A DNA stretch of 32,122 nt from a virus. Of this stretch, positions 1 to 32,122 are shown piece after piece. The stretch is from positions 1 through 32,122 of IMG/VR virus record IMGVR_UViG_3300036668_000023; one strand, written 5' to 3'. Below the pieces are notes generated by a model. It saw only the letters and a list, made by a program, of their open reading frames with translations. It had not been told where the DNA came from and did not search any database. Within the stretch, counting starts at the first letter, position 1, and every line of letters starts with the position of its first letter. A program made the position numbers and the translations under genes.

Positions 1-725
1 GTAACAATGCTTACACCGCTTCCCATTGTGTTGTTGTGAGTCGCGTGTATGCCGCCCTTCCATCGATGCTTGACCATCACTTTGTCATTTAAAAAACAAC
101 TTGTCGTATGTTGCCAATCCTCAAAATAGTCAATTAGATTAAAGCCTTTGATACCGATAAACTCTGGAGCCATTGCCGCCAGGCGCATATTCATGCGAGC
201 ATCATGGTTTCCAAGCGTCCAGATTAGTTTGCACTTGGGATTTGCAAGTTTAGCCGCGTCATCAATTTCGCCCAAAAACATTTCGCATGCTTTAAGCTCT
301 TCTAAAACAGACGGTGTTTTTTCCCACCCATTTGCAGGATGCCTGCTGATACTGGCCCCATCAAAAGCGTCACCATTATTTACCACTACGGAGGGTTTTA
401 GCTCTTCAATAAGCCACAACAAAGCCTTGAAAGCTGTTGTTCGACGGCTAGGCCAAAAATGCGCATCACTGAAGACTATTACGGTCCCATTTAACATTCC
501 TAAATTTATTACTGTTGGGGATGTATAGACTGAGTTCGCTTGGCCATAATGCGTGTTGTGATACGGCGTGGCCACAAGTTGTATGCTGTGCTTGCGTTCA
601 ATGTTTCGCCTACGTTTATTTGCTTGCGCGACACTCATACCGACAATCAAAGCAACTTTTGTAACGCTTTTATGCGAAGTCATCAGCTCAATAAATTCTT
701 TGTCAGTTACTTTTGATAAAGCCAT
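1..725 (-). CDS. Calcineurin-like metallophosphoesterase, C-terminus cut by window edge
   Basis: Reading leftward from the ATG at 725 gives 241 residues open to the window edge. Metallophosphoesterase motifs appear in order: D87-A-H89 after a hydrophobic strand (VIVFSDAHF), GD-x2-D at 118-122 (NNGDAFDG), G-N-H-D at 172-175, and H220. The last metal-binding G-H-x-H block expected after residue 240 lies beyond the edge. Residues 8-45 look like a small helix-turn-helix preceding the enzyme domain. Such proteins in phages cleave phosphodiesters or nucleotides with two divalent metals; the substrate here is unknown. It is the most distal late gene seen, 35 bases after the endolysin. Family assignment is firm, role is not. 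Confidence 0.85.
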   Translation of the reverse strand, partial: MALSKVTDKEFIELMTSHKSVTKVALIVGMSVAQANKRRRNIERKHSIQLVATPYHNTHYGQANSVYTSPTVINLGMLNGTVIVFSDAHFWPSRRTTAFKALLWLIEELKPSVVVNNGDAFDGASISRHPANGWEKTPSVLEELKACEMFLGEIDDAAKLANPKCKLIWTLGNHDARMNMRLAAMAPEFIGIKGFNLIDYFEDWQHTTSCFLNDKVMVKHRWKGGIHATHNNTMGSGVSIV

Positions 726-760
726 TTAAAATCCCGTTTGTTTACGCTAAGGCGAATACG

Positions 761-1270
761 TCATCGCTTAACGGAATCTAAAGATAATTTTCTAACCTCG
801 GCAACCCTGCGCGTCCAACCCTTGCCAAATCTGTCAAAATTACTTAGCGACTCCAGAAATTTCTGTCGTTTGTCGCAGTATATGTTGATTAGCTCGGCTG
901 GCGTATGAGCCGCTACAGCGCTTAAAGTGTTTGGCCCAATAGCTCCATCAGGGATTGCGCCAGCAGACTCTTGTAGCCACTTTGCAGCGCGTCCTGTGCC
1001 ACTATTTATGGCTGCATCAAAGACACAATAGTTCAATCCGTCTGGTAACTCATCGGCTTTTACTCTGTCCCAGTATTTTCGCTTGTAAAGCGGCTCAACG
1101 TCCAGTTGCGTCATCGACTTCATACTGCCGTCTTTTACTGCGTGACCCAGCCACTCCTCCCAGACAGCTTTTGTAACACCTAAATTTGTCTCACCGCCTG
1201 TGTCTCTTGGGTCGTTTACCCAACCGCCCTCATGTTTAAGTATGTGCGCCAGGGATTCTTTGTAATTCAT
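761..1270 (-). CDS. Endolysin, GH108-type lysozyme with peptidoglycan-binding C-terminus
   Basis: 169 residues. The N-terminus carries the GH108 signature: I-L-x-H-E-G-G with the likely catalytic Glu at residue 14, then the conserved D-x-G-G-x-T-N-x-G-V-T stretch at about 23-33. The second half (about 95-165) has the helical peptidoglycan-binding type 3 pattern, including D-G-x-I-G-P-x-T. Family members hydrolyse the MurNAc-GlcNAc bond of peptidoglycan. There is no signal peptide, so release through the holin is expected. Its ATG overlaps the stop of the preceding 66-residue gene (ATGA), placing it in the lysis cassette with the holin at 1482-1892. Confidence 0.93.
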   Translation of the reverse strand: MNYKESLAHILKHEGGWVNDPRDTGGETNLGVTKAVWEEWLGHAVKDGSMKSMTQLDVEPLYKRKYWDRVKADELPDGLNYCVFDAAINSGTGRAAKWLQESAGAIPDGAIGPNTLSAVAAHTPAELINIYCDKRQKFLESLSNFDRFGKGWTRRVAEVRKLSLDSVKR

Positions 1271-1467
1271 AGTGAGTCAGCCGCCTTTGGTTTTATTTCA
1301 ATGCAAGTCATATCAAACGCGGCAACTTCAGTGTTGGTTGCTAACTTACGTCTAACTTGAAAATTTTGGGCTTCGCACTGTTCAATAGAAACAGACAATC
1401 TGCCGCTGGCAAACCCGCAATTGCCGCCACTGAGACAAATAAAAACAACAGGCAGCCAGAATGACAT
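1267..1467 (-). CDS. Small exported or membrane-anchored protein in the lysis cassette
   Basis: 66 residues starting at an ATG with a good AGGAG six bases upstream. Residues 1-15 are hydrophobic and followed by a small-residue segment (S-G-G-N-C-G), which resembles a secretion signal; four cysteines (11, 17, 30, 55) are present. No clean lipobox is visible, so the idea that it is an outer spanin lipoprotein is only positional. It overlaps the endolysin start by four bases and follows the holin, so it is translated with lysis genes. No family recognised. Confidence 0.7.
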   Translation of the reverse strand: MSFWLPVVFICLSGGNCGFASGRLSVSIEQCEAQNFQVRRKLATNTEVAAFDMTCIEIKPKAADSL

Positions 1468-1481
1468 AACGTACTCCTAAG

Positions 1482-1892
1482 TTATTTTCTTGCTCGTATC
1501 TCTGCAATTTTTTCAATGCTGCGCGAGCCAAAGTATGCGCCAAATACTAGCATCCCCCAGCTACCCAAAAGCTGCACATAGGACTCATTGGCGTTATATC
1601 CAAAAGCAGACATCATGGCAAACGTAAAGTAACCTGTAAAAATAGCGATTAGAGCCATTGGTCGGATGTTCTTAGACAGCCAAGAGTCTGACGACATGTC
1701 AGCCGTCCAGCGTGTTGTTACGTTGGTCTGCTCCGTCTTGTAGAGGTCGGTTTCATTAGCCATCTTTGCCAGCTCACCGCTTTGCACAAGTGCTGCCAGT
1801 TCTAGCTGCGCCTGAGCCTTAGCCGTTGGGTCGGGAATAAGTTTGTCAATCAGCTTGTTGCCAATCCCTAGCAGCGCGGTTAGAGGAAACAT
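1482..1892 (-). CDS. Holin of the GTA/3TM holin family
   Basis: 136 residues. The N-terminal 70 are amphipathic and begin with an L-I-D-K-L-I-P-D-P motif followed by an A/Q/E-rich helix, a pattern I know from the GTA_holin_3TM family. Two clear membrane segments follow, about 78-100 (after W-L-S-K-N-I-R-P) and about 108-124, then a basic tail. Holins of this family permeabilise the inner membrane so the endolysin reaches the wall. It sits two genes upstream of the GH108 endolysin in transcription order. Confidence 0.85.
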   Translation of the reverse strand: MFPLTALLGIGNKLIDKLIPDPTAKAQAQLELAALVQSGELAKMANETDLYKTEQTNVTTRWTADMSSDSWLSKNIRPMALIAIFTGYFTFAMMSAFGYNANESYVQLLGSWGMLVFGAYFGSRSIEKIAEIRARK

Positions 1893-1917
1893 AGACTACC
1901 CTTTAAATTCTGAGACA

Positions 1918-2151
1918 TTATTTCCCATTCAAGCCGCTAGCAAAAAATCCAACAATTGCAGAGGAGAACGAAACCACTGTCATGCCAAACCAAAGCCCGC
2001 CACGGCCTTTATTTGCTAACGCCACCAGCTCTTCAAGTTGGCGCTCAACCTTGTCCATTTTCTTATCCATGTCTTGGACTTTTTGCCAGAGAACGCCGTA
2101 TTTCACAAGGTCAATCTCATTAACATCTGCCATAACTTGAGGCTCCAACAT
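1918..2151 (-). CDS. Coiled-coil protein with C-terminal membrane anchor (XhlA-like)
   Basis: 77 residues from the first ATG. A coiled coil rich in K/D/E (about 18-50, with V-E-R-Q-L-E-E-L) precedes one hydrophobic segment (about 53-73). This architecture matches small phage lysis-accessory proteins such as XhlA; similarity is architectural only. A second ATG at 2133 has a stronger GGAG at nine-base spacing and would give 71 residues starting M-A-D-V-N, a plausible true start. It lies just upstream of the holin gene, supporting a role in membrane permeabilisation. Confidence 0.75.
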   Translation of the reverse strand: MLEPQVMADVNEIDLVKYGVLWQKVQDMDKKMDKVERQLEELVALANKGRGGLWFGMTVVSFSSAIVGFFASGLNGK

Positions 2152-2505
2152 TTAAAGACCTTGGCCTGGTGTGATGTAGACCGTAGCTGCTGCGCTTGAC
2201 AGGCCGCTAAAGAAGGTGTCTTTGTTGAAACGCAAGATTTCTACGGCACCAGGCAGCAGAACGATGGCGTCAGAAGGCGTACCAGCCACCGGCGCAACTG
2301 CTTTAGCAGTGGCATCGGCAGCAGAGACGCCAGCGCCTAGGAACACGGTTGTAGTGCCTGCATTAACAATGCGGTATTGGCCGGTTGCCTGCGGGTCAAA
2401 CCGGACCAAGACCGGCGCTTGCACGCCTGCCGGAGCTGTTGCAGCAGCAGGAACAACAATGGTTTTGCCTTGCGGGTTAAAGGCAATTTGCGAATTATTA
2501 GACAT
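2152..2505 (-). CDS. Small beta-rich protein, probably structural
   Basis: 117 residues, Ala/Thr/Val/Gly-rich, with alternating beta-strand patterning and no membrane segment. The composition suggests a secreted or virion Ig-like or jelly-roll fold, as in small decoration or fibre-associated proteins. It lies between the adhesin genes and the lysis cassette and abuts the next gene without a gap. No specific family recognised. The protein at 12086-12418 has a similar size and character, but I saw no convincing sequence identity between them. Confidence 0.7.
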   Translation of the reverse strand: MSNNSQIAFNPQGKTIVVPAAATAPAGVQAPVLVRFDPQATGQYRIVNAGTTTVFLGAGVSAADATAKAVAPVAGTPSDAIVLLPGAVEILRFNKDTFFSGLSSAAATVYITPGQGL

Positions 2506-2541
2506 GTTTATAGTTCCTTTAAAAAATTATAAGATTTACTT

Positions 2542-2826
2542 TTACGGTAATAAAATATATTCAGCAAAAAATGCACACGCTAAAACAGCTACGCTTGGCA
2601 AAATCCAATCAAGCAAGCCTTTTGTCGTCCAAGCCCTGCGCTGTAACCCACCCCACCAAGGCATATTCTCTCGCTTCCCACCATAATTATTTTTAATATT
2701 GCGATATTCAGCTTGACTTACTTCTCGACCCATATAAAAAGCTGTTGCAAAAATAGCCCCAGCCCAAACGTTTATCACAAATGAGATAATAAATTGCATA
2801 AGAATGGCAATAGGAATATGGGTCAT
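2542..2826 (-). CDS. Conserved phage membrane protein with two TM segments
   Basis: 94 residues. Hydrophobic segments at about 5-30 and 74-93 flank a soluble loop holding G-R-E-x3-A-E-Y-R and N-M-P-W-W-G-G-L. I recall this layout (I-P-I-A-x-L-M-Q at the N-terminus, the GRE..AEYR and MPWWGG motifs) from many phage genomes where it is unnamed. The position between adhesin and lysis genes suggests a lysis-accessory or superinfection role, but nothing in the sequence decides. The ATG follows a run of A after the upstream stop with no clear ribosome-binding site. Confidence 0.75.
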   Translation of the reverse strand: MTHIPIAILMQFIISFVINVWAGAIFATAFYMGREVSQAEYRNIKNNYGGKRENMPWWGGLQRRAWTTKGLLDWILPSVAVLACAFFAEYILLP

Positions 2827-2831
2827 TTTTT

Positions 2832-3842
2832 TTATGGAAGAATGCGCTTATTCTTGCGTCTAGTGTAGATGTACTTGCCAAGTTGAAACGAAAAATCCCA
2901 ACCGTTGTTGTTTCCATTGTCAATATTATTGTTCGTCGTGTAAGCGTTCCAAGTCGCTCCACCAGTAGCATCAATGTCTTTGATGGTCAGAAAGGTTGTG
3001 TTCACTGTTCCACTAGCCTGCGACAGTGTTGCTTGAGAACCAGCAACAGTTGACTGAAGAAATTTTTGGGTTGTGCCAGGTGCTAAAAATGTCCCAACAG
3101 TGCTAGCCACCCCGTTTTTCAAGCTGATTGACCCGTTGACAAATACTAGCACCCGTGTAGCACCTTGCGTTAAAGCATCTTGGAAACTCCAAGCACCATT
3201 CACACCGTTGAACTGAAGTGCTGTGTCAACTGTTAAACCACCAGTTGTGATTGTCTGTGGTGTTGTTGCGGCAAAAGTCAGCGTATTGGCGGTTGCGGTA
3301 AACGTCATCCCTGAGTGCATGGTTAAGCTACCAAACAATCCACTGCTACTGGCGCGTATGAAACTTCCAGTAAACGCTGGTTGGAATGTTAAGTCATTTA
3401 GTCTTGAGCCATTCCCGCTCATGCTTACAATGTCGCTTCCAGCAATAACATCAAAGCTGACTGAATTTGCTTCTATTACCCCAATTCCTGCATTGATTGT
3501 GCGTGTTCCTGTCCCACCAGCATAAGTTAACTTAACACGAGGGTTGCCAATCATAGTAGGAGCAACACCACCGTTGTAAACAATTTGCGCGTTACCGACT
3601 ACACTAACAATATAATTATCAAAATCAATTGTGCCACCAGTAAAAACTGCTGGATTAAAAACTAAAACAGTTACATCTTCACCGATAGTAACCGTACCAC
3701 CGCCTGAGCTTGCATTAAAAACAGCTAAATCCGCAACGCCAGGTGCAGATGCGCCACCAGCACCACCAGTTGTAGCTGACCAATTAGCGGTTGATGTGGT
3801 GTCCCACGTTCCTGTTCCGCCAACCCAGAATCGGTTAGCCAT
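2832..3842 (-). CDS. Beta-rich adhesin-like virion protein
   Basis: 336 residues, starting M-A-N-R-F-W-V-G-G-T-G-T-W. This opening, with T-W-D followed by N-W-S, recurs in phage and secreted adhesin-like proteins. The body is Gly/Thr/Ser/Val-rich with short strand repeats, suggesting a beta-helix or stacked sandwich. Near the C-terminus is an N/G/D-rich segment (N-N-N-I-D-N-G-N-N-N-G-W) that resembles a calcium-binding or trimer-closing turn, then a basic tail. It is the third adhesin-type gene in a row and probably contributes to host recognition. Exact role not determined. Confidence 0.75.
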   Translation of the reverse strand: MANRFWVGGTGTWDTTSTANWSATTGGAGGASAPGVADLAVFNASSGGGTVTIGEDVTVLVFNPAVFTGGTIDFDNYIVSVVGNAQIVYNGGVAPTMIGNPRVKLTYAGGTGTRTINAGIGVIEANSVSFDVIAGSDIVSMSGNGSRLNDLTFQPAFTGSFIRASSSGLFGSLTMHSGMTFTATANTLTFAATTPQTITTGGLTVDTALQFNGVNGAWSFQDALTQGATRVLVFVNGSISLKNGVASTVGTFLAPGTTQKFLQSTVAGSQATLSQASGTVNTTFLTIKDIDATGGATWNAYTTNNNIDNGNNNGWDFSFQLGKYIYTRRKNKRILP

Positions 3843-3930
3843 TTAGCTTTACCTCAAAAACTTGACCAGTAATCAAACAGACACATTTAATTGTGTTGCC
3901 AGTAATTTTAATTATTTCGCAATTGTCCAT
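3835..3930 (-). CDS. 31-residue mini-protein between adhesin genes
   Basis: A short reading frame from the ATG at 3930 encodes 31 residues (begins M-D-N-C-E-I-I-K-I-T-G). A strong GAGGAA lies a few bases upstream. It starts seven bases after the stop of the 457-residue gene and overlaps the ATG of the 336-residue gene in the string ATGGCTAA. It fills what would otherwise be a roughly 95-base gap in an operon without gaps. Small proteins of the form MDN-x-E-I-x3-G occur in phage fibre regions in my recollection. Function unknown; it may mainly couple translation. Confidence 0.6.
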   Translation of the reverse strand: MDNCEIIKITGNTIKCVCLITGQVFEVKLNG

Positions 3931-3937
3931 AATTTCC

Positions 3938-5311
3938 TCACAAATTTGGTGCAAAAAGAGTCGCGCTGGCAATGATTGGCTTTTCATCAATAGCTCGGCG
4001 ATGATAAAAAACAGTATTTACATAATTAGGCGTTGAAATTTCGTTGGTGTAAGGCTGGCCACCATCTGAGCTGAACATTCCCGCAATACGAGTTCTAAAA
4101 CCCCACCGAGTAATGTTGTAAACATTGACCGCACTGCCACCCCCTGTAACGCTGCCAGTGGTTGATCCTGTGGTGGTTGTAAAACTATATACGTTATTAC
4201 TTACAAAAGTAATTGTTTTAAATCCATTTAGCTCTGCGGTTGGTATACCATCAAAACCAACAGACCCAAAAATAAAAACAACATCGCCCGTTACATAACC
4301 GTGATTATTTTGAGTTACCCTAATAACTGTACTACCAGCTATGCCAGCAGTAAACATTGGGTTAGTACCCAAAGCAATTAATGGCTTGCCATAGACAGTT
4401 ATACCTGTAGTGTCGTAAATATAGGGAACAATTATTCCTGATGGAGAGTAACCTGTTGACCCTGTTTTACGATCACCGCTGGAAAAAACAATGTTGCCGT
4501 CCGTTGTTTTAATCAAATTCGGTTGACGGCCATTTACTTTGAGTGGGTCAAGTAAAACAGCCGCAGACCATGTGACCCCGTTGTCAGTGCTGGTGCTGTA
4601 ATAAACAGAGTTGTACAGGGACGATGATAGGTCTTCACGTACCATTGCCAGCCAATTTGCACTGTTCAAGTTGACAACGTCAGCTTCTGAGTAATATCTG
4701 CCCACATCGTTAAACATTACAGATACGCCTACCCATGTAACCCCACCGTCAGAAGAATCAAACAAAGCCGTTTGAGTCTTTCCCCCAACTAAAGCATAAC
4801 CCGTGCGCCATAACTTACCGCCAGCACCTGTGATAGCTTTTGACCACAAATTGTAAGTGTTTCCGCCAAGCGTTCCTGTGCTTTGAACAGTAACAGTCAA
4901 AGTGCCAGCTACGTTTTTAATAGTAAAAATTTTTAAGACCACAGAATCACCAACAGCCAACAAAGACTGAAGAAGCGATGTGTTGTAAACGGTAGGAGCA
5001 ACAGCGTCAAAAAACTTTACTTTGCTCCAAGTTAAACCATCATCATCTGAACGAATCATCCACTGCCCTGAACTACCGACAGCGTGTGCATCGTTATCAG
5101 AAAAAATACCAACTAGTGCAGAACCAATTTTTACAACAAACGGAAAACTTAAATAACGAGTTGGTTGAACATCGTCAATAATTTTTGTTTTAAAATTAAA
5201 AGCGTCTACAAATATAGGGTTTGATGGGTCACGCGGAAATATACACGGGTCACCACCAAGGTCTGTCCCAATTAACTCAAATTCTCTTTTTAGACCGACA
5301 GTAATAGGCAT
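3938..5311 (-). CDS. BNR/sialidase-like beta-propeller tail protein with inserted FCCH-like domain
   Basis: 457 residues. Three Asp-box (BNR) motifs of the form S-x-D-x-G-x-T-W are at about 88-95, 186-193 and 241-248, as in sialidase-type propellers. Residues 325-395 interrupt the propeller with a small domain: N-H-G-Y-x-T-G-D-V-V near the start, E-L-N-G-F, then a T/G-rich end. This resembles the E1-enzyme FCCH-like fold often found inserted in phage proteins. After it the propeller sequence resumes, including a partial Asp box (S-S-D-G-G near 414). Catalytic residues of true sialidases were not identified, so it may bind glycans rather than cleave them. It directly follows the tailspike gene. 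Confidence 0.8.
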   Translation of the reverse strand: MPITVGLKREFELIGTDLGGDPCIFPRDPSNPIFVDAFNFKTKIIDDVQPTRYLSFPFVVKIGSALVGIFSDNDAHAVGSSGQWMIRSDDDGLTWSKVKFFDAVAPTVYNTSLLQSLLAVGDSVVLKIFTIKNVAGTLTVTVQSTGTLGGNTYNLWSKAITGAGGKLWRTGYALVGGKTQTALFDSSDGGVTWVGVSVMFNDVGRYYSEADVVNLNSANWLAMVREDLSSSLYNSVYYSTSTDNGVTWSAAVLLDPLKVNGRQPNLIKTTDGNIVFSSGDRKTGSTGYSPSGIIVPYIYDTTGITVYGKPLIALGTNPMFTAGIAGSTVIRVTQNNHGYVTGDVVFIFGSVGFDGIPTAELNGFKTITFVSNNVYSFTTTTGSTTGSVTGGGSAVNVYNITRWGFRTRIAGMFSSDGGQPYTNEISTPNYVNTVFYHRRAIDEKPIIASATLFAPNL

Positions 5312-5323
5312 TAAATTCTCCTT

Positions 5324-6712
5324 TTAAAACACGCAACGAGCAGTCCAATGGCAAAGCAAAACATCACCCGCAGTAACTGCGCCATTGTTTTGGAACGTAA
5401 CTCCCTGGTCGTTTAAGTTGTATGGCAAGCCGTTGACAAAAACCCCTGTTGTTTCATTTTCCCATCTGTTTTCAGTACCAGACAAAGGAGATTGCATCAA
5501 AACTTGAGGAATAATTGCCATTGGTGGCGTAAAGCGTACAGATGCTATTGCTGACGTAGTAGTGTTTGCATTTACTGCTACCACACGCATAGAGCCAGCT
5601 TTGCTAGTAACACCTCTTGGGGCTGCATATGAATAAGTGGTTTGATACCGAGTTTTAGATTTAACAATAAGATCATCAAATGTTTCTTGAATTACACCTG
5701 AAGCTGTAGTGCCAATTGTTAGGAAACACCCTTCAACATCAATGTAATCGTCTGTCCCTGCTGAACCAGTCCAAGGAACGGTAACAACAATAGACACTTG
5801 TACGGCATCCGCTGGTAACAATCCAGTAATTGCGTAAGGCGCATTCACGGCAGTCATACTGGTGGTCAACGTAAAGTCATCTTCAGCTAAAATAATATTG
5901 GAACTTGTATATTCGCCATTAGCCAAAACAATTGGCTGCTGTGGTTCTTTTGAGTATTGCAAACGAACATTGATGTCTGTACCTGTCCACCCAACATCTT
6001 TAAGCGCATGAAGTTGCAAACAAATGTCTTTTCCAAGCAAAGGTTTAGTTTCGGATTGCGTTAAATTCATCACCATCGTTGCTGACGCAGTGCTGACGTT
6101 TAAATTGTTGCGCTGGATGCGCAATCCAAATGGTTGGTATACGCCTTTTACGCTGTATAAAGTCACGTTGTCATCAGCAAAACCTATCCGAGCAAAAGTT
6201 GCACCACTGCCACCAATTTGTCTTGCGCCTGTTTCTGTTTTAAACGCATAGCCGTTTTGCCACGTACCAAAAAAGCCCATCCAGTTATAGTTAATTTTAT
6301 TTGATGAATCAATTTCATTTTGCAAATCATCAATTTCATCTGATACATCGTTGAATGCTTGTTGAACTGTCATGCCAACACCGCGATAATCAACAGTGAT
6401 GATTAAACCGGAGTACCTTTCAGGATTAGATGGTGCACTATAAACAACGCTGCCGTTTTTGTTCGTTACATTGATGCTGTAGTCACTGTTGACATACAGA
6501 CGTGCAGGAGTGCCACTATTAGACGGGTAGCCATTAAGCGTGCGGATGGGCTGCACTGCCGCAATGGTTAGTGCTGCGTCCCAATAGACGTTGATCGGAT
6601 TGACTTGCGGGTCAAGGTTGGCTGTGCCAATCCAGACATAACCGGACTCAAGCGGCTGGCCGTCAATGTCGGTAAAAATTGGGAATGGGCTGGATACTGA
6701 CAGTGCGGACAT
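5324..6712 (-). CDS. Tailspike/tail fibre with P22-type head-binding N-terminus
   Basis: 462 residues. Residues 1-110 match the P22 tailspike head-binding pattern: F-x-I-F-T-D-I-D-G-x-P-L-E-S-G-Y-V-W-I-G near the start, then N-P-I-x-V-Y-W-D, Q-P-I-R-T-L-N-G-Y-P and a Y-V-x-x-D-Y-S-I segment. A short coiled coil (about 118-136) follows. The rest is beta-rich without the recognisable P22 endorhamnosidase helix, so the receptor-binding part belongs to a different type. The protein should dock on the tail hub and reach the host surface. It immediately follows the gp16-like gene, the usual place for a spike. Confidence 0.85.
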   Translation of the reverse strand: MSALSVSSPFPIFTDIDGQPLESGYVWIGTANLDPQVNPINVYWDAALTIAAVQPIRTLNGYPSNSGTPARLYVNSDYSINVTNKNGSVVYSAPSNPERYSGLIITVDYRGVGMTVQQAFNDVSDEIDDLQNEIDSSNKINYNWMGFFGTWQNGYAFKTETGARQIGGSGATFARIGFADDNVTLYSVKGVYQPFGLRIQRNNLNVSTASATMVMNLTQSETKPLLGKDICLQLHALKDVGWTGTDINVRLQYSKEPQQPIVLANGEYTSSNIILAEDDFTLTTSMTAVNAPYAITGLLPADAVQVSIVVTVPWTGSAGTDDYIDVEGCFLTIGTTASGVIQETFDDLIVKSKTRYQTTYSYAAPRGVTSKAGSMRVVAVNANTTTSAIASVRFTPPMAIIPQVLMQSPLSGTENRWENETTGVFVNGLPYNLNDQGVTFQNNGAVTAGDVLLCHWTARCVF

Positions 6713-9073
6713 TTATGGGGTCTCCGGGTCAAATTGGCGCTCGGCTTGAAGGGACGATTGCAAATACTGGGTTCGCGCGTCAAGCGTTTTAGGTAGTTTA
6801 ACCGCATCAGCAAACTTTTGAAAGGCTGGTGACGCGGCTGTTTTACGAATAGTGCCTGCGCTTGGTGCTCCCTTGGTTGCGGCTTCAATGGCAAGTTTCT
6901 GGAATCCCTCATCAGCAAACAGCTTTCCTGCCGCCTTTACTCGGTCTTCAGCGCCTTGCGACATAAATTTAATAATGTCTGGTGCAACCAATCCACCGCC
7001 TGGAATGAAGCCGGTTGCCGCTGTTGCGGCTCGCTGCGTGATGCTGCTTTCCATGACTTTGCCAATTAGACCTTCGGCATTTGCAAATGCTTGATTTGCT
7101 TTACCAGTGGTCAAGACATTGGCTCTAGCATCAGTAATCCGTTTAGAGACCTCAAACAAGTCACGCAAAACAACAGACGAATCTTTACCCAGCGTGTCCA
7201 CGATAATCTTATAGACGGGTGGGTTGGCGCGTAGCTTTGGGTAGATTGTTGCAAACTCTGAGAAACCAAAGCCACCTTTTTCAGCACCTCTGGCAGAGCG
7301 TGTAACAGATGCCAGTGCAGTGGCTATTGTTTCTTTGCGTAGGTCTTCTGGTACGGTCTTGAGTAGGCGGTTAAAATCGCCAGCGTCGCCCTTAGCAGCG
7401 CCAGTGATGGCGGTACGCATTTTATTAGCAATGCTGCCCTCAATGTCTTGGCCAAACGCATTGACAATCCGCTTGCCTAATGCTCGCTCTTTGGCGTAAA
7501 TAAGGTTAGCTCCACGCAGTTGCTTGCGCAATTCCTCGCCACCAATATTACCCACGTTTGTCAGTTGGTCATCAGCAATTGCAGCATAAAGACGCTTGAG
7601 GTCTGCCTCGGCCATGCTGCCGTAGGGCGACTCCATATTATTAAGCGCCTTGCCAATCAATCCTTTTTCGCGTTTAAGTAGCCCGTAGGTCACATTACCG
7701 CGCTCAATCATGTTGGCCAGCTTGCGCTCGGCTGCTGACATGCCTTCGTCGGTGACTTCGGCTTTAATAGCGTCTAGCGTTGCTTTGAGCTTTGGCATGT
7801 CAACCACCGATGTTTTTGGCACTACTGCGTCAACCGCATCGTAAACTTTGCCTGCCTGCGCGTTAAGGGATGAACGAGTCGCTGTCAGCGAGTCCTTTAT
7901 CTTTTGCGAGACCACGCCAGGCGCAACAGCACCTTCAACAAAAGTTGCATCAAACTGCTTTATTACATCGTCAGCTTTGTCCACGGCCTGCGTGACAGTG
8001 TTGCGCCAGCCTGCTTCAGCCTCACCACCGGCTACTGAACGTGTTAGCCCTGCGGCTGCTCGGACTTGCGGGTTGTCGCTGAATACGTCGGCTGGCAGTT
8101 CAATGCCAAGTCGCTGGGCTGCTTCTTTGGCCGCCACGTTGACTTGAGCAAGGTCGGCCAGCCGGTTTCTTGCGCCAGCAGAGCCGAATCCGGTGCCTGC
8201 TGCTTTTTGAACAAGATTATTGACAGATTCTTCGGTAACTTCTGCAACGATTGGAGCAACTGCTGGTGCAGCCGGCGCCACTGGAATCTCTGGGACTGCT
8301 GGCGCTACCTCTGGCATTGCCATGCCCGTTGGTGCTACAGGCGCACTAGCCGCTGGTATGGGCATAGGTGCGCGGCCTGTGACGCTCTGTACGCCTCTTT
8401 TTACAGCTTGGACAACCGGAGGTGCCACTCGCTCAATAATCTGCCCTGCTGGGCCTGTGATGGCTGCCACGCCAACGTCTGTAGGGCTGAATTCTCCACC
8501 AGTTGCAGCTTGCGTTCCCTCGATAACTGCTTGTGTCGCACCCGCACCAATAAATGCGCCTGGGATGGTTGCTGCTCGGCCTGCTGGCGTAAAGGCTGCA
8601 AGAGCACCTATAGCTCGTGGCGCATCGCCCATCGTAAGACCTGGTGGTATTGCATATTCCTGATTGTCAACTGACGAGCGCATCAAGTAATTGCCTTTAG
8701 CATCTTGACGAACCTGTACACCAGGAAAATTAGATTGCAGAATCTGCACCGTTTCCTTGGGGTTGCTCATAAGCGTGCCAAGCGCCGTTTTAAAGGATGC
8801 CACGCTCATTTGATTGAGTTCTGGCATTGATGTCCACTCTGGCAGAGTTTGGGTCTCTGGGGTTGCGCGTGCGCTTCCTGTGACCGACTCAGCAATACCT
8901 TCAAAAAACCCCATTTCTGGTTGTGGCTCTGGCGTTGGAGCCTCTAAAGCAGCAGGCCCACCACCGGCACGAATTGACGCAACCCGCGCTTTTAAGTCGG
9001 CTGAGTCTGGCGCAACATCATCTGGGATGTTGTTAATTGTGATGCCATCTTTTGTCGTGATGGAATATGCCAT
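6713..9073 (-). CDS. DNA ejection (internal virion) protein, gp16 position
   Basis: 786 residues, the largest product in the window. It starts with a short beta segment (M-A-Y-S-I-T-T-K-D-G-I), then a Pro/Glu-rich linker. A hydrophobic Gly/Ala-rich patch lies near 155-215, followed by a Pro/Ala-rich spacer (about 240-285) and a long predominantly helical C-terminal half. P22 gp16 and its analogues are packaged in the head and ejected to help DNA cross the envelope. Assignment rests on order (third after the 206- and 479-residue ejection candidates, right before the spike) and composition, not on a catalytic motif. Confidence 0.75.
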   Translation of the reverse strand: MAYSITTKDGITINNIPDDVAPDSADLKARVASIRAGGGPAALEAPTPEPQPEMGFFEGIAESVTGSARATPETQTLPEWTSMPELNQMSVASFKTALGTLMSNPKETVQILQSNFPGVQVRQDAKGNYLMRSSVDNQEYAIPPGLTMGDAPRAIGALAAFTPAGRAATIPGAFIGAGATQAVIEGTQAATGGEFSPTDVGVAAITGPAGQIIERVAPPVVQAVKRGVQSVTGRAPMPIPAASAPVAPTGMAMPEVAPAVPEIPVAPAAPAVAPIVAEVTEESVNNLVQKAAGTGFGSAGARNRLADLAQVNVAAKEAAQRLGIELPADVFSDNPQVRAAAGLTRSVAGGEAEAGWRNTVTQAVDKADDVIKQFDATFVEGAVAPGVVSQKIKDSLTATRSSLNAQAGKVYDAVDAVVPKTSVVDMPKLKATLDAIKAEVTDEGMSAAERKLANMIERGNVTYGLLKREKGLIGKALNNMESPYGSMAEADLKRLYAAIADDQLTNVGNIGGEELRKQLRGANLIYAKERALGKRIVNAFGQDIEGSIANKMRTAITGAAKGDAGDFNRLLKTVPEDLRKETIATALASVTRSARGAEKGGFGFSEFATIYPKLRANPPVYKIIVDTLGKDSSVVLRDLFEVSKRITDARANVLTTGKANQAFANAEGLIGKVMESSITQRAATAATGFIPGGGLVAPDIIKFMSQGAEDRVKAAGKLFADEGFQKLAIEAATKGAPSAGTIRKTAASPAFQKFADAVKLPKTLDARTQYLQSSLQAERQFDPETP

Positions 9074-9074
9074 A

Positions 9075-10514
9075 TTAGTAATCCACCGTAACGTTGCGGT
9101 TCGAGCCTGTGCCAGGTGCAGTCATACCACCTGGGCGACCTCCACTTTTTTCAGATTGCTGGAGCCATTGGCCTATTGTTTGGCCAGGTACAGACAAGAA
9201 CCTAGCTTGCTCGGTGATGTAATCGGAGAGTTTGACTTGAGCATTTTTTTTGCGAGTCAGCCAGTCTTTTAATTGGGCTTCATCCATATTTAGCGGCAAC
9301 GCAGTTTCAAGCGCCAGCGACAACTCACCCTCAGACAATGCGCCAAAGGTGACTGAGCCAATAATGTCAAGTCCAAGATTGCGCTGAATGTTTTGTAGCT
9401 CAATGGTTGAGGCTTTCCAGTTTGGAAACTTGCTGGCAATAACGCCAGTTGTTGCGCCTGCGTCAAGCGCGGCAACAGCAGAGTCAAGGTTTGAGATGTT
9501 GGTGGCAATCTTTCCTAACGTTACAAATGCTTTTTGCGCCTCAACTTGTCCAATTTCTCCAGCTTTTCGACTGCCTGATCTTAATCCCTGAATGCCTGCC
9601 CCAAATTCCTCAGACTTACGCACAGCATCAACCCTATCCTGTCCTGTTAGCTCTACGCCGTCGGCTCCAATAACCCTAGTTGTTCCGCTTTTTGTAACAA
9701 TTATGGATGTTCCGTCTGGTGTAATTTTGCTAGATTGAACTCCATCGTTGCTGCCTTCTGACGCAATCTCTTTCTGTATTTTGCGAATATTTAGCGTTAA
9801 GGTGCGTTCTTTATACTTTTCATCAACGGCTGCGCTTCTTACTTGCGCTTGTGACAATTCACGTTGAGCTTTGGCTTTTGCAATGTCATCAGGTGCAGTT
9901 GCAACGGCAACCTCTGCGTCTGTAACTGCCTTTGATGCCGCAGCCACTTGCTGGCTTAGTTTGCTTGGTGCCTCTGCTGCTGCGACTTGGGCTTTTACCG
10001 TTTTCTCAAACCGCTCAGGGTCCATTGTGGACAACGCCATATTAACGCCAGCTTGAGCGGCTTTTGTGTTGCCAGACTCTAGTGCGGCAAACACTTGGTC
10101 ATAAATTTGGGTTGGCTCGCCTGCGTTCTTTTTGGCCGCAATAATGGTTTTAAGTTCCTCCATTGCAACTGTTGGATTGTTGTTTTCCAAAGCCATCGAA
10201 ACAGAAAAACCTTGGTTGAATTCATTTTTCACGCGTTCTTCGCCAAAACTTTGACGGGCTGACTCAAGGGCTTGCCGTTGTTGCGGATAAGTAAGAATCA
10301 ACTTATTAAATGAACTCTGCGTTGGGTTGGCTAATGTAGCTTGCAGGTCGGTAGCATATTGCGCTTTTATGGCTGCGGCTTCTTCTTGTCTAGCTTGCTC
10401 TTGCGTGCGCTCCCTGCGTTGAGCCACGGCTTGGCCAAGCCCTGCAAAAGCAGGGGTAAGATCAACCATCTGCGATGCGTAATTGATTGGCGCTTGTAAT
10501 GGATTGATGGCCAT
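9075..10514 (-). CDS. DNA ejection (internal virion) protein, gp20 position
   Basis: 479 residues, strongly helical, with long A/Q/E/K-rich stretches (for example about 28-60 and 165-240) and few aromatic residues. It starts M-A-I-N-P-L-Q-A-P and has a Gly-rich tail. The gene lies between the small glycine-rich ejection candidate and the 786-residue protein, as P22 gene 20 lies between 7 and 16. Such proteins form part of the ejectosome tube. Function is inferred from position and composition. Confidence 0.75.
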   Translation of the reverse strand: MAINPLQAPINYASQMVDLTPAFAGLGQAVAQRRERTQEQARQEEAAAIKAQYATDLQATLANPTQSSFNKLILTYPQQRQALESARQSFGEERVKNEFNQGFSVSMALENNNPTVAMEELKTIIAAKKNAGEPTQIYDQVFAALESGNTKAAQAGVNMALSTMDPERFEKTVKAQVAAAEAPSKLSQQVAAASKAVTDAEVAVATAPDDIAKAKAQRELSQAQVRSAAVDEKYKERTLTLNIRKIQKEIASEGSNDGVQSSKITPDGTSIIVTKSGTTRVIGADGVELTGQDRVDAVRKSEEFGAGIQGLRSGSRKAGEIGQVEAQKAFVTLGKIATNISNLDSAVAALDAGATTGVIASKFPNWKASTIELQNIQRNLGLDIIGSVTFGALSEGELSLALETALPLNMDEAQLKDWLTRKKNAQVKLSDYITEQARFLSVPGQTIGQWLQQSEKSGGRPGGMTAPGTGSNRNVTVDY

Positions 10515-10523
10515 GTTTTAACC

Positions 10524-11144
10524 TTAAAAAGCTGCGATTGTTTTGCCAATTTGCAGCGCATCGCCAAATGCCTGCCTGCTTACATTGCCTCTGGCAATTT
10601 GACCTCCTGCAATAGCTTGGCCTTGATTGGCTAAAAGATTTGCAATATTGCTTGCAGAAGACATGCCTTGCGATGTTTGTCCGGCTGCCGACGCTTGGCC
10701 TAGCGAAGAGAGACCGCCAAGGCGACCGTATTGCTGCTCAATGAGCGCGTTCAGCATTTGTGGCCGGAACTGTGCAAGCGCAGCTTGAGTGTTGCCGCCA
10801 CGTAAACCGCCTGTGGCTGATGCGTTTTGCAGGATAGCGTTTTCGCCTTGCTGCGTAAGTGACTGAAAAAATGGAGATTGCTCAAAGCCTGAGATTGCTT
10901 GTTGCTGCGCCTCTGGCCCCTGTAATCCGATTAAAGCCTGCTGGCCACCTAGAGCACCTTGCCCTGCGGTGACATAAGGTGCCATAAGTTCAACTAATGC
11001 GTCAAACTGTCTGCGCTGCTCGTCTATACCAGCTTGCGATGCTGCTGCCTGTGTTCGGCCTGCGGCTTCTGCTGCTTTTCCAGCTTGCTTTGCGCCGGTG
11101 ATGCCTCCAACCACGTCACCAATTACGTCTCCAATAAAACTCAT
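10524..11144 (-). CDS. DNA transfer/ejection protein, gp7 position
   Basis: 206 residues. It begins M-S-F-I-G-D-V-I-G-D-V-V-G-G-I-T-G, a glycine-zipper-like amphipathic helix suited to membrane insertion, and continues as Ala/Gln/Gly-rich helices containing G-G-L-R-G-G-N and Q-Y-G-R-L-G-G-L. I know this pattern from phage proteins labelled DNA transfer protein p32-like or gp7-like. Its ATG overlaps the stop of the GNAT-like gene (ATGA). It is expected to be packaged in the head and ejected early in infection. Confidence 0.8.
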   Translation of the reverse strand: MSFIGDVIGDVVGGITGAKQAGKAAEAAGRTQAAASQAGIDEQRRQFDALVELMAPYVTAGQGALGGQQALIGLQGPEAQQQAISGFEQSPFFQSLTQQGENAILQNASATGGLRGGNTQAALAQFRPQMLNALIEQQYGRLGGLSSLGQASAAGQTSQGMSSASNIANLLANQGQAIAGGQIARGNVSRQAFGDALQIGKTIAAF

Positions 11145-11665
11145 AATGTGCTCCAGTCTTGCCGAGTCATGCCCAGCACATAAACGTCTTTAATGATGCC
11201 GCCCTGCACACAAGCGTGTCGGCGTGTGCCTTCGTGCTTCATACCAAGTTTTATGCAGTAATTCTTTGCCGACTCTAAGCCTTCAATAATGTAAGCGGTC
11301 ACGCGCAAAATAGGTTGGGCAAATGCCCATGCTAGGAAAGCGCGGCCAAGAGCGCGAGAGTGCTTAATGGCAGCTTTGTGCAAAAGCGAATGTAGCTCCA
11401 ACTCAATGCTTGAGAAACGGATGGCCATAAATGCGCCAACAAAGTGACCGCCTACGGTTGCACTTAAATATGTAACGCTCGGATGGTCAATAGGCGCGGC
11501 TGGACGTTGGTCGTGACCCACTTTTGTGATGTAGGAATCAGAGTAAACCTCTTGCAAGTGCGCTGCTGTGATTCCTTCAGTGATGGCCGCGTTCAACATG
11601 TTTTCTCCGTAGTCGGAAAGAGTTGCTGGCGGCTCTGATGACTCAGCGCCTTTATTGTCGCACAT
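11141..11665 (-). CDS. GNAT-fold acetyltransferase-like protein, gp14 position
   Basis: 174 residues from the ATG at 11665. The second half shows the GNAT layout: H-S-R-A-L-G-R-A-F-L-A-W-A-F in the helix 3 region, then A-K-N-Y-C-I-K-L-G-M-K-H-E-G-T-R, a close match to the C-terminal motif of RimJ-like acetyltransferases. The acetyl-CoA loop (Q-x2-G-x-G/A) is degenerate. The gene occupies the place of P22 gene 14, between needle/gp10 and gene 7. A second ATG at 11599 has a better GGAG at five-base spacing and would give 152 residues; that start may be the true one. Whether it is an active enzyme is uncertain. Confidence 0.75.
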   Translation of the reverse strand: MCDNKGAESSEPPATLSDYGENMLNAAITEGITAAHLQEVYSDSYITKVGHDQRPAAPIDHPSVTYLSATVGGHFVGAFMAIRFSSIELELHSLLHKAAIKHSRALGRAFLAWAFAQPILRVTAYIIEGLESAKNYCIKLGMKHEGTRRHACVQGGIIKDVYVLGMTRQDWSTL

Positions 11666-11677
11666 TTCGGCATTTGG

Positions 11678-12073
11678 TCAATCTTCATACTCTCGGTCTT
11701 CCCATGCTTGGCAAACCCGCATGTCGTTACAGATAAAGTCCAGCTTTTCGCAGTGGCCACGGTAGCCCGCTCCCTTGTCGTACGTGGCAAGTGGGATGCG
11801 CTCTATTTTAACTTGAGTCATAAAAGAGTTGTCGTAATAACTGCAATTTGAGCAATGCCGACGACGGGCGTCCTTGACCTCACTTTGCATGGCCTTGGCC
11901 AAACCTACGTAAAACGGATTGTTCGCATTAGGCTCGTTTGTCGGAGCCTCTGGACCGTAATGCCAGTCTTGTACTGCAATGGCGTAGTTCTTGCGGTTTT
12001 CCTGATTGTTTATAAATTCATCTTCCATCGGCAGGCCGCTAAAGCCTTTCGGAATCATCATGAAGTCTTTCAT
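11678..12073 (-). CDS. Cysteine-rich putative metal-binding protein in the head/tail operon
   Basis: 131 residues. Five cysteines cluster in the C-terminal half: C74-x2-C77, C108, C115 and C121, in the contexts H-C-S-N-C-S-Y-Y and G-H-C-E-K-L-D-F-I-C. The spacing suggests a zinc site or a small Fe-S cluster (loosely HiPIP-like); which metal cannot be told from sequence. No membrane segment or signal. It lies between the structural gene at 12086 and the GNAT-like gene. Function unknown. Confidence 0.75.
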   Translation of the reverse strand: MKDFMMIPKGFSGLPMEDEFINNQENRKNYAIAVQDWHYGPEAPTNEPNANNPFYVGLAKAMQSEVKDARRRHCSNCSYYDNSFMTQVKIERIPLATYDKGAGYRGHCEKLDFICNDMRVCQAWEDREYED

Positions 12074-12085
12074 CGGGCAGTTCCT

Positions 12086-12418
12086 TTAAGTTACTTCGCG
12101 GCCAGAGGCGCGGATGGTCAGCGCTGTTGCTGTGCCTGTGGTGCTGATAAATCCGCCGGTTGCCAAGACTTGGCCTACTAGCTCGGGGAAAGTGTAAGTT
12201 TCATCAGGGGCAATGGCTCGGCTGTCAACAATCAGGTTGGCTGCGCCCGCTGTACCGCCGCTGCTGACCAAGTTTACGCTGATAAGAGCATTGCTAGCCG
12301 TTGTGTTGGTAGCTGTGAACTTGTCAATGATAGCTGTGGCATTAACAACTGTGTATTGAGTGGTTTGCGCGGCCTCCATTTGCTTTGAGCCGATGAGGGG
12401 TTTTACTGTAACGGTCAT
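12086..12418 (-). CDS. Small beta-rich protein, probably structural
   Basis: 110 residues, Thr/Ala/Val/Ser-rich with alternating strand pattern (for example K-F-T-A-T-N-T-T and A-L-I-S-V-N-L-V). No cysteine, no signal, no membrane segment. Consistent with a jelly-roll or Ig-like virion protein. It lies directly after the needle-position gene in transcription order. No specific family recognised. Confidence 0.7.
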   Translation of the reverse strand: MTVTVKPLIGSKQMEAAQTTQYTVVNATAIIDKFTATNTTASNALISVNLVSSGGTAGAANLIVDSRAIAPDETYTFPELVGQVLATGGFISTTGTATALTIRASGREVT

Positions 12419-12427
12419 AATTATCCT

Positions 12428-13723
12428 CTATTGTTGAACTTGCGTAACTTCTATTACCACAGCAGGTGCTACTGGTGCAAAGGCTGTAGCGGGTACGTTG
12501 TCAAGTGTAACGTTTGTGCTGTCGGCAGCATAGACTAACTCTACATATCCGTTTGCTGCCAATGATACGGCTTCAGCTACAGATAGCGGAGTATATGCGC
12601 CATTCACGCTCACCGTAACAATCCGCGCCGATTCTGGAATGTTTGTGCCGTTTTTGCGAAACCAAACCCAAATGTTTTTGTCTGTCCCAGAATTACTGCT
12701 AAATTGCAATGTTGCCGTAAATTGATACAGTCCTGACTGTGGCACAACAATCCTTGATGCGGGTGTGCCTAAAACGACACCGTTACCATTTCTGGTTACA
12801 TCAAAAACAATTGGGTATGCTGTGTTTATTACCGCTGGGCTAGTGTCCGTTTCTAGCGCAAAGATGCCGTAATATTTCATTTGAGCAATGGTAGGTCGCA
12901 CAAAGATGACACCCGTCGTTGCATTTGACACAATACAAGCAGCAATCGGTATGACGTTATCTGGTGCTGTAGGCTTAACATTAGTTAACCCACCCGCAAC
13001 AGTAGGGGAGACGTAAAGAATATCACCCACGCTGAATGCACTGGTATTAAGGTCACGAACAAAGCCGAACGTTACGCAGTACCCTTTCTCACCTGAATCG
13101 GGTAAGTCATGCGTCATGATGCCCAAAATATTAAGGCTTGGTTGTGTTCCATTAGCCAAATAAGGAGCAACTAAAACCGCGTTAGCAGTCGCCCCTGCAA
13201 AGCCCACGGCTGTACCATTGGTAATCGTGACCCCAGTAGTGTTGCCAACACGGGCGTATTGTTCTTGCCCGATCTGTTGGGTAACACCGTAATCCATACC
13301 CAAGTTAAGCGTCTGGTCTGTATTATTCCAACCCATTCGCGCAATCTTACGAGCAAAAGGTGCACCTAATTCAAAGTCAACGTAATCAGCTTCTACACTG
13401 TTGTTGTTTTCAATAACAGGCGCTGTGCTTAACAGGTCTAATTTATTTGCTATGCGCTCAAGTGTGTCTAATGTTTGCGTAGCCTTTTGATCTGCAATGC
13501 TTGAATCTATTGCTAATGATTGCTTAATAGCTTGTATTAAGGCTAAAGCCTCATTAGCAGAGGCTTGAGAATTACCTGCTTGGATGCTAATGCCTGTGGT
13601 GTCGCTGGATGGCGCAACCTCATCAACAATTTCAAACAGCTTTTCAAACTGCTTGATCTGCTCCTGATTTTTCAGGAACGTGGCAAACTGGTCGCGGGTG
13701 AGATTTATCTTTTGTGTTGCCAT
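12428..13723 (-). CDS. Tail needle-position protein with coiled-coil stem and C1q/TNF-like knob
   Basis: 431 residues. Residues 1-100 are helical with heptad-like stretches (F-L-K-N-Q-E-Q-I-K-Q-F-E-K-L-F and a second helix ending R-I-A-N-K-L-D-L-L). The middle (about 110-285) is a beta-rich Gly/Thr module. The C-terminal 140 residues have a C1q/TNF-like pattern: G-L-Y-Q-F-T-A-T-L-Q-F, N-I-W-V-W-F-R-K-N-G, G-Y-V-E-L-V-Y. The gene follows gp10 exactly where P22 gene 26 (tail needle) lies, and some P22-like needles end in TNF-like knobs. Needle identity is inference; a side fibre is the alternative. Its ATG overlaps the gp10 stop by one base. Confidence 0.7.
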   Translation of the reverse strand: MATQKINLTRDQFATFLKNQEQIKQFEKLFEIVDEVAPSSDTTGISIQAGNSQASANEALALIQAIKQSLAIDSSIADQKATQTLDTLERIANKLDLLSTAPVIENNNSVEADYVDFELGAPFARKIARMGWNNTDQTLNLGMDYGVTQQIGQEQYARVGNTTGVTITNGTAVGFAGATANAVLVAPYLANGTQPSLNILGIMTHDLPDSGEKGYCVTFGFVRDLNTSAFSVGDILYVSPTVAGGLTNVKPTAPDNVIPIAACIVSNATTGVIFVRPTIAQMKYYGIFALETDTSPAVINTAYPIVFDVTRNGNGVVLGTPASRIVVPQSGLYQFTATLQFSSNSGTDKNIWVWFRKNGTNIPESARIVTVSVNGAYTPLSVAEAVSLAANGYVELVYAADSTNVTLDNVPATAFAPVAPAVVIEVTQVQQ

Positions 13724-15129
13724 TAATAGACCAGTGGCTCAAGTTGAGCCTCAAGACGGATAAATGACAGATGCGCTTGCGTGTCGCCACGGAAACGCTG
13801 AATCCGCCAGTTGCGCATGTGGCCTTGTTGAAACCACGCCAGGCGCTTGCGGCTGTTGCCGGTCGTGCCCACGCGGATGCCTCGGTCTTGGCTCCAAGAC
13901 TGGCCGTCTGTGCTGTAGCTGGTCGAAATGATTGGGTTAACGCCAAGCGCTACGCTGCCGGTTAAACTTACAAGCTCCATCTCGTTAAAGATTGCGCCGT
14001 TGCCCTCGTTGTACACAATGAGCGTGCCAAACTCCCATCGCACAATCTGCGCCCAGTGGCTGCTAATGTTGTCGACTAGATAGCCTATTGCGTTTGACTG
14101 CGTGTCACCTACAAGCCACTTGTCGTAAGCCCAGACCATGTTTTTTGCGCGGTATTGTGCAAAACCAATTGTGCTGGTTGTCAGGGTAAACCATACGGGC
14201 GTTTGCAACGCTTGCGATGCGGTAGCGTCATAGACAATGGTTCTGTCCGGCAAATGGATGTAAAGGTGATTGTGGTTTTTGTCGTTGCGTGCCTCGAGCT
14301 TGACGGTAACAAGCTGAGCCTCTGTGTAGCCCAGCAATACTTGGTCAATCTCTTGCGTGCTAAGTTTTTGAGAAGTTGCGTTAACGCCAATATAAATGCC
14401 AGGCGCTTCATTTCGACCGCTGCCCAAGAAGGCGATTCCATCGAAAAATACGCAGCATCCAAACGTTCCGATTACGCCCTTTTGGATTTGAGCACCTTCG
14501 ATGCGTTGGAAGGGGAAAAACTCGCCGCCCACGTTATCAAACACCTCAATCGTGTTGCGGTTTAGTGCGTAGATTTCGTTTCTCAGCTTGAGCAGGGCAA
14601 CGATTGGGTCAGGGTCTACCTCTGAGCTGCCGTACTTTAGAGGGTTAACCTGCGTCGGGTCTGACAATTCTGTTACCACAAGCGAGCTGCCGTCTGTGGT
14701 CATGTAGTATCCATCTGCCCAGACAACATCGAGCACAAGACCAAGATCGGGGTCTGTTACCTGCACCAAAGATGATTCGTCCCAGTAGTAAAGCCGCCCG
14801 CCAGAAGCAATTGCTAGACGACCAAAGCCGTAGTCCATTGTGACCATTTCGTTGGTCGGGCCTCCTACATCGCCCAGCTCGGTTACAACGCCGTTGCTGT
14901 TGATCTCGACCAGCTTTGTGCCCATGACCCGATACAGTTCGCCGCGCCAGTTGATGCCGCCACGGTCAATGCCTGGGCCAGAGCCGTTTGACACAATGCC
15001 ATCGCCTGGACGCAGGTAGCCCTTGCTGATGCCTGAGTCTTTTGGGACGGGAACGAGGTTGACCGGATACGACGTGCGCAGGTCTGGGCTGCTATCGGCA
15101 AAGATTCCGTTTAGGATTGGGATTTGCAT
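13723..15129 (-). CDS. Packaged DNA stabilisation protein, P22 gp10-like tail hub
   Basis: 468 residues. The start (P-I-L-N-G-I, then Y-P-V-N-L-V-P-V-P-K and G-Y-L-R-P-G-D-G-I) follows the conserved opening of P22 gp10 (Y-L-P-V-N-M with G-Y-L-R-S-F-P-G). Continuing features include R-G-x-x-Y-R-V-M-G-T-K-L and a beta-propeller-like repetition. In P22 six gp10 copies form the hub below gp4 that holds packaged DNA and anchors the needle and spikes. The gene order around it agrees. Confidence 0.9.
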   Translation of the reverse strand: MQIPILNGIFADSSPDLRTSYPVNLVPVPKDSGISKGYLRPGDGIVSNGSGPGIDRGGINWRGELYRVMGTKLVEINSNGVVTELGDVGGPTNEMVTMDYGFGRLAIASGGRLYYWDESSLVQVTDPDLGLVLDVVWADGYYMTTDGSSLVVTELSDPTQVNPLKYGSSEVDPDPIVALLKLRNEIYALNRNTIEVFDNVGGEFFPFQRIEGAQIQKGVIGTFGCCVFFDGIAFLGSGRNEAPGIYIGVNATSQKLSTQEIDQVLLGYTEAQLVTVKLEARNDKNHNHLYIHLPDRTIVYDATASQALQTPVWFTLTTSTIGFAQYRAKNMVWAYDKWLVGDTQSNAIGYLVDNISSHWAQIVRWEFGTLIVYNEGNGAIFNEMELVSLTGSVALGVNPIISTSYSTDGQSWSQDRGIRVGTTGNSRKRLAWFQQGHMRNWRIQRFRGDTQAHLSFIRLEAQLEPLVY

Positions 15130-15132
15130 GGC

Positions 15133-15396
15133 TTACCACTTGACCTTGTTGGCCCAGTACGCCGCGCTCATTTTGCCTTTTGCAATGTTGTCGGCGTGCC
15201 GGGCTTTGAATGATTCGTTCCGGGCTGAGCCATCGGGGGAGCCGGAAACTCCTTGCTGACCGAAGCGGATGGTCTTGACCTGATCGCCGGACTTGGCCAC
15301 CACAACATGCGACTTAGTGGCGTGCGATGGCGTGCGCTTTGGCTTGTTAAAGCCTTCAACACCCGCGCGTGCAAGTCGTGTGTCTTTGGTGGCCAT
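15133..15396 (-). CDS. Conserved basic phage protein, DUF5872-like
   Basis: 87 residues, strongly basic. It contains R-L-A-R-A-G-V-E-G-F-N-K-P-K-R-T-P, S-H-V-V-V-A-K, I-R-F-G-Q-Q-G-V-S-G-S and ends A-A-Y-W-A-N-K-V-K-W. These blocks are familiar from a widespread phage/virus family of unknown function (DUF5872-like as I recall). The charge suggests nucleic-acid contact. It sits between the gp10-like gene and the 151-residue gene. Confidence 0.8.
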   Translation of the reverse strand: MATKDTRLARAGVEGFNKPKRTPSHATKSHVVVAKSGDQVKTIRFGQQGVSGSPDGSARNESFKARHADNIAKGKMSAAYWANKVKW

Positions 15397-15399
15397 AAA

Positions 15400-15855
15400 T
15401 TAAGCGATGCGATACCAGCTATTGAGCGACTGCACGAAACGCACCCGGAAGTTGTCTTGTGCTGCCAGAGTTGTGGGCACGCCATAAGATGCTGATGCAC
15501 CATTCAGCGCGAGCGTGAAGGCGGTTATCTGTTGCGTAGTTGTGACCAGCACTTCAGTTCCGTCTGGCGTCTGGGTGTTGAGTGGCAGGGTGACGGTTCC
15601 TGTGGCCAATGTGCCTGCGGGTTGGATAAGCATCCATTGCTGCTCACTGACCGGCGTTGGCACAGTGATATTGAATCCAGCGCCAGGTGTGTAAAGGGTG
15701 GTTGAAACGGTTGGTGCTGCAAATACGGTTTGAAAGTAGGCCAGCAATTGGCTGACCGATACCTTGCGAGCATCGCCATTGTTTGGCACGTAAATCGGGA
15801 GTTGGTCGCCGCCAGAGACTTGGCTGAGGCTTGCGAGTTGATTGATGGTTGGCAT
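15400..15855 (-). CDS. Structural protein of the head-tail region
   Basis: 151 residues. The N-terminus (M-P-T-I-N-Q-L-A-S-L, then S-G-G-D-Q-L-P-I-Y and N-G-D-A-R-K-V-S) is a pattern I recall from short phage tail or fibre adaptor proteins. The remainder is beta-rich and ends with a F-R-V-R-F-V-Q-S strand. The location between gp4-like and gp10-like genes suggests a connector or neck role. No definite family. Confidence 0.7.
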   Translation of the reverse strand: MPTINQLASLSQVSGGDQLPIYVPNNGDARKVSVSQLLAYFQTVFAAPTVSTTLYTPGAGFNITVPTPVSEQQWMLIQPAGTLATGTVTLPLNTQTPDGTEVLVTTTQQITAFTLALNGASASYGVPTTLAAQDNFRVRFVQSLNSWYRIA

Positions 15856-15865
15856 GATTTAAACC

Positions 15866-16348
15866 TTAATATAATTCAATTTGACCGTCTTGACCTGCAA
15901 GAAGTGGGTCAACTGGCTGGCGAAGAAATGGGTTGTCATAAACGCGCCACGGTTTATTGCCTGCGCCTGCTGGCATTGTGCCAGGCATTTGTTGCTCATA
16001 TGGCATAGCGGCTAGAGACAGCAAAGTGTTGTAAGACTCTTTGGCCGTTGTTTTGGTGTCTGGCATAACCTGCTTGCCGTAGCTGGGTGCCAGTTTGATG
16101 GCCAAATTTGTGTAAATAGCCTCAATTGAACTGTCAGGCACGTTGGTCTGCTCGTCTAAGTCGCTGTCCTGTGGGCTTGATGGCAGAGGGTAGCCCAAGC
16201 GTATGCCTAGCGCGTTCCATGCTGCAATCATAGTGTCCAGCCTGCGAACTGCTGATTGAAATTGCTCTGGGGTCAAGTCAAAGACGTAGGAGGCAAGGCC
16301 AATTTCCTCAAAGGCTTGCGTGACGAATTGGCGCTTAGTCCATCCCAT
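15866..16348 (-). CDS. Tail accessory factor/head completion protein, P22 gp4-like
   Basis: 160 residues. It matches the gp4 pattern: an N-terminal T-K-R-Q-F-V-T-Q-A-F-E-E-I-G-L-A, a helix with L-D-T-M-I-A-A-W-N-A-L-G-I-R-L-G-Y, then A-I-Y-T-N-L-A-I-K-L-A-P-S-Y-G and P-x-T-M-P-A-G-A-G-N near the C-terminus. P22 gp4 binds under the portal and extends it toward gp10; some members carry muramidase activity, which cannot be judged here. It lies on the portal-proximal side of gp10, as in P22. Confidence 0.88.
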   Translation of the reverse strand: MGWTKRQFVTQAFEEIGLASYVFDLTPEQFQSAVRRLDTMIAAWNALGIRLGYPLPSSPQDSDLDEQTNVPDSSIEAIYTNLAIKLAPSYGKQVMPDTKTTAKESYNTLLSLAAMPYEQQMPGTMPAGAGNKPWRVYDNPFLRQPVDPLLAGQDGQIELY

Positions 16349-16349
16349 T

Positions 16350-16793
16350 TCATTCTCCCGTAGTCGGTTCGGTCAATCTGTCTTGAATCAATTGTCCCAG
16401 TTTTTTGTCTCTTGTCCTACCGTCAAAGCGGATGCTCAACTCATTAGCCTTGGCCTCTAGCTCTGCGCGGGTTGGTGCTGCGTCATCAATGACTGGTTCA
16501 GGCACCGCCTTGATTTCTGGCTCTACCTGCTTCCAGCCTAGTGGCTTGGATGGCTTGCGCTTCTTGGTCTTTTTGGCCTTGAGCTTGATGCGCCAGTCTG
16601 CAACCCTCTTTGGTGTTGTAGCCTTGTCGCCTGCGGCTTCAATAGCGTCGGCAGATGATGCAAACCAGCCAGTGGCTAGTTTCTCGTCGAATTCCTCTTG
16701 CGTCTTTGCGCCCGTGTAAGCATACGTGCCGCCACTTGGCTTTTTATGTGGGCCTGGGCTGCGATACAGCATAGTTGGAAACAAGTCGCTCAT
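16350..16793 (-). CDS. Head-region protein with basic middle and SAP/HeH-like C-terminus
   Basis: 147 residues. Three parts are visible: an N-terminal block with F-P-T-M-L-Y-R-S-P-G-P and G-G-T-Y-A-Y-T-G, a very basic stretch (K-A-K-K-T-K-K-R-K-P near 71-80), and residues 107-140 (T-R-A-E-L-E-A-K-A-N-E-L then F-D-G-R-T-R-D-K-K-L) resembling the short helix-extended-loop-helix/SAP nucleic-acid-binding motif. The ATG overlaps the stop of the 57-residue gene. DNA contact during head filling is a reasonable inference. Confidence 0.75.
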   Translation of the reverse strand: MSDLFPTMLYRSPGPHKKPSGGTYAYTGAKTQEEFDEKLATGWFASSADAIEAAGDKATTPKRVADWRIKLKAKKTKKRKPSKPLGWKQVEPEIKAVPEPVIDDAAPTRAELEAKANELSIRFDGRTRDKKLGQLIQDRLTEPTTGE

Positions 16794-16963
16794 TTCTTGG
16801 CCTTCATGGGCTTGGCAGTTTTCGCAGATGCTACAAAGTCAGCCTTGGTTGGTGCGCCTTTTGCACCAGGCTTTTTCATGCGCTCAGGTGTCTTGCCTGC
16901 GGCCTTCTGTGCCGCAATACGGTCACGCTTGGCATTGATATTAGCATACAAGCCGGCTTTCAT
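16790..16963 (-). CDS. 57-residue basic phage protein
   Basis: A frame from the ATG at 16963 to the TGA at 16790-16792 encodes 57 residues, very rich in Lys and Ala. It begins M-K-A-G-L-Y-A-N-I-N-A-K-R and contains M-K-K-P-G-A-K-G-A-P-T, a pattern recurrent in phage morphogenesis regions. It overlaps the genes on both sides by four bases, so it is embedded in a translationally coupled series. Probably a small nucleic-acid-binding virion or assembly protein; function not established. Confidence 0.8.
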   Translation of the reverse strand: MKAGLYANINAKRDRIAAQKAAGKTPERMKKPGAKGAPTKADFVASAKTAKPMKAKK

Positions 16964-17130
16964 TTCATGGCCTTCTTGGGTGCTTTGCTGGGCTTGCCTG
17001 CGGTCTTGGCTGCTTTGCGTGCAGTATTAAGTGCCACGGCAACAGCTTGCTTCTGAGGCATTCCTGACTTCATCTCTTTTGCAATGTTTTTGCTTACGGA
17101 CTTGGATGAGTAGCCCTTGGTCAATGGCAT
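16960..17130 (-). CDS. 56-residue basic phage protein after the coat gene
   Basis: Start chosen at the ATG at 17130 because it has a near-ideal AAGGAG six bases upstream; the longer frame would begin inside the terminator. The product (M-P-L-T-K-G-Y-S-S-K-S-V-S-K-N-I, then M-P-Q-K-Q-A-V-A-V-A-L) belongs to a frequently seen small phage family with a Q-K-Q-A-V-A-I-A-L core. The C-terminus is a Lys/Ala-rich tail similar in style to that of the next gene. It is the first gene after the coat terminator. Function unknown. Confidence 0.82.
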   Translation of the reverse strand: MPLTKGYSSKSVSKNIAKEMKSGMPQKQAVAVALNTARKAAKTAGKPSKAPKKAMK

Positions 17131-17141
17131 GGTGCACTCCT

Positions 17142-17174
17142 TAAAAAATAAAAGATGAGGCCGAAGCCCCATCT
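17142..17174 (-). terminator. Rho-independent terminator after the coat gene
   Basis: Minus-strand transcript forms a nine-base-pair stem (17166-17174 with 17153-17161, one G-U pair) closed by a UUCG tetraloop. It is followed by a T-rich run (17152-17142). It begins 12 bases after the coat stop codon and ends just before the ribosome-binding site of the next gene. It likely reduces read-through so coat mRNA exceeds tail mRNA. Confidence 0.92.
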
Positions 17175-17185
17175 CTTAGTTTAGG

Positions 17186-18460
17186 TTATTGATTAAAAAT
17201 TAGGATGCCGCTCATTTCTGGCTGTTTGTTGACCACGCCAAACAGAGTATCCAATCGGTACTTGATCGTCATGGAGTCGATGTCGTAGAACTTCTGCATG
17301 ACCAACTCGACACCTTGGTCGGTGGTGGCACGCATCACTGCGGTGCCAGCATCGGCTGGGATGGCGTAACGGCCTGGGAGAATTTCCAGCGAATCTTTCT
17401 GCCAAAACACGTTGATTGCCGAGGCACCAGTGTTTAGGAAGGTGATTGCTGCGGTTGCCGACTCGGTAACTACTTCCACGTTCTTGTACTGCAACTCAGC
17501 ATCAGTTGGCGAGTTTGTAGCGCCAATGATTGGAGGGCTAATCACCATTGTGGTGCCATTGGTCACGCTAAGGACACGATATGTCTTTAGTTGGCCAGTA
17601 GACGCTTTGGTGATGTGGTGCACCGCCTCAACGCCGTCAATGGTGAACGCATCGCCAGCAACAATGCCAGTGGTGCTAGACACAACAACAGACTGGTAAC
17701 GGTTGTCAACGTTGATCTGCCCACCGACCGAGGTCGATGTAGCTTGAGGAACGAAGTCAGCCTGTGAGCCATTTGTTGCAATAGTGATGGAACTGCCAGC
17801 AGCCACACCAATGCGGTTTGCATAGTCAAACTTGTACGTGTCAAAGCCTGCGACCATGCCAACAAAGTTGCGCTCGTAAGCCTTGTCAGACTTAGCATTG
17901 CCAAACGAACGGCTTGCTTGTGACAAGTTGCCAGCTAAACCGTTGTAATCGCGGCTTGACAGACCCAAGAAGCGGTCGTAATCAGGCACGCCTTGCTCGT
18001 TCATAATGGTGTCGCACAAGGAGACATCATCATAATCACCGGCAGCAGCACCAATTGGAACAACCAGCGTGCCTTGGGCGGCTGCTGTGTTCATAATCGC
18101 GACGTTGATGTCGGATGCGAGTTTTTGCTTGGCTGACTCACCAAAACGATTTTCTTGCAACGCATCACGCAGATCAAGCGTTGTCATAGTGAAAGGCACA
18201 GTCTTGCTGAAGCCAATGGTAGATGGCACAGACAACTGGGTCATGTTCTGGTAAGACGATGAAATGCTGGTGCCTGGTGTGCTGTCGATCGACTGAGCGA
18301 TGTAAGGCATAGGTCTCCAGATGGTGTCGTTGGTACGAGCCATTTCAGTCTGGTTTGTGTTGTACACGCTAACGTGACGCGACAAAACCAATAAGTCTTG
18401 GAAACCTTCGAGGATGTCTTCGAACGCAACGCGCTCTTCTTTGGAAAATGAATTTGCCAT
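17186..18460 (-). CDS. Major capsid (coat) protein, P22 gp5-like
   Basis: 424 residues. Shared features with the P22 coat family: N-T-I-W-R-P near 45, a D-L-R-D segment near 95, I-N-V-D-N-R-Y with S-S-T-T-G-I-V-A-G-D-A-F at about 247-275 (insertion-domain region), and N-V-F-W-Q-K-D near 353. P22 gp5 has 430 residues, so the length fits. It forms the T=7 shell on the scaffold. The gene follows scaffold by 23 bases and is followed by a strong terminator. Confidence 0.92.
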   Translation of the reverse strand: MANSFSKEERVAFEDILEGFQDLLVLSRHVSVYNTNQTEMARTNDTIWRPMPYIAQSIDSTPGTSISSSYQNMTQLSVPSTIGFSKTVPFTMTTLDLRDALQENRFGESAKQKLASDINVAIMNTAAAQGTLVVPIGAAAGDYDDVSLCDTIMNEQGVPDYDRFLGLSSRDYNGLAGNLSQASRSFGNAKSDKAYERNFVGMVAGFDTYKFDYANRIGVAAGSSITIATNGSQADFVPQATSTSVGGQINVDNRYQSVVVSSTTGIVAGDAFTIDGVEAVHHITKASTGQLKTYRVLSVTNGTTMVISPPIIGATNSPTDAELQYKNVEVVTESATAAITFLNTGASAINVFWQKDSLEILPGRYAIPADAGTAVMRATTDQGVELVMQKFYDIDSMTIKYRLDTLFGVVNKQPEMSGILIFNQ

Positions 18461-18483
18461 GAGTGGCTCCTAAATTAAATAAA

Positions 18484-19335
18484 TCATTTGGAAGCTGCTC
18501 GTTTCTGCGCTTTGTACTGGATGACTTTCGTCATGTTCCCAGTCTTCTCCGCTTCTGCTCGCAGCCGTTCAAGGGTTGAGTCCACCGCCCCAGATGTTCG
18601 GCCAGTACCTGACACAATTCTCTCGGGTGGCGGGGCTGCCTTACGGTTCGTAACTTTCAATTCTTTCTCCAGTTTCGCTACCGCAAAGGCAAACTTTACG
18701 GGGTCTTTGATTTCGGACAGCTCTTTAGCCTTCTTTGGGTTCTTACCGAGCGCGTAGACCACTAATGCGGGATTATCTGCACCTTGAAGCATAACGCCTT
18801 GCTGGGTGACGCTGAACAACTCTTGGGCCACGGCCTCAGCGTCTTCAAAGTCTTTGACCTTCAGCTCTGCTTTCGCTTTGCTGTAGCCGTCCAGTTTGGC
18901 TTGCCAGTCTTTTTGCTGAGTCATAACTTCAGCTTCTTGTCTGGCGTTTATTTCATCAGCGCGACGTTTACTGTCGAACCAATTAGTTAATGCATCTTCG
19001 TACTTTTCAGAGTCATAGTCGTGGTCTTCAAGGCTTGGCTTTTTACCTAATACGACTGGCTTGGTCTCGGTCGTAGTGGTTTGCAGCTTGCCTTGCAGTT
19101 CACGGTTCTGGCGCTGTAGCTCACGGTTGGTCTTACGCAGCTCACGAACCCACTCTGGGGCTTGAGTCTGTTCCTCGGGAGGCGGCGCTTCCTCACCAAT
19201 GCTTACGATAACGTCGTCGGATTCTGTGTCTTCGGTTTCATCGTCCAACTCGTCGCTAGGCGCTTCGCTGGTTTCGACTTTTTCCTCAATAACCACGTCC
19301 TCGTCTTCGTTCTCGCTCACTTCTGCCTTGTTCAT
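18484..19335 (-). CDS. Scaffolding protein, P22 gp8 position
   Basis: From the ATG at 19335 the product has 283 residues. It is highly acidic at the N-terminus (about 1-60), has a coiled-coil segment (R-E-L-R-K-T-N-R-E-L-Q-R-Q-N-R-E-L), further charged helices and a short basic C-terminal helix. That design matches scaffolding proteins, whose basic C-terminus docks on coat. The position between portal and coat is the P22 one. Start is uncertain: an in-frame ATG at 19347 and GTG at 19356 exist, but GGGG six bases before 19335 is the best ribosome-binding site. Confidence 0.85.
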   Translation of the reverse strand: MNKAEVSENEDEDVVIEEKVETSEAPSDELDDETEDTESDDVIVSIGEEAPPPEEQTQAPEWVRELRKTNRELQRQNRELQGKLQTTTTETKPVVLGKKPSLEDHDYDSEKYEDALTNWFDSKRRADEINARQEAEVMTQQKDWQAKLDGYSKAKAELKVKDFEDAEAVAQELFSVTQQGVMLQGADNPALVVYALGKNPKKAKELSEIKDPVKFAFAVAKLEKELKVTNRKAAPPPERIVSGTGRTSGAVDSTLERLRAEAEKTGNMTKVIQYKAQKRAASK

Positions 19336-19347
19336 CTTTGACCCCAT

Positions 19348-19383
19348 CAAACTCACCCATTGAACGGCTGGGTGGATGCCGTT
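19348..19383 (-). promoter_or_regulatory. Alternative hairpins in the scaffold gene leader
   Basis: The portal-scaffold spacer contains two overlapping six-base-pair inverted repeats, each with a nine-base loop: 19363-19368 with 19378-19383, and 19354-19359 with 19369-19374. Each stem uses loop bases of the other, and the second reaches the region just upstream of the scaffold start. This could be a translational switch. P22 scaffold is known to regulate its own synthesis, but that this structure does so here is speculation. Confidence 0.3.
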
Positions 19384-19426
19384 GGTTACATTGTCGCCCG
19401 TTTTCGATTATCTTACAATAGGCGGT

Positions 19427-21463
19427 TTAATTTTGTGTCGGTTGTACCATACTTTCCATAACCTTGAGTGCTAACTCTTGCGTGTCTATGTCCACTTTGT
19501 TAAGGGTTTCAACAGTCTTAGCGCGTTTTAGTTCTGCGTCTGCAATAGTCTCAACAGTATCTGCGCGAGCCTTTGCCGCTTTAGCTGTGGCTTCCTCTGC
19601 GGCTGCCTGCAAGTAAATAGCATTGGGGTCTTGCGGTGTGCCTTGCATTTCTGCCATAAGTTCTTCGCGTTCAGCATCTGTTGGCTCTACAACTCCCATG
19701 CGGAGCAGCTTCTTGCGGAAATAAGCGTTAGTGTCTGCCAAGCCCTCACCTTCCATGTTCATCATGGCCATTGCGGTCAAGACTTGCGCGGTCTCTGGGT
19801 CTTGGGTAATCTGCAACATGCCGGTCAATGCGCGAACGGTAGCTTGTCTTTTGCTTGAACTAGATGGGCCAACATCAGCCACAATTTCAAACGTCGCATT
19901 GCTCATGTCATTTTCAATAACAAGAGCGCCGGATTCTTGGTTAATCATAGGCTTCATTAGCTCAACCATGCCAGACTTACCAACTGGTGTAATGGTCTTC
20001 ATCTTGCGCTTGTCCTCAATGTAGACCTCTTTGGCCATTGACAGCCAGATTTCACCGCAGCGCTTCATGCCTTTTGCAAAGTTGCTCATGTAGATAAATG
20101 ACTGCATATCAACGCGGGTCTGAATCATCTCCACCGCTTTGCCTGAAATGTTGCTAACCATCTTGTCGGCACCACCTTGGTTGCCCAAGATGTCCTGCAT
20201 GTCGGTCTCGGTTATCTGCAAGAGCGCTGCCATTGCTGGTGGGATTGATGCGCTGCGGGTGTAGGCAACTGGGCCACTGGCTGCTTGGTTGCCGTTCTGG
20301 TCAGTGATTGGGTTAATCAGCAAGTACGGATAGTCTTTGAGGTTATCCTCTGCCCACATGACTTGATGGCCAGCGACCTGCTCAGGCAGAAGGATGGGCT
20401 TTTCAACGCTTGACAGTGCGCTTATCTCACCGAGCTTGGATAACTGCATATTTTTAAGTCTCTGCGCGTCCTTGGCCAGCCTGACGTGTCCCATGCAGCG
20501 CTCAATATTGTCAACAAACCAGCGTTTACCGTACACCACGACAATGGGGATGCACTTTCCTGCAATGTAGCCAGCGTCTTCCAGCACCTTGCCACCGGAC
20601 AGAACGTACTTGTGCACGCGCTTAGTCTTGATGCGCTTTTGACGAATCTCCATCGTGCCAACAGCACTTAGGGTTTCCTCTAGCATCTCGTCGTTCGCAA
20701 AGTCTGCCTGGGTGTAGCGTTCTTCCTCGCCTGTAATGGTTTGGAAAATGCGTATAGTTTCGCTCTTTTCCTCGACCTTGTAATACTCGGCCACGTAAAC
20801 AACGTCAGGCGTACACCAGTCAAACTCATACTGATGGATAATCTTTGGCCAGCTTGCAGGGTCATCGTTGTAGGCTTCTTTGTAAGCCTGGCGCGTCATT
20901 GATGTGACAACGAAACAGAATTTTGCGTCGGACTTGTCTTGTCGTTTAGCACCGAGGTCAAAAAACACCGAGCTGTCAGCGTCAAAAATAGGCTCTATGC
21001 GTATGCGTTGGCGGTCATCTTCTGGGTCTTCATCGTCCTCGTAGGTGGTACGCAAGCGCCAGGCACCAATGCCGCCTCCAACAGCTTCCTCAAAAGCGTT
21101 GTCATAGGCTTCATCTGCCACGGATGCTTGCTCATCTGCGCGGTATAACCCGTCGCAAACCTCGGCCAGCTTGTCATTGTCTGTGCCGTCTTTGGACACA
21201 AAGTCCACGGTGATGCGGTTGTTGCGGTACTCGTTGACCACTCGAATCACGGACAGCATGATTTTATTAACCTCAAACTTGGGCTTGTTCTCGTACTGGT
21301 CCCAAAGTGGGCCTTCCCACTGACTGCCTGCCAGCGAGTAGAAGCGACGGTCTTGCAAGCACTGAAGGCGCTCGTCACGCAATGCGCTTTGAACATCATC
21401 AAATTGCATTAGTGCCTCATCATGCAAATTAGCAAGTCGCTGGTCGTTTGAAAGTCTGGCCAT
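19427..21463 (-). CDS. Portal protein, P22 gp1-like
   Basis: 678 residues, close to P22 portal (725). Visible features: an N-terminal helical domain with F-Y-x2-G-x-Q-W (F41-Y42), N-K-I-M-L-S-V-I-R-V-V-N-E-Y-R-N-N-R, the F-D-L-G-A-K-R-Q-D-K-S-D-A segment, and I-P-I-V-V-V-Y-G-K near the core. The C-terminal A/E/K-rich helix (about 600-670) resembles the portal barrel. Twelve copies form the packaging vertex. It follows the large terminase, as expected. Confidence 0.92.
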   Translation of the reverse strand: MARLSNDQRLANLHDEALMQFDDVQSALRDERLQCLQDRRFYSLAGSQWEGPLWDQYENKPKFEVNKIMLSVIRVVNEYRNNRITVDFVSKDGTDNDKLAEVCDGLYRADEQASVADEAYDNAFEEAVGGGIGAWRLRTTYEDDEDPEDDRQRIRIEPIFDADSSVFFDLGAKRQDKSDAKFCFVVTSMTRQAYKEAYNDDPASWPKIIHQYEFDWCTPDVVYVAEYYKVEEKSETIRIFQTITGEEERYTQADFANDEMLEETLSAVGTMEIRQKRIKTKRVHKYVLSGGKVLEDAGYIAGKCIPIVVVYGKRWFVDNIERCMGHVRLAKDAQRLKNMQLSKLGEISALSSVEKPILLPEQVAGHQVMWAEDNLKDYPYLLINPITDQNGNQAASGPVAYTRSASIPPAMAALLQITETDMQDILGNQGGADKMVSNISGKAVEMIQTRVDMQSFIYMSNFAKGMKRCGEIWLSMAKEVYIEDKRKMKTITPVGKSGMVELMKPMINQESGALVIENDMSNATFEIVADVGPSSSSKRQATVRALTGMLQITQDPETAQVLTAMAMMNMEGEGLADTNAYFRKKLLRMGVVEPTDAEREELMAEMQGTPQDPNAIYLQAAAEEATAKAAKARADTVETIADAELKRAKTVETLNKVDIDTQELALKVMESMVQPTQN

Positions 21464-21490
21464 GTTAAATCCTCATTTTGTGCAATTTTC

Positions 21491-22714
21491 TCACCATTTG
21501 TGCATGGTGGCAATTGGCGTGAACATCGCCGGTTTTGTTATGGCTGCGCGTCTGACACCTTCGCAGGCGTAACGCAACGCATCTATGACGTGGTTCTTCT
21601 TGTCTTCAAGCACTGGCAGGATTTTACCCGTTAATGCGTCTTGCTTGTAACTGTACAGCATAAGTTCGTCAATAGTGTGGATGCAGCGAGGGTGAACGAT
21701 GATGTCGTAGTTCTTTAAAAACTCAATGCCCTCCTCTACCGACTTCGGCCCTTTGACTGCTGTCATTATCTTAGGAAAGCCGTTGCGCTTCATGTGGCTG
21801 ATGGTCTCCGGTCTTGCTGAGTCTGCAACGATTGGCCACTTTTCTGCCTCTGGCACCTGCATAAACAGTTCTGGCGTGTTGACAATCTCACAGCCGACCA
21901 TGTAAGCCTCATAGTCAATGTAGAGCTTGCGCCCAATGATGTGGCAACGCACCAAGGTGGTTGGGTCAACAGCGAAGCCCCAGTCAGCGCCGAGCCGGTG
22001 AATAGCGTCTGTTGGAGCTTCAAAGTCGTCTACAACCCAGTTTTTAAACACGCGGCTGTTGCTGTTTGTTAGATACCCACCCATCCAAACGTGCAAGTAT
22101 TTGTCGGGGTCGCGACGCTTGTCGTACTCCATCTCGTCACGCAAAACGGTTGGAAACCACGGGTTATCAGTAAAGTTAACCTTAATAACGCTTGCGTCTT
22201 TTGGTGGTGTCGGGCCGCGTAAGAGAAAGTCAACTGGGTCGGACTGTTGTCTTGGGTTCCACGTAAACCATAATTCACTGTCGGGCTTGCGAATAGTTGG
22301 CCGCAACAAGTCAAGGCTGGTCTGGCTCAGGCTTTGGGCTTCCTCCACCCAGGCGCAGTCGTAGCCCTCCAGCGACTTAATACTGTCGGCGGTGTGATTC
22401 TGCATACCTTGGAAAATAATCGCGCCATCGGCCTTCTTGGACTTAATAACCGCATCCTGCACCTCAAAGTAGGCTCCAGCGTTCATGGCTTGAATCTTAA
22501 TCTCCAGCAAGCGTTTGACTGACTGGCTGAGTGACTTTTGGATTTCACGCACGCAAACACTGCGCCGCTTCTGATCCATAATGTGGGCCTCGATCATCAT
22601 CTCAGCAAAGGTGTGCGACTTACCAGAGCCTCGGCCACCGTGAGCGCCTTTGTAGCGCGAAGGCCCCAGCATCGGTAGCGCCCAGGCTGGGGTCTCAATG
22701 CGCAGGGTTGTCAC
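21491..22714 (-). CDS. terL: Terminase large subunit (Terminase_3 type)
   Basis: 407 residues. ATPase: Walker A G-G-R-G-S-G-K-S at 26-33 and Walker B C-A-W-V-E-E-A at 120-126, followed by a T-W-N-P-R segment (about 151-155). Nuclease: acidic residues D244 (A-D-W-G-F), D298 (V-A-D-S-A) and D378 (H-V-I-D-A-L-R-Y), the usual three-Asp arrangement of the RNase H-like domain. It powers DNA translocation into the prohead and cuts the concatemer. Its ATG overlaps the small-subunit stop. Confidence 0.95.
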   Translation of the reverse strand: MTTLRIETPAWALPMLGPSRYKGAHGGRGSGKSHTFAEMMIEAHIMDQKRRSVCVREIQKSLSQSVKRLLEIKIQAMNAGAYFEVQDAVIKSKKADGAIIFQGMQNHTADSIKSLEGYDCAWVEEAQSLSQTSLDLLRPTIRKPDSELWFTWNPRQQSDPVDFLLRGPTPPKDASVIKVNFTDNPWFPTVLRDEMEYDKRRDPDKYLHVWMGGYLTNSNSRVFKNWVVDDFEAPTDAIHRLGADWGFAVDPTTLVRCHIIGRKLYIDYEAYMVGCEIVNTPELFMQVPEAEKWPIVADSARPETISHMKRNGFPKIMTAVKGPKSVEEGIEFLKNYDIIVHPRCIHTIDELMLYSYKQDALTGKILPVLEDKKNHVIDALRYACEGVRRAAITKPAMFTPIATMHKW

Positions 22715-23133
22715 TTGCCGACCACCACGCGCTCGATCTTGCGGTACTCGATGGGTGCTCCATCAACGCCGCTGTGCTCGTGGTGCTGCACTTCCTTCCA
22801 GCGCATCTGGGTCTTGCTCCACCAGATAGCTGCGGTCGTGTCGCCTGCCATGGCCTTCTGGAATAGGGTTTTCCCTACCTGCCCGTTGGCTTTGGCTTTG
22901 CCGGAGATTAGCTCGGTTGCAAAGTGCTTGCGCAGAGTGTCGGTGTCAATGCCGTTGCGCACCAGGACTGCAATCTGCTCGATTGGAAGGCCGTAGCCGG
23001 ACAGCGCTTCGACCTGTTTGCGCTCGGTATCAGTCGGCTCAAACGGCTTGCGGCCTGCGCCCTCCCGAGCGCCTCCATTGGGGCCAGCCTTTTTTACAAC
23101 CGATTTTTCAGTTCTTGGTTTCTTTGTTGCCAT
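22711..23133 (-). CDS. terS: Terminase small subunit
   Basis: 140 residues. An N-terminal basic segment includes G-G-A-R-E-G-A-G-R-K-P, typical of small terminases. Residues 38-70 form a helix-turn-helix-like region (L-P-I-E-Q-I-A-V-L-V-R-N-G-I-D-T-D-T-L-R-K-H-F) that should bind the packaging site. An A-I-W-W-S-K-T-Q segment follows near 100, and the tail is polar. A consensus GGAGGT lies just upstream of the ATG. Translation is coupled to terL by ATGA. Confidence 0.88.
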   Translation of the reverse strand: MATKKPRTEKSVVKKAGPNGGAREGAGRKPFEPTDTERKQVEALSGYGLPIEQIAVLVRNGIDTDTLRKHFATELISGKAKANGQVGKTLFQKAMAGDTTAAIWWSKTQMRWKEVQHHEHSGVDGAPIEYRKIERVVVGK

Positions 23134-23220
23134 CTTTTACCTCCGCGAAAGGTTCGCCAGTTTCTGCGTGAGTTGCTATTTTACCTGTAAAGTCTTGCCT
23201 TGGTTGCCTACCTTAGCCAT
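23108..23220 (-). other. Small ORF split by a frame change (recoded or broken)
   Basis: An ATG at 23220, overlapping the previous gene's stop as ATGGCTAA, opens 14 codons that end in TAG at 23176-23178. In the -1 frame the protein-like reading continues for about 23 more codons (I-A-T-H-A-E-T-G-E-P-F-A-E-V-K) to a TGA at 23108-23110, inside terS. The site before the TAG reads GTA-AAA, where tRNA-Lys could slip back one base and still pair. It may be programmed frameshifting, a decayed gene or a sequencing error. No good ribosome-binding site precedes the ATG. Confidence 0.35.
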
Positions 23221-23410
23221 AAGTTTTCATTAGTGAATCAGCCATTTCAATACTCATAACGGCAACCATCTCAACCCTAAACTTTTTTGGATTTGGCACG
23301 CCTTGCTGTCGTTTAATTGCCTTGGCTTTGTGAATGTATAAGCAACCCTCCATTGGAGAGCCATCGTGGTCATGCACAACACACCATCTTTTACATGGAA
23401 GTATTTTCAT
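23213..23410 (-). CDS. Small hypothetical protein after the methyltransferase gene
   Basis: 65 residues from the ATG at 23410, chosen because it overlaps the methyltransferase stop as ATGA. A longer form from 23428 would add six residues. The product starts M-K-I-L-P-C-K-R-W-C-V, has three cysteines (6, 10, 23) and a basic middle, and no membrane segment. Not recognised. It lies between the methyltransferase and the terminase genes. Confidence 0.65.
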   Translation of the reverse strand: MKILPCKRWCVVHDHDGSPMEGCLYIHKAKAIKRQQGVPNPKKFRVEMVAVMSIEMADSLMKTYG

Positions 23411-24462
23411 ACGCCTACTTTTAACCACTGGTCACGGACTGCACAAGCTACCGCCTCTGTCATCTTAGGAGGTACACTCATGCCAATCATGTACTTACCA
23501 ATGTTGTTTGATTTAGCCTGATAATCATCTGGGAATGAGCCAAGCCGCTTCCACTCTCTATAAGTTAACTTCCTGCATTTATCCCAATGCCTAATAACAT
23601 CCGTAGCAATAACTGTTACTGATGGTTTTTCTTTATTTAATCTAACCATGTTAAATCCTGATGGTTTACCTTGTAACCTTTCCCATTCTTTAGAATAACT
23701 GCTGCCAGGCTTAGTGCCTGGCCAAAACTGAATGTCTGTTGCGGTTGCTTTGGTTTCTTTTAGCTCATCATCAGTTAATGCCTGCAAGTCTTGAGTGGCC
23801 TCTCCTGCGCTAATCCATTTATGAGTTGGGGTTAGCTTTAGCGGCGGCACATCAATATCATTGCGAACAGCGCAAAAAAACACACGTTCTCTACGCTGCG
23901 GAACCCCGCAATCAGCCGCGTTTAACAAAAACAACTGTGGCCTATAACCAAGCTCTTTAAACCTTTGCATAACCATTTTTGTATAGCCTTTAGCGTTTCC
24001 GATTAGCATACCTTTAACGTTTTCAGCAATAGCAACTTTTGGCTTTAGCTTGCCTACAAGGTCAAGATAATCAAAAAATAAGTCAGACAATACTTGTTTA
24101 GATTGACCTTCCCTGAAATGCTTTTCTTTTCCCCATGATTTCTCACGGCTTCCTGCCATGCTAAATGTAGAACATGGAGGCGAACCGTCTAGAACATCAA
24201 GGTTATATAGCTCCTCAGGCAAATCTTTATTCAGCAATTCTCCAATAGGGCAAAGAAAGTAGTATTTAGGGTTAATATTTAGCTTGTAGTGCCACGCCAT
24301 TTCTGGGTCTATGTCATTAGCAGCAATAACATCAAATCCAGCTCTTTTATAGCCCATGCTTGACCCGCCACCGCAAGCAAAGGTAGACATTACTTTTAAG
24401 TTGTGTTTAGGGATATTTTGTAGGTCTGCTATATCCCATGCGCAGTCTGGTTTATTTTTCAT
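23407..24462 (-). CDS. DNA (cytosine-5) methyltransferase
   Basis: 351 residues from the ATG at 24462 (a GTG at 24477 is possible). C5-methyltransferase motifs in order: I (S-T-F-A-C-G-G-G-S-S), IV (D-G-S-P-P-C-S-T-F-S, with the catalytic Cys), VI (A-E-N-V-K-G), VIII (Q-R-R-E-R-V-F-F) and a C-terminal motif X-like region. The target recognition region is about residues 205-300. No restriction endonuclease is nearby, so it is an orphan enzyme, likely protecting phage DNA from host restriction or marking it. It overlaps the ParB-domain gene by 11 bases. Confidence 0.94.
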   Translation of the reverse strand: MKNKPDCAWDIADLQNIPKHNLKVMSTFACGGGSSMGYKRAGFDVIAANDIDPEMAWHYKLNINPKYYFLCPIGELLNKDLPEELYNLDVLDGSPPCSTFSMAGSREKSWGKEKHFREGQSKQVLSDLFFDYLDLVGKLKPKVAIAENVKGMLIGNAKGYTKMVMQRFKELGYRPQLFLLNAADCGVPQRRERVFFCAVRNDIDVPPLKLTPTHKWISAGEATQDLQALTDDELKETKATATDIQFWPGTKPGSSYSKEWERLQGKPSGFNMVRLNKEKPSVTVIATDVIRHWDKCRKLTYREWKRLGSFPDDYQAKSNNIGKYMIGMSVPPKMTEAVACAVRDQWLKVGV

Positions 24463-24976
24463 CAAATTCAAACCCACATTTTGGACACTGATGGCCTAAC
24501 TTGTAGTCGTCTGGGTTAATTTCTTTAGAGCTGGTTTCAGGTGTTTCATTATTTGCAACGTATAAATTAAGTAAGCTGTTTATTTCAATTTGCGTAAAAC
24601 CTGTTAGCTCAAGATGCAATTCTGTAAGGTCGGACAGCTCTATCTTTAACAATTCATCATCCCACCCAGCGTTCAAAGCCAGCTTGTTGTCGGCAATGAT
24701 GTAGGCTTTCTTTTGCGCTCCAGTAAGGTTTGTCAGCCGTATGCAGGGCACTTCGTCAAGCCCTAGCTTGCGTGCCGCCATAGTGCGCCCGTGGCCAGCA
24801 ATGATGCCGCCCTCTGCGTCTATCAATATAGGGTTTGTGAAGCCAAACTCGCGTATGCTCGCGGCTATTTGCGCAACTTGCGCGTCTGAGTGCGTTCTGC
24901 TGTTCCTGGCATAAGGTATTAGCGTTTCAAGAGCAATATATTCTAAATTGTTCCCGACTTTATCCATTGTCGTCAT
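24452..24976 (-). CDS. ParB/sulfiredoxin-fold nuclease-like protein with C-terminal zinc knuckle
   Basis: 174 residues, start supported by GGAG five bases upstream of the ATG. Residues 12-125 match the ParB N-terminal domain seen in phages: P-Y-A-R-N-S-R-T-H-S near 21-30, F-G-F-T-N-P-I-L-I-D, and the core G-H-G-R-T-M-A-A-R-K-L-G at 61-72. Residues 162-167 (H-x-C-P-K-C) could bind zinc, although only one CxxC is present. Related domains are often fused to DNA methyltransferases; here a separate C5 enzyme is encoded immediately downstream. The function may be nicking, NTP binding or targeting of the methylase. Confidence 0.87.
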   Translation of the reverse strand: MTTMDKVGNNLEYIALETLIPYARNSRTHSDAQVAQIAASIREFGFTNPILIDAEGGIIAGHGRTMAARKLGLDEVPCIRLTNLTGAQKKAYIIADNKLALNAGWDDELLKIELSDLTELHLELTGFTQIEINSLLNLYVANNETPETSSKEINPDDYKLGHQCPKCGFEFDEK

Positions 24977-25008
24977 GGGTTCTCCATTGGTAAATCCAAA
25001 GTAAAACC

Positions 25009-25014
25009 ATCATA
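25009..25014 (-). promoter_or_regulatory. Possible -10 element between early terminator and ParB gene
   Basis: The minus strand reads TATGAT about 35 bases upstream of the ParB start and just past the terminator T-run, a sensible place to restart transcription into the packaging and head genes. No matching -35 hexamer is visible 16-18 bases upstream, so it would need an activator or a phage factor. Low confidence. Confidence 0.2.
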
Positions 25015-25016
25015 CC

Positions 25017-25044
25017 AAAAAAAAGACCACTGCGTTAGTGGTCT
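25017..25044 (-). terminator. Rho-independent terminator ending the NinB/NinG early operon
   Basis: A perfect eight-base-pair stem (25037-25044 with 25024-25031, five-base loop) is followed on the minus strand by seven further T residues (25023-25017). It lies about 35 bases after the NinG stop and separates the leftward early operon from the ParB/methyltransferase/packaging block. A smaller five-base-pair hairpin (25047-25051 with 25059-25063) precedes it. Confidence 0.93.
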
Positions 25045-25077
25045 AAAGTCGCTACAAACGACTAGGAGAAAGAGCCT

Positions 25078-25623
25078 TCATTGTAGCCTCTCTTTGTTCA
25101 GCCGTCTAGCCTCTGCGTTGTAGTGCCTGGCAATCTCAACCAGGCCTTCTTTGGTGTACTTTCTTAGCGTACTGTCAGATTCGAGTAAGTTAAGTTGATG
25201 CTCGCCAATCTGCTCTAGAAGTCGCTTGCGATACTCAACAACGTTCCCGCCAAGCCAGTTATTGCAATGCTTGCATTGACCATGCACGTTGTCTTCGACA
25301 AACCTCATGTGCGGAGCTGAACCAACCGACCTGTAATGTCCTGCGTCAAATGTGTTCGGCGCGTCTCCTAGAGGCTTGTCACACGATACGCAAGGCTTGC
25401 CTGTATCTCTGGCTCGGATGTACGAATTAAACGCAGCCTGCGCCTTCTTGACCAACTGCGGTTTGGTTTGCAGTGCATCCAGCTTTAATTTTGTTTCTTG
25501 CTTGTCTTTCTTGACTTTAACCGCCTTGACCAGTTGCATAGCACACGATGGGCTGCAACATGTCTGTAGCGGTCTGGCTGGTTGAAACGTATTTTTGCAA
25601 ACCTTGCACTTCTTTGTTTTCAT
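25078..25623 (-). CDS. ninG: NinG/Rap-like recombination endonuclease
   Basis: 181 residues. It has the NinG layout: an N-terminal cysteine knuckle (C6, C9, C22, C23, C27), a lysine-rich linker, A-F-N-S-Y-I-R-A-R-D near 64-73, C78-x2-C81, the nuclease-like D-A-G-H-Y-R-S-V-G at 93-101, and C117-x2-C120-N-N-W. Lambda NinG (Rap) resolves Holliday junctions and D-loops in the Red pathway. It is translationally coupled to NinB (ATGA). Confidence 0.92.
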   Translation of the reverse strand: MKTKKCKVCKNTFQPARPLQTCCSPSCAMQLVKAVKVKKDKQETKLKLDALQTKPQLVKKAQAAFNSYIRARDTGKPCVSCDKPLGDAPNTFDAGHYRSVGSAPHMRFVEDNVHGQCKHCNNWLGGNVVEYRKRLLEQIGEHQLNLLESDSTLRKYTKEGLVEIARHYNAEARRLNKERLQ

Positions 25624-26027
25624 TCTCCCACCTCAAAACCTTTGTCTGTTGCCCAGCAAATTAGCCACTCTGTGAATTCGCTTGCGTCTGCCTTATTAAA
25701 TTTGCGCGACTGTAGACCTAGTTGAACCACCCTTTGACCGTCTAAGCTCGGCGCCACCTTGCCTGCTGACCTGCCAGTCTCGCTTGCCCACTGGTCAATC
25801 AAAAACCGTTTCCAGCTTTCGCCATCCCACTTAGCGCCCGCATGGTTTGCCTGCTTTGCAATCTGGCCAATAATTGCGTGGTACATCTCATTTTGTGGCT
25901 GGCTGCGAGTCTCGCTTGTGACTTCCAAAGTAAATTTCTTACCCCCCATAAAGTGGGGCTTCATCTTTTGATAAATGTCCGTTACCACCTGGTGCGCCTG
26001 TTGCGCATTGTGTAGCGTTATTTTCAT
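25620..26027 (-). CDS. ninB: NinB/Orf-like recombination mediator
   Basis: 135 residues. Matches NinB in size and in S-Q-P-Q-N-E-M-Y-H-A-I-I-G-Q-I-A, then W-D-G-E-S-W-K-R-F-L-I-D and R-V-V-Q-L-G-L-Q-S-R-K-F. Lambda NinB (Orf) binds single-stranded DNA and SSB and substitutes for RecFOR functions. It overlaps NinG downstream and the 83-residue gene upstream by four bases each. Confidence 0.92.
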   Translation of the reverse strand: MKITLHNAQQAHQVVTDIYQKMKPHFMGGKKFTLEVTSETRSQPQNEMYHAIIGQIAKQANHAGAKWDGESWKRFLIDQWASETGRSAGKVAPSLDGQRVVQLGLQSRKFNKADASEFTEWLICWATDKGFEVGE

Positions 26028-26275
26028 TTTCTGTTCTTCTCCAATGTCATTAGCGCCCTAATATCATCCGCGTACTTTTGACCATATTTTTTAGCCAATT
26101 TATCCATCACACCCCTAAACCACTCTGGCGCTTTTTCAGCTTGCCACTTGTAGCTGTACACCAACTCGCGAGCTAAACCCTCGTCAGCGGCCTGTTGCGA
26201 CCTTTTAGACTCGATGCTTTGTTGCACTCGACGCTCGGCTTGCTCTTTCTTTGTGCCATAGGGGATTAAAGACAA
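26024..26275 (-). CDS. Small charged hypothetical protein, TTG start
   Basis: 83 residues with a TTG start overlapping the stop of the preceding gene by ten bases; no ATG is available in frame near the N-terminus. The sequence (S-L-I-P-Y-G-T-K-K-E-Q-A-E-R-R near the start) is helical and rich in K, R, E and Q. It overlaps NinB by ATGA. Not recognised; its place in the recombination block suggests an accessory role only by association. Confidence 0.65.
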   Translation of the reverse strand: MSLIPYGTKKEQAERRVQQSIESKRSQQAADEGLARELVYSYKWQAEKAPEWFRGVMDKLAKKYGQKYADDIRALMTLEKNRK

Positions 26276-26469
26276 CGCTTTTGCTTTTCTGTAAGTTTTG
26301 AATTCACTTTTAGTTGATGGACATTTTGGATTCCATCACCGTTTAAATTCTTTGACCTTGCCTTGCCACCGACAGTTCCAGCTCTTGAACGTCTAAAACT
26401 GGTGTCATCGCTAATAATACTTTTTCCAATAAACATTGTGAAAGCATTTGGTATTGGTTCTTTTTTCAT
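26266..26469 (-). CDS. Small basic hypothetical protein
   Basis: 67 residues from the ATG at 26469, which overlaps the preceding stop as ATGA; longer in-frame starts exist up to 26505. The product begins M-K-K-E-P-I-P-N-A-F, has a segment R-R-S-R-A-G-T-V-G-G-K-A-R-S and ends in basic residues. Codons and overlaps fit the operon. No family recognised. Confidence 0.6.
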   Translation of the reverse strand: MKKEPIPNAFTMFIGKSIISDDTSFRRSRAGTVGGKARSKNLNGDGIQNVHQLKVNSKLTEKQKRCL

Positions 26470-26690
26470 ATAGCAAGCCATAAATTGAGTGTAATTAATC
26501 CGCAAGTGACAAGCCCGACTGCAAACAGAATTACAGCCACAACCGATAGTTTTACTAAAACATTGCGCCAGCGTTGCGGTCTTTGATGTTGATAATTAAT
26601 GTATGGCTCTGCGTCTACCGGTATTTGACTTGCCCTAACTCGGCGTTGTAGCCAAGCATTTGTTCTTCTAATTTCTTTTTCTGCGCTCAT
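26466..26690 (-). CDS. Small single-pass membrane protein
   Basis: 74 residues. A basic N-terminal half (R-R-T-N-A-W-L-Q-R-R) precedes one long hydrophobic segment (about 45-73), so the charged part is likely cytoplasmic. The ATG overlaps the stop of the cell-wall hydrolase gene. It may be a partner of that exported enzyme or an unrelated early inner-membrane protein. Not recognised. Confidence 0.7.
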   Translation of the reverse strand: MSAEKEIRRTNAWLQRRVRASQIPVDAEPYINYQHQRPQRWRNVLVKLSVVAVILFAVGLVTCGLITLNLWLAI

Positions 26691-27160
26691 TTCTTTCTCC
26701 TGTGATATTTATAAAAAACGTGGAAACCAATTACCTCTGTCATTTCCAACCTGCCCGCCCAGCGAGGGTAGACAGCTAGGGTATGGTAGTGCGTTGACTT
26801 TCTTGTGTTGTCCTTCAACCCACCTGCAATTGCCTTAGCCACTACCCGCTGCACTTTCGGCGTGTACGCCACCAACCTTGGGTTCCGCGCTCTGTAATCG
26901 TTTGCCCAACTAAACTGCTTGCTTTGATAAACCACTTTGCAGATTGAGTTTGGCCAGCGCTTACTTGCGACCCTGTTTAATACCACCGAGGCCACTGCCC
27001 TGATGCCAGCCAGACTTTCACCCCTTGCTTCATAGTGCAGGTTGTCAGCCAGGCACTTAGCCTGCTTGCTGTAAGGCACAGCCAACGCCAATGTCGGCAG
27101 CATCAACAAAGCCAGTAGTGGCTTAAGCACTGCCTCTTGCCATGATATATTTTGCGGCAT
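26687..27160 (-). CDS. Exported SleB-type cell wall hydrolase
   Basis: 157 residues. A signal-like hydrophobic stretch (about 11-28, ending A-L-A) is followed by the Hydrolase_2 core: C-L-A-D-N-L-H-Y-E-A-R-G-E-S with likely catalytic Glu44, then V-V-L-N-R-V, W-P-N-S-I-C and Q-F-S-W near 82-85. Members cleave peptidoglycan. The ribosome-binding site before the ATG is weak. Unlike the late GH108 endolysin, this enzyme is encoded in the early leftward operon and appears able to leave the cytoplasm without a holin. Confidence 0.88.
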   Translation of the reverse strand: MPQNISWQEAVLKPLLALLMLPTLALAVPYSKQAKCLADNLHYEARGESLAGIRAVASVVLNRVASKRWPNSICKVVYQSKQFSWANDYRARNPRLVAYTPKVQRVVAKAIAGGLKDNTRKSTHYHTLAVYPRWAGRLEMTEVIGFHVFYKYHRRKK

Positions 27161-27175
27161 GTAACCAGTAATTGT

Positions 27176-27244
27176 TCACGTGTTCATCTCCTTGAGTTTT
27201 GCTTCAATGGCGTGTGCAAATTCTACATATTGCATTGAGTCCAC
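27176..27244 (-). CDS. Possible 22-residue mini-protein
   Basis: From a GTG at 27244 (or ATG at 27235, 19 residues) the frame encodes a helical peptide containing Q-Y-V-E-F-A-H-A-I-E-A-K-L-K-E and ends at TGA 27176. It is in the same frame as the zinc-knuckle gene upstream, just beyond that gene's TAG. An ATG at 27263 lies in another frame, and a +1 shift after two codons would join them. The amphipathic pattern looks protein-like, but the ribosome-binding site is poor. Low confidence. Confidence 0.3.
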   Translation of the reverse strand: MDSMQYVEFAHAIEAKLKEMNT

Positions 27245-27265
27245 TTGCTTGTAAACACTCCATAT

Positions 27266-27481
27266 CTAATCAGCCGTCAGCCCAACCCAAGGCTTGTGTG
27301 GTTGTGGTGACGTGTAAAGCGGGGCGCACTCCTCGTTGTCCAAGAACTCGTCCTGCTCCTCGGCAGACATTTGAGCAAAGGTCTGGAAGTGATTCTCACC
27401 GCAGCATTGAAACCGCACTTTCTCACCACCACAGTAGCAACAGTACTGTGTGCTGTCTTCCATCATCTCTTGTTGTGTCAT
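27266..27481 (-). CDS. Small zinc-knuckle-like protein
   Basis: 71 residues. Cysteines at 14, 15, 17, 26 and 27 with H31 (Y-C-C-Y-C-G-G, F-Q-C-C-G-E-N-H-F) suggest a compact zinc site. The rest is acidic, with E-E-Q-D-E-F-L-D-N-E. The ATG overlaps the preceding stop by four bases. Similar Cys-rich miniproteins are common in phage early regions. Function unknown. Confidence 0.75.
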   Translation of the reverse strand: MTQQEMMEDSTQYCCYCGGEKVRFQCCGENHFQTFAQMSAEEQDEFLDNEECAPLYTSPQPHKPWVGLTAD

Positions 27482-27957
27482 TTCACGTTTTCCTTGTCAT
27501 TTATAACTTTTACCTTTTTTGACCTCAGTACATCGCGAACAATACGCTGCGACCTGTCTAACTCACCCACCGTCACGATTTCTAATTGCTCGTCGTGTAA
27601 TTGGATTGCCTCGTCCAATGTTTGCATCTCAGCACCCTTCAAGATGTAGTGGTCTGTCCTCATACCGCGTTTGCAGACCTCCAGAAGGGCGTCTAGGCCG
27701 TTTTTTGCAACAAAAGCATACTCAGTACCAAACCCCATCAAAACAAGCGCCTCGCACGTGTTTAAAGCGCTTATCAGTACATCCAGCTCTTTTCGTCTTG
27801 CCTCGCCTTTGACAAGCATTGCCAGGGCATTGTGGTTCTTCAACTTCAGGGTCAACAGAGAGCCTTCGTGCTTTGCAACTGGTGTAATGCTTTCAATCAC
27901 AAAAGCCAACGGGTTGACTAAGACAGGTTTAGGCTTGTATTTGCTTTGTTTTTTCAT
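27478..27957 (-). CDS. Conserved phage early protein of unknown function
   Basis: 159 residues from the ATG at 27957, giving the N-terminus M-K-K-Q-S-K-Y-K-P-K-P-V that I recall in relatives; an in-frame ATG at 27984 is possible. The body is mostly helical with L-K-L-K-N-H-N-A-L, L-I-S-A-L-N and L-x2-L-H-D-E-Q-L-E-I-V-T-V. No enzymatic motif or membrane segment. It overlaps the 47-residue gene upstream and the zinc-knuckle gene downstream. Family members occur in early regions of several proteobacterial phages; role not known. Confidence 0.75.
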   Translation of the reverse strand: MKKQSKYKPKPVLVNPLAFVIESITPVAKHEGSLLTLKLKNHNALAMLVKGEARRKELDVLISALNTCEALVLMGFGTEYAFVAKNGLDALLEVCKRGMRTDHYILKGAEMQTLDEAIQLHDEQLEIVTVGELDRSQRIVRDVLRSKKVKVINDKENVK

Positions 27958-28072
27958 ATTCTTGCTCTGTAATCTCACTAACAATGTACAACGCTTGGTT
28001 GATTATGAATACAGGGTAATCCCTACCTTCACGCACCAAATCAAGTATTTTTCTTGCTTGGTAGCAGTTCAT
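27929..28072 (-). CDS. 47-residue early protein
   Basis: A frame from the ATG at 28072, overlapping the preceding stop as ATGA, to the TAA at 27929. The product begins M-N-C-Y-Q-A-R-K-I-L-D-L-V-R-E-G and has a Y-P-V-F-I-I-N-Q-A-L-Y core, a pattern I recall from short phage proteins next to replication genes. It fills the only gap between the P-like gene and the next one, overlapping both. Function unknown. Confidence 0.72.
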   Translation of the reverse strand: MNCYQARKILDLVREGRDYPVFIINQALYIVSEITEQEYEKTKQIQA

Positions 28073-28512
28073 TGCAAAGCCTCTTTAGCAAAGCGTATGC
28101 TTGTTGGGTTTGTCTTTTTCCCATCTTCATAGCCTTGCAATATTCGCTTTGCCCAAGCCTTGTGGTCAACCGGCAAGGCTTTAGTGACCAATTGCTTGAG
28201 GTCTTGCAACTTTGACAGCTCACGAGCCAAACGCTCTGGGTCTGCTTTTGGCTCTGGCAACCTTGGTGCTTCAGGTGCTGGTGAACGTCGGCACAGGTTT
28301 CTAAACTCGATGATGTTGGGCGCTCGCTCTGGCAGGTTTTCCAAAGCCCATGCCAACACTTCAAGCCGCCCACCGTAACCACTTAACTCGTGTGCCCACG
28401 CTGTCTTTACATCAGAAAGCGGAACGTCAGACCACTGGCGCGACCACGCCGAACCATAAGTTGCGGCCAGGCGTTCAAAAAGCCTGTCAATTGCTTTGAT
28501 TGATATACTCAT
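28069..28512 (-). CDS. Putative replication protein P-like helicase loader
   Basis: 147 residues. The N-terminal 75 have the layout of phage P-like proteins: L-F-E-R-L-A-A-T-Y-G-S-A-W, V-K-T-A-W-A-H-E-L, and A-L-E-N-L-P-E-R-A-P-N-I-I-E-F-R-N-L-C. A Pro-rich linker and a helical basic tail follow. Lambda P loads the host DnaB helicase at the origin. The gene is directly downstream of the DUF1376/O-like initiator with ATGA overlap, matching O-P order. Assignment is by pattern and context, moderately sure. Confidence 0.65.
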   Translation of the reverse strand: MSISIKAIDRLFERLAATYGSAWSRQWSDVPLSDVKTAWAHELSGYGGRLEVLAWALENLPERAPNIIEFRNLCRRSPAPEAPRLPEPKADPERLARELSKLQDLKQLVTKALPVDHKAWAKRILQGYEDGKKTNPTSIRFAKEALQ

Positions 28513-29288
28513 TTCAACTCCAATACGCTAGTGTCAACGTCAATAAAAGATTGTGATTCTGTTGGCCACTGCCTGCCGGTCATTTCCTCCCAACGCTTTT
28601 GCTTTGCGAGCTGGTCACGCTCGGCAAAACTTAGGGTCTGTGCCTGGCTGCTTGACTTTTTTGCCACCCATATAGCCTTAAAAGACTTCCAGCCACGTAT
28701 CACTGTTTCAGACAATGCATCTTCCAAAGTCCAGCCAGCCTTATCGGCTTCTTTTTGTATTCCAGCAACAACCAATTTGCTGACTGTCTCCTTTTTGCGT
28801 TTGCGGTGAGCAACAAATTCATCCCAAACTGACTGTGATACGCCGTCAGGCGGTGCAACGCTAGTTGCTGTCTTATCTTTGGTTAATGGTTTATGGTTTG
28901 TGGTTAGTGGTTTGTGGTTAGGGTTATTTTGGCTTTCGTCTGGGTTCCCATCAATAACCGACTGGGTTTTCTTTGGCCTACCGCCTAGCTTCCCGTTGGT
29001 GCGATTTTTATCAGCTTGGCCGTGATACTCATTAATTTCCAACCTAATCCGTGTTTGCGAGTATCCCTCATTGCCCTTGGCAAAGAAGTCTGACAACACA
29101 TTCAGCAATGAGGTTTCATGCTCAGAACCGAGGCGTAACCGACGCATAACCACTTGGGTTTCAAGCGGTATTGGTTGCTCATCTAGGTATTGCCAATCAA
29201 TTAGCTGGCGATAAATGCCATGCTCAATTGTTGTGAGGTGGCCGGTATCCTTGCGATAGTCGGCGATGTTGAACTTGTAATAGTGCAT
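28509..29288 (-). CDS. DUF1376 (O-like) replication initiator candidate
   Basis: 259 residues. Residues 1-90 match DUF1376: M-H-Y-Y-K-F-N-I-A-D-Y-R-K-D-T-G-H-L-T, then E-H-G-I-Y-R-Q-L-I-D-W-Q-Y and L-S-D-F-F. A linker contains a repeated N-H-K-P-L-T element encoded by DNA iterons (28880-28921). The C-terminal part (about 145-225) is helical with V-W-D-E-F-V-A-H-R-K and W-K-S-F-K-A-I-W. Phage proteins of this type sit where lambda O does and probably bind the iterons. It is the first gene of the leftward early operon. Confidence 0.85.
   Translation of the reverse strand: MHYYKFNIADYRKDTGHLTTIEHGIYRQLIDWQYLDEQPIPLETQVVMRRLRLGSEHETSLLNVLSDFFAKGNEGYSQTRIRLEINEYHGQADKNRTNGKLGGRPKKTQSVIDGNPDESQNNPNHKPLTTNHKPLTKDKTATSVAPPDGVSQSVWDEFVAHRKRKKETVSKLVVAGIQKEADKAGWTLEDALSETVIRGWKSFKAIWVAKKSSSQAQTLSFAERDQLAKQKRWEEMTGRQWPTESQSFIDVDTSVLELK
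28880..28921. repeat. Three 14-bp iterons inside the initiator gene, candidate origin
   Basis: Two identical adjacent 14-base units (28894-28907 and 28908-28921, tggtttgtggttag) are preceded by a third, degenerate one at 28880-28893 (10 of 14 bases match). The repeats encode the N-H-K-P-L-T repetition in the linker of the initiator. Lambda's origin also consists of iterons within gene O, so this is the best origin candidate in the window. Confidence 0.65.
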
Positions 29289-29299
29289 AAAGCATTTCC

Positions 29300-29369
29300 G
29301 CGTAATTCCCAGAAAAGAAACGACAGCAGGCGGGGAATTCGCTTTTCGGTCTGCTCATGACTTCAGACC
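29300..29369 (-). promoter_or_regulatory. Structured leader of the leftward early transcript
   Basis: Two inverted repeats lie between the putative promoter and the initiator start: 29348-29353 with 29364-29369 (six pairs, ten-base loop) and 29300-29310 with 29333-29342 (seven pairs, a one-base bulge, then three pairs, 22-base loop). The second overlaps the weak ribosome-binding site (CGGAAA) of the initiator gene. They could serve as operator, antitermination site or translational control. No lambda-type boxA/boxB was recognised. Confidence 0.4.
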
Positions 29370-29386
29370 TAGCTGGGTTTCAAAAT

Positions 29387-29392
29387 ATTATA
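29387..29392 (-). promoter_or_regulatory. Putative -10 of the leftward early promoter
   Basis: A perfect TATAAT on the minus strand lies about 100 bases upstream of the initiator ATG. No good -35 hexamer is seen 16-18 bases upstream, so activation or an unusual -35 would be needed. The element lies just past the stop of the 54-residue gene. Confidence 0.4.
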
Positions 29393-29394
29393 CG

Positions 29395-29559
29395 TTAGTC
29401 ACTGCAACCCACAGGATAAAGCTCTGAAATTAGTTTGTATCGCGCAGTTGTCGCGTCAGCAATGACAGCGTGTAGCCAGTGGATGGCCGCCTCGTCCGTT
29501 GTGGGCTTGCGGCTCAGTAGCGCCTCAAGGTCTTCAATGTAGTTTTCTAATGTATTCAT
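29395..29559 (-). CDS. Small acidic helical protein at the divergent switch
   Basis: 54 residues from the ATG at 29559 (M-N-T-L-E-N-Y-I-E-D-L-E-A-L-L-S-R-K). A GTG at 29607 would extend it by 16 residues but lies in the operator-like palindrome. No clear ribosome-binding site precedes either start. The product is helical without a recognisable HTH. Being first on the leftward side of the switch, it could be a regulator, but nothing in the sequence proves it. Confidence 0.55.
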   Translation of the reverse strand: MNTLENYIEDLEALLSRKPTTDEAAIHWLHAVIADATTARYKLISELYPVGCSD

Positions 29560-29593
29560 GCTCAATTGTGAGTACAGGAAATTATTTTCGTAA

Positions 29594-29611
29594 ATAGGGG
29601 TAAACACCTAT
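29594..29611. promoter_or_regulatory. Operator-like palindrome, site 1
   Basis: The 18 bases at 29594-29611 form an imperfect dyad (ATAGGGGTA / AACACCTAT, seven of nine positions symmetric). Thirteen of them (gggtaaacaccta, 29598-29610) recur at 31860-31872. It is just upstream of the rightward promoter-like sequence and in the start region of the leftward small gene. A phage repressor site is the obvious reading; the RHH protein at 31728-31865 is a candidate binder. Confidence 0.5.
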
Positions 29612-29633
29612 ATAAAACGTGTTTTTTCTGCGT

Positions 29634-29639
29634 TAAAAT
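29634..29639 (+). promoter_or_regulatory. Putative -10 of the rightward early promoter
   Basis: TAAAAT is followed by AAAC, about 35 bases before the first rightward gene. An identical nine-base TAAAATAAA element occurs at 31917-31925 upstream of the second rightward unit. The -35 region is not canonical (a T-rich run lies upstream). Confidence 0.45.
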
Positions 29640-29672
29640 AAACTCGTCAGCAACACAAACAGGAGAACCAAA

Positions 29673-29873
29673 ATGAAACAAATTTACTCAGTAAACAACC
29701 AAGGCGCTGAAAAGATAGCGGCTTTGGTCAGCAAGCTCAGTGACGAGTACATCGACGCGATGCTTGAGCTGGAGGAGGCAATGGAGTCTGGCAACCAGAC
29801 CACCATCTTAATTAACGGCCAGGAGTTGACGCTTGGCGCAGAAGATTTTGACGAAATCAAAATCGCATACTAG
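29673..29873 (+). CDS. Small acidic protein, first gene of rightward operon
   Basis: 66 residues from an ATG with a good AGGAGA upstream. It begins M-K-Q-I-Y-S-V-N-N-Q-G and is rich in Glu/Asp (L-E-L-E-E-A-M-E), with a short beta-like end (I-L-I-N-G-Q-E-L). No family recognised. It lies 11 bases before the ERF gene and is probably co-transcribed with the recombination cassette. Confidence 0.72.
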   Translation: MKQIYSVNNQGAEKIAALVSKLSDEYIDAMLELEEAMESGNQTTILINGQELTLGAEDFDEIKIAY

Positions 29874-29884
29874 GAGAAAATATT

Positions 29885-30457
29885 ATGCAAAAAATAGCAC
29901 AGGCTTTTGTAGCCGCCAAACGTGAATTTGCACCAGCGCTCAAGACCTCAACCAACCCACACTTTAAGAGCCGCTACGCTGACTTAGCTGGCTGCATGGA
30001 GGCAGTCAATGATGCTTTGCTGGCTAATGGCATTGCGCTGTACCAGGAGACCAGCGAAGACAGCACCGGCGTGACAGTTGAAACCGTGTTCTTGCATGAA
30101 TCAGGCGAGACACTGCGCGGCGGCAAACTGCACGTTCCTGCTAGCAAACAAGACCCCCAGGGATACGGTTCGGCACTTACATATGCCAGACGCTACTCGG
30201 TAATGGCGGCTTGCGGCATAGCGGCAGAAGACGATGATGGTAATGCGGCAGTCAAAGCAAAGCCAACCAAGCCAGCAGTAAAGCAAATCAGCGAGCAAGA
30301 CTTAAACCTGGCGCTTAATAGCGTTGCACACGCTCAAACGCTAGACGACCTAAAGAGCGTTTACACAGAGGCAATTAAGTTTTGTGGCTCAGACGATGCG
30401 GCCAAGGCTCACGTTATTGCGTCAAAGAACCAACGCAAAGAGGAGTTGTCAGCATGA
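29885..30457 (+). CDS. erf: ERF-family single-strand annealing protein
   Basis: 190 residues. ERF hallmarks are present: N-P-H-F-K-S-R-Y-A-D-L at 24-34, V-E-T-V-F-L-H-E-S-G-E near 65-75 and Y-G-S-A-L-T-Y-A-R-R-Y-S at 94-105, then an acidic and variable C-terminal part. P22 Erf anneals complementary strands during circularisation and recombination. It overlaps the exonuclease gene by ATGA, forming an annealase-exonuclease pair. Confidence 0.94.
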   Translation: MQKIAQAFVAAKREFAPALKTSTNPHFKSRYADLAGCMEAVNDALLANGIALYQETSEDSTGVTVETVFLHESGETLRGGKLHVPASKQDPQGYGSALTYARRYSVMAACGIAAEDDDGNAAVKAKPTKPAVKQISEQDLNLALNSVAHAQTLDDLKSVYTEAIKFCGSDDAAKAHVIASKNQRKEELSA

Positions 30458-31089
30458 GCGAACAAGGCACGCCAGAATGGTTTGCGACCCGAATTGGCCT
30501 GGTGACTGCCAGCCGTGTAGCTGACCTCATGGCTAAAACCAAGTCAGGTTACTCAGCCAGCCGTGACAACTACATGGCGCAATTAGTGTGTGAGTTAGTT
30601 ACCGGCCAGCGCGAGGAGTCTTACAGCAACGCATCGATGGCATGGGGTAATGAGCAAGAACCTTTTGCACGCGCAGCATACGAGGCCAAGGCGAACGTTT
30701 TGGTTGACGAAGTAGGGTTCATACTCCATCCGACAATTGCAGGCTGTGGAGCTTCACCTGATGGACTGGTGGGTGACAGTGGCCTGGTTGAGATTAAATG
30801 CCCAAACACCAACACCGCACTAGAGGCTTGGTTGAAGTGGGCGGACGACAAGAATCCGGTAGCTAGCAAGTACAACGTTCAAATGCAGATGCAGATGGCT
30901 TGTACTCAGCGCAAGTGGTGTGACTACGTTATTTACGACCCTCGAATGCCCGAAAAAGCTCAGTTGTTGGTTGTGCGCGTAGACCGCGACGATGCTTTTA
31001 TTGCAGATATGGAGTTGGAAGTAACACGGTTTATTGAGGAGTTAAACAAAAAAGTTGTCAAGCTCAAAGCGGCAATGGAGGCGTTATGA
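30454..31089 (+). CDS. YqaJ-type viral exonuclease
   Basis: 211 residues; start set at the ATG overlapping the ERF stop, preceded by AGGAG. The start (G-T-P-E-W-F-A-T-R-I-G-L-V-T-A-S) is the typical YqaJ opening. The PD-(D/E)xK nuclease core is seen as S-P-D103-G-L-V, L-V-E113-I-K115-C-P and a Q-M-Q-M-Q-M segment near 143-148, with W-G-N-E-Q-E-P at 64-70. It should degrade one strand of double-stranded DNA ends to feed the ERF protein, as lambda Exo feeds Beta. Confidence 0.94.
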   Translation: MSEQGTPEWFATRIGLVTASRVADLMAKTKSGYSASRDNYMAQLVCELVTGQREESYSNASMAWGNEQEPFARAAYEAKANVLVDEVGFILHPTIAGCGASPDGLVGDSGLVEIKCPNTNTALEAWLKWADDKNPVASKYNVQMQMQMACTQRKWCDYVIYDPRMPEKAQLLVVRVDRDDAFIADMELEVTRFIEELNKKVVKLKAAMEAL

Positions 31090-31286
31090 CTGCAATTTAT
31101 CAAATTCAAAAATATTTAATGTCTGGCAAGTCAATAACATCGTTGCAGGCTTTAAATAAATACGGCTGTTTTAGACTGGCTGCTGCGATTCATAAGTTAC
31201 GCAAAAATGGAATGTCAATAAAGACAGAATACGTCACAAAAAACGGTAAAACGCTTGCAAAATATTTTTTAACCACCGAGGAATAA
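31086..31286 (+). CDS. Helix-turn-helix protein (HTH_39-like)
   Basis: 66 residues. I-Q-K-Y-L-M-S-G-K-S-I-T-S-L-Q-A-L, then R-L-A-A-A-I-H-K-L-R-K-N-G and a beta-wing-like S-I-K-T-E-Y-V-T-K-N-G-K match the small phage HTH_39 winged-helix pattern. It overlaps the exonuclease stop by ATGA. A DNA-binding regulator or recombination accessory; the target is unknown. Confidence 0.85.
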   Translation: MTAIYQIQKYLMSGKSITSLQALNKYGCFRLAAAIHKLRKNGMSIKTEYVTKNGKTLAKYFLTTEE

Positions 31287-31290
31287 TCAA

Positions 31291-31557
31291 ATGGCATATG
31301 AACAACGCGACAACTCAGGCTCACTTTTCAAAAATGACCGCAAAGAGAAAGACAACCACCCAGACTACAAAGGCACTTGCATGGTGGGTGGAGTGGAAAT
31401 GTGGATGAGTGCATGGCTAAAGACAGGCGCAAACGGCACGAAGTTTATGTCGTTCAGCTTCCAGCCCAAAGACCAGCAGCAAGCGCCAGCACGTCAAACA
31501 CTACCGCGTCAAACACCACAAGCAGAACCAATGCTTGATGATGATTTGCCGTTTTAA
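31291..31557 (+). CDS. Small phage protein with SSB-like acidic C-terminal tip
   Basis: 88 residues. The N-terminal 58 (M-A-Y-E-Q-R-D-N-S-G-S-L-F-K-N, then H-P-D-Y-K-G and M-S-A-W-L-K-T-G) form a short beta-rich family I recall in phages. A flexible Gln/Pro-rich linker (about 59-80) leads to the terminal D-D-D-L-P-F (83-88), nearly the same as the bacterial SSB tip. SSB uses that tip to recruit partner proteins, so this protein may take part in replication or recombination. An OB fold cannot be confirmed by eye. Confidence 0.82.
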   Translation: MAYEQRDNSGSLFKNDRKEKDNHPDYKGTCMVGGVEMWMSAWLKTGANGTKFMSFSFQPKDQQQAPARQTLPRQTPQAEPMLDDDLPF

Positions 31558-31565
31558 GAGTAGAC

Positions 31566-31718
31566 ATGTGGCCTTACATATTTGTCGGCTGGATAATATC
31601 CGCTTGGCTCACGCATATCATCACCTGCCTGCTGGATGGCTCGTGGGGCTTTCTAATAGCAGGTGCGCTGTTGTTCCCAATCGCTTGGGTACACGGCACG
31701 CTAATCTGGTTTCAATAG
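31566..31718 (+). CDS. 50-residue membrane miniprotein
   Basis: An ATG at 31566 opens a 50-residue, highly hydrophobic product (M-W-P-Y-I-F-V-G-W-I-I-S-A-W-L near the start, F-L-I-A-G-A-L-L-F-P-I-A-W-V-H-G later) with two likely membrane helices. This pattern (W-P then two helices with F-P-I-A-x-x-H-G) is familiar from small phage proteins. It sits between the SSB-tip protein and the Arc-like regulator. Function unknown. Confidence 0.75.
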   Translation: MWPYIFVGWIISAWLTHIITCLLDGSWGFLIAGALLFPIAWVHGTLIWFQ

Positions 31719-31727
31719 GAGTAAATA

Positions 31728-31865
31728 ATGGAAAAAGAACTTAAAGAGTACGTCAGCTTGCGCGTACCAAAGCCACTGCACACCAAGCTGGTTTCCCTGG
31801 CAAAGCAAAATGAGCGCTCGTTGACTGCTCAAATCGTGTTTTTGCTCAAAAAAGCAATAGGGTAA
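31728..31865 (+). CDS. Arc/Mnt-like ribbon-helix-helix DNA-binding protein
   Basis: 45 residues with AGGAG six bases before the ATG. A beta ribbon (Y-V-S-L-R-V-P) is followed by two helices (L-H-T-K-L-V-S-L-A-K-Q-N-E and S-L-T-A-Q-I-V-F-L-L-K-K-A-I), the Arc-family plan. Such dimers bind operators through the ribbon. It lies in a phage with P22-like gene content, and its stop codon falls inside the second copy of the operator-like repeat (31860-31872), suggesting autoregulation and control of the other copy at 29598-29610. Confidence 0.88.
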   Translation: MEKELKEYVSLRVPKPLHTKLVSLAKQNERSLTAQIVFLLKKAIG

Positions 31866-31873
31866 ACACCTAG
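31857..31873. promoter_or_regulatory. Operator-like element, site 2
   Basis: The sequence from 31860 to 31872 is identical to 29598-29610; the upstream AATA is also shared but shifted by one base. It overlaps the stop codon of the RHH regulator and precedes a promoter-like TAAAATAAA element. It is proposed as a second binding site of the same regulator. Confidence 0.45.
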
Positions 31874-31891
31874 AAAAATAACTTAATAAAC

Positions 31892-31946
31892 CTCCTGTTT
31901 GTCCTGCATTTGTGTGTAAAATAAATACAGGACAAACAAAAAGGAG
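31892..31946 (+). promoter_or_regulatory. Second rightward promoter region with large inverted repeat
   Basis: A perfect ten-base-pair inverted repeat (31897-31906 gtttgtcctg with 31928-31937) encloses 21 bases that include TAAAAT at 31917-31922. Immediately outside the left arm is CTCCT (31892-31896), complementary to the AGGAG ribosome-binding site at 31942-31946. RNA reading through from upstream could hide the ribosome-binding site, while RNA starting within the loop could not. Confidence 0.5.
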
Positions 31947-31954
31947 AAAGCAAA

Positions 31955-32068
31955 ATGGACTTTGATAGTCAAGACGAATACGAGGAATACCTAGAGGCTC
32001 GTCAAGAGCGTGACGACTGGGAACACGAACAATACGACATCGAGAAAGACCGCAGAAATGAGCAATAA
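31955..32068 (+). CDS. 37-residue very acidic/charged protein
   Basis: An ATG at 31955, with AAGGAG eight bases upstream, opens a 37-residue product rich in D, E, R and aromatic residues (M-D-F-D-S-Q-D-E-Y-E-E-Y-L). It lies downstream of the second promoter unit. Such short acidic proteins can act as inhibitors or DNA mimics, but there is no direct evidence here. Confidence 0.65.
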   Translation: MDFDSQDEYEEYLEARQERDDWEHEQYDIEKDRRNEQ

Positions 32069-32122
32069 ATTTTTAGCCAGCCTTGGATTATCGTCCTACA
32101 TCGAACTTGCAGTAATTGTCGC
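32058..32122 (+). CDS. Partial ORF cut by right window edge
   Basis: An ATG at 32058 overlaps the preceding gene by 11 bases and the frame stays open to the edge (21 codons: M-S-N-K-F-L-A-S-L-G-L-S-S-Y-I-E-L, then hydrophobic). Too short for assignment. Confidence 0.45.
   Translation, partial: MSNKFLASLGLSSYIELAVIV

Follow-up and report, generated by a model that had tools for sequence, protein, structure and literature searches.

A putative composite lambda-type replication origin in the linker-coding part of phage DUF1376 genes

In phage lambda, the initiator gene O is followed by gene P, which encodes the helicase loader. The middle of O contains iterons and an AT-rich tract, and the O protein binds single-stranded DNA (accessible parts of PMC7466680 and PMC6022878). 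In RepA_N-type plasmid and PLE satellite initiators (5kbj), the N-domain is described as binding semi-palindromic iterons (accessible part of PMC7145576), and strand-specific binding to melted DUE repeats is described for DnaA, TrfA, and RepE (accessible part of PMC4980987). The Rac prophage of E. coli has an origin, oriJ, which is called active in the accessible part of PMC3945230.

The DNA analyzed here (hereafter the window) is a 32,122-base virus record, IMG/VR IMGVR_UViG_3300036668_000023, positions 1 to 32,122. The following features on its minus strand are given in the order in which they are discussed.

28509..29288, minus strand: DUF1376 (YdaU-like) gene of 259 aa, probable phage replication initiator (PF07120, PHROGs)
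29034..29285, minus strand: DUF1376 N-terminal domain, predicted winged helix, residues 2–85 (Pfam, structure model)
28845..28988, minus strand: linker-coding stretch, residues 101–148, of which 101–140 have low confidence
28578..28835, minus strand: predicted folded C-terminal domain, residues 152–237 (model and phrog_678 match)
28880..28919, minus strand: strand-oriented array of six AACCA cores at exact 7-bp steps (sequence, recoding test)
28920..28926, minus strand: degenerate seventh unit TAACCCT, one base off register, between the iteron region and the array
28956..28968, minus strand: iteron-like dyad AACC-CAGTC-GGTT of the 'P' class (sequence, relatives)
28940..28946, minus strand: iteron-like half site AACCCAG (sequence)
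28869..28879, minus strand: A-rich spacer following the array (sequence)
28855..28868, minus strand: hairpin 1, GCAAC-TAGC-GTTGC (DNA fold, like-coded hairpins)
28841..28852, minus strand: hairpin 2, CGCC-TGAC-GGCG (DNA fold, covariation)
28069..28512, minus strand: next gene, weak match to the P-like helicase loader family phrog_109 at E 7.8e-4 (PHROGs; no Pfam match)

Residues 2–85 of the protein match DUF1376 (PF07120, E 1.1e-20), which is the sole Pfam match at E 0.001; neither a RepA_N nor an O-family match was obtained for the N-domain at this threshold. In PHROGs, the protein matches 'primosomal protein' families, and residues 105–241 match phrog_678 ('replication initiation O-like'). 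The structure model (mean pLDDT 85.5, pTM 0.49) has folded N- and C-domains. Block pLDDT values are 63, 49, 54, and 57 across residues 101–140 and 88 for residues 141–150. The former segment is predicted to be a disordered linker, and these low values agree with an earlier note on this DNA, which had placed the repeats in the linker-coding part. The best VIA-align Z score of the predicted N-domain is 6.5, for an RNA polymerase III subunit, followed by 6.4 for the origin recognition complex subunit 7jpq chain B and 5.2–5.6 for the initiators 4pql, 4pt7, and 5kbj (rmsd 2.9–4.1, 73–80 residues aligned), and such values below 8 may mean merely a common fold. We take 4pql and 4pt7 to be RepA_N-type initiators. 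The likeness of the RepA_N-type initiators to the predicted DUF1376 N-domain is subject to the same reading; they differ in that the DUF1376 protein has no RepA_N match in Pfam and that no CCA array is mentioned for RepA_N in the accessible part of PMC7145576. A Foldseek search with the predicted structure returned zero matches at E 0.001 or better, and a sequence profile search of the PDB returned a single, unrelated chain (E 0.86).

According to its annotation and sequence, the lambda origin in the middle of O is arranged like the DUF1376 element, with dyad repeats, a strand-asymmetric A-rich tract, and then a palindrome. Like origins of the lambda type, the DUF1376 genes as a family have iteron-like repeats midway through the initiator gene; the window itself contributes one dyad and one half site. 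The N-domain of lambda O belongs to a family other than DUF1376, which is the only Pfam family that the DUF1376 protein matches. The tracts also differ: that of the DUF1376 genes consists of regular, oriented CCA heptads or hexads, whereas that of lambda is A-rich and has at most a loose 7-nt period by eye. In the lambda tract (positions 39119–39160 of lambda, 520–561 of our locus L514), this loose period reads AAAAGAAAAAAGAAAAG, and the repeats of loci L386 and L387 look similar by eye. No solved relative of lambda O was found by sequence at E 0.01. The DnaA-trio and the single-strand DUE motifs of oriC and RK2 are likewise short one-strand repeats beside duplex-binding sites; the DUF1376 units differ from them in being CCA repeats of 6–7 nt within phage coding sequence, where single-strand binding is hypothetical.

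In Rac, the DUF1376 gene ydaU is followed by ydaV, a gene for a putative ATP-binding protein. Three TGTTCAAACA-type iteron-like repeats can be seen by eye in the linker-coding part of ydaU, which differs from the window gene in having no CCA array. Plasmids based on oriJ are said to have been described by Potrykus in 2000. In the accessible open-licence literature, we found neither the position of oriJ relative to ydaU nor a description of these repeats or of a DUF1376 origin. A YdaU-family gene accompanied by a gene for an ATP-binding protein is also present on the Acinetobacter plasmid pSWBY1 (L497, 15900–16790), together with resistance genes, and it is uninformative on origin use because RepM is encoded on the same plasmid.

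The earlier note had described the array as tandem 14-bp repeats, two perfect and one degenerate. Identical 14-mers do lie at 28894–28907 and 28908–28921, with a degenerate copy at 28880–28893, but the basic unit is 7 bp, which reads TGGTTNN on the plus strand and AACCANN in the coding direction. On its coding strand, the array contains 21 A, 15 C, 4 T, and no G. Five adjacent core pairs are present against 0.13 expected, a number that none of 100 dinucleotide shuffles reached, and when the gene was recoded synonymously at random 5000 times with the codon usage of 14 window ORFs, a six-core chain appeared twice. The array encodes the repeated peptide NHKPLTTNHKPLT. Because every reading frame of AACCANN yields, by inspection, the cyclic pattern N-x-x-P-x-T-x, the peptide repeat is a consequence of the DNA repeat and does not count as independent evidence. 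A CRISPR array was ruled out, as the 7-bp units are arranged head to tail without spacers.

A DNA-pattern scan of IMG/VR gave, among the matches listed and leaving out four copies of the window, at least 202 arrays (at least four AACCANN cores) in 199 loci. For 178 of these listed arrays, the enclosing ORF is a same-strand DUF1376 gene, the N-domain being called by a profile built from our alignment A2, and none lies opposite such an ORF. Arrays of mixed units account for 182 of the 202, and 169 of these 182 are inside DUF1376 genes. Among the 24 arrays outside profile-called DUF1376 ORFs, several are near contig ends, and those of L218 and L226 belong to proteins that match DUF1376 in Pfam (L226 under the curated cut-off). 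In L182, an array sits in a 344-aa ORF (2094–3125) without a Pfam match at E 0.01; this ORF may encode an initiator of another type that shares the element. Pfam was also run on 111 selected proteins with arrays, namely the window's own and the first 110 from a less redundant set of 148 (200–345 aa), and DUF1376 was found in 110 of the 111 at E 0.001. The mean column identity of the selected set is 14%, so the DNA motif persists where the protein sequence has diverged. Among 398 bacterial genomes, the AACCANN-array pattern occurred in 7 and the reversed pattern in 6, mostly as uniform simple repeats; the array pattern carries no signal outside phages.

Another sample was picked by the N-domain, in which 156 newly fetched loci gave 155 with long-enough ORFs and 113 nonredundant genes, some of the contigs being present in the DNA-picked set as well. 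Because the seed alignments came largely from array-bearing genes, this sample is blind per locus and not per clade. At least four [AC]CCA cores at 6–8 bp steps were found on the coding strand of 84 of the 113 genes and on the reverse strand of none, whereas 3.8% of synonymous recodings (20 per gene, 113 genes) contained a chain of at least four cores. This difference indicates that selection acts on the nucleic acid. The reverse-strand and recoding controls were used in place of a control pattern, ACCAANN, which was dropped because it overlaps AACCAANN. By type, the 84 array genes comprise 40 with AACCANN, 24 with CACCANN, and 20 with 6-bp units (such as CACCAA, ACCAAG, and CCCAAT), and a good part of the other 29 genes have related repeats by eye (CTCCAGA, AGCCANN, AAACANN, CACAANN). 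The encoded peptides are diverse (NHKPLT, HQTPDT, TPTPTP, PNPNPN, NQNQ, TKTK, QDQD), while the DNA core is alike. The DUF1376 linker of L364 contains a 9-bp variant array with about five copies of AACCCAACT. Variants were viewed in 75 genome loci that give no rate, as they were picked partly by the peptide pattern of the array. A less seeded sample consisted of 20 PF07120 loci from two class-wide genome searches, three of them under the family cut-off. Arrays were clear in 2, partial in 4, and absent in 5 of these loci, with 9 being beyond the reach of the profile, and the array therefore belongs to the core of the family and not to all PF07120. Four of six named phages have at least four cores in a row, and phiAC-1 and Psymv2 have just three.

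The 'P'-class dyad upstream of the window array also precedes the array in the relatives L013, L041, and L137 and in phages BA3 and 1.183.O. The two dyad arms and the additional half site bring the window to three upstream of the array; 3.4% of synonymous recodings reach as many, which makes the number weakly significant. Within 110 nt upstream, 61% of the 84 array genes contain a perfect repeat, direct or inverted, of 10 nt or more, compared with 5.7% of recodings, 0% for the N-domain region, and 2.4% for the C-domain region. The repeat classes include GCAATGCGAACGCA, GTTGAAC/GTTCAAC, CCTGCAACG, GTCACGCGTGAC, ATGCCACGGCAT, and AACCCAG..GGTT, the last being that of the window. Narrower class patterns missed 38 of the 113 genes, and broader ones, chosen by eye, label 99 and miss 14. 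On the N-domain tree, the labels change 26 times compared with 43.8 for shuffled labels, and none of 200 shuffles gave so few changes. Half of the inner branches of this tree lack resolution, the small classes V, A, and D do not cluster, and relatedness alone could explain the clustering of the labels. In L517 (MG592549.1, 27814–27843), a 'CRISPR spacer' annotated by the depositors covers iteron-like AACCCAG repeats in the DUF1376 gene; it is probably a false call caused by the iteron/array element.

In line with the earlier note, which proposed binding of the DUF1376 protein to the repeat, the heptads themselves might be iterons that the DUF1376 domain binds as double-stranded DNA. A tandem array beside a predicted winged helix is consistent with this, three heptads span 21 bp or about two helical turns, and the array class agrees in 96% of the pairs with the same N-domain, 87% of those with only the same C-domain, and 59% of unrelated pairs (pairs are defined below). 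However, [AC]CCA is retained as the core between N-domains whose median identity is about 0.42 (unrelated-pair sample), whereas the upstream repeat set diversifies by clade. The heptad has no dyad symmetry, and the unit length is either 6 or 7 bp, which a rigid double-stranded array would resist. Because the core is kept while the upstream set diversifies, the heptads are less likely to be the iterons of the DUF1376 protein than a strand-asymmetric opening or loading element, and we consider their recognition as duplex iterons unlikely. Co-evolution, which the earlier note expected to leave a different sequence at the same place, is therefore not the pattern of the flagged repeat; the unflagged upstream repeat set does show it.

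Downstream of this putative opening element, the A+T content, which is 0.58–0.60 late in the array, reaches 0.65 in the next 15 nt against a gene mean of 0.47 (84 genes). By eye, this stretch is less AT-rich than the lambda tract, and the G+C-richer variants CACCAG and CCCAAT are not AT-rich. The DNA fold of 28836–28880, which includes both window hairpins, has a z of −2.44; taken alone, the window hairpins are not significant, as 36% of recodings reach the same. Across the family, a strong hairpin (score at least 15) lies within 45 nt after the array in 32 of 84 genes, compared with 7.1% of recodings. Other 45-nt segments, taken every 20 nt, have one in 0–12% of cases, save the overlapping segment 20 nt on (21%). 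A first count over 110 nt after the array, now superseded, had given a score of at least 15 in 40% of 206 genes compared with 12% of dinucleotide shuffles.

The hairpin stem covaries at synonymous positions. In hairpins coded by xPDGx, the paired third codon positions are Watson–Crick in 23 of 29 distinct sequence contexts (GC 11, AT 6, CG 3, TA 3), compared with a mean of 8.7 and 0 of 10,000 as high in shuffles, which ignore phylogeny. Without near-copies, the number is 23 of 28 against a mean of 8.4 in shuffles of the same, phylogeny-blind kind. In hairpins coded by A[TS]xVA (the window and 14 other genes), the synonymous pair is Watson–Crick in 15 of 15 (13 AT and 2 GC; p 0.008 by shuffles that ignore phylogeny).

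A hairpin preceded by C-rich, unstructured RNA would also fit a transcription or translation signal, and the element might act in mRNA, through Rho loading, antitermination, translational pausing, or an RNA-binding protein, and not in replication. It lies on the sense strand always in the samples seen, but this does not discriminate between mRNA and origin because the position fixes the orientation to the gene. Action in mRNA would leave both the adjoining iteron-like repeats and the tie to one replication-type family unexplained, and we regard it as improbable.

Domain swaps between phages were compared among array-bearing genes, which were reduced from 311 to 260 by removing near-copies and were sorted into pairs by the 3-mers shared in the N- and C-domains. 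In the pre-pruning sample, the median identities were 0.73 (N) and 0.20 (C) for pairs with the same N-domain and different C-domains, and 0.43 (N) and 0.72 (C) for pairs with different N-domains and the same C-domain. In the former, a common 9-mer was found upstream of the array in 398 of 585 pairs (68.0%) and downstream in 38 (6.5%). In the latter (46 pairs, 54 loci), the corresponding numbers were 9 (19.6%) and 38 (82.6%), and 16.7% of unrelated pairs have a common upstream 9-mer. When each locus was used once, upstream and downstream sharing was 72% and 8% for same-N pairs and 25% and 87% for same-C pairs. Before removal of near-copies, upstream sharing was similar (67.6% and 19.0%, respectively). 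These counts indicate that the iterons are exchanged together with the N-domain and the hairpin together with the C-domain, the array being the seam between them. The linkage of iterons and N-domain is partly expected from mere adjacency on the DNA.

The array might accordingly exist as a recombination seam, in which short repeats between the domains favour the swapping of N- and C-modules. The swap pairs do change across the array, with the upstream part following the N-domain and the downstream part the C-domain, and the window phage has genes for an ERF-superfamily protein and a YqaJ-type exonuclease. This would nevertheless leave the strand orientation, the covarying hairpin, and the upstream repeats unexplained. 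Selection for future swapping is weak, and the seam is better taken as a consequence; as the reason for the array, it has a low probability in our judgment.

It is very unlikely that the array is a protein-level linker or a slippage product without DNA function. The linker is of low complexity and predicted to be disordered, and the order and number of units vary among relatives, but the excess over recodings (four cores in 3.8% of recodings against 84 of 113 genes), the like DNA core under widely different peptides, and the mixed units of 182 of the 202 listed arrays all stand against it. A G-quadruplex on the TGG strand, suggested by GG every 6–7 nt on the template strand, is equally implausible in view of variants without in-register GG (AAACANN and CACAANN; L374, L334, L386, and L387, by eye), the DNA folding used here being one that does not model quadruplexes.

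The genes next to DUF1376 were compared in 108 of the 113 loci. P-like helicase loaders are matched in 20 of the 108, and DnaC-like loaders, DnaB-like helicases, and primase/helicase families in smaller, overlapping numbers (25 of 68 families listed). The commonest listed match is phrog_1524, a function-unknown family (23 of 108), which may be an unrecognised helicase loader. The GC skew, proposed in the earlier note as a check, gave a mixed picture. The raw minimum of the window is at 28829, 51 bases from the array, but a switch in gene direction about 1 kb or less away confounds the reading. The detrended minimum is elsewhere, at 0.60 of half a genome from the array when the record is taken as circular. 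In six phages, the detrended minimum lies at 0.10, 0.15, 0.61, 0.03, 0.64, and 0.04 of half a genome from the array. Elsewhere in the window, a ParB-like protein adjoins a C-5 cytosine methylase (23407–24976), and the ERF-superfamily protein adjoins the YqaJ-type exonuclease (29885–31089).

The composite element, consisting of iteron-like repeats, then the array, and then the hairpin, recurs in very different phages. The earlier note had read the flagged repeats as a candidate origin within an initiator gene, as in lambda O. The comparison supports this well through the constraint on the DNA, the upstream repeats, the covarying hairpin, the predicted winged helix, the O-like match of the C-domain, and the helicase or loader neighbours in part of the loci; it is less likely that the flagged repeats are themselves the iterons. 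Judging from sequence comparison, the linker-coding part of the DUF1376 gene probably holds a composite lambda-type replication origin that works by the mechanism outlined below.

Binding, opening, loading, and origin activity are what we infer for this element from its sequence. By analogy with the known origins, the upstream repeats would serve as duplex iterons, the array and spacer as an opening and single-strand track, and the hairpin as a boundary. The DUF1376 winged-helix domain, probably as dimers, would bind the clade-specific upstream sites (here AACCCAG/AACCCAGTCGGTT, 28940–28968). Binding would strain the adjacent tract, and the [AC]CCA array (28880–28919) with the A-rich spacer would be the strand-asymmetric segment that opens. 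The CCA (or TGG) that recurs every 7 nt on an exposed strand might then allow the initiator itself, or a helicase or loader, to hold that strand in register through repeated contacts, and the downstream hairpin would bound or structure the site at which helicase and loader are placed. As the gene is also coding sequence, the tract would sit where the protein tolerates a low-complexity linker. A bolder proposal, which we put forward tentatively, is that the [AC]CCA array is a new origin element, namely a single-strand track, similar in logic to the DnaA-trio and embedded in the coding sequence of DUF1376 initiators, that would be read every 6–7 nt by the initiator or a helicase partner once the DNA has opened. 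It would also be the seam at which phages exchange a module of N-domain and iterons and a module of hairpin and C-domain.

Pfam assigns no function to DUF1376, a family that is present in many phages and prophages here, and the comparison suggests that its members may act as initiators with an origin in their own gene. Sense-strand [AC]CCA every 6–7 bp, with repeats before and a hairpin after, would provide a DNA signature for predicting origins in environmental phage contigs. The family would also exemplify the exchange of two matched modules, each made up of one protein domain and one DNA element.
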